Origin: Eubacteriales bacterium OttesenSCG-928-K08
GTDB lineage: Bacteria; Bacillota; Clostridia; Christensenellales; CAG-138
Direction of reading: 5' to 3'
Assembly: GCA_030266105.1 (NCBI GenBank)
Contig: JAJDHH010000006.1
Location: forward strand, 1 to 64,000
Length of the DNA: 64,000 bases
Of this stretch, positions 1-64,000 are shown one piece after another. Every line of letters starts with the position of its first letter. Position 1 is the stretch's first letter. Both the position numbers and the translations under genes were made by a program. The notes under the pieces are model-generated. The model ran no database searches. It was given only the letters and a program-made list of their open reading frames with translations, and was not told the origin of the DNA.

Positions 1-88
1 CGAGCAGGAAAAATACATCGCGTTGCTGCCGCTTGAACCAGTTGAGCAGGTTGCTGTGTTCTTCAAAATCCGTACGTTGTTTATCCAT
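1..88 (-). CDS. 5' end of a minus-strand CDS truncated by the window edge (MDKQRTDFEEHSNLLNWFKRQQRDVFFLL...)
   Basis: Open frame from an ATG at 86-88 (complement) to the window edge, preceded on the minus strand by an RBS-like aaggcggtg. Confidence 0.4.
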   Translation of the reverse strand, partial: MDKQRTDFEEHSNLLNWFKRQQRDVFFLL

Positions 89-152
89 ATATTTCACCGC
101 CTTATGTGGAGTTTCCCGCTCCAACAATTTAATTAACTGAATCGAGATACCC

Positions 153-362
153 TTGCAAAATAACAACCGCGGCAAGCTTATCTATCACCGTTTTGCGCTT
201 TTTGCGGCTAACATCAGCATCTATAAGAATACGCTCTGCGTGCATGTTGTGTCAAAGAATGGCGATGATGTATACGAAACTATAGATAGCGAAGTGCTTC
301 TTGAAGAGGTTTTCGAAACTTTTTTAGAGCTGTTCGAAGAAATTTTGGATGCGGAGGATTGA
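153..362 (+). CDS. small hypothetical protein (69 aa, TTG start)
   Basis: ORF whose TGA stop directly abuts the GTG start of the next gene; acidic C-terminus. Confidence 0.4.
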
Positions 363-1667
363 GTGCAGAAAATTGTAGGCATAGCTTTGGACTCAATTGC
401 TCAGGATTTAGGCGTATGCGTGGGGGATAAGCTCGTTTCAATTAACGGACAGCCCGTGCTGGATGTTGTGGATTATGAGTTTCTTTGCGCTGAGGAGCGC
501 CTGACTCTTTGTTTCTTGCGCGCGAATGATGAAAGCTATGAGATAGATATCGAAAAAGAGGCTTGGGAGCCACTTGGCCTTCGATTTGAAACAGGGCTAA
601 TGAGCCCTGTTCGTTCCTGCCACAATCACTGCCAATTCTGTTTTATCGATCAAATGCCAAAGGTAGGGCGCAAAACCCTCCAGTTTAAGGATGATGACTG
701 GCGGATGTCCTTCATAATGGGCAATTACATCTCGCTAACAAACGTGGATGAAGCGGAATTTCAACGCATAATAGACAGGCGCGTAAGCCCTCTGTTCATC
801 TCAGTGCACGCGACAGACCCAAGCGTACGTATCAGCTTGATGCGAAACAGGAGTGCAGGCGAGCTTATGCCTCGCCTTAAACGGCTAAAGGATGCTGGTC
901 TTCGTTTTCATTGCCAGATCGTATGCTGCCCCGGGTTAAACGATGGTGAAGTTTTGCAGCAAACGATGGAAGAACTATATTCGCTCCATCCGGCGGCTGT
1001 TTCGCTGGCTGTGGTGCCGGTTGGGTTAACAAAGTTTCGTGAAGGTTTAGCTCCGCTTCGCACGTTTACTTTAGCAGAAGCAAAAAGCACACTTGCGCAG
1101 ATTAACGCATTTGCGGCAAAATGCAAAACGAATATGGGTTCTTTTTTTGTTTTTGCTTCAGATGAGCTTGTGCTTAGCGCCAAAGAACCGCTGCCACAAT
1201 ACGAATCTTATGAAGATTTTCCGCAGATTGAAAATGGGGTGGGGCTTTTGAGGCTCTTTGAGGATGAATTTCTTAATGCGCTAAGCGAACAACCGCCGCT
1301 TAAGTTTATGCACATGGCAGATGTGGTTGGCGGAACGCTTGCCAATTCCTTTTTTGTGGAGCTATATAAGAAGCTTTTGCCTTACAATATTACGCTTATT
1401 GCCCATCCCATACAGAATGATTATTTTGGGCATTCAATCACTGTTGGGGGCTTGGTTACCGGCCAGGATATAGTTAGTCAGGCAAACGGACGACTAAAGT
1501 CAAATGTATTATTTTTACCACACAATATGTTGCGTGAAAAAGAGGATGTTTTTCTGGATGGAATGACTGTGGATGAGCTTTCTAAAGCATTAGGCGTAAA
1601 GGTTATTCCAGTCAGGGGTGAGGGTGAGGTTTGGATCGAAACGCTGTTCACCCATTTTCAAGATTAA
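363..1667 (+). CDS. DUF512 family radical-SAM-like/PDZ protein
   Basis: N-terminal PDZ-like region, CHNHCQFCFIDQMP cysteine motif; immediately upstream of der, a common Firmicutes arrangement. Confidence 0.88.
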   Translation: MQKIVGIALDSIAQDLGVCVGDKLVSINGQPVLDVVDYEFLCAEERLTLCFLRANDESYEIDIEKEAWEPLGLRFETGLMSPVRSCHNHCQFCFIDQMPKVGRKTLQFKDDDWRMSFIMGNYISLTNVDEAEFQRIIDRRVSPLFISVHATDPSVRISLMRNRSAGELMPRLKRLKDAGLRFHCQIVCCPGLNDGEVLQQTMEELYSLHPAAVSLAVVPVGLTKFREGLAPLRTFTLAEAKSTLAQINAFAAKCKTNMGSFFVFASDELVLSAKEPLPQYESYEDFPQIENGVGLLRLFEDEFLNALSEQPPLKFMHMADVVGGTLANSFFVELYKKLLPYNITLIAHPIQNDYFGHSITVGGLVTGQDIVSQANGRLKSNVLFLPHNMLREKEDVFLDGMTVDELSKALGVKVIPVRGEGEVWIETLFTHFQD

Positions 1668-1682
1668 AAGGAGGGTAGCCTC

Positions 1683-3017
1683 ATGAGTAAACCGTTGGTT
1701 GCGATTGTGGGAAGGCCAAATGTCGGAAAATCCACATTATTTAACAAGCTTGTTGGGAAACGAATTGCCATAGTAGAAGATATGCCGGGAGTAACGCGGG
1801 ATCGCATTTATGGCGATGCCACCTGGCTTACTCATTCTTTTACCGTCATTGATACGGGTGGCATTGAGCTTGTGCGTGAGGATGTGATCTCCCAACAGAT
1901 CCGCAGGCAGGCTGAGCTTGCAATTGAAATGGCGGATGTTATTCTTTTTCTTGTAGATGGGCGAGAAGGCATGACTGCGGATGATGAAAATGTTGCGGAT
2001 ATGCTCCGCCGCAGCCAAAAGCCGATTGTATTGGCTGTGAATAAAGTTGACGCACCCAAATTTGAGGATAGTGCGTATGACTTTTATTCGCTTGGTTTAG
2101 GCACGCCGATAACGATTTCATCCGCTCAGGCGCTTGGGCTTGGGGATTTGCTTGATGAGATTGTTAAAGGATTCCCTGTGCAGGAAGAAGAAAATGAAGG
2201 CCCGCAGGTTCGCCAAATTGCTGTTGTTGGCAAGCCAAACGTTGGAAAATCAAGCCTTGTTAATGCGATACTGGGCGATGATCGCACAATCGTCAGCGAT
2301 GTGCCCGGAACAACACGTGATGCGATAGACACTCCTTTTTCACATAAAGGGCAACAGTATGTTTTGGTGGATACGGCCGGTATTCGAAGAAAACGCGCAA
2401 TTGAGGACGCCACTGTTGAGCGTTATAGCGTTATTCGAAGCTTAGGCGCAATCAGGCGTGCTGACGTGACGCTTATTGTTGTGGATGCCGAGCAAGGACT
2501 TTCCGAGCAGGATGTGCGCATCGCCGGTTATGTGCACGAGGAAGGCAAAGCGAGTGTCTTAATCGTTAATAAATGGGACTTAATTGAAAAGGATACGCAT
2601 ACAATGCACAAGTTCAAAACGCAGCTTGCTAATGATCTTGCGTTTATGAGCTATGTGCCTATGCTTTTTATCAGCGCCAAAACAGGGCAGCGCGTTAATC
2701 AGGTTTTGCATTATGTTGAGGATGTTTATGCTCAAACGAGCATGCGCATTACAACAGGCACACTTAACGACATACTTAATGAAGCCGTTACTGTCACCCA
2801 GCCTCCGTCTGACAAAGGGCGCAGGTTGAAAATTTATTACGCCACGCAGGTTGCAATCTGCCCTCCAACATTTGTGCTTAAGGTAAACGATCCCGCGTTG
2901 ATGCATTTTTCCTACGAACGTTACCTTGAAAACTACTTCAGGAAATCTTTTGGGCTAACGGGAACGCCAATTAGGCTTTATATAAGGCCACGTGGACACG
3001 AAGAGGAGAAAAAATGA
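1683..3017 (+). CDS. der: ribosome biogenesis GTPase Der (EngA)
   Basis: Two tandem G domains (GRPNVGKST and GKPNVGKSS), DTGG / DTAGIRRK, NKVD / NKWD; RBS aaaggaggg. Confidence 0.97.
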   Translation: MSKPLVAIVGRPNVGKSTLFNKLVGKRIAIVEDMPGVTRDRIYGDATWLTHSFTVIDTGGIELVREDVISQQIRRQAELAIEMADVILFLVDGREGMTADDENVADMLRRSQKPIVLAVNKVDAPKFEDSAYDFYSLGLGTPITISSAQALGLGDLLDEIVKGFPVQEEENEGPQVRQIAVVGKPNVGKSSLVNAILGDDRTIVSDVPGTTRDAIDTPFSHKGQQYVLVDTAGIRRKRAIEDATVERYSVIRSLGAIRRADVTLIVVDAEQGLSEQDVRIAGYVHEEGKASVLIVNKWDLIEKDTHTMHKFKTQLANDLAFMSYVPMLFISAKTGQRVNQVLHYVEDVYAQTSMRITTGTLNDILNEAVTVTQPPSDKGRRLKIYYATQVAICPPTFVLKVNDPALMHFSYERYLENYFRKSFGLTGTPIRLYIRPRGHEEEKK

Positions 3018-3634
3018 CGCTTTATTTGGTTTTGGCTGCTCTGTTGGGTTATCTGCTTGGTAACGTGCAAAGTGCCGTTATAATCAGCAGGTTAAAATTT
3101 CACGATGATGTGCGAAACCACGGCAGCGGCAACGCAGGCAGCACAAATATGCTGCGTGTGTATGGCTTGAAGCCGGGGCTTACTACATTTGTGTTTGACT
3201 CGCTTAAAGGCATCTTTGGCGTATTGGTTGGGCGATGGTTGGCTGGGGAAACAGGCGCTTATGCTGCCGCGCTTTTTGTCGTTATCGGGCATGATTTCCC
3301 TGTGCTTTTTAAGTTTAAGGGCGGCAAAGGTGTGGCGTCAACACTTTCGATACTATGGATGCTTTCGCCAAAATACGGAGCCATTGTAACTGTGATTGCA
3401 ATTATTATACTGTTAAGTACACGTATAGTATCACTTACATCAATAACAAGTATGACTATTTATTTATTGTTGGTTTTGATATTTGAGTGGGGTAATGTTT
3501 ATTTTTTGTTGTTGATAACAGCATTGTGGGCACTTATGCTTGTTCGCCATGTGGATAACATTAAGCGCTTGCTTCGGGGTGAGGAAAGCCGACTATTCGA
3601 GCGCAAAAAACAAAAAAGCACTCATAATGGTTGA
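3014..3634 (+). CDS. plsY: glycerol-3-phosphate acyltransferase PlsY
   Basis: GSGNAGSTNMLRVYG and FKGGKGVAS motifs, multispanning; overlaps der stop. Confidence 0.96.
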   Translation: MTLYLVLAALLGYLLGNVQSAVIISRLKFHDDVRNHGSGNAGSTNMLRVYGLKPGLTTFVFDSLKGIFGVLVGRWLAGETGAYAAALFVVIGHDFPVLFKFKGGKGVASTLSILWMLSPKYGAIVTVIAIIILLSTRIVSLTSITSMTIYLLLVLIFEWGNVYFLLLITALWALMLVRHVDNIKRLLRGEESRLFERKKQKSTHNG

Positions 3635-3689
3635 TTTGAAAATAAACGCATAAGGCATAAGACGCTGCAAAAATAGGGGGGACGAGTAG

Positions 3690-4616
3690 ATGACAAAACC
3701 GGCATTGGTTGTTATGGCAGCCGGAATAGGCAGCCGATATGGCGGACTAAAACAAATTGAACCTGTAGGAAGCAATGGCGAGTTGCTTATCGATTACTCA
3801 TTGTTCGATGCGAAAAGAGCAGGCTTCGAGCAGGTTATTTTTATCATTAATCACAAAATCGAGAATGAGTTTAAGCAGCATATTGGTGACCGAATAGCTC
3901 AGCATATGAATGTTGAATATGTTTACCAGGAGCTTAACAGCCAATTGCCCGACAAGACCATATGCCCGGCTGACCGCATAAAACCATGGGGGACAGGGCA
4001 TGCGGTTCTTTGCTGCAAGGCTCTACTAAACGGCCCGTTTGCGGTTATAAATGCGGATGATTATTATGGCAGAAACGCTTTTGCGCAAATCTACAATACT
4101 CTAAAGAATGCGCAAGACACAGCCCCTCATCAATGGTGTATGGTGGGTTATATTCTTGAAAACACATTGACTGATTTTGGCTATGTTTCACGCGGAGTTT
4201 GCTCTGTAACGCAGGATCATAAGCTTTCTGGCATCGTTGAGCGTGTGCGCATTGAAAAAACGGCAAATGGCGTTGAATACTCCGAGGATGGCGGGTGCAC
4301 ATTTCAACCGCTTTGCCCATCATCGGTTGTTTCAATGAACCTTTGGGGGTTTACTTCGCCAGGCATATTTAATGAGCTCGAAGCGGGTTGGGCGGATTTT
4401 TGGCGAAAAAATGTGCCCGAAAAACCGACAACAGCGGAGTTTTATCTGCCAAGCGTAGTAGGCACTGCGCTTGGCAACAACAAAGCTCAGGTACAGGTGT
4501 TGCAATGCACCGACCGCTGGTACGGCATTACACACCCGCAGGATAAGCCTGCGCTTTCAAACGCCATAGCACAAATGGTAAGCAATGGGTTATACCCAAG
4601 CAGACTTTGGGGTTAA
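3690..4616 (+). CDS. nucleotidyltransferase (sugar-phosphate NTP_transferase family)
   Basis: MAAGIGSRYGGLKQIEPVG signature; VINADDYYG. Confidence 0.85.
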   Translation: MTKPALVVMAAGIGSRYGGLKQIEPVGSNGELLIDYSLFDAKRAGFEQVIFIINHKIENEFKQHIGDRIAQHMNVEYVYQELNSQLPDKTICPADRIKPWGTGHAVLCCKALLNGPFAVINADDYYGRNAFAQIYNTLKNAQDTAPHQWCMVGYILENTLTDFGYVSRGVCSVTQDHKLSGIVERVRIEKTANGVEYSEDGGCTFQPLCPSSVVSMNLWGFTSPGIFNELEAGWADFWRKNVPEKPTTAEFYLPSVVGTALGNNKAQVQVLQCTDRWYGITHPQDKPALSNAIAQMVSNGLYPSRLWG

Positions 4617-4716
4617 TGCTTTTCTTAGTGTTAACACATTGTTTAATGAAAAGCGCTGGTGTTTCGGGCGTACGGATGATACAATACAAAAAGTAGACTC
4701 TAGGGGGATTGTGTTC

Positions 4717-5688
4717 ATGCTATTAAGAATCAGGCAGTTCTTTTGCGCAGCTTGCGCATTTGTATTGTTGCTTGGTTTTTGTGGCTCAGCAATGGCCTTG
4801 ACTCCTCTCCAAACCGTATCGATGCGCTCTGGGTCGCGCGGCCCAAATGTGCTTTTGCTTCAACAAAACCTGGCAGAATTGGGATATTTGCAAGAAGAGT
4901 ACGCTTCCTCAGGTATTTATGATACTAACACGGTTAACGCAGTAAAAAACCTGCAGGCCGAATTGGATATCGTGCAGGACGGCATTTGCTCAAGAAGCAC
5001 GCTCGTCGCTTTTAATTCATGGATAGAACAGCTAAATAACATCAAGGATGAAGCTCAACCGCTAAAAGGATATGTGTTGGGTATTGATCCCGGCCATCAA
5101 AAAGAAGCAGATTTATCCTACGAAAATTTGTCACCTAATTCTGAGCGCACTAAAGAGCGCATGAGCGATGGTGCCGTTGGTGTTAAAACAGGTGCGCAAG
5201 AATATGAAATTGTTCTGCAAGTCTCAAAAAAACTAAAAACGCTTTTAGAGGATGCCGGTGCAAAGGTTGTTCTTACACGCACAAAAAACGATGTTTCAAT
5301 TTCCAACGCTGAGCGTGCGCAAAAAATGAACGAGGCTAAGGTGGATTGTTGGATTAGAATCCATTGTGATGCCAGCACCGATAAATCCTTAAAAGGCGCA
5401 AGAATGCTCGCGCCCAGCAAAACCGCAAAACCGGAAATCTATGCCCAAAGCGTTGATATTGCAAAAGCGGTTTTATCATCATTTTGCGCTGAAACAAACG
5501 CAAAGCAGCTGCCCATACTCCTTCGTTCTGATCAAACAGGCTTCAACTGGTCGAATGCCCCGGTTGTTACAATTGAAATGGGCTATCTATCAAACTCTAC
5601 GGAGGATGTGCTTCTAAACAAGGCCAGCTACCAGCAAAGCTGTGCGCAAGGCATCTATAACGGCATAATTGCCTACTATAAAGATTAA
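4717..5688 (+). CDS. N-acetylmuramoyl-L-alanine amidase with N-terminal peptidoglycan-binding domain
   Basis: ORF opens at 4585 but the likely start is 4717 (signal peptide MLLRIRQFFCAACAFVLLLGF); VLGIDPGHQ, E...QVSKKLKTLLEDAGAKVVLTR, IEMGYLSN = Amidase_3. Confidence 0.92.
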   Translation: MLLRIRQFFCAACAFVLLLGFCGSAMALTPLQTVSMRSGSRGPNVLLLQQNLAELGYLQEEYASSGIYDTNTVNAVKNLQAELDIVQDGICSRSTLVAFNSWIEQLNNIKDEAQPLKGYVLGIDPGHQKEADLSYENLSPNSERTKERMSDGAVGVKTGAQEYEIVLQVSKKLKTLLEDAGAKVVLTRTKNDVSISNAERAQKMNEAKVDCWIRIHCDASTDKSLKGARMLAPSKTAKPEIYAQSVDIAKAVLSSFCAETNAKQLPILLRSDQTGFNWSNAPVVTIEMGYLSNSTEDVLLNKASYQQSCAQGIYNGIIAYYKD

Positions 5689-5907
5689 AAGCGTGCTTGT
5701 TTCATTTAGCGACAAGTAGAAGTATATTATAAGAGGCGTTGGAGTAGTCCGCGCTTTTTTGCGTAATTACATGAAACTTAAATTTGGCACAGAATAGTAG
5801 ATTCATTTATAAAAAACTGTTATACTAATATGGCTCTTAAATGCAGCGCCACATGCCTGCATGCATTTAAGAAAGCGAAAACTTTAAGACTTTAAGGAGA
5901 ACCAATA

Positions 5908-6282
5908 ATGCAAGTTGCTATTAACGAGCATAATGGCTCACGCGTGGCAGTAATACAATTGGAAGATAATCAAACAATTTGTGATCCTCAATCTGCACTG
6001 GATTTGTTAATGGACGTAAAATGTGGGTATGAATGTAGTAAGCTTGTTTTCCCCAAGGAAGCGTTTTGCGCGGATTTTTATGAACTGAAAACTCGTTTAG
6101 CGGGTGAGATTTTGCAAAAGTTCATCAACTACCATTCCAAGCTGGCAATCGCTGGAGATTTTTCGTGCTACTCCAGCAAAAGCCTGCATGATTTTATTTA
6201 TGAATGCAACAGTGGAAGCGACATATTTTTTCTTCCAAGTGTTGAAGAGGCAATTGAGCGCTTGCATAAATGCACAATATGA
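5908..6282 (+). CDS. DUF4180-like protein
   Basis: 124 aa; pattern LVFPKEAFCADFYELKTRLAGEILQKFINYHSKLAIAGDFS resembles DUF4180; RBS aaggaga. Confidence 0.7.
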   Translation: MQVAINEHNGSRVAVIQLEDNQTICDPQSALDLLMDVKCGYECSKLVFPKEAFCADFYELKTRLAGEILQKFINYHSKLAIAGDFSCYSSKSLHDFIYECNSGSDIFFLPSVEEAIERLHKCTI

Positions 6283-6310
6283 TATTAATAGGGTGTAAAG
6301 GAGAAAGAAA

Positions 6311-6862
6311 ATGAGTAAAGGCGTATGGATCCTTGTGATTGTAATGGTTGTGCTGATCATTGCGTTTGGCGTGTTTTATTTGCTTAACCGCCCAACATAC
6401 GGTAATGACACAGCAGGGATCGAAAAAGCAATCCAGGAAAATGGCGGCAGTGGCAAGACAGTTGTTATTATTGATTCTGTAGTTATGGCAGGCAGCAAGT
6501 ATGTTGGCTTCCTTGAGGGCGACGATACATTGGGCCTGGCGGTATTCTACTCCGATGGTCGCGGAAACTTTGTATTTGAAAATATCCATAGGGAAGAAGG
6601 GGCGACAAGCACATCCTTCTATGAGCCCTTTGCTTCAGATATTGAAGGCACACATGGTGCGGATATTGTTATAAGCAAGGATCCCTTGCTATCTAAAGTA
6701 GTGCGCACTGTGGATGGCGAAGTGTTTGATGAATACGATGTTGTAAATTCGCCAACGGTGCTTGTTATGGAATTCCACCACACAGAATCAAGCCTCAATG
6801 TGCAGGTTCTGTTGTATGATCTGCAGGGAAATGAAATATTAAAAGCGCCCAGCAGGCTATAA
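6311..6862 (+). CDS. hypothetical membrane-anchored protein
   Basis: N-terminal TM VWILVIVMVVLIIAFGVFYLL; RBS aaaggaga. Confidence 0.7.
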   Translation: MSKGVWILVIVMVVLIIAFGVFYLLNRPTYGNDTAGIEKAIQENGGSGKTVVIIDSVVMAGSKYVGFLEGDDTLGLAVFYSDGRGNFVFENIHREEGATSTSFYEPFASDIEGTHGADIVISKDPLLSKVVRTVDGEVFDEYDVVNSPTVLVMEFHHTESSLNVQVLLYDLQGNEILKAPSRL

Positions 6863-6889
6863 ATCTAAGAAAATAAAGATATGCTAATA

Positions 6890-6926
6890 AACAGGAGTCG
6901 GTTGTAATTTACAACCGACTCCTGTT
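6890..6926. terminator. intergenic inverted repeat, likely bidirectional terminator between convergent genes
   Basis: aacaggagtcggttgtaa / ttacaaccgactcctgtt perfect inverted repeat followed by atatcttttt. Confidence 0.85.
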
Positions 6927-6967
6927 ATATCTTTTTATATGGTTAGGTGAAAGTAAACAAATGTCAT

Positions 6968-7639
6968 TTAGGAGATCATGTCGCCCTGGTGCGCTATAAG
7001 TGTTGCATCGTATACGCCGTCAATACGAAGGAATTTATCCACAACGCCGGTCTCCTCATCACGCAAACGAACCTCAACAGTTAGCTCAACACCATCTCTT
7101 TGGGCGCTTCTGCTGCGTACTTTCGCCTTTGGCAGCTGTTTGAGCGCACCCTTGATGGTTGCATTAGCGCCCTCGTGAAAATGCAAAATCAGCAGATAGG
7201 GGAGCGCCGACTTAACTTTTGTTACGCTAAGTATAACCACGGCAAGCCCAATCACAACAAGGCCGATCAGCGCAAGATCAAAAAATTGTCCGCCAAGGGC
7301 CATGCCTTCGCTGATAGCCCAGAATATAAACGCTGTATCCATAGGATCCTTAATCGCCGTACGAAAGCGCACAATGGATAATGCGCCTACCATACCCAAG
7401 CTCATTGTCAGGTTTGAGTTGATGAGCGAGAGCACCATTGAAGTGATCATTGTTAATACTATCAGGCTAAGGTTAAACGTGCGTGAATAAAGCACGCCGC
7501 CAAATGTCTTTTTGTAGACAAAAAATATGGCAACACCAACACCAAATGCAACAAGAAGTGTGATTACAATTTGCATTGGGTTTAATGGGCTATTGAAAAA
7601 ATCCTTAATATTGAGTGCGTTTGCGACAGGGTCGGTCAT
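6968..7639 (-). CDS. DUF4956 domain-containing membrane protein
   Basis: Multiple TM segments, SLGMVGALSIVRFRTAIKDPMDTAFIFWAI signature. Confidence 0.88.
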   Translation of the reverse strand: MTDPVANALNIKDFFNSPLNPMQIVITLLVAFGVGVAIFFVYKKTFGGVLYSRTFNLSLIVLTMITSMVLSLINSNLTMSLGMVGALSIVRFRTAIKDPMDTAFIFWAISEGMALGGQFFDLALIGLVVIGLAVVILSVTKVKSALPYLLILHFHEGANATIKGALKQLPKAKVRSRSAQRDGVELTVEVRLRDEETGVVDKFLRIDGVYDATLIAHQGDMIS

Positions 7640-7651
7640 GTCGGGTTCCTC

Positions 7652-8335
7652 CTATTCGTATTTCCTACTTAAACAATATTTACTTATAGCGCTGCGTTGC
7701 GCATTTTCAATTGGTTGTATTAAAGCGCGAATATATCCTGGCAGATACCTGTTGAATTTTATTTCCAACACAGTGTATCCTTGCTCGGTTGCAGGGTATG
7801 TTGGCAGTTCAGGGTCAAAAATTCCCGTTGCACGATAGGCGGTGCGCACATCCAAATCAAATGTGATACGAACATCCTCAACTGGAAAAACGTATGCTTC
7901 CCGCCAATAATCAACAATAACGCATGGCTTGAGGTTTTGCAAGCGAAATATCGCATAGAACTGTTTTGCGAGTTGCTCATTGCGGCGCAACAGTGGTGTA
8001 TAATCGCCTTCAATCAGAGCATCGCATTCAGCTCGTGTTATTGAAAGAGAGTTTTTTTGAATGAAAGAACCCTGCTTGTGCTTTTGCTCAAGCTTTATAA
8101 CATCATCTTTTAAGTTATAAATACGCAGGCGGTATTTGTCACGCTTATCTTCACCATCAAGCTTTTCGCTAATGGCGTCATTATCCAGATTGTCAAAATA
8201 CAGGCTGCGAATAAAGTATTTTCCGTCCTTCAGCGCAAACTTGTCCCTATTCATTGTAAGGGAAAGCTTGCGTGAAAGCAGCTCATATTCAATCTGGCTG
8301 ATGTAGTACTTTAATTCATGCCGGTATGGCTTCAT
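7652..8335 (-). CDS. VTC domain (polyphosphate polymerase-like) protein
   Basis: RHELKYYIS, YFIRSLYFDN, KYRLRIYN, LEQKHK, TFDLDVRTAY, VLEIKFNRYLPGYI. Confidence 0.9.
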   Translation of the reverse strand: MKPYRHELKYYISQIEYELLSRKLSLTMNRDKFALKDGKYFIRSLYFDNLDNDAISEKLDGEDKRDKYRLRIYNLKDDVIKLEQKHKQGSFIQKNSLSITRAECDALIEGDYTPLLRRNEQLAKQFYAIFRLQNLKPCVIVDYWREAYVFPVEDVRITFDLDVRTAYRATGIFDPELPTYPATEQGYTVLEIKFNRYLPGYIRALIQPIENAQRSAISKYCLSRKYE

Positions 8336-11313
8336 CCAAACACCTCCTGCATATAGGAATCTGACAGATTAAACTCCGCTTTTATCTGTGCTTTCATTTC
8401 GGCCGGTCGGCCGTCAATGAATTGCCGTATCTCCTCAATCTTTTTTATAAACGTCTGGTAAGACGATCGGTTAAATGGATCTGCATCCGCGCCGTTAAAC
8501 TTCGCGCGTTCACGCTCAATTTCCGGCTCAACCTGTGCATATAGCTTATCTAAATGCTCATGCATACGCTCCGGGGCATAAACTGTGTTCATTATCTCTG
8601 CAAAACGCCGCAAGAAGCTGTCTCTCCAATCGGCATTTTCAAGCAGCGCGTTAAACAAATCCGAGCATGGTTTATCCGCCAGCCTGCGTAGCGATAAAGT
8701 TTTATGTGATAATGATTTGGCTGAGCTATTGTCAAAACCCCAGCAAAAATCATAATAAATCCACTTCCATTTGCCGCCATCGACTTTATAATACTGAATG
8801 TTCCAATAGTCGGAGTTGGCAACATATATTTCACTAATCTGATAATCCATAAAACTATCCAGATCAACACGACTTGCAACATAATCGTATGCGTCTTTAT
8901 TCTTAAGACTGTTGGCCTTTATATAGTTCATAAGTTCCTGCCATTCCTTTGAAGAACCATAATGAACCCTTGAGGCGGAGCGCATAAGCGTCATGTTATC
9001 GGCATTTTCAAGCTCTTCATGCTGTGCGACAAAAAAGCGATTGCGCTTTTCTTTCAAAAAGTATACGCCCCAATATTCCCCGTTGAGGTAAAGCACATAG
9101 GGTTTATACGCTTGATACAGGAAATTGACATCCGTGCCAGCAAGCAGTCCGCCAGCCAACTCATCCTTGATTTTTGCATTCGCCTGATCTTGCCCACCTG
9201 CACGAAGCACCAAAGCTTTATAAGAATCATAAGGCAGCTGCGCAAAAAATGGATAGTCCATTCTGTTTTTGCCTTCACTATCCCTGGCGATGAGGTTAAA
9301 GCCCTTTTGCTCCCGCCCACGCCCAAACGCGCCTGCTATACGAGCGCTGATGTTCTGTGAAAAAACCTGAGTCCCGTTTTCATCAAATATTGCAAACGCA
9401 GCGGAGCGTTCCCATTCATCGCCCTTTTTGCCATAGTTCGCACTTCCTATGTATGGCCAGGCCTCATCAGGATCAATGCTGTCACCTTTTACGTAAATGC
9501 CCTTTTTGCTATCCCACAAATCGGGCGGGTCAAACACAAGTGTCGCAACGGGGAGCTGGTGGTTAACCCCATCCGTGGTGAATAAATACGTACCAGTTGC
9601 GCAGCGCCCGCTTAAATACCCTTGCTGCACAGCCAGCGCCCGCACAACCGTGTTTTTTGAAAGCTGGATTGGGCCGGAATACTGCGTGGAAGCGGTTGTC
9701 GGCACCGAGGAATCTGTGGTGTAATAAATCGTTGTGCCACTATTGGCTGTTAACTCTAACGAAAAAGGTTGATTGAATATGCCGGGCAGCACAGAAAATG
9801 TTGGCTGTTGAGTGATACCCTGATATCCCGCACCGTTTGCCTCACCGGGCGTAGGTTTATCATAATAAAGCAGGACACCGCCTGTTCGACCATGGCTGAT
9901 GTCCGCACCTGTATTGCGCAGTGAAAGCTTGTCCAAAAGCACGGCGTCAGGGGAAAACAAAAGCAGCACTTCACCTTCAGCCGCAAGCTTAAAGCTGGTT
10001 TCTAAAGTTTTTTTTTCCGTATCGGTAACATTGTTTCCGGTGGCAAGCAAAGTTAAATAACTTCCCGCTTCTATCGTCACATCAGGAAACACCCATTTGG
10101 CGGGATTTTTAGGATTATCCGATAAAGCATAGCCGCTAAGGTTAATTGCTGTGTTTGAGGAGTTATGCAGTTCAATCCAATCCTCAATCACGCCATTAAC
10201 GGTGGTTGTTGTGTTGTTATTCATCACTTCAGATATCATCAATCCGCCAACAGGAAAAATACTTGTTAACGAAAACTCCGCTAAACCCGCTTCCGTGTTA
10301 AGATAACCCGGAGTAGGCTGCGCGGTGCTTTCGAACTCACCGAAACCATCCGGCTTGCGGGCCATTGAAATATCCGCCTCTTGATTAGTGTAGGAAAAAC
10401 TATCTATAATCGCACCATTGCGCCCCGAAAAAACAACATCCTCAGCATAGGCTCTAAGGCCAAATGGCGCATGCAGTTCGCCATCAATCAAGCCATCTAG
10501 CCCGGAGCAATACACAAGCTTTACACTGTTTGCCGGAATGATTGTCCCTTCAGGGACAATCCACTTCATAGGCTGATCGATATCATCCGATAAGCCACAG
10601 CCCGAAATATCAACATCTGCGCCGGTGGTATTATAAAGCTCGATCCAGTCAGGATAGTTCCCCTGAGGGCCGGGCAATGTTGTAGCGTTGCTGGCCATAA
10701 ACTCATTGATACGGATGCCGTTATCCTGCATGGTTTCCTGCAAGGTCGCACGATATGCCGCGATGCCTTCTTCCGTGTTAGGGTAACCGGGGGAGGGGTG
10801 TGCCATTTCCACCCAAGCGCCCGTTTCGTTCCTGCCTAAAGTTGCATTTGATGATACGCTGGTGAGCTGGAGATTATCAATCGCCTTACCAGTAGCGTTG
10901 CTTAGTATCAGAACATCCGTCGCAGAAAGCTTAAATGGGGCGTGTAAAGCGCCTAATGAAGTGTCTCCCGAACAATACACAACGATATAACCACCAGCAG
11001 GCAGAATTGTTCCCGAAGGGAATGCCCACTTAGCGGCGGATATTAGCTCATCTGATAGTCCAAAACCGGAAATGTTGATATCCGTTTCTGTAGGATTATA
11101 AATTTCGACCCAATCAGGGAAGTTTCCGTTTGCGTCAGGTACGGCACCTTTATTGGATGTCATAACCTCGTTTATTTGAAGCTGCCAATAGTTGCCGTTG
11201 GAGTCTGGTGATTGTCCGCCGGCAGAAAAAACGAATATAAGAACAACCACGCATACTAGCACGGCAGCAATGAGTAAAAAAAATCCACGCTTGTTCAAGG
11301 ATACTCCTTTCAT
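8332..11313 (-). CDS. CotH kinase family protein with repeated lamin-tail-like domains and chitobiase-like C-terminal repeat
   Basis: Three LTD-like repeats (INEVMTSN...DWVEIYNPT; INEFMASN...DWIELYNTT; ISEVMNNN...DWIELHNSS), TTDSSVPTTASTQYSGPI, CotH core FLKEKRNRFFVAQH...YDFCWGFDNS; N-terminal signal anchor. Confidence 0.9.
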   Translation of the reverse strand: MKGVSLNKRGFFLLIAAVLVCVVVLIFVFSAGGQSPDSNGNYWQLQINEVMTSNKGAVPDANGNFPDWVEIYNPTETDINISGFGLSDELISAAKWAFPSGTILPAGGYIVVYCSGDTSLGALHAPFKLSATDVLILSNATGKAIDNLQLTSVSSNATLGRNETGAWVEMAHPSPGYPNTEEGIAAYRATLQETMQDNGIRINEFMASNATTLPGPQGNYPDWIELYNTTGADVDISGCGLSDDIDQPMKWIVPEGTIIPANSVKLVYCSGLDGLIDGELHAPFGLRAYAEDVVFSGRNGAIIDSFSYTNQEADISMARKPDGFGEFESTAQPTPGYLNTEAGLAEFSLTSIFPVGGLMISEVMNNNTTTTVNGVIEDWIELHNSSNTAINLSGYALSDNPKNPAKWVFPDVTIEAGSYLTLLATGNNVTDTEKKTLETSFKLAAEGEVLLLFSPDAVLLDKLSLRNTGADISHGRTGGVLLYYDKPTPGEANGAGYQGITQQPTFSVLPGIFNQPFSLELTANSGTTIYYTTDSSVPTTASTQYSGPIQLSKNTVVRALAVQQGYLSGRCATGTYLFTTDGVNHQLPVATLVFDPPDLWDSKKGIYVKGDSIDPDEAWPYIGSANYGKKGDEWERSAAFAIFDENGTQVFSQNISARIAGAFGRGREQKGFNLIARDSEGKNRMDYPFFAQLPYDSYKALVLRAGGQDQANAKIKDELAGGLLAGTDVNFLYQAYKPYVLYLNGEYWGVYFLKEKRNRFFVAQHEELENADNMTLMRSASRVHYGSSKEWQELMNYIKANSLKNKDAYDYVASRVDLDSFMDYQISEIYVANSDYWNIQYYKVDGGKWKWIYYDFCWGFDNSSAKSLSHKTLSLRRLADKPCSDLFNALLENADWRDSFLRRFAEIMNTVYAPERMHEHLDKLYAQVEPEIERERAKFNGADADPFNRSSYQTFIKKIEEIRQFIDGRPAEMKAQIKAEFNLSDSYMQEVFG

Positions 11314-11443
11314 GGCGGTGTTTTGCTTTAGTAAAAGGGCCCACTACGACATCTACCATTAGAAAAAGCCCAGTATCTTCCGTGCAATACTATACCACAA
11401 ACAGACCCAAGTGCAAATGATCGTTTTGTAAATTCGTGTTGGA

Positions 11444-12589
11444 CTATGTTTCGCCGCCAACCTTTGGGGTTCTGTTTAGCCAACGGTCAACCAGATGATA
11501 GCAAACTGCAAAAATAGGGGTACCCAGCAGCATGCCCCAAATGCCAAACAGCCCGCCGCCAATAATAATGCTAACCAAAACCCACAGGCCGGATAGACCA
11601 ATCGCATTTCCAACCACATGTGGATATATGAGGTTGCCCTCAATCTGCTGCAAAACAATTATAAACACCACAAACCAGACTGCCTGAACAGGATCGATCA
11701 CCAGCAAAATCAATGCGCAGGGGATCGTGCCAATATAAGCGCCAAGTATGGGTATTATGGCTGTAATCGCAATTACAGTGCTTATCAAAAGAGCGTAATC
11801 CATCCTAAAAACACTCATGCCTATAAAACAAAGAACACCTAAAATCAGGGCTTCGGTTAATTGCCCAAATATGAACTTGCTAAAAACATTGTTGGATAGC
11901 TGCAAAACCTCGCAAAACTTGTTTGTGCGCCGCTGACCAAGCAATGCCACAAAAAACCTTCTGGTTTGCGCAAACACTGTTTCTTTATTATACAGAAAAA
12001 AGATTGAAAGCATAAACGCCAGCACAAAGTTAAACAACCCGCTTGTAAAGCTGATTGTAAAATTAAGCGCTTTATTAACCACAGTTCCCATAATGGATTG
12101 GAGGAAGGCGACCGCCTGATCCCAAAGTGTAGTGATCGTTTCGCTTATGCCCGGATTAATTGCGAGCGAGGATAAAAAACCATCGGACCATGACTGGAAG
12201 CTGTTAAGATAACCGCCAAAGTTCATAGCAAGTGCTGTAACACTTTCAACAAAGCGTGGCGCAACCAGCACAACCAGGCCAATAACAAAGGCCAGCACAC
12301 TTAAATAAGCAAGCAAGAGGCTCAATGCACGCCAAATAGAACGCAAAAACCTGCTTTTGTGATATTCGAAGCTTTTTAATACCTTATACTGAAAAAAATC
12401 TGTTGGCAAATGGAACAAAAAGGCTAAAACTAACCCCATAAACAAAGCTGAAAGCCCGCCCAAAAACCATTGAACGGCACCCCACACCGACTCAAGCCTA
12501 TAGAACAAAAGGAAAAGCAGCACAGCATATGTGATAAGCAGTATTGGCCGCTTGAGCAAGCCTCGTTTGTTCGGGCCGGGGTTTTCCAT
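11444..12589 (-). CDS. AI-2E family transporter
   Basis: 8-TM-type permease; GNLIYPHVVGNAIGLSGLWVLVSIIIGGGLFGIWGMLLGTP. Confidence 0.9.
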   Translation of the reverse strand: MENPGPNKRGLLKRPILLITYAVLLFLLFYRLESVWGAVQWFLGGLSALFMGLVLAFLFHLPTDFFQYKVLKSFEYHKSRFLRSIWRALSLLLAYLSVLAFVIGLVVLVAPRFVESVTALAMNFGGYLNSFQSWSDGFLSSLAINPGISETITTLWDQAVAFLQSIMGTVVNKALNFTISFTSGLFNFVLAFMLSIFFLYNKETVFAQTRRFFVALLGQRRTNKFCEVLQLSNNVFSKFIFGQLTEALILGVLCFIGMSVFRMDYALLISTVIAITAIIPILGAYIGTIPCALILLVIDPVQAVWFVVFIIVLQQIEGNLIYPHVVGNAIGLSGLWVLVSIIIGGGLFGIWGMLLGTPIFAVCYHLVDRWLNRTPKVGGET

Positions 12590-12597
12590 TTTGCTCC

Positions 12598-13371
12598 TTA
12601 AATGCTAAACGCATGAAAGTTAATTTTTTCAGTCTTTTTTGCAAGATCCTTTATTGGCAAAGACTGTAGGTGCACAACAAAAGTGGTTTTGTCACCGGGG
12701 TGCAATATCGCATTGCGCGTAAAATACCAAACGCCAAGCAATGTGTCGGCTTCATCGTAAAACTGCACGTAAACCATGCTTAGCTCACTGTCTTCATCGC
12801 AGATATTACGCAGCTCGCCTGAAAGTGTAGCAAAGCTGGGATAGTTTTGAATAAGCTTTGCGTTTGCCACACTAAGGTTTTTGGGCGATGCTGAAGTAGC
12901 GGCCCAGCTTAGCTCAACATTCAAAACAATTTCGCCGGATGGTGTTGCGCCTTCATTTTGTGGGAGGAAAAGCGCCGCGCAGCCTGTTTCACCCGGAGCA
13001 ATAACATCCCGCTCACCAACAAGCGGCGTGTAAGTCTGCGTTTGCGTGCCGCTTGAATAGGAGAACGTAAACACCGCTTCACTCAACACCAGATTAGCAT
13101 TCCCCGTATTTGTATATGTTACTCCACCATAAAGAATGTCATCAAACATATAGGCAACCGTGTCCACAACCAAAAGACCGTTGTTACCTGTAATGTTTGT
13201 TGTCGAAAGGGAAGGGGCGCTAATATCTCCCGGTTCTGCAGAATTATCGGGATTATTTGAATCAACAACAAGTTGATCCTCAAGAGCCGGCGCTGTTTCT
13301 TTGGGTTTGCAGCCGCTAAGCATAGTTAACATCATGGCTAAAACAAGAAATAATCTAAACAAAACCTTCAT
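12598..13371 (-). CDS. hypothetical lipoprotein
   Basis: MKVLFRLFLVLAMMLTMLSGC lipobox; ORF extends to 13404 but the start at 13371 fits the signal peptide. Confidence 0.75.
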   Translation of the reverse strand: MKVLFRLFLVLAMMLTMLSGCKPKETAPALEDQLVVDSNNPDNSAEPGDISAPSLSTTNITGNNGLLVVDTVAYMFDDILYGGVTYTNTGNANLVLSEAVFTFSYSSGTQTQTYTPLVGERDVIAPGETGCAALFLPQNEGATPSGEIVLNVELSWAATSASPKNLSVANAKLIQNYPSFATLSGELRNICDEDSELSMVYVQFYDEADTLLGVWYFTRNAILHPGDKTTFVVHLQSLPIKDLAKKTEKINFHAFSI

Positions 13372-13373
13372 GA

Positions 13374-15107
13374 CTATTCCTCCTGACCAAAAAGATAACC
13401 ACAAAGCAGTTGATCTGCGCTTTCCATCATTTTAGCAAGTAAAATGTCCACCTGCGATTCGTCCTTTGCGTTTGCACCAATGTAGAGTTTAAGCTTTGGC
13501 TCCGTGCCTGATGGGCGCACAACCATCCATGCGCCATTTTCAAACAGCAAGCGCACCATGTTTGAAGAAGGCAACTCCAAAGGTTGCTTGTTGTTAGATG
13601 CAAGCAAAAGACTTGAGCGAGACTCATAATCCTCAAATACGGTAACAGAGATGCCTGCAAGCTCGCTTGGAATTTCTGTTCTTAATCCACGCATGGCGCG
13701 GTTTATGCTCTCGAGTCCTTCAATTCCATTAAGTGTGTAATTCTTGACGGATTCCTTAAAGTATCCGTATTTATCGTATAGCTCCTGCACTGCATCATCC
13801 AGTGTTTTACCACGCGCAGCATAAACAACACAGATTTCCGCCACAAGCATGGCGGTGCATATTGCATCCTTATCCCGCGAAAAGGTGCCCGCAAGAAAAC
13901 CAAAACTCTCCTCAAAGCCAAACAGGAAGGTGTGTGCTTTTGTGCGAATAGAATTTTCGATTTTTTCAGATATAAAACGAAAACCCGTTAACACACTATC
14001 AAGCTTTACGTTATAGTGCGCGCAAATTTCATCCGCAAGCCGTGTGCTTACCAGGGATTTAACAACGAGCGCATTTTGCGGCAGCAAGCCGGCGCTTGCC
14101 TTGCTTGAGAGTATATATTCAAGAAGCAAACAGCCGATTTGATTGCCGGTTAACACTTTAAACGAACCATCTTTTTTACGCACGGCAACGCCTAATCTAT
14201 CTGAATCCGGGTCGGTGGCCAGTATTGTATCTGCGCCGACTTTGTTTGCAAGCTTTGTTGCAAGGGTAAACGCATCCGGATCCTCAGGATTAGGCGCACT
14301 AACGGTTGGAAAATTTCCATTGGGCAATTCCTGCTCGGGAACCACATGCACGTTGCTTACGCCAATTCTGTTAAGAATTTCGCGCACAGGGATGTTGCCC
14401 GCACCATGCAATGGTGTGTAAACAACACTAAGAGAATTTCCTTTTTCCCTGACAAGCTTTGGGTTTAATAGCAAACTCATCGTGGAAGCATAGTAGGCTT
14501 CGTCTACATCCTTGCCTATAATCTGCAAAAGCCCGCTATCCAAAGCCTCGATTTTGCTCATCTGCTGTATTTTAAAGTACTCGCATTTTTCGATTTCACA
14601 AAGGATGGCGTTAGCCTGTTCCGGAGCGACCTGCCCGCCATCCTCCCAATAGACCTTGTAACCATTATAAATAGCGGGATTATGGCTGGCCGTAATAACA
14701 ACACCCGCCACACAACCCAAATGGCGCAAAGCAAATGAGAGCTGCGGCACTGCGCGAATGGACTCAAAAAGATACGCCTTAAGGCCATTCTTTGCGAGTA
14801 CTAACGCACAGGTAAGCGCAAACTCGCTGGAGAAATTGCGCGAATCATATGCAATGGCTACCCCGCGCTGTTTTGCGTTTGGTATTTTTAAAAGATAGTT
14901 GGAAAGGCCCAGCGTTGCGCGCCTGACAACATACTCGTTCATGCGGTTAGTTCCCGCGCCAAGTATGCCACGAAGCCCTGCTGTTCCAAAGGCAAGCTCT
15001 GTATAAAAACGATCCTCAATTTCACTTTCAGTTAAAGTTTGAAGCTCGAGGCGAGTTTGTTCATCCGCAAGCTCAAGCCATTGCGAAAACCGCTGTTTAT
15101 AATCCAT
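13374..15107 (-). CDS. pgcA: phospho-sugar mutase (phosphoglucomutase/phosphomannomutase family)
   Basis: TAGLRGILGAGTNRMN, VITASHNPAIYNGYK, ATDPDSDRLGVAV, GFEESFGFL, RPSGTEPKLKLYI. Confidence 0.93.
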   Translation of the reverse strand: MDYKQRFSQWLELADEQTRLELQTLTESEIEDRFYTELAFGTAGLRGILGAGTNRMNEYVVRRATLGLSNYLLKIPNAKQRGVAIAYDSRNFSSEFALTCALVLAKNGLKAYLFESIRAVPQLSFALRHLGCVAGVVITASHNPAIYNGYKVYWEDGGQVAPEQANAILCEIEKCEYFKIQQMSKIEALDSGLLQIIGKDVDEAYYASTMSLLLNPKLVREKGNSLSVVYTPLHGAGNIPVREILNRIGVSNVHVVPEQELPNGNFPTVSAPNPEDPDAFTLATKLANKVGADTILATDPDSDRLGVAVRKKDGSFKVLTGNQIGCLLLEYILSSKASAGLLPQNALVVKSLVSTRLADEICAHYNVKLDSVLTGFRFISEKIENSIRTKAHTFLFGFEESFGFLAGTFSRDKDAICTAMLVAEICVVYAARGKTLDDAVQELYDKYGYFKESVKNYTLNGIEGLESINRAMRGLRTEIPSELAGISVTVFEDYESRSSLLLASNNKQPLELPSSNMVRLLFENGAWMVVRPSGTEPKLKLYIGANAKDESQVDILLAKMMESADQLLCGYLFGQEE

Positions 15108-15139
15108 AACTATCCTCCTTGCTGCGCAGCCACGTTTGG

Positions 15140-15919
15140 CTAAGATGTGCGCAAATCGTTCAAGTATTCTTTATATGTAGTGTATACCTGTTTGTTCTGA
15201 TCGATGAATTTTTCGATAAAGCAGCTATAAATCACATTGTTTCCAACAATGATATGGTCAAACATTTGAATAGCAATGCTGTTAAGCGCGTTACGTATTG
15301 CATTTGTTGCGATAAGATCATCATCCGATGGGCTTGGGTCGCCGCTTGGGTGGTTATGCAGCAGCAACACTGAGTGCGCACGGTGGCGCAAGGCCGACTC
15401 AACCACCCGCCTTGGATACAGAGGCGCTTCGGTTAACGTGCCTGAGTATAAGCGCTCAGCGCCAAGAAGAAGCCTGTTTTTGTTAAGGCTTGCAACATAG
15501 ACCGATTCATATTGCTCACTTTTTAAAAGTCCAATTGCGTATGGCGCTGCCTGCGCAGGAGTTGTGAGCAAAACAGCATTGTTTTGCCCATCCATTCTGC
15601 GCAAAAGCCCATGTATATCCCCTTGCATACGCAAAAAGACCGCAGCCCGTTCACCAATTCCATCAACGAGCATTAAGTCCTTAACATCCGCATTAAAGGT
15701 TGCCTCAAGTGAACCAAATTTATGGATAAGCGCGTGTGCCGGAGCGTTTGTATCCCTTCGTGGGATTACGTAGGTAAGCAGCAGCTCCAGTATTTCATGC
15801 TCGGCAAACCCGCTTAAACCATTTTCGATATAACGCGCACGAAACCGCTCTCTATGTCCCTCATGCATATTATACCTCTTTTTTGCTTTCCATCTTGTGG
15901 CGAATGCGCTGTAACGCAT
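15140..15919 (-). CDS. radC: RadC family JAB-domain protein
   Basis: LHNHPSGDPSPSDDD motif, HhH-like KDLMLVDGIGERAAVFLR. Confidence 0.93.
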   Translation of the reverse strand: MRYSAFATRWKAKKRYNMHEGHRERFRARYIENGLSGFAEHEILELLLTYVIPRRDTNAPAHALIHKFGSLEATFNADVKDLMLVDGIGERAAVFLRMQGDIHGLLRRMDGQNNAVLLTTPAQAAPYAIGLLKSEQYESVYVASLNKNRLLLGAERLYSGTLTEAPLYPRRVVESALRHRAHSVLLLHNHPSGDPSPSDDDLIATNAIRNALNSIAIQMFDHIIVGNNVIYSCFIEKFIDQNKQVYTTYKEYLNDLRTS

Positions 15920-16511
15920 TATCCACTGCCTTTGGCTGGCGGCCTAATTGTTCTGCAATTTCAGCATATGACAAGCCTTCCAGATATAGCGCAAGGGTTT
16001 TGCGCTCAAATGGTGAAAGCGAATCCTTAAGGCGCTGTGCGATTGCCTCGTAGGTTTCCTGGCTAATAACGGTTTCCTCCGGGTCGCTTACGCGTGCCAT
16101 GGTTAAAACATCAATCAATGTGCGTTCAGGTTCCTCTGAAAACAAAGGCTTGTTTAAAGAAACATATGAGTTTAGCGGCATATGCTTTTGCCTGGTTGCA
16201 GCTTTAATGGCGGTAATCATCTGCCGAGTTACACAAATTTCCGCAAAGTTCCGAAACGAACTGATTTTTTCGGGGTTATAGTCTCTAATTGCCTTATATA
16301 GGCCAATCATACCTTCTTGAATAATGTCCTCACGATCCGCGCCTATCAAAAAATAGGATCTGGCGCGCGAGCGAATAAAGGGCTTATATTTTTCGTACAA
16401 AAAATCCTCGGCCGCAACATCTCCTGCCCAAGAAGCAGTTATAAGTTCTTCATCCGTCATTTGGTCGTATTTTTCAAAAAGCAATTCCTCGCTCACCGAT
16501 TCCTCCGTCAT
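15870..16511 (-). CDS. sigH: RNA polymerase sigma-H factor
   Basis: Sigma-70 region 2 (YFLIGADREDIIQEGMIGLYKAIRDY), region 4 (YAEIAEQLGRQPKAVDNALQRIR); size and gene context next to rlmB and Mini-III. Confidence 0.9.
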   Translation of the reverse strand: MTEESVSEELLFEKYDQMTDEELITASWAGDVAAEDFLYEKYKPFIRSRARSYFLIGADREDIIQEGMIGLYKAIRDYNPEKISSFRNFAEICVTRQMITAIKAATRQKHMPLNSYVSLNKPLFSEEPERTLIDVLTMARVSDPEETVISQETYEAIAQRLKDSLSPFERKTLALYLEGLSYAEIAEQLGRQPKAVDNALQRIRHKMESKKEV

Positions 16512-17617
16512 TCAGCCTGCAGGCTGTCCTGGCGATTTTTTTCAAACATTAGTATTGCTGCTGCTACCGACGCGTTAAGCGAATCGATTTTCCCGCACAT
16601 CGGAATAGAAATCAAATAATCGCAATTCTCACGAACAAGGCGCGATAATCCTTCGCCTTCGCTGCCAATCACCAACGCAAGCGGGCCACGAATATCCGAT
16701 TTTGTCATTGGTGTTCCCTGCATATCCGCTCCGGCAATCCAAACTCCGGCTTGCTTTAATCTTGCAATAGCATTATTCAGGTTTGAAACTTTAGCGACCT
16801 TAACATATTCCACTGCACCGGCGCTTGCCTTTGCAACAGCAGCAGTAATGGAAGCTGAGCGGCGCTTAGGTAAAATAACCCCATGCACGCCAGCGCAAGC
16901 GGCGCTCCTTAGCATTGAGCCAAGGTTATGTGGGTCAGTGATTTCATCGAGCAGCAGCACAAATGGCGGCTGCGAAAGCTCTTTCGCGTAATCGAGAATA
17001 TCCTCGACCGTGCAATATTCAATATCCGGCACCATGGCCAAAATGCCCTGGTGGTTGCCCGTTTTGTTGCCATGGCCAAAGGGTAAGCAAAGCTCATCCA
17101 AACGCTTGCGCTCAGTTGTGCGCACTATTATGTTTTTATCCTTTGCCATGTTTATGATTTCACGCAAGGAGCCGTCAATTTCAGGAACTACCAAAATTCG
17201 GTCAATGCTACGATCATTTTTAATGGCTTCACGCACAGCATTTCGCCCCATTAAAAAATAGGGAAGAGTATCCTCGCGCAATGGCTGAGTTTGCTCTAAG
17301 GTGGGTTCAGCTTCAAAATCCGGGGGATTATTCGGCTTGCGCCATTCATTTTGGTAGCTTTTGGGCGGCCCGGCTTCCTTTTCTTTTTTTGCGTAAGGAC
17401 GGCTCGAATATGTTCTTTGCGCTTCATCCTCCCGGCGTCCATTGTTGTTTGATCTACGCGGTGCCACACCTGAATCATCCTTTTTTGCATAGGATGATCC
17501 CTGTGTGGATCCATGCTTTTTATCAGGATAAGGCTGGCCCTCCTTACGAGAGGGCGTGTTTCGGTTATTTTGCCGGTGGTTATCCTGACCACCATTTTTG
17601 TTTGATCTATATGTCAT
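16508..17617 (-). CDS. rlmB: 23S rRNA 2'-O-methyltransferase RlmB (SpoU family) with disordered N-terminal extension
   Basis: LLDEITDPHNLGSMLRSA, LVIGSEGEGLSRLVRENCD, ISIPMCGKIDSLNASVAAAI. Confidence 0.93.
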   Translation of the reverse strand: MTYRSNKNGGQDNHRQNNRNTPSRKEGQPYPDKKHGSTQGSSYAKKDDSGVAPRRSNNNGRREDEAQRTYSSRPYAKKEKEAGPPKSYQNEWRKPNNPPDFEAEPTLEQTQPLREDTLPYFLMGRNAVREAIKNDRSIDRILVVPEIDGSLREIINMAKDKNIIVRTTERKRLDELCLPFGHGNKTGNHQGILAMVPDIEYCTVEDILDYAKELSQPPFVLLLDEITDPHNLGSMLRSAACAGVHGVILPKRRSASITAAVAKASAGAVEYVKVAKVSNLNNAIARLKQAGVWIAGADMQGTPMTKSDIRGPLALVIGSEGEGLSRLVRENCDYLISIPMCGKIDSLNASVAAAILMFEKNRQDSLQAE

Positions 17618-17622
17618 TTATA

Positions 17623-17973
17623 TTATTCCGCCTCAGTCGGTATGGCCGCAAGCACGCGCACTATGCTAGATGAGTTGTTTTGCAGCGCATGCGCCTCACC
17701 ATCCTTGCACAAATGGGCTTGGCCTGGGGTAAGCTTAACAGGATTGCCATTATCAACGACCGTTGCTTCGCCCTCTAAAATGTAAAAAGCTTCGGCTTCA
17801 TTTTCGTGCACATGCGCGCCAATCGAGCTGCCGGGCTCAAGCGTAATTTCTGCAAACAAACGCATATGTGGGATTTTTTCTTCACCAAACACTTGTGTGA
17901 TACAAATCGTGCCATTACCACCACGCATGTTTTCGTGGTACTTTGGTGTTCTGTCCTTGGAATAACTAATCAT
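17623..17973 (-). CDS. cupin domain protein
   Basis: GSSIGAHVHENEAEAFYILEGEATVVDNG...LTPGQAHLCKDGEAHALQN. Confidence 0.88.
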   Translation of the reverse strand: MISYSKDRTPKYHENMRGGNGTICITQVFGEEKIPHMRLFAEITLEPGSSIGAHVHENEAEAFYILEGEATVVDNGNPVKLTPGQAHLCKDGEAHALQNNSSSIVRVLAAIPTEAE

Positions 17974-17992
17974 AAAAAGTCATCCTTTCTTT

Positions 17993-18427
17993 TTATAGGG
18001 TGTTAAGAGTAATGTCATTGAGCGCAGCCTTCATGATTTCATTAAGGCGCGCATCATCATTTTTCAGGTACAGGTATCCAACCAACGCTTCAAGGCCGGT
18101 TGCCGCACGATACTGCGCAATTGTAGCATTTTTTGCGGTTGTACCCATGTGCGCATTGCGCCCGCGCTTAAATACAGAAAGCTCCTGCTCGCTCAAAAGC
18201 GGAAGCACACGTTCGCTTGCCTGCGCCTGAGCCTGCGCGCAAACAAACCTTGAAGCTTTTATGTGAAAGCCATGTGCTGTTGCATCGCTCTGGTGCAACA
18301 GCACAGTGCGCACATACAAATCGTAAACAGTATCGCCCATATAGGCGAGCACCAGGGGGGAGGATAGTCCTGCATCCCTGGGCGCATGTTCTGGAATTAA
18401 CGCTCTTATTTGCTCACAAATACTCAT
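17993..18427 (-). CDS. mrnC: Mini-ribonuclease III
   Basis: LVLAYMGDTVYDLYVRT, FKRGRNAH, ATGLEALVGYLYL. Confidence 0.93.
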   Translation of the reverse strand: MSICEQIRALIPEHAPRDAGLSSPLVLAYMGDTVYDLYVRTVLLHQSDATAHGFHIKASRFVCAQAQAQASERVLPLLSEQELSVFKRGRNAHMGTTAKNATIAQYRAATGLEALVGYLYLKNDDARLNEIMKAALNDITLNTL

Positions 18428-19353
18428 ACGCGATCGGCAAACCGATTAAGAATTTTTTGGTTGTTAGGCGCATCGATTTTATGCTTTTTAGCAAGCCTTA
18501 TCAATTCTCCGCAAAAAATATCAAGCTCAGTAGCTTTTCCGGGCGTGTTAAGATCGCGCGCCAATGAAGGCGTGCTCTCGTAACTCAGGCTAAATATAGT
18601 TGTTTTTATCTGCTCGCGCACATCCAAAGGCAACTCAATATTTTCCAGCTTTGCAACTGCCAGCGCTTCTTCAAGCAGATCCAAAACAAATTTAAACTTT
18701 TCAGGATCTTCACGAACTTCACCGATTGGTTTGTTAAAGTATGCAGCAGCCTGCGCGTTGCTAATCATCAGTATCCATTTTTGCCAAAGCATGGTCACCA
18801 CTTCACCGGAAATCTTAGTATCAATTCCGCCAGCACACAACATATCACAAAGCATCCGCATGGTTTCGAGCGCTTTAGTGTTTGTTTCCTCTGGGGCAAT
18901 TCCCATAAACACTTTACAAACCGAACCCACCTTGCGAATAACGCCGGGTGCGTCTATTTGGCTGAATATATAAATGCAGCCATCCAAAGCAACACCGGAT
19001 TTTGTGTGGCTGCGGATCACTCTGCGTGCGCTTATGCCGTTAAGCAACGGCAGCAGCAGAGTATCAGGGCCTATGCAGGGCTTGATTTGCTCAATTGCTG
19101 CATCCAGACCATAACTTTTTGTGCAAACAAAAATTACATCCTGCAAACCCGCTTGTTCGGGCTCGTCCGTACACAAAGCAGGATGAACGGAATAGCCTTG
19201 ATTATTATCCTCTATAATGGTTAATCCGTTTTTTTTGATTGCCTCAAGTTGGTTACCTCGGGCAATGAGCGTAATTTCGTTTGGAAACTCATAGGCCAGC
19301 CTCCCGGCGATATAACCGCCAACTCCACCTGCGCCTATTATCATAATCTTCAT
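18424..19353 (-). CDS. ketopantoate reductase family protein
   Basis: MKIMIIGAGGVGGYIAGRL start at 19353 preceded by gaggaggt RBS (the ORF track extends upstream to 19503); ApbA/PanE architecture. Confidence 0.88.
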   Translation of the reverse strand: MKIMIIGAGGVGGYIAGRLAYEFPNEITLIARGNQLEAIKKNGLTIIEDNNQGYSVHPALCTDEPEQAGLQDVIFVCTKSYGLDAAIEQIKPCIGPDTLLLPLLNGISARRVIRSHTKSGVALDGCIYIFSQIDAPGVIRKVGSVCKVFMGIAPEETNTKALETMRMLCDMLCAGGIDTKISGEVVTMLWQKWILMISNAQAAAYFNKPIGEVREDPEKFKFVLDLLEEALAVAKLENIELPLDVREQIKTTIFSLSYESTPSLARDLNTPGKATELDIFCGELIRLAKKHKIDAPNNQKILNRFADRV

Positions 19354-19453
19354 GGGTAAACCTCCTCGTATAAATACCGGATGGTACACCCAATCATTAT
19401 AAGGCATTCGCATTGTTGGAGCAATGCCCATGTATTTATTGGGAGTGTTATTC

Positions 19454-20164
19454 TTAAGGGCTTGCAAAATATGCGCAAAGCCCTGCAACAATACCATCAG
19501 CAAGTTTTTGTTGATGCTCGGGGTCCTGCAATAGTCTAGCGTCCTCCGGGTTTGATAAAAACCCGCATTCGATTATAACAGCAGGCGCAATACTTTCACG
19601 CACAACATAATAGTCGCCCGGGTTTGCAGGGCGGCTTTGGCGGCCAATCGTTTCGCAAACCGCGCTGATCACGCAAGTTGCAAGCTTTTCGCCTTCCTTG
19701 GAGCCTTTCATGTAAAACGCCATTGGGCCACTCACGGATTTATCCTGAAATTTGTTCATGTGTATGCTTACAATCGCGTTTACGCTATCCATCCGCATGA
19801 TTTCACGGCGGGCGTGCATATCCTGCTGCTTGCTATTGGCAAGCGCATTTTCATCCGACCTTGTCATAACAACTGAAAATCCGGCTTCACGCAAGCCGTT
19901 TTCCACTAACTGCGCAATGGTAAGGTTGATTCCAGCCTCGGGCACACCATCAGCAGTCACGGCTCCGCCATCTGGTCCGCCATGTCCAGCATCCACCACA
20001 ATTACGGGCAGCCTCCCGCCATCAGTCAAAGCGGCCGACGCTTCCATAGCGTCAGAGCTGCCGGGCATCCACACACCGGTCATTGCCAACACAGCAATGC
20101 ACACCACCAGCAGCACACCCATCCAATCATACATAAGCCTTGTTAACCCGCGCAGTTTGTTCAT
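19454..20164 (-). CDS. cwlD: N-acetylmuramoyl-L-alanine amidase CwlD-like
   Basis: VIVVDAGHGGPDGGAV, VSIHMNKFQD, VIIECGFLSNPEDARLLQ, N-terminal TM; likely start MNKLRGL at 20164 with ggggaga RBS. Confidence 0.88.
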   Translation of the reverse strand: MNKLRGLTRLMYDWMGVLLVVCIAVLAMTGVWMPGSSDAMEASAALTDGGRLPVIVVDAGHGGPDGGAVTADGVPEAGINLTIAQLVENGLREAGFSVVMTRSDENALANSKQQDMHARREIMRMDSVNAIVSIHMNKFQDKSVSGPMAFYMKGSKEGEKLATCVISAVCETIGRQSRPANPGDYYVVRESIAPAVIIECGFLSNPEDARLLQDPEHQQKLADGIVAGLCAYFASP

Positions 20165-20374
20165 ATCGATCTCCCCTTTTGATGATAGAAGAAAAATGGC
20201 AAAAGTTTTAAGTCCGTTCATATATATTCATGAACGCAACAACTTATATCTAGGTGTTTTGTGAAGATTTTTGAATTTAAAAGAATGAATAAAGTGTGAA
20301 AACTGCATATGCATTGCTTTGCATATACAGCTTGGTATTGTTTATACAGCAATCTATGCACATAATGCACAGAG

Positions 20375-20425
20375 TTATCCACAGGCCTAAGGCCATCCAT
20401 ATCGCAAATTCAGCAGTTATGCACA
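20375..20425 (+). promoter_or_regulatory. two DnaA-box consensus matches (TTATCCACA 20375-20383; TTATGCACA 20417-20425)
   Basis: Exact TTATNCACA matches in a roughly 400-bp AT-rich intergenic region. Confidence 0.5.
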
Positions 20426-20490
20426 ATGTATAATGCTGTTGCATACACATTTGCAGCACAATGTATAATGCTGTTGCATACACATTTGCA
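20421..20490. repeat. perfect 35-bp tandem duplication
   Basis: gcacaatgtataatgctgttgcatacacatttgca at 20421-20455 and 20456-20490, with a partial third copy beginning at 20491. Confidence 0.95.
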
Positions 20491-20639
20491 GCAAAATGTA
20501 TTGTATGTATGGCGTAAATGAGTCAAAAAATGAAAAATCGGCATAATATCTGCACTTGGGCAGAGTTTTCAAATGTATGGCAATGATATACAGTCAATGA
20601 ATGGAATATAGATAAGCCTCTTTTATACACGTCGTTTAT

Positions 20640-21497
20640 TTAAAATTTATCAGTTTCACTCAAACTATGGCAGACGCAACAAAATGCCACATCACTAAAT
20701 TGTTTTGCCGCCTGTTTTGCCGCTTTCTCATCAGCAAATAAACCAAAAACTGCGGAGCCAGAGCCGGTCATGGCAGCACCCAAGGCTCCATAGCGCAATA
20801 ATTTTGCGCGCAGCTCTTCGATTTCCGGCAACATCAACATCGCTGGGGCTTCCATTGCATTAAAAAACAATGAGCCTAGTTTTGCCGGGTCCCCTTCTTC
20901 GAAAGCTTGCTGTGCGGCATCCATATTAGAATGGGGGAGTGGAAGGCACAAGGATTTATATAATGCCGCTGTTGAAATGCCATGCACAGGCTTGCACACT
21001 ACAAAGCAAAATGCCTGCTCAGGCGCCTGCAAGTTAGTTAGAAGTTCTCCAATACCTTTTGCGCGGCAGGGATTTCTTTGTAAACAAAAAGGCACATCGG
21101 CGCCTAAAGAAAGTGCCACCTCTTTTAGTTGCTGCGTGTTAAGTGCACCATAAATCTTCTGCAAGCCAATTAAAGTCGAGGCAGCATCAGCGCTCCCGCC
21201 GCCAAGCCCTGCCTGAGACGGAATATTCTTGTGCACCTTTACATGCGCAAAAAATGGCTTATCCGCATGTGACGCATAAGCTTCCATTGCCCGCAAAACA
21301 AGATCGCCCTCTGGCAGAGACATTCCGACATATTCCGTTTTAGGGCTGCTTGATGGGGTGATTAAAAGAGTGTCCTGTAATGAAATGCGGATCATAAGCA
21401 TATCCAGCTCATGGTAACCATCCGGCCGCTTACTCACAACATCCAAAACAAGGTTCAGTTTTGCCGGTGCGCTAACTTTAATCGTGCTATTTTTCAT
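20640..21497 (-). CDS. ispE: 4-diphosphocytidyl-2-C-methyl-D-erythritol kinase
   Basis: APAKLNLVLDVVSKRPDGYHELDM, PSQAGLGGGSADAAS, MTGSGSAVFGLF. Confidence 0.96.
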   Translation of the reverse strand: MKNSTIKVSAPAKLNLVLDVVSKRPDGYHELDMLMIRISLQDTLLITPSSSPKTEYVGMSLPEGDLVLRAMEAYASHADKPFFAHVKVHKNIPSQAGLGGGSADAASTLIGLQKIYGALNTQQLKEVALSLGADVPFCLQRNPCRAKGIGELLTNLQAPEQAFCFVVCKPVHGISTAALYKSLCLPLPHSNMDAAQQAFEEGDPAKLGSLFFNAMEAPAMLMLPEIEELRAKLLRYGALGAAMTGSGSAVFGLFADEKAAKQAAKQFSDVAFCCVCHSLSETDKF

Positions 21498-22447
21498 TTG
21501 TCACCTTTTGGTTTTTGCAGCAATCTGAGGTTTTGCCCCTGCAAACGAAGCACACGAGAATCATCCGCGTTTATCAGGCGGGAAAATATGCGCTCGCCAT
21601 ATAACGATTGTAATGTGCCAAGCGTAAGGTTGGTCGCCACAATGGTGTGCAGCCTGGCGTTCATGCGCTCGTTAAGTATGGAGAACATATATGCCTGAGT
21701 GACATTGTTTATCATGGGTTCTGAGCCCAGATCATCAATGAGCAAAAGCGGAACATTCAAAAACTCGGCCGCACCATTTGTGTTTGAGCGTATTCCTGAT
21801 AGAACTTGCTCTTGCAGGCTATATGCCGTCAGTTTTCTAATAGCGTAACCTCGCTCTAACACACGCTTGGCAATGCAGTTGAGCAAAAATGTTTTTCCCA
21901 GCCCAGCGGTGCCTAAAAGCACCAGGTTTTGCATATTTGTGTGCGGAAACTCGTTGGAAAAGGTTTCAGCAACCTGCCTTGCGCGCTGCATCTGTTCGCG
22001 TTGCTCCGCTGTAGGATAAACCGCACTTGAAAAAGTTTCAAATGTTTCATTTTCGCTTATTTGGGAGCTTGCATAAAGACTCTCACGTGCTTTTTTCTCA
22101 AGGCAGATGCAAGGTTTCTTTTTTGTTTCACCTACAAAACCGGTGTCGGCGCACAAAGGACAACGAACTTGCAGGCAAAGGTAATCCTCAGGTAGCTTAA
22201 GGCTTGCTAAAAGCAGCCGCTCCTGTTCTTTTAATTCTTTAAGTTTTCTGTTGGATTCTTGAAGCACAACTGCAGCTGATGCACCCTTTTTCAGAGCTTT
22301 AGCGCAGTTTTCAACAACATTCTCACGCGCCTCAATTATTTGGGCATAGCTAGAGTTTAGAAGCAATACATGGTTTATTCGCTCCTGCAGCGCATCGCGC
22401 TCCTCTTGCCTGATTTGTTCATAATAATCCCGTATATCAGACATCAT
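21494..22447 (-). CDS. DnaC/DnaI-like helicase-loader ATPase
   Basis: LLGTAGLGKTFLLNCIA Walker A, LLLIDDLGSEP Walker B, TIVATNLTL sensor 1; N-terminal Cys cluster CPLCADTGF...CIC. Confidence 0.9.
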   Translation of the reverse strand: MMSDIRDYYEQIRQEERDALQERINHVLLLNSSYAQIIEARENVVENCAKALKKGASAAVVLQESNRKLKELKEQERLLLASLKLPEDYLCLQVRCPLCADTGFVGETKKKPCICLEKKARESLYASSQISENETFETFSSAVYPTAEQREQMQRARQVAETFSNEFPHTNMQNLVLLGTAGLGKTFLLNCIAKRVLERGYAIRKLTAYSLQEQVLSGIRSNTNGAAEFLNVPLLLIDDLGSEPMINNVTQAYMFSILNERMNARLHTIVATNLTLGTLQSLYGERIFSRLINADDSRVLRLQGQNLRLLQKPKGDK

Positions 22448-23649
22448 TGGCCTGCACCTTCTTCGTTTAACGGAATAAAAATGTGCGCAAGCTGCTCCTC
22501 GGAATAATGTGTTTGCGGATAATCCATCAGATGCGATTTCTTTCCGGATTTTCCTGTTGAAGCGCTACTGTTTTGCAATGCGCTTTGAGCCTGTTGCTTA
22601 TCGGTCAATGCACCGACAAGTCTAAGCTGCTCGACTAAACGCTTAAAGTGGGGCAGCGGGCGCTCTTTTTCACGCGCCTGTTCCGCAGCAACAATCAGCA
22701 CATCCAGCGAAAAACCTTCGTTGATAAGCGATTGCATTTCTTCCCGCTCGTTGGGGCGCGCAGAGCGGCCAATGCCCATGCAGCTAAACAATTGCAAAGC
22801 AAGCGTGGCGTTATCCTGCTCACCGCGCAACTGCTCTTCCACCTGTGAAGCGCTGATAACTCCCTTGCGTTGCAAGCGATCGAGCACTCCATCCAAATAT
22901 GCAAAGCTGGGCCGTTCGGCATTTGTCAGCGCCGGGCAGGCCGCCAAAATCGCATCTAACGTAAAACCCCAGGTGTTTGTCCATTTTTTATATAAGGTAA
23001 GCTCATCCTGCGTGGGGCGCCTGCTTTTTCGCCAGCGCATGAGTATGGCGGCAGCGCCGCCCGTCATTTCCTCATATGCCAACGCCTGAGCCCTTGCATC
23101 CTCCATTGTGATCACACCGGCATCAGCCCACGAACGCGCAACAACGTTAATGTATTGAAAACTTACACTTGGCCCTTTTCTGGTCAGGCAGTAAGAAACA
23201 AGCTCCATTACTGCGCCGGGATCCATGTGATAAATCTCCACCCAGTCATACAAATGGCGAAGTTCGGTTTGTTTAAGTTGCCTTGGTGCAAACAGCGATT
23301 GAACAGACTGCACAAGCGAGCCATATTTACCCGGAACAAGCACCGGCGGCGCAACTCTTCTTGATGGGGTAATATATTCAACCTCAAGCGGATCTGCACT
23401 AAATATACGAACAAGGCCTTCCTTCTGCCAGTAGGCAAAAGCATCCAACACTTCCTGTTCGCTTAGCGCCAGCTCGGTAGCAATGCTTTGCTCACGCAAG
23501 CCGGGATAGCGGCAAATCATAAGACCATATAAATAAACCCGCAGCTGATCGTGGTTTGCATGCGGCATATATTCCATTAAAAAAACATTATCCACCGGCG
23601 TGGATTCAAAGGGCAGTGATTCATGCGAAAAACGGCAGGACACAAGCAT
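22444..23649 (-). CDS. DnaD domain replication-initiation-like protein
   Basis: Two helical DnaD-like modules (KWTNTWGFTLDAILAAC...YLDGVLDRLQRKGV); coupled to the DnaC-like gene. Confidence 0.8.
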   Translation of the reverse strand: MLVSCRFSHESLPFESTPVDNVFLMEYMPHANHDQLRVYLYGLMICRYPGLREQSIATELALSEQEVLDAFAYWQKEGLVRIFSADPLEVEYITPSRRVAPPVLVPGKYGSLVQSVQSLFAPRQLKQTELRHLYDWVEIYHMDPGAVMELVSYCLTRKGPSVSFQYINVVARSWADAGVITMEDARAQALAYEEMTGGAAAILMRWRKSRRPTQDELTLYKKWTNTWGFTLDAILAACPALTNAERPSFAYLDGVLDRLQRKGVISASQVEEQLRGEQDNATLALQLFSCMGIGRSARPNEREEMQSLINEGFSLDVLIVAAEQAREKERPLPHFKRLVEQLRLVGALTDKQQAQSALQNSSASTGKSGKKSHLMDYPQTHYSEEQLAHIFIPLNEEGAGQ

Positions 23650-23784
23650 GCCTCCTTTCGATTTTTATTATAACACACAAATATAGTCGTACCAAGCGAG
23701 TTGCGCGCATAAGTATAGTGAAAGAATTATGCATGTGCAAAATCACACAGGGCAATACAATACGCACGCGCGGGAGGATAAGCG

Positions 23785-25650
23785 ATGGAACAGGGCATTG
23801 TTATGATACCTATGGTCAACCCGGAAAACAGCACGCATTATGCGGTTGCACGCATCCGTGTGGGGAACGGGTATGCACAGGTAGACACAAGATGGGGCGG
23901 CGCAAAAAAACAAACAGCGGATCAGGATATGTTTTTGCTTGTTAGCGGAGGTTTTCGTCAACTGCGTAATGACCGCGTAACGCTTGCACAAAATGATACG
24001 CTTGATGGTGTTGCGGTTATGAACCCTAACGGCACTTGTGTTTGTTATGGCCATGCCAGAGGCAAGGAGATCGATTGCCGCAACTCGCTTATAAAGCTAA
24101 GAATGTTCTATGCAGCACCTGCTGCCTCTGAAGCAAGAGGCTCCACAATTGTCACTTCCTCAGTTGTTGCGCCTGCTAGTAATACCCAAACAGCAACGCA
24201 GGAAACCAAAAGCTATGCTGATATTGAAACTAAAACAGACTCCGAGCAGGTTTTTGCCTCACAGGTAGTTTATCCTGTTTCACAGGATTATTTTGAGCAT
24301 TATGAAACTTCCTATGAAGAAGATGAAGGTGCCGAGCAGGTCTTTGCTTCACAGGTAATTTATCCTGTTTCACAGGAGCATATTGAGTATTATGAAACTT
24401 CATACGAAGAAGATGAAGACGTCGAGCAAGTTTTTGCTTCGCAGGTAGTTTACCCCGTTTCGCAGGAGCATGTGGAGCATTATGAAACTTCATACGAAGA
24501 AGATGAAGGTGCCGAGCCGGTCTTTGCTTCGCAGGTAGTTTACCCCGTTTCGCAGGAGCATTTGGAGCATTATGAAACTTCCTACGAAGAAGATGAAGAC
24601 GTCGAGCAGGTTTTTGCTTCGCAGGTAGTTTACCCCGTTTCACAGGAGCATTTGGAGCATTATGAAACTTCCTACGAAGAAGATGAAGACGTCGAGCAGG
24701 TTTTTGCTTCGCAGGTAATTTATCCTGTTTCGCAGGATTATATCGAAACATTCAACGAAGAATATGGTGAATACACTCGTGAACCGCAACAGCATACATC
24801 GTGGGATGATGTTTCCGGGAGAGAGCCTGCATATGAAGCTCGCATGGCGGAAGATAGTTTGTCTCTGGAAGACAGCAACATTAAAACCCGACAGGAGCAA
24901 CCTGCGCCAAAACCTCCAAGGCCGGAACCTCCTAAGCCTGAGCCCCCCAAACCGAAACCACCAAAACCGGAGCCTCCCAAACCAAGGCCTCCGGTTGACC
25001 CGTGCGAAACCCCGCCTTGCAAGCCTTTACCGCCGTGTGAGGTTTCACCGCCACACTGTCCAGAAACTTGCGCGCCTTCATCTTGCATGGAAGAGAAAGA
25101 CAACCCATACGCATATAGCTGTGACTTTGATGAGCGGGATGAGTTTTATTCTTTCGGGCGAGCGAACGACACCCCTGAGTCATCCGCCCAAATAGAAAAC
25201 AGTCACGCTCTTAAACAGATTTTGCAGCGTGCAAAGGAAATATTTCCTGATAGCGAGCTGGATGAGATGGGTTTTGACTTTGCTCAAACCGATGAGCTGG
25301 AAAGTTCATCCGACCCGCAGGAGGAGTTTTTTGTTCAGCCGGATTTTAAGCGAACCCAAAACTCCAGCACAATTAAGCAACGGCCTCCTCTTGGAGGAAA
25401 AGTGATACTGCCCAAACGTGCTGATAACCCTTTCCCACAACAGTTTCCCGGTTCGCAGTGGGTGCATGTCCAGCGATTGCAAGGGGATGCGGGTTATCTT
25501 GAAGGGCGCATGCGCAGGGGAGATGAGTTGCTTTGCATTACAGCCGTGCCGGGAGAATATCAACCGGTGCCTCCACGGCATTTGCAGGGATTTTCACGCT
25601 ACATTCAATCCAAAAGTGGCGGATATTGGGTTAGAATCGTTAAAGAGTAG
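23785..25650 (+). CDS. hypothetical repeat protein with Pro/Cys-rich tract
   Basis: 621 aa; RBS gggagga; about six 30-aa repeats, then PPKPEPPKPKPPKPEPPKP and a Cys-rich segment; unique N- and C-terminal domains. Confidence 0.85.
   Translation: MEQGIVMIPMVNPENSTHYAVARIRVGNGYAQVDTRWGGAKKQTADQDMFLLVSGGFRQLRNDRVTLAQNDTLDGVAVMNPNGTCVCYGHARGKEIDCRNSLIKLRMFYAAPAASEARGSTIVTSSVVAPASNTQTATQETKSYADIETKTDSEQVFASQVVYPVSQDYFEHYETSYEEDEGAEQVFASQVIYPVSQEHIEYYETSYEEDEDVEQVFASQVVYPVSQEHVEHYETSYEEDEGAEPVFASQVVYPVSQEHLEHYETSYEEDEDVEQVFASQVVYPVSQEHLEHYETSYEEDEDVEQVFASQVIYPVSQDYIETFNEEYGEYTREPQQHTSWDDVSGREPAYEARMAEDSLSLEDSNIKTRQEQPAPKPPRPEPPKPEPPKPKPPKPEPPKPRPPVDPCETPPCKPLPPCEVSPPHCPETCAPSSCMEEKDNPYAYSCDFDERDEFYSFGRANDTPESSAQIENSHALKQILQRAKEIFPDSELDEMGFDFAQTDELESSSDPQEEFFVQPDFKRTQNSSTIKQRPPLGGKVILPKRADNPFPQQFPGSQWVHVQRLQGDAGYLEGRMRRGDELLCITAVPGEYQPVPPRHLQGFSRYIQSKSGGYWVRIVKE
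24244..24783 (+). repeat. six in-frame 90-bp tandem repeats (last one degenerate)
   Basis: Repeat period 90 bp starting at 24244, 24334, 24424, 24514, 24604, 24694; consensus EQVFASQVVYPVSQEHLEHYETSYEEDEDV. Confidence 0.95.
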
Positions 25651-25671
25651 TATTAGTGACGATTTTATAGC

Positions 25672-25709
25672 AAAAACCTCAACCGTCTTTTGGCGCGAGA
25701 GGTTTTTTT
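25672..25709 (+). terminator. rho-independent terminator
   Basis: aaaaacctc ... gagaggttttttttt hairpin with T-tract after the repeat-protein stop. Confidence 0.8.
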
Positions 25710-26025
25710 TCGTGCTATCTTTATTGCAGCACTTTTCGCTGGAAAATCGAAGTATATGTCGTTTTCCGGCATATATCCTTGGGAAATCAACATTGACATA
25801 GTTATTTCACATTGTTGTGAAGGGAAATGCGTTTACATTTTCCCTCTGCTGGTGCATAATAGCAAAGGATAGGCAAGCGCTAATTTATTTAGCGCTTTAA
25901 CATTGCAATCTGAACTATATGTGGCTCGGCATAAATGCTTGGGCCATGTGTTTGTTTGCCTAACAAACACAAAAAAATAAAAACTACGATAAATTATAAA
26001 GCTAAAACGGAATTGGGGGAGACGA

Positions 26026-27762
26026 ATGCTTAGAAAGTTTGTTCCTTATATAAAGGGTTTTCGAAAAGAGACAATACTATCACCACTTATGGTAATTTTG
26101 GAAGTTGCTCTGGATGTTATGATTCCCATGTTGATGGCACGGATAGTCAACATTGGCATTGCAAATGGCGACCTTAATTATATTGCCAAAATGGGCTTTT
26201 CGATGATCGGAATGGCACTGGTTTCATTGATGTTTGGTGCGCTTTCTGCTAAATATTCCTCAACTGCAGCGGCGGGCTTTGCAAAAAACCTGCGTGCATC
26301 GCTTTTTAACAATGTGCAGGATTTTTCTTTTTCGAATATAGATCATTTTAACACAGCCAGCCTTGTAACACGCTTAACCACCGATGTTACAAACGCTCAA
26401 AACACATTTATGATGCTTATAAGAATGGCCGTGCGCGCGCCTGTAATGCTGATCTGTACGATAAGCATGGCTTACTCTATAAATTCTGAGCTTGTAACGG
26501 TGTTTTTGTTTGCCGCGCCAATACTTGCAATCACCATTTTTATTGTTATGCGCCTTACTTACCCGCGTTTCCAGCAAATGCTTAAGGAATACGATAATAT
26601 GAACGGCGTTGTTCAGGAAAACCTTATTGGCATGCGTGTGGTAAAGGCATTTGTGCGCGAAAAGTTTGAAATTGAAAAATTCAACAAAACAGCCGGACGT
26701 GTGCAACAAACAATGTTCAAGGCTGAAAAGCTTGCTGTTTGTATCATGCCGATCATGCAGCTTGTAATGTATGGGTGCATAATGGCGATATTGTGGTTTG
26801 GCGGCGGTAAAATTATTGAGGGACAAATGCAAACCGGCGACCTGATGCAATTTATTACATACACCACACAGATACTTATGTCGCTTATGATGCTTGCAAT
26901 GGTCTTTTTAATGACAGTGCTCTCGCGTGCATCACTTACGCGCATACTCGAGGTGCTTGAGGAAAAACCCGCCATAACGGCACCGGAAGAAAATGCAATC
27001 ACAACTGTTAAGGATGGCAGTGTGAGCTTTTGTGATGTTGTTTTCCGCTACAAGGAGGGCAGCGAAGAGGCTACGCTTAAAAACATCAACCTCAACATCA
27101 ATTCAGGTGAAAGCGTAGGCATAATTGGCGCAACAGGTTCTGCTAAAACAACGCTGGTGCAGATGATTCCAAGACTCTATGAGGCACAGAGCGGTTCCGT
27201 GCTTGTAGGTGGGGTTGATGTACGCAAATATGAGCTTGCGGCGCTGCGCAATTCTGTTGCGATGGTTCTGCAAAGCAATGTGCTGTTTTCCGGCACAATA
27301 CGCGATAATCTTAAATGGGGCGACAAGGATGCGACCGACATTGAAATTGCGCAGGCTTGCAGAATTGCACAGGCGCATGAGTTCATAATGAGCTTTCCCA
27401 ACGGATACGATACAGACCTTGGGCAAGGGGGCGTAAACCTGTCTGGCGGGCAAAAGCAGCGCCTTTGCATAGCCCGCGCTTTGCTTAAAAAACCTAAAAT
27501 CATGATTATGGATGATAGCACAAGCGCTGTAGATACCGCCACGGATAGCAAGATTCGCGATGGGTTAAAGCATAGCCTCTCGGACATGACCACGATCATA
27601 ATCGCTCAACGCATCTCTTCCGTTATGGATGCTGATAAGATAATCATAATGGATGAGGGCGGGATAGCCGCAGTTGGCACACACGATGAGCTTGTTAAGG
27701 ACAATGAAATTTATAGGGATGTATACTTCTCGCAGCAAAAGGGGGTGGAGGAGAATGCCTAA
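26026..27762 (+). CDS. ABC exporter half-transporter (ATPase-permease), probable degenerate-site subunit
   Basis: TM domain plus NBD; Walker A GATGSAKTT, LSGGQKQR, Walker B IMIMDDSTSAVD (D in the catalytic Glu position). Confidence 0.93.
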   Translation: MLRKFVPYIKGFRKETILSPLMVILEVALDVMIPMLMARIVNIGIANGDLNYIAKMGFSMIGMALVSLMFGALSAKYSSTAAAGFAKNLRASLFNNVQDFSFSNIDHFNTASLVTRLTTDVTNAQNTFMMLIRMAVRAPVMLICTISMAYSINSELVTVFLFAAPILAITIFIVMRLTYPRFQQMLKEYDNMNGVVQENLIGMRVVKAFVREKFEIEKFNKTAGRVQQTMFKAEKLAVCIMPIMQLVMYGCIMAILWFGGGKIIEGQMQTGDLMQFITYTTQILMSLMMLAMVFLMTVLSRASLTRILEVLEEKPAITAPEENAITTVKDGSVSFCDVVFRYKEGSEEATLKNINLNINSGESVGIIGATGSAKTTLVQMIPRLYEAQSGSVLVGGVDVRKYELAALRNSVAMVLQSNVLFSGTIRDNLKWGDKDATDIEIAQACRIAQAHEFIMSFPNGYDTDLGQGGVNLSGGQKQRLCIARALLKKPKIMIMDDSTSAVDTATDSKIRDGLKHSLSDMTTIIIAQRISSVMDADKIIIMDEGGIAAVGTHDELVKDNEIYRDVYFSQQKGVEENA

Positions 27763-29686
27763 AGCTAACGAAAAAAATCAATATATGGGAGCTGGCCGTG
27801 CAGGAGGCCGCAAGGGCCGCCCCGGCGCAAAACCTCAGCATGCGGGCCGCACCCTAAAGCGCATACTTAGCTACATGGGAAAATACAAAATCCATTTTAT
27901 TTTTGTTCTTGTTTTTATGCTAATAAGCACTGGGGCAAGCGTAGCGGGAACGTATTTTCTCAAGCCCATTATAAACGACTATATCGTGCCGTTAATAGGA
28001 CGCCAAGCTCCTGATTTATCAGGCCTTAGCGGCATGCTTATTTTGCTTGCGGTAATATATGCCACAGGAGCGCTATCTGGTTTTGTTTACCAGCGCATAG
28101 TTATTATTATTTCAACCAACACACTTGATCGCGTGCGGCGTGAACTGTTTAGCAAAATGCAAACATTACCCATAAGATATTTTGATACACATACGCACGG
28201 TGAATTGATGAGCCGTTACACAAACGATGTGGATACGCTAAGGCAATTTCTTAGCCAAAGCCTCGTTCAGTTTGTTTCATCAACCGTTTCGGTCGTTAGC
28301 GTATTTGTGATGATGCTTGTGCTTAGCCCGGCCTTAACGGGCATTACGGTGTTTATGCTGCTTATTATGTTGTTCATTATCAACAGATTAGGCCGCAAGA
28401 GCAAGGCGTTTTTTATTAAGCAGCAATCTGCATTGGGTGCTGCAAACGGTTACATAGAGGAAATGATCGAAGGGCAAAAGGTCGTAAAAGTATTTTCTCA
28501 TGAAGAGGTTTCTAAAGCGGAATTTTCACGGCTAAATGATGAGCTTTTTACTTCAGCAAAAGGCGCTAATACCTTTGCAAGCATGCTTATGCCTATAATG
28601 GGCAACCTTTCCTACGTGCAATACGCGCTAACTGCAATGGTTGGTGGAATGATGGCCGTTGGTGGCGTAGCCGGAATGGATATTGGCACGCTGGCTTCGT
28701 TTTTACAATATACAAGATCGTTTTCCATGCCTATTACGCAGGTATCTCAGCAGTTCAACTTTGTGTTGCAGGCGCTTGCCGGTGCAGAGCGTATATTCAC
28801 CATGATTGATGAACCTGAAGAGAATGATGAAGGAACAATTACACTAGCGCACGTGCAAAAAGCACAGGATGGTACTCTTGTTGAAACGGATAAGCGCACA
28901 GGAATATGGGCCTGGAAAGATAATTCCAAGTCGCCGGTTGAATACGTGGAGCTTAAGGGCGATGTGCGTTTTGAAAACGTTACGTTTGGTTACGAGGAAG
29001 ACAAGACAGTATTAAAAAACCTGAGTCTGTATGCAAAGCCGGGCCAAAAAATTGCCTTTGTTGGCTCAACCGGGGCAGGAAAAACAACAATCACAAACCT
29101 CATAAATCGTTTTTATGATGTGCAGGAAGGCCGAATTCTATATGATGGCATTGATGTGCAGCAAATTAAAAAACACGACCTAAGACGCTCGCTTTCGATG
29201 GTTTTGCAGGATACGCACCTTTTCACAGGCACTGTAAGCGACAATATCCGTTATGGAAATCTAAAAGCAACGGATGAGAAAATACGCCATGCTGCAAAGC
29301 TTGCAAACGCGGATTCTTTTATTCGCCACCTGCCTGATGGATACGACACCATGATTACCGGCGATGGTGCAAACCTTAGCCAAGGTCAGCGGCAGCTTTT
29401 AGCAATTGCCCGTGCGGCGCTTGCTGATCCTCCTGTGCTGATATTGGATGAAGCGACAAGCTCAATCGATACAAGAACTGAGCTGCTCATTGAAAAAGGA
29501 ATGGATCAGCTGATGATGGGCCGTACCGTTTTTGTGATTGCGCATAGACTTTCTACCGTTCGAAACGCAAAAGCCATTATAGTTCTGGAAAACGGCGAAA
29601 TTATTGAGCGCGGCAACCATGAAGCGTTGGTTGAAGAAAAGGGTAAATACTATCAACTGTATACTGGCGCATTCGAATTATCGTAA
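27755..29686 (+). CDS. ABC exporter half-transporter (ATPase-permease), canonical Walker subunit
   Basis: Start MPKANEK overlaps the previous stop; Walker A GSTGAGKTT, LSQGQRQLL, LILDEATSSID. Confidence 0.93.
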   Translation: MPKANEKNQYMGAGRAGGRKGRPGAKPQHAGRTLKRILSYMGKYKIHFIFVLVFMLISTGASVAGTYFLKPIINDYIVPLIGRQAPDLSGLSGMLILLAVIYATGALSGFVYQRIVIIISTNTLDRVRRELFSKMQTLPIRYFDTHTHGELMSRYTNDVDTLRQFLSQSLVQFVSSTVSVVSVFVMMLVLSPALTGITVFMLLIMLFIINRLGRKSKAFFIKQQSALGAANGYIEEMIEGQKVVKVFSHEEVSKAEFSRLNDELFTSAKGANTFASMLMPIMGNLSYVQYALTAMVGGMMAVGGVAGMDIGTLASFLQYTRSFSMPITQVSQQFNFVLQALAGAERIFTMIDEPEENDEGTITLAHVQKAQDGTLVETDKRTGIWAWKDNSKSPVEYVELKGDVRFENVTFGYEEDKTVLKNLSLYAKPGQKIAFVGSTGAGKTTITNLINRFYDVQEGRILYDGIDVQQIKKHDLRRSLSMVLQDTHLFTGTVSDNIRYGNLKATDEKIRHAAKLANADSFIRHLPDGYDTMITGDGANLSQGQRQLLAIARAALADPPVLILDEATSSIDTRTELLIEKGMDQLMMGRTVFVIAHRLSTVRNAKAIIVLENGEIIERGNHEALVEEKGKYYQLYTGAFELS

Positions 29687-29796
29687 AGCATTGATGTATG
29701 ACCTGGTTTTTTGCCAGGTCATACATTTTACTTAATTTAACAAATAATATATATTTTATAATTTGAAATAGCTATTGTATTTATAGCAATTAGGTA

Positions 29797-29802
29797 TATA
29801 AT
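29797..29802 (+). promoter_or_regulatory. putative -10 element upstream of the c-di-GMP riboswitch
   Basis: tataat with ttgtat 16 bp upstream (29775-29780). Confidence 0.45.
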
Positions 29803-29833
29803 AGTAGACACAATCAAATAGTATTGCTTGAGT

Positions 29834-29920
29834 TTCTCCAGCGATAAAGGCAAACCCGTTGAAAGACGGCGACGCAAAGCTACAGGGCCTGAAATGGCAG
29901 CCAGCTACCGAAAGGTGAAA
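29834..29920 (+). ncRNA. cyclic di-GMP-I (GEMM) riboswitch
   Basis: Conserved pattern aaaggCAAACccgttGAAAgacggcGACGCAAAGCtacaggGCCTgaaatggcaGCCAGCTACCG; located 5' of a secreted-protein gene. Confidence 0.88.
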
Positions 29921-30007
29921 TTTTTTTTTGCATGATACTTCTGCATTAAAAAGCAGATAGTATTAAGCGCTTTTTGGGTAGTGTTGCGTTCGGAAGTGGG
30001 GGAAAGC

Positions 30008-30574
30008 ATGAAGCGAAACGTTCGCAATTTAATTGTGCTATTAGCAGCCTTAACATTGTTGACTGCTTTGTTACCCTTTGTTTCATTTGCCGAACAGAAT
30101 AAAAGATATCTCTCACCGGGAAAAGAAATCGCTTTTACAGAAGGTGATGCACTCAGCCAAAAAGCCGCCGAACTGATTGAAGGAAAAAGAACAACTGAAG
30201 AAAAAGCGATGGCTATTTATAGCTATATCATAGAAAACATAAGCTATGACTATGAATTGTATGGCAAAGTTACTGAGAAAACAATAAACAGATACACACC
30301 AATACCAAATGATGTGCTTGCAAAAAAAACTGGCATAAGCATTGACATGGCCTCTCTTTATGCCGCCATGTGCAGAAGCGTAAACATTCAAACAAAGCTG
30401 GTTAAAGGGCATTGCGAAATCATAAACGGTTCCCATGCCTGGAATGAGGTTTACGATGAATCTGTTCGCAAATGGATTGCGCTGGATATTACTGTGGATT
30501 TATTTTTTCAAAAAGGAGCCGCGACCTATTGGCGGCCTATTGGAAGTGGATACGAAAGCCTGTCAGAAGTATAG
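30008..30574 (+). CDS. secreted transglutaminase-like protein
   Basis: Signal peptide NLIVLLAALTLLTALLPFVSFAEQ; Cys-less transglutaminase-like core with GHCEIINGSHAWNEVYDESVRKWIALDITVD (His/Asp motifs). Confidence 0.78.
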   Translation: MKRNVRNLIVLLAALTLLTALLPFVSFAEQNKRYLSPGKEIAFTEGDALSQKAAELIEGKRTTEEKAMAIYSYIIENISYDYELYGKVTEKTINRYTPIPNDVLAKKTGISIDMASLYAAMCRSVNIQTKLVKGHCEIINGSHAWNEVYDESVRKWIALDITVDLFFQKGAATYWRPIGSGYESLSEV

Positions 30575-30612
30575 TTTAACAACCTGCCATGCTGATGTGC
30601 TTTTTTGGAGCG

Positions 30613-30642
30613 TTGACACCTAATATCTCAAGGTGCTATAAT
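30613..30642 (+). promoter_or_regulatory. consensus sigma-A promoter upstream of tRNA-Trp
   Basis: TTGACA (30613-30618), 18-bp spacer, TATAAT (30637-30642). Confidence 0.8.
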
Positions 30643-30659
30643 ACCGTTGTTACGTATTT

Positions 30660-30733
30660 AGGGGCATGATGTAATGGTAACATAGCGGTCTCCAAAACCG
30701 TTCTTGAGGGTTCGAGTCCTTCTGCCCCTGCCA
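30660..30733 (+). tRNA. tRNA-Trp(CCA)
   Basis: Acceptor AGGGGCA/TGCCCCT, anticodon stem gcggt-ctCCAaa-accgt, GGTTCGAGTCC T-loop, encoded CCA. Confidence 0.93.
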
Positions 30734-30794
30734 AAGGGTCGACCTAAACGTCGCCCTTTTTTCTTTTTTTGCCACAAGGCGGGAGGATAATGAA

Positions 30795-31595
30795 ATGAAA
30801 AAACTTGGTTTTTTAGGAATGGGCAATATGGGCGAGGCTTTGCTAAAGGGCATACTGGCAAACGATTGCCTGTCAAATGATGATATTTTGTTTCTTGCAA
30901 AAAGGCCTGAACGGATTGAACAAATCGAGCATAAGTATTCCATTTCTTCCGCCAGAGATTCAATTGATCTTGCACAATCCTGTGAAATGCTGCTGCTGGC
31001 TGTTAAACCTGACGTTTGTATAAATATTTTATTGGAATGCGCTGATGCGCTTGCGGGCAAAGCTTTGATTTCAGTCATAGCTGGTTGGAGTAAAGAAGAT
31101 TATGAAGCGCTTGTGCCGGATTGCCGTGTGCTTTGCGTGATGCCAAACACGCCTGTCATGGTGGGCGAAGGCATGACCGTTTTTAACACAAATCATTCAT
31201 TCACAGATGAAGAATATGCTTTTGCAAGGCAAATTTTCGCCTCCGTTGGCAAGGTTGCACAGTTGCCTCAAAATAAGATGGCGGCCGTAACAGGTGTATC
31301 AGGCAGCGGCCCTGCCTATGTTTATTTGTTCATTGAAGCGCTTGCTGATGGCGGAGTTTTTGAAGGGCTTCCGCGCGAATTAGCCTATGAGCTGGCTTCG
31401 CAAACCGTTCTAGGCGCTGCAAAAATGGTGATGGAAACCAAAAAACATCCTGGTGCGCTGAAAGATGCTGTTTGCTCGCCAGGCGGCACAACAATCGAGG
31501 CTGTTTCGGCTTTGGAGCATGCAGGTTTTCGCGCTGCTGTGTTAGATGCGGTTTCTGCCTGCACAAAAAAAGCTAAGCAGATGGCTCAAAAATGA
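30795..31595 (+). CDS. proC: pyrroline-5-carboxylate reductase
   Basis: GFLGMGNMGEALLKG, MPNTPVMVGEGMT, VTGVSGSGPAYVYLFIEALADGGV, SPGGTTIEAVSALE. Confidence 0.95.
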   Translation: MKKLGFLGMGNMGEALLKGILANDCLSNDDILFLAKRPERIEQIEHKYSISSARDSIDLAQSCEMLLLAVKPDVCINILLECADALAGKALISVIAGWSKEDYEALVPDCRVLCVMPNTPVMVGEGMTVFNTNHSFTDEEYAFARQIFASVGKVAQLPQNKMAAVTGVSGSGPAYVYLFIEALADGGVFEGLPRELAYELASQTVLGAAKMVMETKKHPGALKDAVCSPGGTTIEAVSALEHAGFRAAVLDAVSACTKKAKQMAQK

Positions 31596-32089
31596 AAAAA
31601 GTGACTATATATACCGATGGCGCATGCTCCGGAAACCCTGGCCCGGGTGGCTGGGGTGCAATATTATACTATAAAAGCCATAAAAAGGAAATATCTGGTT
31701 CCGAAAAGCATACCACAAACAATAGAATGGAGCTTTCAGGCGCTATACAAGCGCTTGAATTACTAAAAGAGGCCTGCGAGGTTGAGCTTTACACCGATAG
31801 CGCATATCTTTGCAGAGCTTTCCAAGAAAATTGGTTAGCAACATGGCAAAAGAACGGCTGGCAAAATTCAAAAAAGCAACCTGTCGAAAATCGCGACCTT
31901 TGGGAGCAGTTGTTGTTGTTGACTTCAAAGCACAAAGTTTATTGGAACAAAGTTAAAGGCCACAGCGACAATGAAAACAATAATCGCTGCGATTATTTAG
32001 CTCGTAATGCAATTAAAACGATGCTGGCTTTGGCGGCTGATGAAGAAAGTATTGAAAAAAACACGGAAGTTCTCGAAAATCCACTATAA
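31592..32089 (+). CDS. rnhA: ribonuclease HI
   Basis: IYTDGACSGNPGPGGWGAIL, NRMELSGAIQAL, LYTDSAYL, KVKGHSDNENNNRCDYLA. Confidence 0.95.
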   Translation: MKKVTIYTDGACSGNPGPGGWGAILYYKSHKKEISGSEKHTTNNRMELSGAIQALELLKEACEVELYTDSAYLCRAFQENWLATWQKNGWQNSKKQPVENRDLWEQLLLLTSKHKVYWNKVKGHSDNENNNRCDYLARNAIKTMLALAADEESIEKNTEVLENPL

Positions 32090-32120
32090 CTATTCGTTAA
32101 ACTTGTCTTTAACGAATAGT
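32089..32120. repeat. perfect inverted repeat, 13-bp arms with 6-bp spacer
   Basis: ACTATTCGTTAAA cttgtc TTTAACGAATAGT. Confidence 0.95.
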
Positions 32121-32159
32121 ATGATTTGATTTTCCCTCTATCCCTTGGGTGATGTAATA

Positions 32160-33254
32160 ATGGACGAAAACTATAATGATAAAAAAAATAAAGCCTACAC
32201 AGTAAAGCAGCGAACCCTTCTAAAGGAACTGCCAAGCTGTTGTGGTACATTTTTGCGTGGAATTGAAAGCCAAACTTCAGTATTAACCAGATATGGATAT
32301 GCGGTTGATCTAAAAACGTTTTTTAATTTTTTAGTTGCGGAAATTGATGATTTTAAAGGAAAAAAAATTGTCGAGCTTACACTTGCGGATATGGAACGCA
32401 TAAAGGCTTATGATATAGAGTTATTTTTAGAGCATCTTACCTATTATAATAAAGAAGAACGCGAAATCGTAAATCACGAACGAGCAAAGGCGCGAAAGCT
32501 ATCCACTTTACGTTCCTTTTTTAAATTCTTTTTCAAACGTGAGATGATCTCAAACAATGTTGCGGCACTTGTAGATGCGCCTAAACTATATGAACGCTCC
32601 ATCGTAAGATTAGAGGCGAATGAAATCGCTGAACTGCTTGATGTTGTTGAAGCTGGCGCCGGCCTCTCCCCTGCCCAAAAAAAATACCATAAGGCTACAA
32701 AAACGCGTGATGCGGCTATATTAACGTTGTTCCTGGGAACTGGTATTCGTATTAGCGAGCTTGTTGGCATTGACATGAGCGATTTGGATTTTGTGAACAA
32801 CACTTTTTTGATTACCCGCAAAGGCGGCAATCAGGATATGCTTGTGTTTGGCGCAGAGGTGCGCGCAGCGCTGCTTAACTACCTCTTGGAAAGAGAAACG
32901 GTCTCCCCTGCCCCGGGGCATGAAAAAGCCTTGTTTTTGTCTATTCAAAAAAAGAGATTGACAGTACGCGCAATTGAGAATTTAGTTAAAAAATATGCAG
33001 CAATTGCCACGCCGCTTAAAAAGATTTCACCACACAAGCTTCGCAGCACATATGGCACAATGCTGTATCAGGAAACTGGGGATATTTATTTGGTTGCAGA
33101 TGTTTTGGGTCATAAAGACGTAAACACAACACGCAAGCATTATGCCGCCATTTCGGAAGACCGAAGAAAAATTGCCGCACAGGTTATCAAACTGCGCGAT
33201 GACGATAATCACCCACCGATCACACCTAACAGTGAAAAAACGGAGGGAGATTAG
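32160..33254 (+). CDS. tyrosine recombinase (XerC/XerD-like)
   Basis: LFLGTGIRISELVGID, HKLRSTYGTMLYQETGDIYLVADVLGHKDVNTTRKHYA (R..HxxR..GHK..Y). Confidence 0.9.
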   Translation: MDENYNDKKNKAYTVKQRTLLKELPSCCGTFLRGIESQTSVLTRYGYAVDLKTFFNFLVAEIDDFKGKKIVELTLADMERIKAYDIELFLEHLTYYNKEEREIVNHERAKARKLSTLRSFFKFFFKREMISNNVAALVDAPKLYERSIVRLEANEIAELLDVVEAGAGLSPAQKKYHKATKTRDAAILTLFLGTGIRISELVGIDMSDLDFVNNTFLITRKGGNQDMLVFGAEVRAALLNYLLERETVSPAPGHEKALFLSIQKKRLTVRAIENLVKKYAAIATPLKKISPHKLRSTYGTMLYQETGDIYLVADVLGHKDVNTTRKHYAAISEDRRKIAAQVIKLRDDDNHPPITPNSEKTEGD

Positions 33255-33255
33255 C

Positions 33256-34113
33256 ATGAAAAAAACGTACTTTTTCACGTTTTTATTGGCAATTTTTATT
33301 ATGATTATGGCATTCCCCGCCTTAGCGAATTCAGGTGCGTCAGACGCTGTTATTCAAGCAAGAAAAAGCGTATTTCGCGTTATAGTTTCGGATACTGATG
33401 GGATTTATTCAGGCTCGTGCTTTATAATATCAAGTGATATGGAAGGAACTTTTCTTGCAACAAACTTTCATGTTGTGAAAAACGAGCCATCCAGCGTGAT
33501 TGGCATTCTTTCGCATGATGAAAATATATTGCCCGCCAGTATTGTCCATTACAACGAGCTGTATGATGTTTGCCTGCTAAAAACTGATGAACCCATTGAA
33601 AATGCCGCGCCCCTAACGATTGCGCTAGCCGAAGAAATAACGATTGGCCAAGCGATATACGCATTAGGTTTCCCTGAAAAAGCGGATTATTTGATGGATA
33701 AATTCTCATATCATTACGATGAGGTTTCATTAACAAACGGCATCATCAATTCTATTAGGAGCAAGGATTATGATGATGCGACTTCGTTTAGTTTGTTGCA
33801 GATCAACTCCGTAATCAACCCCGGAAACTCAGGAGGCCCTTTACTTAATGAAAGTGGGCATGTTGTTGGCATAAATACAATGGGCGTTGTTGGCGCAGAT
33901 GGTATTTATGGCGCTGTGCACGTTAAACACCTTGAAGAACTTTTGATACAGTCCGGAGTTTTATACTATCTTCCTGCAGAGGAAGAACCTCAAAAAACAT
34001 TTTGGGATAACAACATGATGGTTTTAATTGTGGGTGTTTTAATCACAGTTGTTGGATTTGTGCTTTTAATACTGGACAGGCGCCGAGTTGCTCCAGCGGC
34101 GGCAGATAATTAA
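33256..34113 (+). CDS. trypsin-like serine protease with signal peptide and C-terminal TM
   Basis: ATNFHVVKN (His), DVCLLK (Asp), NPGNSGGPLLNESGHVVGIN (Ser); C-terminal MVLIVGVLITVVGFVLLIL. Confidence 0.87.
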   Translation: MKKTYFFTFLLAIFIMIMAFPALANSGASDAVIQARKSVFRVIVSDTDGIYSGSCFIISSDMEGTFLATNFHVVKNEPSSVIGILSHDENILPASIVHYNELYDVCLLKTDEPIENAAPLTIALAEEITIGQAIYALGFPEKADYLMDKFSYHYDEVSLTNGIINSIRSKDYDDATSFSLLQINSVINPGNSGGPLLNESGHVVGINTMGVVGADGIYGAVHVKHLEELLIQSGVLYYLPAEEEPQKTFWDNNMMVLIVGVLITVVGFVLLILDRRRVAPAAADN

Positions 34114-34198
34114 CCAGTGGACGTTTTGTTCTCAGAGTTGTTAAACCCTAAAAAGCGCTTTCAAAAAATAGGTTGCTGTGCTATAATCGAAACGCAAT

Positions 34199-34275
34199 GC
34201 GCTCGTAGCTCAGATGGATAGAGTACCAGACTCCGACTCTGGGGGTCGTGGGTTCGAGCCCCGCCGGGCGCGCCA
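34199..34275 (+). tRNA. tRNA-Arg(CCG)
   Basis: Acceptor GCGCTCG/CGGGCGC, anticodon stem ccaga-ctCCGac-tctgg, GGTTCGAGCCC, CCA end. Confidence 0.93.
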
Positions 34276-34276
34276 C

Positions 34277-34310
34277 AGAGCCGTTTTTCGCAAGATTAAC
34301 GGCTCTTTCG
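34277..34310 (+). terminator. terminator after tRNA-Arg
   Basis: AGAGCCGTT...AACGGCTCT inverted repeat followed by TTcgTTTC. Confidence 0.7.
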
Positions 34311-34458
34311 TTTCTTAATATCGCCCACTTCCCTATTTAAATAAACTTGTGCATATTTGTCAAAACGAAACTACAGCAAAAGCCGAGTGGAAAATCCGCC
34401 CGGCTTTTGTTTTTCCCTTAAAAACCTTTCTCAACGAATATCTGAGGATATTCCGCGC

Positions 34459-35070
34459 CTATAGCTCTCTTGCTTTATAAAACTTAATCGAAAGCAGCCA
34501 TGATAATGCAAAAACAACAACGCTTACTACGACTACAATCGGCATAGCAACATCCGGCAGCGAAAACGTTCCCTCAAAAGTAGTCATTACAGTAACGGCG
34601 CATGTTACGCCAACAACAATAAAATAGGCAATCCGTCCTTTTTCGCTTCCGAGCTTAAAAATCAACGGCAAAACAAGGCTTGGTACAACCAAAGTAACAG
34701 CAATTAAAGAAAACATCAGCTTTGCATATTCCGCCATTTCCATCACACCGCGAAAAACTCTGATTGCTTGAACGATGCCGGATAGCACTATTACAAACCC
34801 TATACCTATCAAAGAAACAAAATATTTGCAGGATACCGCCTGAGTGCGGGAAAGCGGAAACGTTTCGCTATACACCGTCCACTTGCAGCGCTCCTCATAA
34901 GCGATAAGCGCAACCGGCACCATGCCTGCCAAAATTGCCGGGTAGAAAAACATAAAAGGCGTCATGCCATCACCGAAAAATGACAATAACAGAAATACTA
35001 CAATAATAAAAATATACGCTCTGCAATATTTTATTGTCATGTAAAAATCCTTAAGCAAAAGTCCTTTCAT
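34459..35070 (-). CDS. ABC-2 type permease protein
   Basis: MKGLLLKDFYMTIKYCRAYIFIIVVFLLLSFF, 5-6 TM segments; follows the ATPase gene. Confidence 0.85.
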   Translation of the reverse strand: MKGLLLKDFYMTIKYCRAYIFIIVVFLLLSFFGDGMTPFMFFYPAILAGMVPVALIAYEERCKWTVYSETFPLSRTQAVSCKYFVSLIGIGFVIVLSGIVQAIRVFRGVMEMAEYAKLMFSLIAVTLVVPSLVLPLIFKLGSEKGRIAYFIVVGVTCAVTVMTTFEGTFSLPDVAMPIVVVVSVVVFALSWLLSIKFYKAREL

Positions 35071-35904
35071 TTAGCGGCCCCCCTTTACCATAAATACAAA
35101 CAGTTCTTCAATATTTATTGGGCTAATATTAAACCCGCCCGGTATTGCTTCACGCAAAACAATGGCTTCCACCCCATAATGCGACTCCTTTTTGCCTTTA
35201 ATGGCTGATGGCTCAATGGCCATAAACTCATCAGGCGAGCAATGTATCATGCCATACTGCTCGTATAGCGCATCCTTTTCTTCACAAAGCATAAGTTTGC
35301 CTTTGTTGATAAAAGCGATATAATCGCAAATTTTTTCAAGATCGCTGACAATATGCGACGAGAGTAAAATGGAATGCCCTTCGTCTCGCGTAAAATCCGC
35401 GAAAATATCGAGCACCTCATCTCTGACCACAGGATCAAGGCCACTGGTCGCTTCATCCAAAATGAGCAGCTTTGCATTATGGGATAGCGCCACGGCAATG
35501 CCAAGCTTCATTTTCATGCCGCGCGAAAAATCCTTAAAGGGCTTATTCAAAGGAACCGATAAGCGATTGATGTTTTTATAATACGCATCTTTATCCCAAT
35601 TGCGGTAGATGCCCTGCATTATCTTTTCAACCTGCTCAACCTTTAAGCATTCCGGAAAGCCAACCTCATCCATAACAACGCCGATGTTCTCTTTTGAGCA
35701 GATTGTGTTATCCTCGCCCAAAACAGTTACTTGCCCGGCATCCTTTTTAACCATATTCAAAATCAGCTTTATCGTGGTGCTCTTGCCTGCGCCATTTTCT
35801 CCAATAAGCCCCATAATGCACCCGCTGGGAAGGGTAAGCGTTAGTTCATCCAATTTGAAGCCGGAATATACTTTTGTTAAACCCTTAATTTCAATCGCGT
35901 TCAT
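35071..35904 (-). CDS. ABC transporter ATP-binding protein
   Basis: GLIGENGAGKSTTIKLILN, FSRGMKMKLGIA, LLILDEATSGLDP. Confidence 0.93.
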   Translation of the reverse strand: MNAIEIKGLTKVYSGFKLDELTLTLPSGCIMGLIGENGAGKSTTIKLILNMVKKDAGQVTVLGEDNTICSKENIGVVMDEVGFPECLKVEQVEKIMQGIYRNWDKDAYYKNINRLSVPLNKPFKDFSRGMKMKLGIAVALSHNAKLLILDEATSGLDPVVRDEVLDIFADFTRDEGHSILLSSHIVSDLEKICDYIAFINKGKLMLCEEKDALYEQYGMIHCSPDEFMAIEPSAIKGKKESHYGVEAIVLREAIPGGFNISPINIEELFVFMVKGGR

Positions 35905-35907
35905 CTT

Positions 35908-36279
35908 TTATTCCTCCAAGCTGATATAAAACATATCAACAATATCTTGTTTGCTTAGGTTGCATGAAGCTGCCAGTTGAATGATTTTTTGCATATAATC
36001 CTCAATCTTTTTTAAGTTTTCCTCCCTTAAAAGTTCCACATTTTTTTGCGCAACAAAGCAGCCCTTTGAAGGTATTGTATAAACGAAACCTTCTTTTTCA
36101 AGCTCATCATACGCTCTTTTTGTTGTCACTACACTGATGCGCAAATCCTTCGCTAAATTGCGCATGGATGGGAGCGGTTCATCCTCATGAATATCCCCAT
36201 TTATGATCTGATTTTTAATTTGCGTGTAAATCTGATCATAAATTGGCACGCCCCCTTTATTATCGATAAATATATTCAA
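35908..36279 (-). CDS. GntR family (YtrA-like) transcriptional regulator
   Basis: PIYDQIYTQIKNQIINGDIHEDEPLPSMRNLAKDLRISVVTTKRAYDELEKEGFVYTIPSKGCFV; operon with ABC genes. Confidence 0.92.
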   Translation of the reverse strand: MNIFIDNKGGVPIYDQIYTQIKNQIINGDIHEDEPLPSMRNLAKDLRISVVTTKRAYDELEKEGFVYTIPSKGCFVAQKNVELLREENLKKIEDYMQKIIQLAASCNLSKQDIVDMFYISLEE

Positions 36280-36476
36280 CTCTTCACCTCACGCAATACT
36301 GTATATGAACAATATACACAGTATGTACTAACTTGTCAATAACCAATATTGCATTTTTACGTGGTTGTTTAGAGTACAATTTTGATATTAAATATGCACA
36401 TCAAACCCATGCAGGCTGGCATATAAGTTGCCCTGCTGGTATACTGTAAAAAACACAAGGATGTAAGCTATCGTAT

Positions 36477-38036
36477 ATGAAAAAGTTAGATAGAAAAGTT
36501 AAGCATAAAACCACAAAGGCTAAAAAAATCAAACCAAAACAAAAGCTCGCACCTCCCACACCATTTGAGCAATACCAACAATCTCTAACACAAGCAGAGC
36601 TTGATGAGCTTGCGTTGTTTTGGGATGATATGAAAAGCCATGTGCTGATGACAAATGAAGAAAACCACAAAATATATGCGGATTTTGAAAACGCGCTGCT
36701 CTATTACGCCTCCGCCGGTTTGCCGTTAACTATGGCGCTTGAACGGTTATGCGTTAAAAATCTGGGCGGTTTTTATGCAAGGCCACCCATGCTATGGTAT
36801 GCGTTGGACGATGCAGCAAAAATATATCCGCTATCAATGCGGCATGGGCAAATGTCTGTGTTCCGTCTATCGGTATATTTTCGTCACGATGTTGTGCCGG
36901 AGCTTTTGCAGATGGCACTCACTTTTACTATCAAACGTTTCCCCAGCTTTGCGACAACAGTAAAAAAGGGCTTTTTCTGGCATTATCTTGATACTGCAAA
37001 GCGCAAATACACAATCGAACCCGATATTGGCATTCCCTGCAGCCCTCTGCAAATTTCGCGTAGCGGCTCACAATCGTTCCGGGTTTTATATTATCAAAAC
37101 CGCATGAGCGTAGAATGTTTTCATATCCTGACGGATGGCACCGGCGGCATGATTTTTCTTAAAACGCTAACCGCTGAATATCTTCGTTTGCTTGGCGTTG
37201 AGCACAGCATTGCGGAAGGTATTTTAAACACAAATGAGATGCCCAAAAAGAGTGAAACAGTAAATGAGTTTTTGCGCGCGGAAAAAGCTGAGGAAATATC
37301 AGGCTTTTTAGATAAGCCCGCTTTGCAAATGAGCGGACGCATTTCAAAAACCAAACCCGCCCGCGTACTTCATTTTAAGATGGACGCAGGCAAACTCAAG
37401 GAAGCTGCTCAAAAAAACAACACAACCATCACCGCATATATGCTCGCTTTAATATTTATCGCCAACAAAAGCGCTACCGATGAGCTTAAAGGAACCATCA
37501 ACATACAGGTTCCGGTAAATATGCGAAAGTTTTATCCTTCCGATACGCTAAGAAATTTTTCGATGTATTGCATAATCAAACTGCCAATTGACGATATTGA
37601 TGATACTTCATCGATCATCGAAGAGATTTCCAACCAATTAACACAAAAAGCCTCTTTAGATAGTATGCGCGAAATGTTAAATTCAACAGGACAAATGGTG
37701 AAGTTGATGCGTTATGTTCCGCTTACGATAAAGGCTCCCGTTGCCCGAGCGGTATATGGCTTTCTTGGCGATATTACGTTTAGCAACACGCTTTCAAACC
37801 TTGGTGTTGCAAATATGCCGCCCAAAATGGCACAGCAGATCGACTGCATAGAAGTGCTGCTTGGCAGCGCCACAACAAGCCGGGCAAGCTGCGGGCTTGT
37901 TACATTTGAAAACACTGCAATACTATCGATCACTAAAATGACTTCCGACCCTTCCTTTGAAGAAACGCTGTTTGATTTGTTAACAGCCGATGGAATTGAA
38001 CCGACCGTTGAAGGGAGCGAGCGATATGAAAATTAA
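36477..38036 (+). CDS. condensation-type acyltransferase (alcohol acetyltransferase-like)
   Basis: HILTDGTGG (HxxxDG) motif; INIQVPVNMRKFYPSDTLRNFSMYC. Confidence 0.75.
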   Translation: MKKLDRKVKHKTTKAKKIKPKQKLAPPTPFEQYQQSLTQAELDELALFWDDMKSHVLMTNEENHKIYADFENALLYYASAGLPLTMALERLCVKNLGGFYARPPMLWYALDDAAKIYPLSMRHGQMSVFRLSVYFRHDVVPELLQMALTFTIKRFPSFATTVKKGFFWHYLDTAKRKYTIEPDIGIPCSPLQISRSGSQSFRVLYYQNRMSVECFHILTDGTGGMIFLKTLTAEYLRLLGVEHSIAEGILNTNEMPKKSETVNEFLRAEKAEEISGFLDKPALQMSGRISKTKPARVLHFKMDAGKLKEAAQKNNTTITAYMLALIFIANKSATDELKGTINIQVPVNMRKFYPSDTLRNFSMYCIIKLPIDDIDDTSSIIEEISNQLTQKASLDSMREMLNSTGQMVKLMRYVPLTIKAPVARAVYGFLGDITFSNTLSNLGVANMPPKMAQQIDCIEVLLGSATTSRASCGLVTFENTAILSITKMTSDPSFEETLFDLLTADGIEPTVEGSERYEN

Positions 38037-38595
38037 AATCACCTACCCCCATATTGCAGACAAAAAATGGCCAAGAAAAAAAGTGATTGCCCTTATAAGG
38101 TTAGTGTTTTTAGGCATTGCCGCGCTTTGTGTTTTTCTTAATATAGTTACTAAAACATCACCCTGGAGTGTGATTGTATTATGGGCCCTTTTTACAACAT
38201 GGTCGTTTATTATATGGCCCGATCTTGTGGAATTCAACCGCATCAGCTTATGGATACGCCTTGTTACAAGCACTGCCGTGTTGCTAAACATTATCGCGGC
38301 ACTGTTTTCACCCAACGCAGCAACAGCAGGTGTGCCGATTGTTTGGTTTATTGGGGTAACAGTGTCGGGAATACTGTTTTTTACTGATTTGGAAAGGCAA
38401 AAACAAAATATGCTGCCTATGCTGCTGCTGATTTTTGTTTGCATATTCTCCTCCATAAGTGGGTTGATATTAAGAGGTGTCTCCTGGGAGTTGATTGTAA
38501 TGGGTGTTTTCGCCTTAGCACTGCTGGTTGCCTGCTTTATAGTCATGCGCAATGGTTTTGTGCAAGAGGTAAAAAAACGCTTTCACACGCGCTAA
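38026..38595 (+). CDS. DUF6320-like multispanning membrane protein
   Basis: MKIKITYPHIADKKWPRKK start overlapping the acyltransferase stop; ~6 TM helices. Confidence 0.65.
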   Translation: MKIKITYPHIADKKWPRKKVIALIRLVFLGIAALCVFLNIVTKTSPWSVIVLWALFTTWSFIIWPDLVEFNRISLWIRLVTSTAVLLNIIAALFSPNAATAGVPIVWFIGVTVSGILFFTDLERQKQNMLPMLLLIFVCIFSSISGLILRGVSWELIVMGVFALALLVACFIVMRNGFVQEVKKRFHTR

Positions 38596-38619
38596 TGTGC
38601 ATACCCATTACGGCCTGTT

Positions 38620-38648
38620 TTGACAAAACGGATCACACGTGCTATACT
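38620..38648 (+). promoter_or_regulatory. consensus sigma-A promoter
   Basis: TTGACA (38620-38625), 17-bp spacer, TATACT (38643-38648). Confidence 0.75.
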
Positions 38649-38678
38649 AATTTAGTATTCAACTGGAAACAACTGTCT

Positions 38679-38767
38679 CACATGTTTTTGTAAGTCATTG
38701 TTTTAATGATTTGTAGGAACATGTGTTTTTGTGTGCAGAGGATACGTGGGCTGTTTGAAGGGTATCC
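38679..38767 (+). promoter_or_regulatory. structured 5' leader of the DEAD-box helicase (two predicted stem-loops)
   Basis: CACATGTT...AACATGTG (38679-38725) enclosing AAgTCATT/AATGAtTT, then GGATAC...GTATCC (38740-38767). Confidence 0.5.
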
Positions 38768-38816
38768 CGAGCTGCTTTTCTATACGGCCTAAATAAAAAT
38801 TTTGAACGGAGTAAGT

Positions 38817-40022
38817 ATGGAAGCAGTACGGTTTGAGGCGCTGGGCGTCTCAGAGGACATTTTAAGCAGTTTACACAGGATGGAATATGTGGAGCCCACG
38901 CAGGTGCAGGCATTAACGATTGGCCCTTTTTTAGAAGGCAAGGATCTTTTAGTGAAGGCCCCAACAGGAACGGGAAAAACAGCGGCATTTGGTATGCCTG
39001 TTATTCAAAAGCTTGACCCCAGCCTGAGCGCAATTCAAGCGTTGATATTGTGCCCCACAAGGGAGCTTGCACAGCAGATTGCCGCTGTGCTTAGGGAGCT
39101 TGCAAGAAGCCGCCCCGGCATACGCATAGCTACGGTTTATGGCGGAGAAAATATCGAAAAACAATTTGCGTCTTTGCGCAAAAAACCGCAGATTGTTGTG
39201 GCCACGCCCGGCCGTTTGCTGGACCACATGAGCCGCAGAACAGTAAGGTTTGATCATGTTAATACGGTTGTGCTCGATGAGGCCGACCGCATGCTGGATA
39301 TGGGTTTTCGCAACGACCTTAGAAAGATACTTACAGCTACTCCTATAGAAAGGCAAACAGTTCTGTTTTCCGCAACGCTGCCGCAGGAAATTATTCTGCT
39401 GGCTGGGGATTATCAGAAAAATGCCGAGGAAATAACTGTTGAGCAGCAATCGAGCGTGGTTGAAACCGTGCGCCAATACTATATTGCTGTGGAAACCGGC
39501 GGCAAGGATAGGGCGCTGTTGGGTTTGATGAAGGAAAACCAGCTGACCCTTGTGTTTGTTAACATGAAGCACAGGGCGGATAAAATTGCGATGCAACTTT
39601 CGCGCCGTGGTATTCGGGCAGCAGCGTTGCATGGGGACATGAAACAAAGCCAGCGCAACCGGGTTATGCAACAATATCGCGATGGATCGCTTGATGTGTT
39701 AGTGGCAACCGATGTTGCCGCACGCGGAATCGATGTTAAAAACATTGATGTTGTTATCAACTACGACATTCCGCTGGATAACGACAGCTATGTGCACCGC
39801 ATTGGACGCACAGGCAGAGCGCAGCAAGAGGGCCTTGCCTACACGATTTTGTTTTATGATGAAGCTGACCGCATGCGCGATATTATAAAAAAGCTGCGTG
39901 TGGAGATTTTGCCGGTTGAGGGTACACTCCCCATTCCTGAAAAAGCGGCAGTTGCGCCAAGAGGGCAATCCTTCCACAGCATCAATAAGCGCAAACGCAG
40001 GCCGTTTGGCATCCGCAGGTAA
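38817..40022 (+). CDS. DEAD/DEAH-box RNA helicase
   Basis: APTGTGKTAAFG, PTRELAQQ, VLDEADRMLDMGF, FSATLP, VATDVAARGIDV, HRIGRTGRA. Confidence 0.95.
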   Translation: MEAVRFEALGVSEDILSSLHRMEYVEPTQVQALTIGPFLEGKDLLVKAPTGTGKTAAFGMPVIQKLDPSLSAIQALILCPTRELAQQIAAVLRELARSRPGIRIATVYGGENIEKQFASLRKKPQIVVATPGRLLDHMSRRTVRFDHVNTVVLDEADRMLDMGFRNDLRKILTATPIERQTVLFSATLPQEIILLAGDYQKNAEEITVEQQSSVVETVRQYYIAVETGGKDRALLGLMKENQLTLVFVNMKHRADKIAMQLSRRGIRAAALHGDMKQSQRNRVMQQYRDGSLDVLVATDVAARGIDVKNIDVVINYDIPLDNDSYVHRIGRTGRAQQEGLAYTILFYDEADRMRDIIKKLRVEILPVEGTLPIPEKAAVAPRGQSFHSINKRKRRPFGIRR

Positions 40023-40173
40023 GTTAAATAAAACAAGGGATTGGGGTTTAGCAGATTGCTCTTCCCCACCCTTTTTTATTTAGTTTTGATTTAAGTTTTA
40101 CATAGCTTGGTTTGATTGTTAAATTCAATCTTGCAAATAAGTTTGTTTTGCTGTATGATAGATTACGCGTTAG

Positions 40174-40250
40174 GGGGATGTAGCCCAGTTGGTTAGAGCG
40201 CTTCGCTCACATCGAAGAGGTCGTTGGTTCGAGCCCAATCATCCCCACCA
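40174..40250 (+). tRNA. tRNA-Val(CAC)
   Basis: Acceptor GGGGATG/CATCCCC, anticodon stem cttcg-ctCACat-cgaag, GGTTCGAGCCC, encoded CCA. Confidence 0.93.
40206..40250 (+). repeat. attL-like direct repeat (3' half of tRNA-Val)
   Basis: ctcacatcgaagaggtcgttgGttcgagcccaatcatccccacca. Confidence 0.9.
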
Positions 40251-40255
40251 GAGAG

Positions 40256-40284
40256 AAAAACCGCCTGATTTAGGCGGTTTTTCT
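40256..40284 (+). terminator. hairpin terminator immediately after tRNA-Val
   Basis: aaaaaccgcctgatttaggcggtttttct. Confidence 0.8.
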
Positions 40285-40345
40285 GCATCTTGTGATGAAG
40301 GCCGCTGGGCCGGTTTTTTACCATTTTGCATGCAAAAGACGTATT

Positions 40346-40669
40346 TTACTGCATTTTTACTGCATCGGTTTTATTTTGTACCGTTTTGTTGCCCAGTATA
40401 GCCCCAAAATGCTGGTTTAGCGCTTCAACCGCTTGCCCTTCCTTTTGTGAAGATAAGTGCGTATACACCTTTAAAGTAATATCCACATTGGCATGGCCCA
40501 TGAACTTCTGTGCACTCTTCACATCAACACCGGCATCATATAGCATGGTGGCGTAGAGAATACGTTTACTCATGCCCGCCTCCGCACCTCCATCTTTGTA
40601 CATTATTGCAATAAGTCGCAATTGCGTTTTATTTACTCTAATAGCACCATTGCATTCTGTGCCTGTCAA
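40346..40669 (-). pseudogene. C-terminal remnant of a phage-type tyrosine integrase
   Basis: YATMLYDAGVDVKSAQKFMGHANVDITLKVYTHLS retained; N-terminal and core domain absent and the HxLRHT box degenerated to MSKRIL. Confidence 0.85.
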
Positions 40670-40726
40670 ACGTATAATGATAAAAATACGAAAAATCGCA
40701 AATGAAATTTAAAAGAAAAGATAGCT

Positions 40727-41584
40727 ATGCGAACGCAAACAAAAGAATGGATGATGGGGGAATCCCGCGAGGCATACCTGCGCAGGCTGGTTGATGCATC
40801 CGGAAAAACCATTAAGCAAATTGCGCTGGATGCCGGTATTCCAGTGTCTACCTTGAGCACGATACTCAAGCGTGGCATTGGCGGTGCATCCTTGGATATT
40901 GTATTGAAAATATGCACGGCGCTTGAGCTGGATGTGGATTCTCTTGCAAGAGGCGTGCAAACGGGAATGGATGCGGATGCATTACGCACTGTGAAAGCAG
41001 CGGAGCGCCTTATGACGGCGCGGTATGCACTGCGCTACCGGGCTGCGGCGCTTGCGGCCATGCTGGATATCCCGCTTTCGCACTATATGTGGTTTGAATC
41101 GGCAAATTACCATGTACCCATGCGGTACTTGGAAAAGCTGGCGGAGATAATGGACGTATCGCTGGATTATCTGACCGGGAAAGCAGATAAGGATGAAGCG
41201 GTATTTGCCACTGTAGGGGATGAATCCTTTTATAATTTGCCCGCACCGGATGAATATGAGGAATGCGATATGGGGGAGGCCATTCGGCGGAAGAGATTAA
41301 AGGATGGATTGTCGCTTGAAGATGCGGCTGAAAAGATGAGGACAACAGCAGATTTGCTTAACCAATGGGAAGCGCGAGTGCGAGTGCCGACACGGGATAA
41401 ACTGTTGGATATTTGCAATGGACTGGGAATGGAGTATAATGCTCTTTTTAGTATACCTGCCAATCCTGATGAGGATATTCCGCTAACGAAAGAAGAAGGC
41501 GATATGCTTCATGCATACCGTAAGGCCGATCAAAGGGATAGGGATGCTGTAGGCGTTATTTTAGGGAGGTATGCTTCTCTTTGA
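40727..41584 (+). CDS. XRE-type regulator with three HTH-like segments
   Basis: KTIKQIALDAGIPVSTLSTILKRG; ALAAMLDIPLSHYMWFESANYHVPMRYLEKLAEIMDVSLDYLTGK; AIRRKRLKDGLSLEDAAEKMRTTADLLNQWEARVRVPTRDKLLDIC. Confidence 0.82.
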   Translation: MRTQTKEWMMGESREAYLRRLVDASGKTIKQIALDAGIPVSTLSTILKRGIGGASLDIVLKICTALELDVDSLARGVQTGMDADALRTVKAAERLMTARYALRYRAAALAAMLDIPLSHYMWFESANYHVPMRYLEKLAEIMDVSLDYLTGKADKDEAVFATVGDESFYNLPAPDEYEECDMGEAIRRKRLKDGLSLEDAAEKMRTTADLLNQWEARVRVPTRDKLLDICNGLGMEYNALFSIPANPDEDIPLTKEEGDMLHAYRKADQRDRDAVGVILGRYASL

Positions 41585-41738
41585 GCCTAAGGTTGTCTGT
41601 TTATGGGATATATTTGATTACATAAAACGGAAAATTCGTATATGAAAGGTGCATTGATGCCTGAAGTAAAATTTGATACAATGATTTATAATTGTTTCGG
41701 AATGCTCAAACGGCACCAATTATGAGGGTATAGCAACA

Positions 41739-42065
41739 TTGGAAATTTTCTTTTACTTGTTTAAAGGGTTGGTTTGGTTCTTAGGCTTAAGTGCGGCTGC
41801 AATTCTTGTTTTTTTGGTCACAATGATGATTTTTGAGATACTTTATTTTGTTTATAGGGTGCTTCGATCTATTGTCTTATTCATTTTAAGGCTTTTCGGC
41901 CGGCGGCCAAAGCCGAAGATGTCTCCGTTTGAAATCAAACTACACATATTACATATTCGTTTCAACAACATGTTTAGCAGCAGCTCTGGATCGCGTGGCG
42001 ATCCCTACGACCTAAATAAACTTACCCGCGAGGAAAGGGACAAGTATTATCCCGGTGGGTGGTAA
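41739..42065 (+). CDS. hypothetical small membrane protein
   Basis: TTG-start ORF, two hydrophobic N-terminal segments, C-terminal DPYDLNKLTREERDKYYPGGW. Confidence 0.5.
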   Translation: MEIFFYLFKGLVWFLGLSAAAILVFLVTMMIFEILYFVYRVLRSIVLFILRLFGRRPKPKMSPFEIKLHILHIRFNNMFSSSSGSRGDPYDLNKLTREERDKYYPGGW

Positions 42066-42139
42066 TGCATAAAGGTAAGCAAAAGTCAGCTGGGCAATTG
42101 TTGTGGTTTGAACAGACACATACTCGGAAGAATAAATAA

Positions 42140-42630
42140 TATAAAGAGGTCTATAATGAGTTTTTACCAACAGTATGGCATGCCCCTGTTGCCCTTTGCT
42201 GGAATGATGATAATTATTATGTAATCACTTACAACGGCCGCTATGATAGCTTTACCCATTATCGCGTTGACCGAATGAATAGTGTTACCGCTTTGGATCA
42301 GGATGGCGACCCATTCAATAAAAGTAAATTGAACATCGCGAAATACTCAAAACGGCTTTTTGGAATGTATGATGGCGAAATGGTTCGGGCAAGGCTGTCG
42401 TTTCATATAGTCTTGTTAGCGTTGTGCTGGACCACTTCGGGAAAGGCGCAAATATGAGGCCATTCTATGATGATTGGTTTGCAATATCTGCCGATATTGC
42501 AGTAAGCCCGGTATTCCTATCCTGGATGTTCGGTTTTGGAAGTTTGGCTATGATCAAAGAACCGGATACCTTGATCACAGCAATGAAAGAACTGCTTGAG
42601 CAAAACCGCGAACATTATCCCGACCGGTGA
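42140..42630 (+). pseudogene. frameshifted C-terminal fragment of a WYL-domain regulator
   Basis: Frame A: VALCWNDDNYYVITYNGRYDSFTHYRVDRMNSVTALD...YSKRLFGMYDGE; continuation VVLDHFGKGANMRPFYDDWFAISADIAVSPVFLSWMFGFGSLAMIKEPDTL is in another frame; shift near 42405-42425. Confidence 0.8.
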
Positions 42631-42709
42631 TTCATTGTCCGTACAATCGGACACTCCCTGTGATATGATTGACATACAGAAAGCGGAAAACTCTTGGGAG
42701 GGATATCCT

Positions 42710-43024
42710 ATGTACGAGAGAAGCCGACATTTGATGGATTGCCATATTGCAGGATTTAACTATTATGATGGGCTTGATGTCATTGAAGAACTGAAACTTG
42801 GAACAACGATAACGCTGAAGTCTGAACCTGAAAACCTATATGACCAAGAAGCAGTGGCCATTTATTATGGGAAAGCCAAGCTTGGCTATATTCCACAGGC
42901 GAAGAACCGTACGCTGAGCAATCTAATTTACTTTGGACATGGGGATATTTTAGAGGCAAGAGTGAACTACAACAATCCGCAGGCGCATGCTGAGAGCCAA
43001 TTTCGCATCGTGATTAAACTATAA
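42710..43024 (+). CDS. stand-alone HIRAN domain protein
   Basis: HIAGFNYYDGLDVIEELKLGTTITLKSEPENLYDQEAVAIYYGKAKLGYIPQAKNRTLSNLI; RBS gggaggg before ATG 42710. Confidence 0.8.
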   Translation: MYERSRHLMDCHIAGFNYYDGLDVIEELKLGTTITLKSEPENLYDQEAVAIYYGKAKLGYIPQAKNRTLSNLIYFGHGDILEARVNYNNPQAHAESQFRIVIKL

Positions 43025-43061
43025 GGATAACAACCGTTAGATCCAAGCGAGGAGAACGAAT

Positions 43062-43811
43062 ATGTCAAGACAGAGAACGGCAATGATCACCTGCCCTACC
43101 TGTGGCACAAGCTTCGAAACGAGATATTGGGAATCCCTAAACGCGGAGATGAATCCGGCAGAAAAAGAGCAATTGTTGTCCGGCAAACTCTTTTACACGA
43201 CATGCCCAAATTGTCATGCACAGCATCAGTTCGTGTACCCAATGCTATATCACGATATGACGCACAAATTGATGGTATGGCTTTTGTTTGAGGAGGAGCA
43301 GATCAGAGTTTTATTGCATGAAATGGATGGGGTGAGGACTTCATCTTTAATGATTTCACAGACAGGGTATCATTATAGGTTTGTAAGAAGTATAAATGAA
43401 TTGCGTGAAAAGGCGATGATTTTCGCATATGGATTGGATGACCGCGTGATTGAAGTGTTGAAACTATTTCAAAGAAGCATAATACATAAGAAGCTGCCGC
43501 ATGTAAAAGTAAACCGCACTATGTTTTTTCCAGGCTCACCACATCAACTTATTATTTTTGCTGGTGATGGTGCGACATACACAACAGAGCTAATAATGGA
43601 TCCATATGAAGAAATTGCTCAGACCAGAAAAAACAGAATGGATGAGCGCTCACGAGGCTGTGTCTGTATAGATGAAAAATGGGCGTTTGATTTATTGCAG
43701 AATTATGGTGTCTACAACAAGAACCTCCCCCTAATGTATGTTCATTATGGTAATGAATACATGGGGTTTTCAGACGGAACTGATAAAAGCATGTGCCTAT
43801 GTTCATGCTAA
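43062..43811 (+). CDS. CpXC domain protein
   Basis: ITCPTCGTSFETRYWESLNAEMNPAEKEQLLSGKLFYTTCPNCHAQHQFVYPMLYHD; two CPxC motifs. Confidence 0.82.
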   Translation: MSRQRTAMITCPTCGTSFETRYWESLNAEMNPAEKEQLLSGKLFYTTCPNCHAQHQFVYPMLYHDMTHKLMVWLLFEEEQIRVLLHEMDGVRTSSLMISQTGYHYRFVRSINELREKAMIFAYGLDDRVIEVLKLFQRSIIHKKLPHVKVNRTMFFPGSPHQLIIFAGDGATYTTELIMDPYEEIAQTRKNRMDERSRGCVCIDEKWAFDLLQNYGVYNKNLPLMYVHYGNEYMGFSDGTDKSMCLCSC

Positions 43812-43838
43812 AAACAATCCATCGAAAACAGAGTAAAG

Positions 43839-44525
43839 ATGTTTATGCAGAATTATCAATATGATTCTTGCTTGAATCCACGCGACGAACTGCTACTCGC
43901 ATTTCTCGGGCGACCAACCTACTTCAGCGATGAAATAAAAAGCAGCCAACTCCCCTTTGGCGAAGCATGGCTTTCTCTCTTACAGTTTAGAGATGGGCTG
44001 TGTCATGTATGTAATAGTCAAAATCCAGATTACAGATACTCTGCTAGTATCTATGAGAGCGACTTTAAAAAACAATGGGGACACTACATGAGAAGCCGCT
44101 ATTTTCATTACGGAATCGACGAAAGGGAGTATTGGGGGGTATACTTTGTTGAAGAAGCATTGTCGATTCAACACAAAAAAATGCTTTGCCCAACAAAAGA
44201 TGAGATGGAAAGCGAGCTGGGTGGATACCGTAATGAGCTGGATAGACTGTTTGCTTTACCAAAAGTTGAGTTCGAAGCAATTGTCTATTATCGAACTAAG
44301 ACAAAAGTGTTGCGAGATAAGAAGATACTCACAAGTTATGATCTTGCCTGCTCATTAAATATGGATGAAGAGTTTATGCAAAGCGTTTATAGCATTGTCC
44401 ACAAGCGGTTTTTAGCTGTACGTAAATCAATTCGTGACGAACTAAAAAAGATGATACCAAAAGAAGAAAAAACCTTCTACTTCAAAATCGAACAAGAACA
44501 AAGCTACATAGTATGTGAATCTTAA
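43839..44525 (+). CDS. hypothetical protein (228 aa)
   Basis: Intact ORF tightly following the CpXC gene; contains CHVCN; no family recognised. Confidence 0.7.
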   Translation: MFMQNYQYDSCLNPRDELLLAFLGRPTYFSDEIKSSQLPFGEAWLSLLQFRDGLCHVCNSQNPDYRYSASIYESDFKKQWGHYMRSRYFHYGIDEREYWGVYFVEEALSIQHKKMLCPTKDEMESELGGYRNELDRLFALPKVEFEAIVYYRTKTKVLRDKKILTSYDLACSLNMDEEFMQSVYSIVHKRFLAVRKSIRDELKKMIPKEEKTFYFKIEQEQSYIVCES

Positions 44526-44537
44526 GGAGAAAGTTAT

Positions 44538-45401
44538 ATGCAACAAATTGTTTCTGACCATTATGAAATTTATCATGATAGGCGAAGCGTGATTGTTTAC
44601 TCAACAGATCGACTCACATTTGAATCTAAAGGATGGCAGATCCAATTAAAAAGTGACGTAAGAAATGCAGTTGAGCAATTGAGTACATATAAAGACGAAG
44701 GCATTATTGCAGTATATGGGGTCGATAATGACAATTATTTTATCGATACGGAAAATGCTCTTTTTTACAATATGGGAACCGCAGCATTTCGAGAAATAGC
44801 TCATTACAAAATAGCGTATGACACGCTATCCCCCGAAGAAAGCAGTCTTCTATTCGCACAAGCGGGGCTGAAAAAATATCATCATTATTACTCCTATCAG
44901 GTTAGTGGGTTTTCTCTCTGCAAAACATCTCCAGTGCTATCGTGGGAAAAAATGGAGCTTTTTTCTTTGCGAGGAGAACATAAACCTTTCGACTATTGGA
45001 AATTATTGAGAGAACATATTGACGAAGTTGTAGTGCATCAAGACAAAGCTATGAAAGGTCAGTTTGGTATTGAATTGCATATATATGAACCGAATGTAAA
45101 GACCATTAATCTTGCTAATCCGATGAAGGCTCTTTTAGATGGCATCATTTGTGCTTTCCACAAAATGCCGATGGAAGTTGACGAAGAACTTATTGCCATT
45201 GTCAGCCATCGTCTTAATATATCCGATCAAACGCTTTTGTATAATAGCAAAGCAGTGCTTGGTGAAGAGGTATTTGTAAAACCTTACCGCAATAATGTGA
45301 TATGGAACCCACAGGACGACCGGTGTTCGACAGTAAGTATAAGTATCGAATACGGATCATCAAAAAGATGCATTAGCGGAAAAATATACGAAGTGTTATG
45401 A
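44538..45401 (+). CDS. hypothetical protein (287 aa)
   Basis: Intact ORF with RBS aaggaga, 12 nt after the previous stop; no family recognised. Confidence 0.75.
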   Translation: MQQIVSDHYEIYHDRRSVIVYSTDRLTFESKGWQIQLKSDVRNAVEQLSTYKDEGIIAVYGVDNDNYFIDTENALFYNMGTAAFREIAHYKIAYDTLSPEESSLLFAQAGLKKYHHYYSYQVSGFSLCKTSPVLSWEKMELFSLRGEHKPFDYWKLLREHIDEVVVHQDKAMKGQFGIELHIYEPNVKTINLANPMKALLDGIICAFHKMPMEVDEELIAIVSHRLNISDQTLLYNSKAVLGEEVFVKPYRNNVIWNPQDDRCSTVSISIEYGSSKRCISGKIYEVL

Positions 45402-45587
45402 TCATAGACATTAAATTATAATATTGAGCGATAAAAATTACTATATTTTTACTGCATCAGAAATAATTTAAGGCAGTAAACAGTATAATTATCAGCATAT
45501 AATGAACATAATGGAAATGAGAAAAACCTAGATTTTGTACGGGCTTGCGCCGTTTTCTTCGTGTTTGAAAATCACTCGCCGCGCGTT

Positions 45588-45632
45588 CTCACATCGAAGA
45601 GGTCGTTGATTCGAGCCCAATCATCCCCACCA
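45588..45632 (+). repeat. attR-like direct repeat (displaced 3' half of tRNA-Val)
   Basis: Same 45-nt sequence as 40206-40250 with one substitution (G to A at 45609). Confidence 0.9.
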
Positions 45633-45673
45633 AAAACAAAACGAGTACTTAACGGTACTCGTTTTGTTTTTAG
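45633..45673 (+). terminator. terminator, probably the original tRNA-Val terminator
   Basis: aaaaacaaaacgagtac ttaacg gtactcgttttgttttt. Confidence 0.8.
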
Positions 45674-45701
45674 TGCTGTTATTCAATAAGACTTGAAAAG
45701 T

Positions 45702-45732
45702 GGAGAAGCAAACGATTTTCGTTTGCTTCTCC
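45702..45732. terminator. hairpin downstream of the FIST-GGDEF gene
   Basis: GGAGAAGCAAACG attttC CGTTTGCTTCTCC-type 13-bp inverted repeat. Confidence 0.6.
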
Positions 45733-45764
45733 TTTATGATTAGTACATGTATTAATCATAAATT

Positions 45765-48239
45765 TTACGTTTGGGGCTGTATATCCTTCATTGTGTTTTC
45801 ATCATATACAGTAAATTGGTCGCGACCGTTTCTTTTCGATTCATATAATGCAATATCCGCTTTGTGTAATAATTCGTTATATGTGATTCCGTCCCTAGGG
45901 GCAAACGAAATTCCTATGCTGAGCGATGAATTAAAAGTGACTCCATCGCTTGCGATAAGTGGAGTTGCCCTCCAAAACTGCACAAGCCGGGATACTCTTT
46001 TGATAATCGGGGAAATATCGGAGGGAAAAGCGCAATAAACAGCAAATTCATCGCCTCCAAGTCGGGCAATTATATCTGTCGCTCTAAAAAAATCCAGCAA
46101 CGCCTCTGCCAGGCGCTTTAATGTTGCATCGCCAACCAAGTGGCCATATTTATCGTTTACTTCCTTAAAAAAGTCGGTATCGATCATTATAAAAGCCGCG
46201 ACCTTATCACCTGTAAGTCCTTTTCTTAAACTTTCTGTCGTTTTTAACTCAAACTCTCTGCGGTTAAACAACCCTGTGAGCACATCTGTTTGAGCGAGCT
46301 TATTAGCAACATCCAGCTCCTCTCGCATGAGCGCATATCCAAGCAGCGCACTCACAGCCTGCACAGTCTCCACATCGTTATTTGATAGGCGTGATAAAAA
46401 CGGCGTTGTCTCCATATTTCTGCCAGTTATTAAAATAGCGGCAATTCTGTTTTCAACGATTACCGGAACCGAAATAAAATAAGCAATGCTCAGGGTCTCT
46501 CGCAGATTGGCAAAAAGAGCTTCATCATCCTCCGCCGTTACTAAAACTGGCTTTTCAGCATCAAGCAGTTCCTCATCCAAAAAAATCTGTTTATTAGTAA
46601 AACGTTCTTTTTCCTCAGCCGTATACCCTTGTGAAACGGCAACCGTAAATGCGCCAAATGTATCGGGAAATAGCAAAACTGTCCTTTGCATATTCAGCGC
46701 GGCATTTATGTGCTGGGCCACGGCAGTGAAAATCTCTCCGTCAGCACCTATACTTTCCTGGCGCAAATCCACAGAAAACTCCGCCAACAAGCTAAAGCCC
46801 AGTCTTTTTTGCTCAAGCTCATGCCTTATGGCGATGGATTTAGCATCAAGCCACAGCATTTTTGCTGCATTTCTTTCCGCCAGCTTTTTAATGCCTTCAG
46901 TTGTAAATGCCGCATCTTCTCCGACCTTTTCTTTGCTATCGGCTGAATATAATTCACATGCTTTTTTCAAATCCCTAGGTTCGCCTTTGGAAAAAACACA
47001 AAATACACCAGTCCAGTCAAGGCCTCTTGGTCGATAGCCGCCGGAAGCAATTTCCACACCGGTATACAAACCCAGAAGGGGTATGTCGTTTTTAACCGCC
47101 TTTAGTATAACGTAGGCGTCCTCCATTTCCACGCCCCCGTATCCGGCACAGCGCCCGGCACAATTTATGTATATTATAAAAAACGGATCGCGCTTCTCCG
47201 CCTCCAATTTTTCGAAAAGCCTATCAATTTTAGGTTGTATATAGTCCAGTCCCAACGAGCGGGACATAATCTGAAATTGGGTTCCTGCATGCATATCAGG
47301 CTCAAACATTATTATTCCGTTTCGTTCAAGATCAACCCCAAGGCACAACCTGCTTGCATAATTATCCTCATCGAAACTCTCCCATTGCCCGCTGCGATTA
47401 ATTCCAAAAAGCAAAAAAAACGGATAATCTTCAGGTTTTAATTCGGGGCCAAGCATGCCATCAATGAATGCTAGCGCCGGTTTGCCGTTAATCTCAAGAA
47501 TTACGGGTCCATCGGCTTTTGTTACTGTATAATATGGAGAGGCCGGCTGGCAACCGTGCATAATTGCGTGGTCAATATAAATATTATCCGAAAAAGACAG
47601 CGCGATAGCGCTGTGCTCACCAATTTTGTTACCCAGATACTGTCGTGTCGGCGTGCACATATGATCTCCCTGCAATCCCGCTCCGGTCAGGTCCGGTAAA
47701 AATCCCAGCCCTTTTTCAATACCTTCCAAAATCCATGTCGCCATTATAAGGCGCAGATTTCCCTGCGTTCTGTCAACAGCATCATAAAAAAGCATTACTG
47801 GAGAATCAGGCCTAATGCCATTTGCATTAAGCTGCTGGCCCAGCCTCATCCCCGTGTTGACTTCGCTTTCGAGCAAACCATCAACTATAGTCGCTTTGCA
47901 ATCGTCATCCTCCAACCAAATGCAAGCAACACCGACCTGGTCGCCCGCATAACCAAACACATCGTTTGTGATGATGCCCGCTGCTCCGCCACCATATATG
48001 TTATTTGAATTTCCAACCGTCTGCGCCACAGCATTACGAAGAATCTCCTGATCATGTCGCGCGGTGCAAAAAAGCAGAACCAAATCGCATGGCAGCTTGC
48101 TTTTGGCTTGGCTAACAGCTTGCATGGCAGCCTGCCGCCCTGCTATTGCACTATCCGGGTTGTTGCCAAATCCTACGCCAACCTTCATTTTTCCACACGA
48201 TACAGTTCCAAATTTGAACTGCATATCTCCTTTCTGCAA
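45765..48239 (-). CDS. FIST N/C sensor - GAF-like - GGDEF diguanylate cyclase
   Basis: FIST-like KVGVGFGNNPDSAIAGRQAAMQAVSQAKSKLPCDLVLLFC...; C-terminal DVLTGLFNRREFE, IMIDTDFFKEVNDKYGH, ARLGGDEFAVYC. Confidence 0.9.
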   Translation of the reverse strand: MQKGDMQFKFGTVSCGKMKVGVGFGNNPDSAIAGRQAAMQAVSQAKSKLPCDLVLLFCTARHDQEILRNAVAQTVGNSNNIYGGGAAGIITNDVFGYAGDQVGVACIWLEDDDCKATIVDGLLESEVNTGMRLGQQLNANGIRPDSPVMLFYDAVDRTQGNLRLIMATWILEGIEKGLGFLPDLTGAGLQGDHMCTPTRQYLGNKIGEHSAIALSFSDNIYIDHAIMHGCQPASPYYTVTKADGPVILEINGKPALAFIDGMLGPELKPEDYPFFLLFGINRSGQWESFDEDNYASRLCLGVDLERNGIIMFEPDMHAGTQFQIMSRSLGLDYIQPKIDRLFEKLEAEKRDPFFIIYINCAGRCAGYGGVEMEDAYVILKAVKNDIPLLGLYTGVEIASGGYRPRGLDWTGVFCVFSKGEPRDLKKACELYSADSKEKVGEDAAFTTEGIKKLAERNAAKMLWLDAKSIAIRHELEQKRLGFSLLAEFSVDLRQESIGADGEIFTAVAQHINAALNMQRTVLLFPDTFGAFTVAVSQGYTAEEKERFTNKQIFLDEELLDAEKPVLVTAEDDEALFANLRETLSIAYFISVPVIVENRIAAILITGRNMETTPFLSRLSNNDVETVQAVSALLGYALMREELDVANKLAQTDVLTGLFNRREFELKTTESLRKGLTGDKVAAFIMIDTDFFKEVNDKYGHLVGDATLKRLAEALLDFFRATDIIARLGGDEFAVYCAFPSDISPIIKRVSRLVQFWRATPLIASDGVTFNSSLSIGISFAPRDGITYNELLHKADIALYESKRNGRDQFTVYDENTMKDIQPQT

Positions 48240-48291
48240 TCATGAGCTGTTAGCCCTATTGATATGCGTTATAAGAGCATATGCTTGGGCA

Positions 48292-49950
48292 CTAACTGCT
48301 AAATTTGTGGAGATGCTTTGCAAACTCCTGTGAAGTAAGCGGCTTTGAATAAAAGTATCCCTGAAAATAGTCGATATTATACGATCGAAGCAGGCAACGC
48401 TGCATATCCGTTTCAACACCCTCAGCAATCAAAATCTTATCAATCGTGTGAACAAAGTCGGATACCAGCCGTATAATATCCCTAAAATAGCTGTCATGAT
48501 CTATTGCCTGGGTAAACAGACGCTCAAGCTTAAGAACCTTGACTGGGATGCGCCCTAAATTCTCAAGCGATGAGTAGCCTGTCCCAAAATCGTCCAGAGC
48601 CAGGGTAATTCCCCCTTCATGCAAAAGCTGCAGGCTGGTCAGGTTATCCTCTGAAAAGTTCATCTTGGAGCTTTCAGTTATCTCAAGCGTGAGTTTATTT
48701 TTAGGATAACCATGACGTTCCAGCGAGGCCAGCAGATCCTCCGTAAAATCCTTGCTTACTGATAGCGTCGGCGAAAAATTCAAATCTAAAAAAAACTGAC
48801 GCTCGTGTAGCTTCCACTCAACACATTGCGCCAAAGCAGTCTCCCTCACCCACCTATCCAGATGGCCGATAAAACCTAATTTTTCCGCCTCGGGTATAAA
48901 AAAGCTTGGCGGCATATGCTCTCCCTGCGACGATTGCCACCTGCATAAAGCCTCAACGCCAACCCACTGTTCGGTTCTGGAGTCCACTATAGGCTGGTAG
49001 TGGACATCAAAACCCCGCATACCGTCCTTTATGCAATTAACAAGATCATGCCTCATCAGCAGAACTTTTCGTATATGCATATCCATTTCTTCGTTATACA
49101 TCGAATAACCGGCAGTATCCTGCCCGGGGGAATGCGTTGTGCGATACAGCATGTTTCTAATGTCATTGCAAACATATTTGCCATGGACAATGCTCATTTC
49201 TATTGTGCAGTATACGTTAACCGTGGTTTCGTTAAAGTTGAGCTCCCATGGCTGTGAGAACCTGTTTATAATTTCAGTCGCTCTGCTTTTAGCATCTTCC
49301 AATGAAATATCTCTTATTAAAAGGCAGAACTCATTGTCGTTTGTTCTATAGAGCCTGCTTGTTTTACGAAGAGTGCTCAGCAGCCAATCCCGCACTTGCA
49401 TAAGAAGTTCGTCCCCAGCATCCCAACCATAAAGATCGTTGATGCTTGAAAAACGCTCAATATCAAAATTGATGAGCGCAGCACGGTCAGCATTTGAAAT
49501 GGTCGCAATATCAGCCTCCAGCTTTTGCCCGTTTGGAAGATGCAAAAGCCTGTCATAGTATGCCATTCGCTTGTATTCGAATTCTGATCGGCACACATCG
49601 GTGATGTTTGTTATGTTCAAAAGAATTGCCTGCTCGTTATTTATCCAGCTTATTCGTTTGGCTGAAACCTGTTCCCAGATTAACCTGTTTTCCCAAAAGA
49701 AAACCTGCATGTGGGTTTCTCCATCAGCACACTCTTTAACAAGGCTATTATATAATAATGCAAATTCAGGCTCGAAAATGTCCTTATAGCAGCTCCCCAT
49801 AAAGCTTTTGGGATCCATATCAAGCGTATCAAGCACATATTTATTGCTAAACAATATTTCACCATCGCTACACGAAATAACCATAACAGCGATGTTAAGC
49901 TCTTCATAAAGGTTGATAAGTCGGTTGGATAAATCGCTGGACATTGTCAT
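48292..49950 (-). CDS. PAS - degenerate GGDEF - EAL c-di-GMP phosphodiesterase-like protein
   Basis: GGDEF site reads YRTNDNEFCLL; EAL domain VGVEALCRW, LEITESSKM, LDDFGTGYSSLENL, AEGVET, FQGYFYSKPL. Confidence 0.9.
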   Translation of the reverse strand: MTMSSDLSNRLINLYEELNIAVMVISCSDGEILFSNKYVLDTLDMDPKSFMGSCYKDIFEPEFALLYNSLVKECADGETHMQVFFWENRLIWEQVSAKRISWINNEQAILLNITNITDVCRSEFEYKRMAYYDRLLHLPNGQKLEADIATISNADRAALINFDIERFSSINDLYGWDAGDELLMQVRDWLLSTLRKTSRLYRTNDNEFCLLIRDISLEDAKSRATEIINRFSQPWELNFNETTVNVYCTIEMSIVHGKYVCNDIRNMLYRTTHSPGQDTAGYSMYNEEMDMHIRKVLLMRHDLVNCIKDGMRGFDVHYQPIVDSRTEQWVGVEALCRWQSSQGEHMPPSFFIPEAEKLGFIGHLDRWVRETALAQCVEWKLHERQFFLDLNFSPTLSVSKDFTEDLLASLERHGYPKNKLTLEITESSKMNFSEDNLTSLQLLHEGGITLALDDFGTGYSSLENLGRIPVKVLKLERLFTQAIDHDSYFRDIIRLVSDFVHTIDKILIAEGVETDMQRCLLRSYNIDYFQGYFYSKPLTSQEFAKHLHKFSS

Positions 49951-50102
49951 TCTCCTTTTTTATGACTCATGTATAATCGTCCGTTTATATAAAAAATATA
50001 TCATATATAGTATATGTTTTCAATATAACTGCTCCAAAAACACAGAGAAATGTAAGATACTAAACTGTCTGATTTATGCTTATGCTAAGACCTTTTCCAT
50101 AA

Positions 50103-50133
50103 CAAAAAGGTTCGCCTTTTTAGGCAAACCCTT
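50103..50133 (-). terminator. terminator of the MerR gene
   Basis: Minus strand: gGGTTtGCCtaaaaaGGCgAACCttttt. Confidence 0.7.
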
Positions 50134-50178
50134 CTGCTGGAACATAAAAAGTATTGGTGGTAATTCTAATCTAACAAG

Positions 50179-50943
50179 CTATTTTTGCGTTGCTGCAAAT
50201 ATTAGCAGCGCATCGCGCAAAAATTTTGCCGTGCCGGGCCTTTGCTTATCATAATAATCAGCAAAGCGCGGATCATCCACGTACATTTGCCCAAGGCCAG
50301 CGTGCGCTTCTGGGCTATATTTATCCCAATGCCTGCAAAGCCACTCTTTATGAAGTGCGCAAGCCTTTTGCGCGAGTTCGCTATCAGGTTTTCCCGTATC
50401 CATTGCAGCATGCAAAGTTTCGATTATTTTTTCTGCAAGCGCCTCGGTCTCCAAATAGTCGCACTCTGACATTTCAAGATACTTCTTGTTTGATGCATCT
50501 ACCGTTTTGTCACCATACTTTGAGCGTATTTCTTTTCCGTACAGCTCTTCGTTTTTTTCAATTTGCTTCTGTTTGAAGCCTTCAAATTTTTCTTTATCCG
50601 TCATTTCCAATTCTCCTTTTACGTTTTTGATCGTTTTTTCTACGGTGAGTATGAGGCGTTCCAGCCTGTCGCGTTGCGCACATAAGCTTTTACGATGGTT
50701 TTGCAGTGCAGCTTCCCTATCATAGTTTTTACTGGATATTAAGCTGCGAATTTCTTCAATGCTCATATCCAGTTCCCGAAAGAACAGGATCTCCTGCAAA
50801 CGATCCACTTCTTTTGCTCCGTATAGGCGGTAGCCTGCCTCACTTGTGCCCGCTGGCAGCAACAGGCCAATCTCATCATAATAACGTAATGTGCGGGTAC
50901 TTATGCCTGCCATATCCGCTATCTGCTTGATAGAATACTCCAT
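50179..50943 (-). CDS. MerR family regulator with TipAS-like C-terminal domain
   Basis: YSIKQIADMAGISTRTLRYYDEIGLLLPAGTSEAGYRLYG; C-terminal HKEWLCRHWDKYSPEAHAGLGQMYVDDPRFADYYDKQRPGTAKFLRDAL. Confidence 0.9.
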   Translation of the reverse strand: MEYSIKQIADMAGISTRTLRYYDEIGLLLPAGTSEAGYRLYGAKEVDRLQEILFFRELDMSIEEIRSLISSKNYDREAALQNHRKSLCAQRDRLERLILTVEKTIKNVKGELEMTDKEKFEGFKQKQIEKNEELYGKEIRSKYGDKTVDASNKKYLEMSECDYLETEALAEKIIETLHAAMDTGKPDSELAQKACALHKEWLCRHWDKYSPEAHAGLGQMYVDDPRFADYYDKQRPGTAKFLRDALLIFAATQK

Positions 50944-51021
50944 GCGATCCCTCCCCTCTCACTTGAACATAGCATAAACCTTTACGTAACGTTAATGTCA
51001 AGCATTATTTTTGCAATTAAA

Positions 51022-51063
51022 AAAATAGAAAAACACCGCTGCCATAAAGTTGACAGCGGTGTC
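51022..51063 (-). terminator. terminator of the liv operon
   Basis: Minus strand ACACCGCTGtcaactttatggCAGCGGTGT followed by ttttctattttttt. Confidence 0.85.
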
Positions 51064-51082
51064 GTAAAACAGTACACTTTTG

Positions 51083-51802
51083 CTATTTTTCGGATTTTCC
51101 CAAATAGGCCTGCCTGACACGATCATCATTTAGTAGCGCGTGCCCTGTGTTTGACATTGCGATATTGCCTGTTTCCAGCACATATCCTCGATGCGCTATT
51201 CTAAGCGCCGCATTTGCATTCTGTTCAATAAGCAAAACGGTTACACCTTCACTATTAATGCGGGTGATAATGCTAAAAATATCTCTCACTACCAATGGTG
51301 CAAGGCCAAGCGAGGGCTCATCCATCATAATCAGCTTAGGCCTCGCCATAAGTGCGCGGCCAACAGCAAGCATTTGCTGTTCCCCGCCCGAGAGTGTGCC
51401 CGCCATTTGCCAATGCCGCTCCTCAAGGCGAGGAAAAAACCCATAAACATGCTTAATATCTTCTTGAATACCTGCATCGTCCTTACGAAGATAAGCGCCG
51501 ATTTTTAAGTTCTCAAGCACGGTGAGGTTGGGAAATACCCTTCGCCCTTCCGGCACAAGCACTATGCCCTGCTCGACTGTTTTTTGTGTGGCCAGGTTTG
51601 TTATGGGCTTGCCCTGATACACAATTTCGCCGCCACTTTTTTGAACAAGGCCGCAGATTGAACGCAATGTTGTGGATTTGCCTGCGCCATTTGCGCCAAT
51701 AAGCGTGACGATTTCTCCTTCATTAACTTCAAAAGAAATACCTTTAAGCGCCTCAATGCCACCATAATGCACCTGAAGGTTTTTGACTTCTAGCAAGCTC
51801 AT
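51083..51802 (-). CDS. livF: branched-chain amino acid ABC transporter ATPase LivF
   Basis: LIGANGAGKSTTLRSICG, LSGGEQQMLAVGRALMARPKLIMMDEPSLGLAP. Confidence 0.93.
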   Translation of the reverse strand: MSLLEVKNLQVHYGGIEALKGISFEVNEGEIVTLIGANGAGKSTTLRSICGLVQKSGGEIVYQGKPITNLATQKTVEQGIVLVPEGRRVFPNLTVLENLKIGAYLRKDDAGIQEDIKHVYGFFPRLEERHWQMAGTLSGGEQQMLAVGRALMARPKLIMMDEPSLGLAPLVVRDIFSIITRINSEGVTVLLIEQNANAALRIAHRGYVLETGNIAMSNTGHALLNDDRVRQAYLGKSEK

Positions 51803-52590
51803 TCTTCTTCCACCCCCAGATATGCAGTGATAACATCCGGATTGCCCTGAATTTCTGCTGGAGAACCATGTGCAATCGTTTTGCCATAATCAAGCACATA
51901 AATTCGATCGGAAATGTCCATTACAATTTGCATGTGATGCTCGATCAACAGCACTGTAAGTTGAAAATCATCTCGAATTTGCGCAACAAACTGAGTTAAA
52001 TCCTCGGTTTCTTTTGGGTTCATTCCTGCTGCGGGCTCATCAAGCAACAGCAACTGTGGTTGCGTTGCTAATGCACGCGCGATTTCCAGGCGCCGCTGCA
52101 GGCCATACGGCAGGCTTGTTGCCAGCTCATTTGCATGATCCGCCAGGCCCACACTCTCAAGCAAAACCATTGAGCGTTCTCGCATTTCGCGCTCGCTCTT
52201 ATAATAAAATGGCCAGTGCAGCATTGCACTAAAGAAGCCGTTTTTAAGCCTGACGTGGTTGGCAATCAGCACATTGTCCAGCACGCTCTGCTCCTTAAAA
52301 AGGCGGATGTTTTGGAATGTGCGCGCAATACCCAGGCCTGCAATCAGGTCGGGGCGTTTGCCGGTGATATTCTCCATTGCAGCATTGCCGCTATTTGGCT
52401 TTTGGTATAACACCTGACCCGATGTAGGTTTATACACCCCGGTTATCATGTTAAACGCGGTTGTTTTTCCCGCTCCGTTGGGGCCGATAATCGCTACAAT
52501 TTCATTGTTTTCTATGTGGATGTTCAGGTTGTCAACAGCGGTTACGCCACCAAAGCGCATCGTTGCGCCTTCAGTTTTTAGCACGCTCAT
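51799..52590 (-). CDS. livG: branched-chain amino acid ABC transporter ATPase LivG
   Basis: IIGPNGAGKTTAFNMITGVYKPTSG, GIARTFQNIRLF, LLLDEPAAGMNP. Confidence 0.93.
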   Translation of the reverse strand: MSVLKTEGATMRFGGVTAVDNLNIHIENNEIVAIIGPNGAGKTTAFNMITGVYKPTSGQVLYQKPNSGNAAMENITGKRPDLIAGLGIARTFQNIRLFKEQSVLDNVLIANHVRLKNGFFSAMLHWPFYYKSEREMRERSMVLLESVGLADHANELATSLPYGLQRRLEIARALATQPQLLLLDEPAAGMNPKETEDLTQFVAQIRDDFQLTVLLIEHHMQIVMDISDRIYVLDYGKTIAHGSPAEIQGNPDVITAYLGVEEE

Positions 52591-53738
52591 TTTGCTCCGC
52601 CTCCCTTCGGTTTGGGTTTAAACCAAGCCGCAACCCGTTTGGGTGCGTTTTTAATAAGGCGGAACATACCATCCCAGGAAAACTCCTTGTTTCCAAACAA
52701 CCCACGCCTATAGAACAAAATAACAAGCATAAGCAGTGCGGAGAAAACAACCATACGTAGCCCTGCAATCTGCGGCACTTTGATGGGACCAATGTTAAAG
52801 CCCGCATCCAACCAGCGCAGCCACTCCTTGGCTGTTGTAATCAAAAACGCCCCAACTATTGAACCGGTGATGCTGCCCATGCCGCCCAGCACCACAATCA
52901 ACAAAATGTCGTATGCAAGAATAAAGCGGAACAGCAGCGGTGTAATCGCGCCAAGGACGCTTGCCATCAACCCACCGCCTACCCCGGCCATAAATCCCGA
53001 AATGACAAATGAAAGCATTTTATGCTTAAACAGCGAAATTCCCATGCTCTCCGCCGCAACTTCATCATCCCGAATACATTTGAATGCACGACCGTAGCTT
53101 GTTTTCATTAAACGCAGCATAAACACCACAAAAAACGCCATCACACCAAAAGTCCACCATATGTTTGCTGTGTTGGGAATGCTTTTTATGCCCGTTGAAC
53201 CATTTGTGACCGATTGTGTGTTTGTAAACACAATACGTATGATTTCGGAAAAACCCAGCGTGGCAATTGCAAGGTAGTCGCCCTTAAGGCGCAGCACAGG
53301 AAAGCCTATTATAAACGCAGCTACAGCTGTGATTAACCCTGCTACAAGCAAGGCGCCGAACAGGCCGAAGTTTCCTTCCCAATGCACATTTTCCAGCCAG
53401 GGAACTATCGGTTCAAGATAAAACACCTTCGCCTTAACGCTTACAGGCATGATCAAAAGCGAAGTTGTGTACGCCCCAATCGCCATAAACCCAGCTGTGC
53501 CGAGCGAAAACTGGCCTGTAAAGCCGTTTATTAGGTTCATTGAAAGCGCAAGCACAGCATACACTGCGCACAGGTTCAACACACGAACCTCGTAACTGCC
53601 AACAGTTGCGCCTTGCTCTGTAAAATGCAAAAACACGGTAAGCGCAATTATTGCTATCATGCTCAGCAGTAAATTGCGCCTTTTGTTTTTTGTTAGTCCG
53701 GAGGCTATGCCCCGGAAACGAGTCTTGTTCTTTTCCAC
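52587..53738 (-). CDS. livM: branched-chain amino acid ABC transporter permease LivM
   Basis: NLINGFTGQFSLGTAGFMAIGAYTTSLL; GRAFKCIRDDEVAAESMGI. Confidence 0.92.
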   Translation of the reverse strand: MEKNKTRFRGIASGLTKNKRRNLLLSMIAIIALTVFLHFTEQGATVGSYEVRVLNLCAVYAVLALSMNLINGFTGQFSLGTAGFMAIGAYTTSLLIMPVSVKAKVFYLEPIVPWLENVHWEGNFGLFGALLVAGLITAVAAFIIGFPVLRLKGDYLAIATLGFSEIIRIVFTNTQSVTNGSTGIKSIPNTANIWWTFGVMAFFVVFMLRLMKTSYGRAFKCIRDDEVAAESMGISLFKHKMLSFVISGFMAGVGGGLMASVLGAITPLLFRFILAYDILLIVVLGGMGSITGSIVGAFLITTAKEWLRWLDAGFNIGPIKVPQIAGLRMVVFSALLMLVILFYRRGLFGNKEFSWDGMFRLIKNAPKRVAAWFKPKPKGGGAK

Positions 53739-53750
53739 GACATCCCCTCC

Positions 53751-54647
53751 TTATACTTTATCGGTGACTTTTTCACCAAACAGCCCTGTGGGCCTGATTA
53801 ACAGCACCAGAATAAGAGCAACAAACGCAAAAGCGTCCTTATAGCCTGAAAGGCCGGGCTGCGCGTAAACAATCATAATTTCAAGCATGCCAAGCAACAG
53901 TCCGCCAACAACAGCGCCCTTTATGTTGCCTATGCCGCCAATGACCGCTGCGATAAAGCATTTAAGCCCGGGCATAACGCCAATATATGGCTGAATTTGC
54001 GGGTATTTTTGCCCCCACATAATCGCCCCGACTGCCGCCAGCATGGAGCCTATTGCAAATGTGGAAGAAATTGTACGGTTGATGTTTACACCCATCAGCT
54101 TTGCTGTTTCAAAATCCTTGGAAACTGCGCGCATCGCCATGCCTGTTTTAGTTTTGTTAATAAGCGTTAGCAAAAGCGCTACTAATATCAGCATAACAAC
54201 GGGTGTGTAAATCGCAAGCTGCTGTATTGTTACGCCGCCAATCACAAGGCTGTTTTGGAGCGAGCCTATTGAAGGAAACTGGCGCGGAACGCCTGTAAAC
54301 AGCACTGTCGCCAGGTTTTCCAACAGATATGAAACGCCGATGGAGGATATAAGCAGCGATATGCGCGGCGCGTTTCGTATCGGCGCATATGCGGTTTTTT
54401 CAATTAACATCCCCAGCAGCATCGTCGCAACGAGAACTAAAATAATAGCAATATACCAGGGGATATAAAATATAGATATTGCAAAAAAGGCAAAATACAT
54501 TGCCATCATAAATATGTCGCCGTGCGCAAAGTTAATTAAGCGCAAAATGCCATACACCATCGTATAACCAATCGCCACAAGAGCGTAAAGGCTGCCGACA
54601 GTCAGGCCATTCGCAACATTTTGCCAGAATAACGCCATTACTTCCAC
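53751..54647 (-). CDS. livH: branched-chain amino acid ABC transporter permease LivH
   Basis: GLTVGSLYALVAIGYTMVYGILRLINFAHGD; MRAVSKDFETAKLMGVNINRTI. Confidence 0.92.
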   Translation of the reverse strand: MEVMALFWQNVANGLTVGSLYALVAIGYTMVYGILRLINFAHGDIFMMAMYFAFFAISIFYIPWYIAIILVLVATMLLGMLIEKTAYAPIRNAPRISLLISSIGVSYLLENLATVLFTGVPRQFPSIGSLQNSLVIGGVTIQQLAIYTPVVMLILVALLLTLINKTKTGMAMRAVSKDFETAKLMGVNINRTISSTFAIGSMLAAVGAIMWGQKYPQIQPYIGVMPGLKCFIAAVIGGIGNIKGAVVGGLLLGMLEIMIVYAQPGLSGYKDAFAFVALILVLLIRPTGLFGEKVTDKV

Positions 54648-54700
54648 CCCAACATGTTTCTATATATGATTTAAATAAAAAAGATAGATTTTAACATGAA

Positions 54701-54728
54701 CGGCGGGCAGCCTTACGGCCGCCCGCCG
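54701..54728 (-). terminator. GC-rich intercistronic hairpin between the binding-protein gene and livH
   Basis: cggcgggcagccttacggccgcccgccg, near-perfect stem. Confidence 0.6.
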
Positions 54729-54753
54729 CGCCATATGTTATCTCAAACGAGTG

Positions 54754-55956
54754 TTAGTCAACCACGACTGTTGAAATGTACTTAAAGCCGCCATCCTGCA
54801 CCGTTTTGATGATAGCCTGGTTTTTGACAGCGTCGCCATTTTCGTCAAACACGCAGCGGCCTGTCACGCCGGTAACATCAAGCTCTGTGAGCGCTTTTTG
54901 CAAAGCTTCGCCATCAGTTGTTCCAGCTTTTTCGATTGCCGCAATCGCAACCATGTAAGCGTCATATCCAAGCGCAGTCACAGCGCCCTTGGGCTTGCCG
55001 CCAAACATAGCTTCGTAAGCGGTAAGGAATTGTGTGCTTTCGGGGGTTGGGGCTGCATCCGCATCAAAGAATGTTGTAAAGCGGCAGTTTTCTGTCGCAA
55101 CACCGCCAACCTCAAACATAACCTCTGTTTCCCATGTGTCTGCGCCCAGGAAAAGGATGTTGTAGCCAAGGTCCGCCGCCTGCTTCATCATCAGGCCGGC
55201 TTCAGCATAACCGGAGGGGGCAAAGATAACTTCCGGGTTTGCAGCCATAACGCTTGTGATCTGCGCGGTAAAGTCCTGGTCGCCCTTGTTAAACTGCGCT
55301 TCGGCAACGATGTTTTCCGCGCCAAACGCATCCACAAAGTACTTTTTCAGGCCAATCGCATAGGTGTCGGAAACGTCCGTGATAACCGCGGCTGTTTTGT
55401 AGCCTTCCTGCTTTGCAAAGTTAGCAAGCAGCGTGCCCTGGAAATCATCCAGATAGCAAACGCGGAAATAGTATGGGTTATCGAGCGTAACGAGCGGGTT
55501 TGTGCAAGAGGTGCCAATTGCGGGAACCTTTGCGTTCATAAATGTGTCGCCTGCAGCGATGCACACCGATGAACCCCAGCTGCCAACAACGATATCAACC
55601 TTTTCGGAGTTTACGAGACGCTCCGCAGCGGTTACAGCTTCAACGTCATCCGATTTATTGTCCATCTCAACCAAGACGATTTTTTTGCCAAGCACTTCGC
55701 CAACAAGCGAGTGGGCAACTTTGATGCCTTCAAGCTCCATCTGGCCGCCAGCGGCGTTGGCGCCTGTCAGCGGCTCAAATATGCCGACTTTAATAACATC
55801 GTCATCCCCTGTTTCAACGGGTGCGGGGTCAGTGCCGGAATCGGTGGGCGTTACCGGTTCTGGAGTAGCGCCGCCATTTGCGTTGCCACCGCAGCCGGTC
55901 AGCACAAGCGCAAGCGTAAGCAACAGCGCCATAACAAGTGTTAGGGTCTTCTTCAT
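54754..55956 (-). CDS. branched-chain amino acid ABC transporter substrate-binding lipoprotein
   Basis: MKKTLTLVMALLLTLALVLTGCGG lipobox (start 55956); IKVGIFEPLTGANAAGGQMELEGIKVA... Confidence 0.92.
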   Translation of the reverse strand: MKKTLTLVMALLLTLALVLTGCGGNANGGATPEPVTPTDSGTDPAPVETGDDDVIKVGIFEPLTGANAAGGQMELEGIKVAHSLVGEVLGKKIVLVEMDNKSDDVEAVTAAERLVNSEKVDIVVGSWGSSVCIAAGDTFMNAKVPAIGTSCTNPLVTLDNPYYFRVCYLDDFQGTLLANFAKQEGYKTAAVITDVSDTYAIGLKKYFVDAFGAENIVAEAQFNKGDQDFTAQITSVMAANPEVIFAPSGYAEAGLMMKQAADLGYNILFLGADTWETEVMFEVGGVATENCRFTTFFDADAAPTPESTQFLTAYEAMFGGKPKGAVTALGYDAYMVAIAAIEKAGTTDGEALQKALTELDVTGVTGRCVFDENGDAVKNQAIIKTVQDGGFKYISTVVVD

Positions 55957-56216
55957 ACTAGATTCCTCCTGTGTTTTGACGGTTTTCAACCGCCCAAATT
56001 CGGATACTGTTTGTACCCTTTTGATATTATACACATATAATTCCCATAAAGCAATGCGCCAGTTTCTCGGTCAGGCATATAGCAGGCTTATAACTGTGTA
56101 TTCTTTTTTGCTTTATCCATCCATTTTTATGTGTTTTGCAATGCGCCATGAGCATGGCAAAGCCACCCCATAGTTTGAGGTGGCTCATTGCAAATATATG
56201 GAGGCTGTTTGTATTT

Positions 56217-57677
56217 TTATAGCAGTATGCAGATCAGCCCGTTGCAGCCATCGTTTGCAATGCGTTGGAGAGTGCGCTGGAGCTTTTCCTGCACGGCATC
56301 GGGCATTTGCCCCTTCCCCATCATGTTGTCGCGCACAAGATCAAACAATGGCTTTCCAAATATGTTAGTTTGCCAAATAGCTGCGGGATCCAGTTCAAAC
56401 GTGTCGGTGAGGTATTTCGCCTCTGCGCTGCCTACAATAGGGCTAATTTCCGTGTGCATATCGACCCGGAATATTTGCAGACCCGAAGCATTTGCGCGCA
56501 GCTTAACGCCATATTTGCTGCCCTGCTGCACAATTTCAGGGTCTTCAAGCTGCATTTCGTCCATCGCGGGAGGAACCGTGCCGTATCCAAGAGTTTGTGC
56601 GGCCTCTAGCGCGCCTGATATGCGATCGTATTCCCGTTTGGCGAGCGAAAAGCTTTTTAGCGCCGCCAGCAGTTCATAATCATCTGCAATGTCATATCCG
56701 CTTTGTTCGCTTAAAATCCTGTAAAACATTCCATCCACAGGGTTAAGCTCAAGCACAGCCTTGCCGCTGCCCATATCCAGCTGCACAACCTGTGCAGGCA
56801 AAAAATCCTCCAACTCAAGCAGTGCATCGCGCAAAGTTGCATGATCTCTCATGCGCGAAAGCGTTGGCATTGCCTGCTGCACAGGCTCCATCACACGCTG
56901 CATTAACCAATGCTCAGGAGCAAGCTCCATCATATATCCCGGCAGTTTCACCTGAAGCATGGAAATCGGGAACTCCATTAAAACCTGTTCCAGCAAATCC
57001 GATGCAGCTGAACCCGACATATTTAACGCATCGAGTATAATGGTGCTCACATCGTATTTTTCTCTCATTTCATCACGAACTTCTTGCGCACGCACGCCCT
57101 CTGGTTGTGTGCTGTTAACAACAACTATAAAAGGCTTGCCTGTTTCCTTTAGCTCGCGTATAACACGATCCTCCGCTTCAAGGTAGCTTTCGCGCGGCAA
57201 ATCTGTGATGCTGCCGTCAGTCGTCATCACAACCCCAATCGTGGAATGATCCGTGATTACCTTGCGCGTTCCAATTTCCGCGGCCTCCTCAAATGGGATT
57301 TCATGATCGAACCACGGAGTTCTAACCATGCGCGGCGTATCCGCCTCCATGTGCCCAATCGCGCCCGGCACCCAATAACCAACACAATCCACCATGCGCA
57401 CATTGCAGTGCGCACTGTCGCCGAGCTCCAGGCGCACAGCCTCGTTTGGCACAAACTTTGGTTGAGTGGTCATGATCGTTTTGCCCGTGCCGCTTTGCGG
57501 CAGCTCATCCACCACCCTTGTGCGCACATGCTCATTTTCAATGCCTGGCAGCACCAGCAAGTCGATAAAGCGCTTTATGAATGTAGATTTGCCTGTGCGC
57601 ACCGGGCCAACAACGCCAATGTAGATATCCCCCTGTGTGCGCTTTGCGATATCCTGATATAGCTCCATTCTTTCCAT
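56217..57677 (-). CDS. spoIVA: stage IV sporulation protein A
   Basis: DIYIGVVGPVRTGKSTFIKRFIDLLVLP, AQEVRDEMREKYDV, TDGSITDLPRE; full length. Confidence 0.97.
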   Translation of the reverse strand: MERMELYQDIAKRTQGDIYIGVVGPVRTGKSTFIKRFIDLLVLPGIENEHVRTRVVDELPQSGTGKTIMTTQPKFVPNEAVRLELGDSAHCNVRMVDCVGYWVPGAIGHMEADTPRMVRTPWFDHEIPFEEAAEIGTRKVITDHSTIGVVMTTDGSITDLPRESYLEAEDRVIRELKETGKPFIVVVNSTQPEGVRAQEVRDEMREKYDVSTIILDALNMSGSAASDLLEQVLMEFPISMLQVKLPGYMMELAPEHWLMQRVMEPVQQAMPTLSRMRDHATLRDALLELEDFLPAQVVQLDMGSGKAVLELNPVDGMFYRILSEQSGYDIADDYELLAALKSFSLAKREYDRISGALEAAQTLGYGTVPPAMDEMQLEDPEIVQQGSKYGVKLRANASGLQIFRVDMHTEISPIVGSAEAKYLTDTFELDPAAIWQTNIFGKPLFDLVRDNMMGKGQMPDAVQEKLQRTLQRIANDGCNGLICILL

Positions 57678-57903
57678 ACCGGGGCCTCCTTTTCATACAT
57701 AAACAGTAAAACATTAGATATATATGTCCCAAACTACCAAAACAGAATGCTTGATTAATATTTCATCATTGGTTATTCAAAAAAATACTGATGTCGCAAT
57801 AACCCGTTAAATGGGCATGGTTTTATATTCGACGCATCAACTTGTGCAGACAAAACCCTATGCCTGCTATAGAGTTTAAAACCCCGCAAACCCCACTAAA
57901 CAC

Positions 57904-57931
57904 TTGACTTTTGACGAATTTATAGTACAAT
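57904..57931 (+). promoter_or_regulatory. sigma-A-like promoter upstream of glpK
   Basis: TTGACT (57904-57909), 16-bp spacer, TACAAT (57926-57931). Confidence 0.5.
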
Positions 57932-58066
57932 TTTATTGAAGAAAAATCATTAAAGATCACTTACCATCACAGAGGAAACGGCATGTGTGGAGGAGTGCGG
58001 CAGGCGCTTTTTCGCACGTTTTTTTAAGCAAAACGATAATCGAAAACGCTTCGCAGGAGGGTTACA

Positions 58067-59554
58067 ATGGGTCATTACATTCTTGCTCTGGATCAGGGGA
58101 CAACTAGCTCCCGCGCAATTTTGTTCGACCAGGCCCAAAACATAATCGGCATGGCGCAAAGGGAGTATACACAACACTATCCTCACGAAGGTTGGGTTGA
58201 GCATGACCCTTTAGAAATATATTCTTCGCAATACGCGGTTATGATGGAGCTTATTGCCAAATGCGATGTTAACGCAGCAGATATTACTGCAATCGGCATT
58301 ACAAACCAGCGCGAAACTACCATTTTGTGGGATAAACAAACTGGCAAGCCGATTTATAACGCAATCGTCTGGCAATGCCGCCGCACGGCAGGCATTGTGG
58401 ATGAATTGGTAAACCTCGGTTTGGATGAGCATATCCGTAAAACAACCGGCCTTGTCCCCGACGCATACTTTTCCGGCACAAAGATTAAGTGGATACTCGA
58501 TAATACGCCGGGCGCACGCGAGCGTGCCGCCTCCGGCGATATTCTTTTTGGAACGGTTGATTCCTGGCTTATCTGGAAGCTCACCAACGGCAAGGCGCAT
58601 GTGACCGACTATACAAACGCAAGCCGCACAATGCTTTATGACATTCACAAGCTTGATTGGGACGATACTCTGCTTGAAGCGCTCAACATCCCTCGGGCAA
58701 TGTTGCCGCAGGTGCGCCCCTCAAGCGAGATATACGGCCATGTCAACATTCAGGGCGCACAAATTCCAATTGCAGGCGCCGCAGGCGATCAGCAGGCGGC
58801 TTTGTTTGGGCAATGCTGCTTTGAAGCGGGTCAGGCTAAAAACACATATGGCACCGGCTGCTTTTTGCTCACACACACTGGCGAGCAAGCGCTTAGAAGT
58901 AAAAATGGTTTAGTAACCACAATTGCGGCAAGCGTGAACGGCAAAGTGCAATATGCGCTTGAAGGCAGCGTGTTTGTTGGCGGTGCGGTAATACAATGGT
59001 TGCGGGATGAAATGCGGTTTTTCTCCGAGAGCAGCGATGCGCAGTATTACGCGCAAAAGGTTGAAGATACCGGCGGCGTATATATGGTGCCCGCCTTTGC
59101 GGGACTTGGCGCGCCTCATTGGGATATGTATGCCCGTGGCTGCATCGTTGGCATTACACGAGGCACCAAACGTGAACACATAATCCGCGCGGCGCAGGAA
59201 TCGATCGCTTACCAGAGTCTTGATCTTGTGCGCGCCATGGAAAAAGACACCGGCAAGCCTATACGCGAGCTAAAGGTGGATGGCGGGGCCAGCAAGGATG
59301 CTTTTTTGATGCAATTTCAGGCGGATATATTAAACGCTTCTATACTCCGCCCTGCCGTGCGCGAAACAACAGCACTGGGCGCTGCCTATCTTGCGGGGCT
59401 TGCGACAGGGTTTTGGAACGATCAGGAAGAAATTCGCTCCCTATGGCAATGCGAAATAGAGTATACTTCATGTATGGATATTGAGCAGCGAGATAAATTG
59501 ATAAACGGTTGGAACCGTGCCGTTGGCCGCAGCATGAACTGGGCCACGCCGTAA
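58067..59554 (+). CDS. glpK: glycerol kinase
   Basis: [82 protein letters not shown]. Confidence 0.97.
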
Positions 59555-59603
59555 AGCTTAGTTTTTCTTGCACTCACCATACTTAAAGAAAGGAAGTATA
59601 AAA

Positions 59604-60713
59604 ATGGAAACAAGGCCTTATGTATCATGGGAGTTGATGGATCGTTTTCTTGTTGATGCGTTTAAGGGATATGGCATTCCCGAGGAGGATGCACGCCTTT
59701 GCTCAGATGTGTTGCTTGAAAGCGACCGCCGAGGAATTGAAAGCCACGGCTGCAATCGCTTTAAGCCGATCTATATTGATAGAATAGTCGCGGGCATTCA
59801 AAACCCTGTAACAAAAATCGATATTCTTAAAGAAACACCCACAACCGCAGTGCTGGATGCAAATGACGGTATGGGTATGGTCGCAAGCCACAGGGCTATG
59901 ACAATGGCGATTGAAAAAGCGAAGAAAAACGGGCTTTCGATGATTGCTGTTCGTAACTCCACACATTATGGAATAGCGGGCTATTGGGTCACAATGGCCA
60001 CAAAAGAAGGCTTGATCGGAATAACCGGCACAAACGCACGCCCATCAATCGCACCAACATTTGGCGTGGAAAATATGCTTGGAACAAACCCGCTGACAGT
60101 CGGTTTTCCAACCGATGAGGATTTTCCATTCCTGCTGGATTGTGCAACAAGCATCACCCAACGCGGCAAAATTGAATATTTTGCACGCGCAGGCAAGGAT
60201 ACCCCCGCCGGAATGGTGGTTGGGCGTGATGGAAGCGCGTTGACAGACTCACAATACATCCTCGGCGCACTTAACTCGGGCGACGCCGCGCTTGCCCCCT
60301 TGGGTGGAATTGGTGAAGAGCTTGCGGGCTATAAAGGTTATGGTTATGCGGTGGTGATTGAGGTTCTAAGCGCCGCGCTGCAGGCGGGCACTTTCTTGAA
60401 GGCTCTCAGCGACAAGGACGAAAACGGCAACTGGAAAGCCGGACACCTGGGCCACTTTTTCCTGGTAATCGATCCTGAAGCTTTCCTGGGCCTGGAGCAA
60501 TTCAAAAAAACAACGGGAGATATTTTGCGTGCGCTGCGCGCATCCCAAAAAGCGCCGGGTGAAGAGCGAATATACACCGCGGGCGAAAAAGAATACCTTT
60601 GCTGGCTTGAACGCAAGGATAAGGGCGTGCCTGTTAGCGAGGCAGTACAAAAGGAAATCCTGGCCGTACGCGACCAGTTAAAGCTTCCATATACTTTCCC
60701 ATTTGAAATTTGA
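59604..60713 (+). CDS. Ldh family (malate/L-lactate dehydrogenase type 2) oxidoreductase
   Basis: ESDRRGIESHGCNRF, NSTHYGIAGYW, GTNPLTVGFPT, GYKGYGYAVVIEVLSAAL. Confidence 0.92.
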   Translation: METRPYVSWELMDRFLVDAFKGYGIPEEDARLCSDVLLESDRRGIESHGCNRFKPIYIDRIVAGIQNPVTKIDILKETPTTAVLDANDGMGMVASHRAMTMAIEKAKKNGLSMIAVRNSTHYGIAGYWVTMATKEGLIGITGTNARPSIAPTFGVENMLGTNPLTVGFPTDEDFPFLLDCATSITQRGKIEYFARAGKDTPAGMVVGRDGSALTDSQYILGALNSGDAALAPLGGIGEELAGYKGYGYAVVIEVLSAALQAGTFLKALSDKDENGNWKAGHLGHFFLVIDPEAFLGLEQFKKTTGDILRALRASQKAPGEERIYTAGEKEYLCWLERKDKGVPVSEAVQKEILAVRDQLKLPYTFPFEI

Positions 60714-60731
60714 TTTAAGGAGATTTACACG

Positions 60732-61907
60732 ATGGATTATGCAAAAGAATCTTTGAGGATGCACGGTGAGTGGAAGGGCAAGATCGAAGTTGTTGCCACC
60801 GTTCCTACAAAAGACAAGCACGACCTCTCCCTTGCCTACACGCCCGGTGTTGCGCAGCCCTGCCTTGAAATTCAAAAGGATGTCAACAAAAGCTATGAGC
60901 TCACCCGCCGCTGGAACATGTGCCTTGTTGTCTCCGATGGAACGGCTGTGTTGGGCCTTGGCGATATTGGCCCCGAGGCGAGCATGCCGGTTATGGAAGG
61001 CAAATGCGTGCTTTTTAAATCTTTTGGTGATGTGGATGCGTTCCCCATGTGCATCAAAAGCAAAGATGTTGATACCATCGTTGAAACCATTTATCAGATT
61101 TCCGGCTCTTTTGGCGGAGTTAACCTTGAGGATATTGCTGCTCCGCGCTGCTTTGAAATCGAGCGCAAGCTCAAAGAGCGCTGTGATATTCCGATTTTTC
61201 ACGACGATCAGCATGGCACTGCCGTTGTGACGCTTGCTGCGCTTGTAAACGCACTTAAGCTCGTTGGCAAAAAGAAGGAAAACGTAAAAGTCGTTATCAA
61301 TGGCGCAGGAGCCGCCAGCGTTTCTATTACAAAGTTACTGCTCTCCGATGGTTTTGCGGATATAACCCTTTGCGATCGCACCGGCATAGTTTATGAAGGC
61401 CGTGAAGCTGGCATGAACCCAATCAAAAATGAAATTGCAAAGGTAACAAACCGTAATCTTTTAAAAGGATCACTGGCGGATGCGCTTAACAACGCGGATG
61501 TGTTTATTGGCGTTTCAGCTCCGGGCACTGTTACAACACAGATGGTAGCAGCAATGGCTAAAGATGCTATCGTTATGGCATGCGCCAACCCTACCCCGGA
61601 AATTTTCCCGGATGAGGCAAAGGCTGGCGGCGCGGCTATAATCGCAACAGGCCGAAGCGACTTCCCCAATCAGGTCAACAATGTACTGGCGTTCCCCGGC
61701 ATTTTCAGAGGCACATTTGATGTGCGCGCAAGCGACATCAATGATGAAATGAAAATCGCCGCTGCCTATGCGCTTGCCGGGTTGATTTCGGATGATGAGC
61801 TAAACGCGGAATACATCATCCCAACTTCGTTTGATCCCCGGGTAGGCCAGACTGTTGCCAAGGCTGTTGCCGAGGCTGCAAGAAAAAGCGGCGTAGCAAG
61901 AATCTAA
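60732..61907 (+). CDS. NAD(P)-dependent malic enzyme
   Basis: LSLAYTPGVAQPCLEI, VSDGTAVLGLGDIGPEASMPVMEGK, FHDDQHGTAVVTLAAL, VINGAGAAS, ANPTPEI, SDFPNQVNNVLAFPGIFRGTFDV. Confidence 0.95.
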   Translation: MDYAKESLRMHGEWKGKIEVVATVPTKDKHDLSLAYTPGVAQPCLEIQKDVNKSYELTRRWNMCLVVSDGTAVLGLGDIGPEASMPVMEGKCVLFKSFGDVDAFPMCIKSKDVDTIVETIYQISGSFGGVNLEDIAAPRCFEIERKLKERCDIPIFHDDQHGTAVVTLAALVNALKLVGKKKENVKVVINGAGAASVSITKLLLSDGFADITLCDRTGIVYEGREAGMNPIKNEIAKVTNRNLLKGSLADALNNADVFIGVSAPGTVTTQMVAAMAKDAIVMACANPTPEIFPDEAKAGGAAIIATGRSDFPNQVNNVLAFPGIFRGTFDVRASDINDEMKIAAAYALAGLISDDELNAEYIIPTSFDPRVGQTVAKAVAEAARKSGVARI

Positions 61908-61914
61908 TAAACTA

Positions 61915-61959
61915 TTAACAACAAAAAATGAGCTGTTAAAGCTCATTTTTTGTTGTTAA
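61915..61959. terminator. bidirectional terminator with perfect 20-bp stem
   Basis: ttaacaacaaaaaatgagct gttaa agctcattttttgttgttaa between convergent genes. Confidence 0.9.
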
Positions 61960-61961
61960 CG

Positions 61962-62273
61962 CTATATTCTCTGTCCATTAAACGAAACCACTTGGTTTCC
62001 CCAGTTAAAATGCCCTGAAATTGCATTTCCATCCACTTTACCTGTCACTATGGTGTTAAACTTTCCTAAAAAAGTCTTTAAAGTAATGCCATGCGAAAAT
62101 GAATTTCCCGATACTGTGCCGGTCGTTATTGGAACTGTGTTTCCCATTATCGTAGCAGAACCCTTCAGGCTGTTCCCCTCTGCAATGTAGCTTAAAACAC
62201 CGGTTTGCGGGCCAATGGGTGTTTTTGCCTGAATTTTGTATCTCCCTGTGATTGACAAGGCGCCTTCCTCCAA
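61962..62273 (-). CDS. hypothetical small beta-rich protein
   Basis: 103 aa with repeated G-x-(S/T) strands: GRYKIQAKTPIGPQTGVLSYIAEGNSLKGSATIMGNTVPITTGTVSGNSFSHGITLKT. Confidence 0.65.
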   Translation of the reverse strand: MEEGALSITGRYKIQAKTPIGPQTGVLSYIAEGNSLKGSATIMGNTVPITTGTVSGNSFSHGITLKTFLGKFNTIVTGKVDGNAISGHFNWGNQVVSFNGQRI

Positions 62274-62478
62274 TCATACTTTTATTCAATATCATAGTAT
62301 GTTTTTAACCTTCGTTTTGATTTTATTAGCTATAATGCTTTTGAAATATTTGACTTGAGCAATTGTTTCTTTACATTCCGTTATAACAAAAAAGCGAGCC
62401 TGGATTTATTGATCCGGGCCCGTTTTTGGGTGTTTCTTCAGACTTAACTATAAGTACTATAAATACTATTCAGATTGG

Positions 62479-63921
62479 TTACACATCTATTTGCGCACTA
62501 ACATTCTCAGCACCATGCTTCTTGAGCATTGGATTAACGAACTCCTCCAGGTATTCCTCGACCTGTTCAGCCGCCCGGCCGATATATTTGGATGGATCCA
62601 TAATCGCTTCAAATTCGCTTTGTGTCATTCCCAAACGACCATCGTTTAACAGGCGCTCAAAAAGATCGCAGGCTTCGCCTTCTTCTTTCATGCGCGCAGA
62701 GGCGGCCATGGAATGTTCGCGGATCACTTCATGCAGCTCCTGCCTGTCGCCACCTTTTTTAACGGCTTCCATGAGCAGATTTTCAGTTGCCATAAAAGGC
62801 ATTTGCTCCATTAAATTCTTTTTGATCACCGCCGGATAAACCTTAAGCCCATCCGTCACATTTAACAGCAAATTCAAAATAGCGTCCGCCGCAAGAAAAC
62901 CCTCTGGCAGTGAAATACGGCGATTGGCGGAATCATCAAGCGTACGCTCCATCCATTGTGTGGATGCGGTCATCGCCGCGTTTTGTGAGTTTGCCATCAA
63001 ATAGCGCGCTAATGAGCAAATGCGCTCGCTTCGCATTGGGTTGCGCTTATATGCCATAGCTGATGAGCCAACCTGATTTTTTTCAAATGGCTCCTCAACC
63101 TCGTGCATATGCTGCAGCAGGCGCAAATCACCCGCAAAACGGTATGCGCTTTGCGCCAGAGATGACAACATGTTAAGTATACGGCTATCAACCTTGCGCG
63201 GATATGTCTGGCCTGATACGGGGTAAACACCCGGCATGCCAAACGCTTGAGCAATGTACGCATCCAGCTCCTTAACTTTTTTATGGTCGCCCTCAAAAAG
63301 CTCTAAAAAGCTCGCCTGTGTTCCGGTTGTGCCCTTGCTGCCGAGCAGGAGAAGTGAATCGTTGACAAAAACGAGTTCATCCATGTCCAGCATAAAATCC
63401 TGTATCCACAGGCTGGCGCGTTTTCCAACAGTCACCGGCTGTGCCGGCTGAAAATGAGTGTAACCCAAAGTAGGTAACGACTTATATTCATTTGCAAATT
63501 TCGCAAGATTGGCGATCACGCTCAATAGTTTTGTTTTAACAAGCGCAAGCGCTTCGCGGTAAATGAGAATATCCGCGTTATCAGTTACATAGCAGCTTGT
63601 TGCGCCCAAATGGATAATGCCTTTTGCATTCGGGCAAACAAGGCCGTATGCGTACACATGCGCCATAACATCATGCCTGATCTTCTTTTCCTGCTCCGCG
63701 ATTACATCATAGTTTATGTCATTTACATGCTCGCGCAGTTCATTTACCTGCTCCATAGTCACAGGTAAACCCAGCATATGCTCCCCTTGCGCTAACGCAA
63801 CCCAGAGCTTTCGCCAAGTTTGGCTGCGCGTATCCAGCGAAAAAAGGCTGCGCATTTGTTTTGAGGCATAGCGGCTTGCAAGCGGGCTTTGGTAGGAGTC
63901 TGTATTCTGCATGTTTGCCAC
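62479..63921 (-). CDS. purB: adenylosuccinate lyase
   Basis: HDVMAHVYAYGLVCPNAKGIIHLGATSCYVTDNAD, THFQPAQPVTVGKR, GSSAMAYKRNPMRSE. Confidence 0.96.
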   Translation of the reverse strand: MANMQNTDSYQSPLASRYASKQMRSLFSLDTRSQTWRKLWVALAQGEHMLGLPVTMEQVNELREHVNDINYDVIAEQEKKIRHDVMAHVYAYGLVCPNAKGIIHLGATSCYVTDNADILIYREALALVKTKLLSVIANLAKFANEYKSLPTLGYTHFQPAQPVTVGKRASLWIQDFMLDMDELVFVNDSLLLLGSKGTTGTQASFLELFEGDHKKVKELDAYIAQAFGMPGVYPVSGQTYPRKVDSRILNMLSSLAQSAYRFAGDLRLLQHMHEVEEPFEKNQVGSSAMAYKRNPMRSERICSLARYLMANSQNAAMTASTQWMERTLDDSANRRISLPEGFLAADAILNLLLNVTDGLKVYPAVIKKNLMEQMPFMATENLLMEAVKKGGDRQELHEVIREHSMAASARMKEEGEACDLFERLLNDGRLGMTQSEFEAIMDPSKYIGRAAEQVEEYLEEFVNPMLKKHGAENVSAQIDV

Positions 63922-63927
63922 CCTGAT

Positions 63928-64000
63928 TTAGCGGATCATAAGCGCTTCACGATCCGGCCCGACAGAAACATATTTCACAGGGCATTCCAAAACGCGCTCA
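63928..64000 (-). CDS. purA: C-terminal end of adenylosuccinate synthetase (5' part outside window)
   Basis: Minus-strand frame ...ERVLECPVKYVSVGPDREALMIR* matches a typical PurA C-terminus; adjacent to purB. Confidence 0.8.
   Translation of the reverse strand, partial: ERVLECPVKYVSVGPDREALMIR

Follow-up and report, generated by a model that had tools for sequence, protein, structure and literature searches.

A decayed island in the 3' end of tRNA-Val(CAC), very probably left by a tyrosine-integrase element

The locus lies in a window of 64,000 nucleotides (the whole stretch of DNA that was analysed, from contig JAJDHH010000006.1 of Eubacteriales bacterium OttesenSCG-928-K08). Features were assigned as listed, with positions counted from the first base of the window and with L and G numbers denoting loci and genomes used in comparison.

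40174-40250, + strand: complete tRNA-Val(CAC) gene (ARAGORN; Rfam RF00005, 65 bits), its 3' part very probably now supplied by the island
40206-40250, + strand: proximal att copy (attL), from the anticodon loop to the 3' end of the tRNA gene
40256-40282, + strand: putative element-borne terminator directly past the tRNA, AAAAACCGCCT-GATTT-AGGCGGTTTTT (CCGCCT..AGGCGG), from the sequence and a similar 40-bp stretch in L151
40344-40366, + strand: two direct repeats of TTTTACTGCAT at the left end, probable integrase arm-type sites; L151, L158, L173 and L174 have similar repeats at the 3' end of the integrase
40346-40669, - strand: tyrosine integrase remnant, homologous part 40388-40564 (PF00589, phrog_1, profile of 11 long relatives)
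40727-41584, + strand: XRE-type regulator, open frame of 285 aa with three HTH regions (HTH_31 1.9e-19, HTH_3, HTH_26, RstR-like)
41739-42065, + strand: small open frame with a hydrophobic N-terminus and no convincing family match
42185-42603, + strand: remnant of a WYL/WCX regulator that lacks its first ~180 residues and is frameshifted near 42430 (tblastn; WCX 4.7e-4)
42711-43024, + strand: HIRAN-domain protein (PF08797, 2.5e-16; mechanical ORF start 42596)
43062-43811, + strand: CpXC-domain frame (PF14353, 7.2e-35; free-standing relatives)
43809-43811, + strand: in-frame TAA nonsense codon within the phrog_19778-homologous region (relatives' profile)
43839-44525, + strand: phrog_19778-like protein fragment, continuing the CpXC frame (phrog_19778, 7e-19)
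44538-45401, + strand: orphan ORF, open, 287 aa, no family match
45446-45458, + strand: arm-like repeat at the right end, TTTTTACTGCATC, with only two exact copies in the 64-kb window
45588-45632, + strand: distal att copy (attR), very probably the displaced original tRNA 3' end, with G53A in the T stem (base 45609)
45632-45671, + strand: terminator past the displaced fragment, very probably the original one of tRNA-Val (fold -21.5 kcal/mol; similar terminators in relatives)

A FIST-GAF-GGDEF protein (45765-48239, minus strand) adjoins the island, and a c-di-GMP-I riboswitch aptamer (29839-29912 of the window, 66.6 bits) lies ~16 kb away from it.

The 3' 45 nt of tRNA-Val were searched against the whole genome assembly (1.83 Mb, 111 contigs, 59% complete). 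Two copies were found (40206-40250 and 45588-45632; 98% identical, E = 5e-16), a third was absent, and the next match was a different tRNA at 71% identity. The repeated segment corresponds to tRNA bases 33-77 and matches in register at 44/45 positions, bearing out the single-mismatch repeat described in the sequence-only reading. On the tRNA fold, its first base coincides with that of the seven-base anticodon loop (CTCACAT), and it ends at CCA; a match bounded in this way is not a chance one, and a start at the anticodon loop is what is expected of an anticodon-type tyrosine-integrase site. No tRNA was called at 45588 by ARAGORN or Rfam and the distal copy, which lacks the tRNA 5' half, is therefore a fragment rather than another tRNA gene. 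A complete tRNA gene and a displaced 3' fragment, both in the same orientation, are the endpoints by which Islander recognizes an island.

If an element restored the tRNA 3' half, the sequence past the proximal copy should belong to the element and that past the distal copy to the host; both junctions passed independent tests. The strong terminator earlier said to fit the original tRNA end, AAAACAAAACGAGTAC..GTACTCGTTTTGTTTT, is a perfect hairpin of 40 nt (z = -8.8), with a 21-nt inverted repeat at 45628-45675, 3' of the distal copy. It is typical of the family, many relatives having an A-rich/T-rich hairpin of this form directly 3' of tRNA-Val (for example AAAACAAATGGGAC..GTCCCATTTGTTTTT, straight after tRNA-Val in L113). 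The proximal sequence was found directly after tRNA-Val in 0/40 family loci, and at none of these 40 did the upstream helicase gene or the downstream FIST-GGDEF gene adjoin tRNA-Val. Neither the FIST-GGDEF protein nor the tRNA together with its 5' flank, used as queries, returned a syntenic empty-site relative, and no relative was seen with the island genes at this locus and the second tRNA fragment absent. When the flanks were joined by script, one complete tRNA-Val resulted, with the distal terminator immediately next to it.

The proximal terminator and repeat DNA resembled L151, in G082 of another genus, at 82% over 40 bp and 89% over 27 bp, and there the matching stretches come after a tRNA-Val 3' copy adjoining a decayed related integrase. 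An element end made up of the terminator and TTTACTGCATTTTTACT repeats is common to the island and to the decayed integrase at tRNA-Val in G082, and related integrases at tRNA-Arg have a comparable repeat (TTTGACTGCATTTTGACTGCA) in the equivalent place. Each end of the island carries the arm-like repeat (3 matches with <=1 mismatch, against 0.16 expected), and its copies are probably arm-type integrase sites. These repeats and the element-borne terminator past the tRNA go beyond what had first been noted, as do the HIRAN and CpXC domains and the TAA at 43809-43811.

The proposed integrase remnant pointing at the tRNA was recovered with PF00589 (E = 2.9e-7) and phrog_1 (E = 1.3e-12), on the minus strand and with its 3' end towards tRNA-Val. 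It aligns to residues ~316-374 of relatives of ~380 residues, the last ~60 being left and the N-terminal ~315 gone; the surviving part presumably includes the catalytic tyrosine region, and the N-terminal binding domains and first arginine box are taken to be missing. One of the point lesions could be an artefact of base errors in the metagenome assembly, but such errors would not account for the ~315 missing integrase residues. Matches to the integrase clade were present in 61/103 family genomes, and related integrases were found in equal orientation beside tRNA-Arg, tRNA-Met, tRNA-Asn and tRNA-Val in other genera. Loci with related integrases had no cargo in common with the island beyond generic XRE or WYL matches. 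A scan of viral contigs with the integrase remnant gave two phage-like contigs, neither at tRNA-Val, and a scan with the att sequence confirmed nothing.

Within the island, the XRE regulator and the broken WYL gene of the sequence-only reading both proved real, the WYL remnant matching residues 183-340 of the full-length WYL proteins of L157/L158 in two successive adjacent frames (tblastn). The relatives of the CpXC protein are free-standing and cover its residues 1 to ~216, and the last ~30 codons of the frame are part of the homology region that follows. A profile built from three long relatives scored 56.8 bits across the TAA, against 34.4 and 5.4 for the separate pieces; on this profile, the CpXC frame and the frame at 43839 are one reading frame cut by the TAA. 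Because the free-standing CpXC relatives stop near query residue 216, the whole looks like a CpXC/phrog_19778-like fusion, natural or made by deletion, that was then cut by the stop. Compared with phrog_19778 family proteins, the island region ~43725-44450 is homologous to their N-terminal and middle part; the island version lacks the C-terminal region of the family, has a CpXC domain preceding it in frame, and is cut by a stop. Elsewhere in the bacterial family, two CpXC-domain genes lie adjacent in tandem (L040/L041, G022:C7:24274-25625). Genes of the phrog_19778 family were seen ~1 kb or less from tRNA-Arg, tRNA-Ala and tRNA-Pro (L042 in G235, L044 in G020 and L047 in G433, respectively), which suggests that this family travels on tRNA-targeted elements.

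For the orphan ORF, relatives were absent among 103 family and 396 order genomes, and a single-sequence structure model was useless (pLDDT 33). Viral contigs scanned with the 43839 and 44538 proteins confirmed nothing, genome contigs scanned with the 43839 protein gave no match, and a conserved cargo neighbourhood was not found, the CpXC relatives sitting in unrelated contexts. The earlier view that the cargo has been retained stood for the XRE, HIRAN, small and orphan frames, which are open, but failed for the WYL and CpXC/phrog_19778-like genes, which are broken; because these two are also damaged, decay is general and not a matter of the integrase alone. No structural, packaging or lysis genes, as in a complete prophage, were present among the island proteins (PHROGs, Pfam), and no relaxase or conjugation genes, as in an integrative conjugative or mobilisable element, were found in the island. 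The type of parent element (phage, satellite, ICE) is therefore unmarked, with structural, packaging and conjugation genes all gone. A complete match to a known anti-phage defence system was likewise absent, PADLOC giving HTH and HIRAN-domain similarities only; a reading as a defence island was dropped, since the PDC-M03B match of the HIRAN protein covers the HIRAN domain alone.

We are close to certain that the locus is a decayed, self-immobile tRNA island, made when a tyrosine-integrase element entered at tRNA-Val(CAC). The duplicated att, the two junctions and the loss of the integrase support the integrative element, decayed and probably now immobile, that had been proposed from the sequence. 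The element would have been phage- or satellite-like in kind, with a tyrosine integrase from the clade common in the bacterial family. Recombination between its attP and the tRNA-Val(CAC) gene, with crossover probably in the anticodon loop, would have restored a working tRNA from the element's copy of the tRNA 3' part and its own terminator (attL), and would have pushed the original 3' end and terminator of the host ~5.3 kb downstream (attR). Deletions, frameshifts and a nonsense codon would afterwards have taken away the bulk of the integrase and the front of the WYL gene and broken the CpXC/phrog_19778-like gene, which would leave the island unable to excise by itself.

Base composition, a check suggested at the outset, sets the island apart. 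Its G+C is 41.2% against 45.4% in the rest, with 0.6% of other same-size windows of the 64 kb as low, and its tetranucleotide distance to the rest is 0.265 against 0.159 ± 0.021 for other same-size windows (maximum 0.204), the most deviant profile in the window. The two halves of the island also differ (43.6% and 38.5% G+C, the lower value being that of the genes at 43-45.4 kb), which might point to two events: a small integrase element in tRNA-Val followed by a later insertion of the 43-45.4 kb genes, or a tandem island whose middle att was lost. L151, where an integrase element stands in tandem with a gene-less unit behind tRNA-Val, offers a parallel; the island, however, holds no third tRNA fragment, and mobile elements are usually mosaic in composition, so we regard two events as unlikely and retain a single entry followed by decay.

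The assembled part of the genome (59% complete) yielded no further related integrase, so the island is probably immobile. That it could still be mobilised in trans by a related integrase, as a passive rider and not a dead island, draws on the nearly intact att copies and arm-like repeats and on the frequency of long related integrases in the family. Against this stand the lack of another such integrase in the assembled part, the one-base difference between the att copies, and the tRNAs adjoining these integrases, which are mostly other than tRNA-Val; mobility in trans is, in our judgement, rather improbable. The one-base difference bears on a further aspect of the decayed island. The displaced fragment has A at tRNA position 53, opposite C61, and the working tRNA-Val copy and the relatives inspected have G. 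If the crossover lies in the anticodon loop, a precise excision would yield a tRNA-Val with a weakened T stem, lacking the conserved G53-C61 pair. It is tentatively proposed, as a possibility we hold to be somewhat doubtful, that the island is locked in, since excision would destroy or weaken the one tRNA-Val(CAC) gene that the assembly shows; if so, a dead and decaying island would be retained because its end is an indispensable part of a tRNA gene.

A segmental duplication or homologous recombination of the tRNA region, with the integrase scrap incidental, is hardly credible as the source of the second copy: it has no direct support beyond the commonness of integrase matches in the family, and it is opposed by the exact bounds of the repeat at anticodon loop and CCA, the matching arm-like repeats at both ends, the likeness of the tRNA-proximal end to an integrase-element end from another genus, and the differing base composition. 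Entry of an integrase element and subsequent decay stands as the preferred reading, and provides a tidy illustration of tRNA-island death, with mixed lesions in integrase and cargo, an intact restored tRNA and a drifting displaced fragment.

A close counterpart was the decayed element at tRNA-Val(CAC) in G082 (L093/L151), whose integrase C-terminus is ~67% identical and whose terminator and arm repeats are similar. Unlike the island, that element comes after a further tRNA 3' copy, a second and incomplete one, and forms a tandem with a gene-less unit; no cargo common to the island and that element was found. Gene-less units of 130-150 bp were seen ~50 bp past tRNA-Val(CAC) in five other genera, at L092 (G083), L093/L151 (G082), L094 (G120), L107 (G011), L109 (G068) and L116 (G108, several in tandem), and not in the genome carrying the island. 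At the start of each stand 10-11 nt that are the reverse complement of the tRNA T arm of its own genome (inexact in L092), and at the close stand 17-23 nt that repeat the 3' end of that tRNA (followed by another terminator in L092). The units track the tRNA variant of each genome, have a strong branched fold (z -4.8 and -7.9), are single-copy and at the tRNA-Val site in G083, and may represent miniature integrative elements sited at the tRNA 3' end.

The Islander survey describes integration as splitting a tDNA that the island then makes whole again, with the displaced fragment left as a marker of the other end (PMC4383910); 2083 of the 3919 catalogued islands use an anticodon-centred (type A) subsite, and island sizes peak at 13.6 and 39.9 kb (PMC4383910). 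The island is an ordinary member of this well-known kind and records a common, well-understood event, leaving the understanding of the integration mechanism unchanged. It shares with Islander-type islands a tyrosine integrase, here a remnant, adjoining the restored gene, a complete tRNA at one end with a displaced 3' fragment at the other, and a probable crossover region at the anticodon loop. It is small, at 5.3 kb against the two catalogue peaks, and differs in that only the last ~60 residues of its integrase remain, so a rule requiring an intact integrase would skip it; finders with such a rule miss islands of this sort, and past integrations are undercounted as a result.
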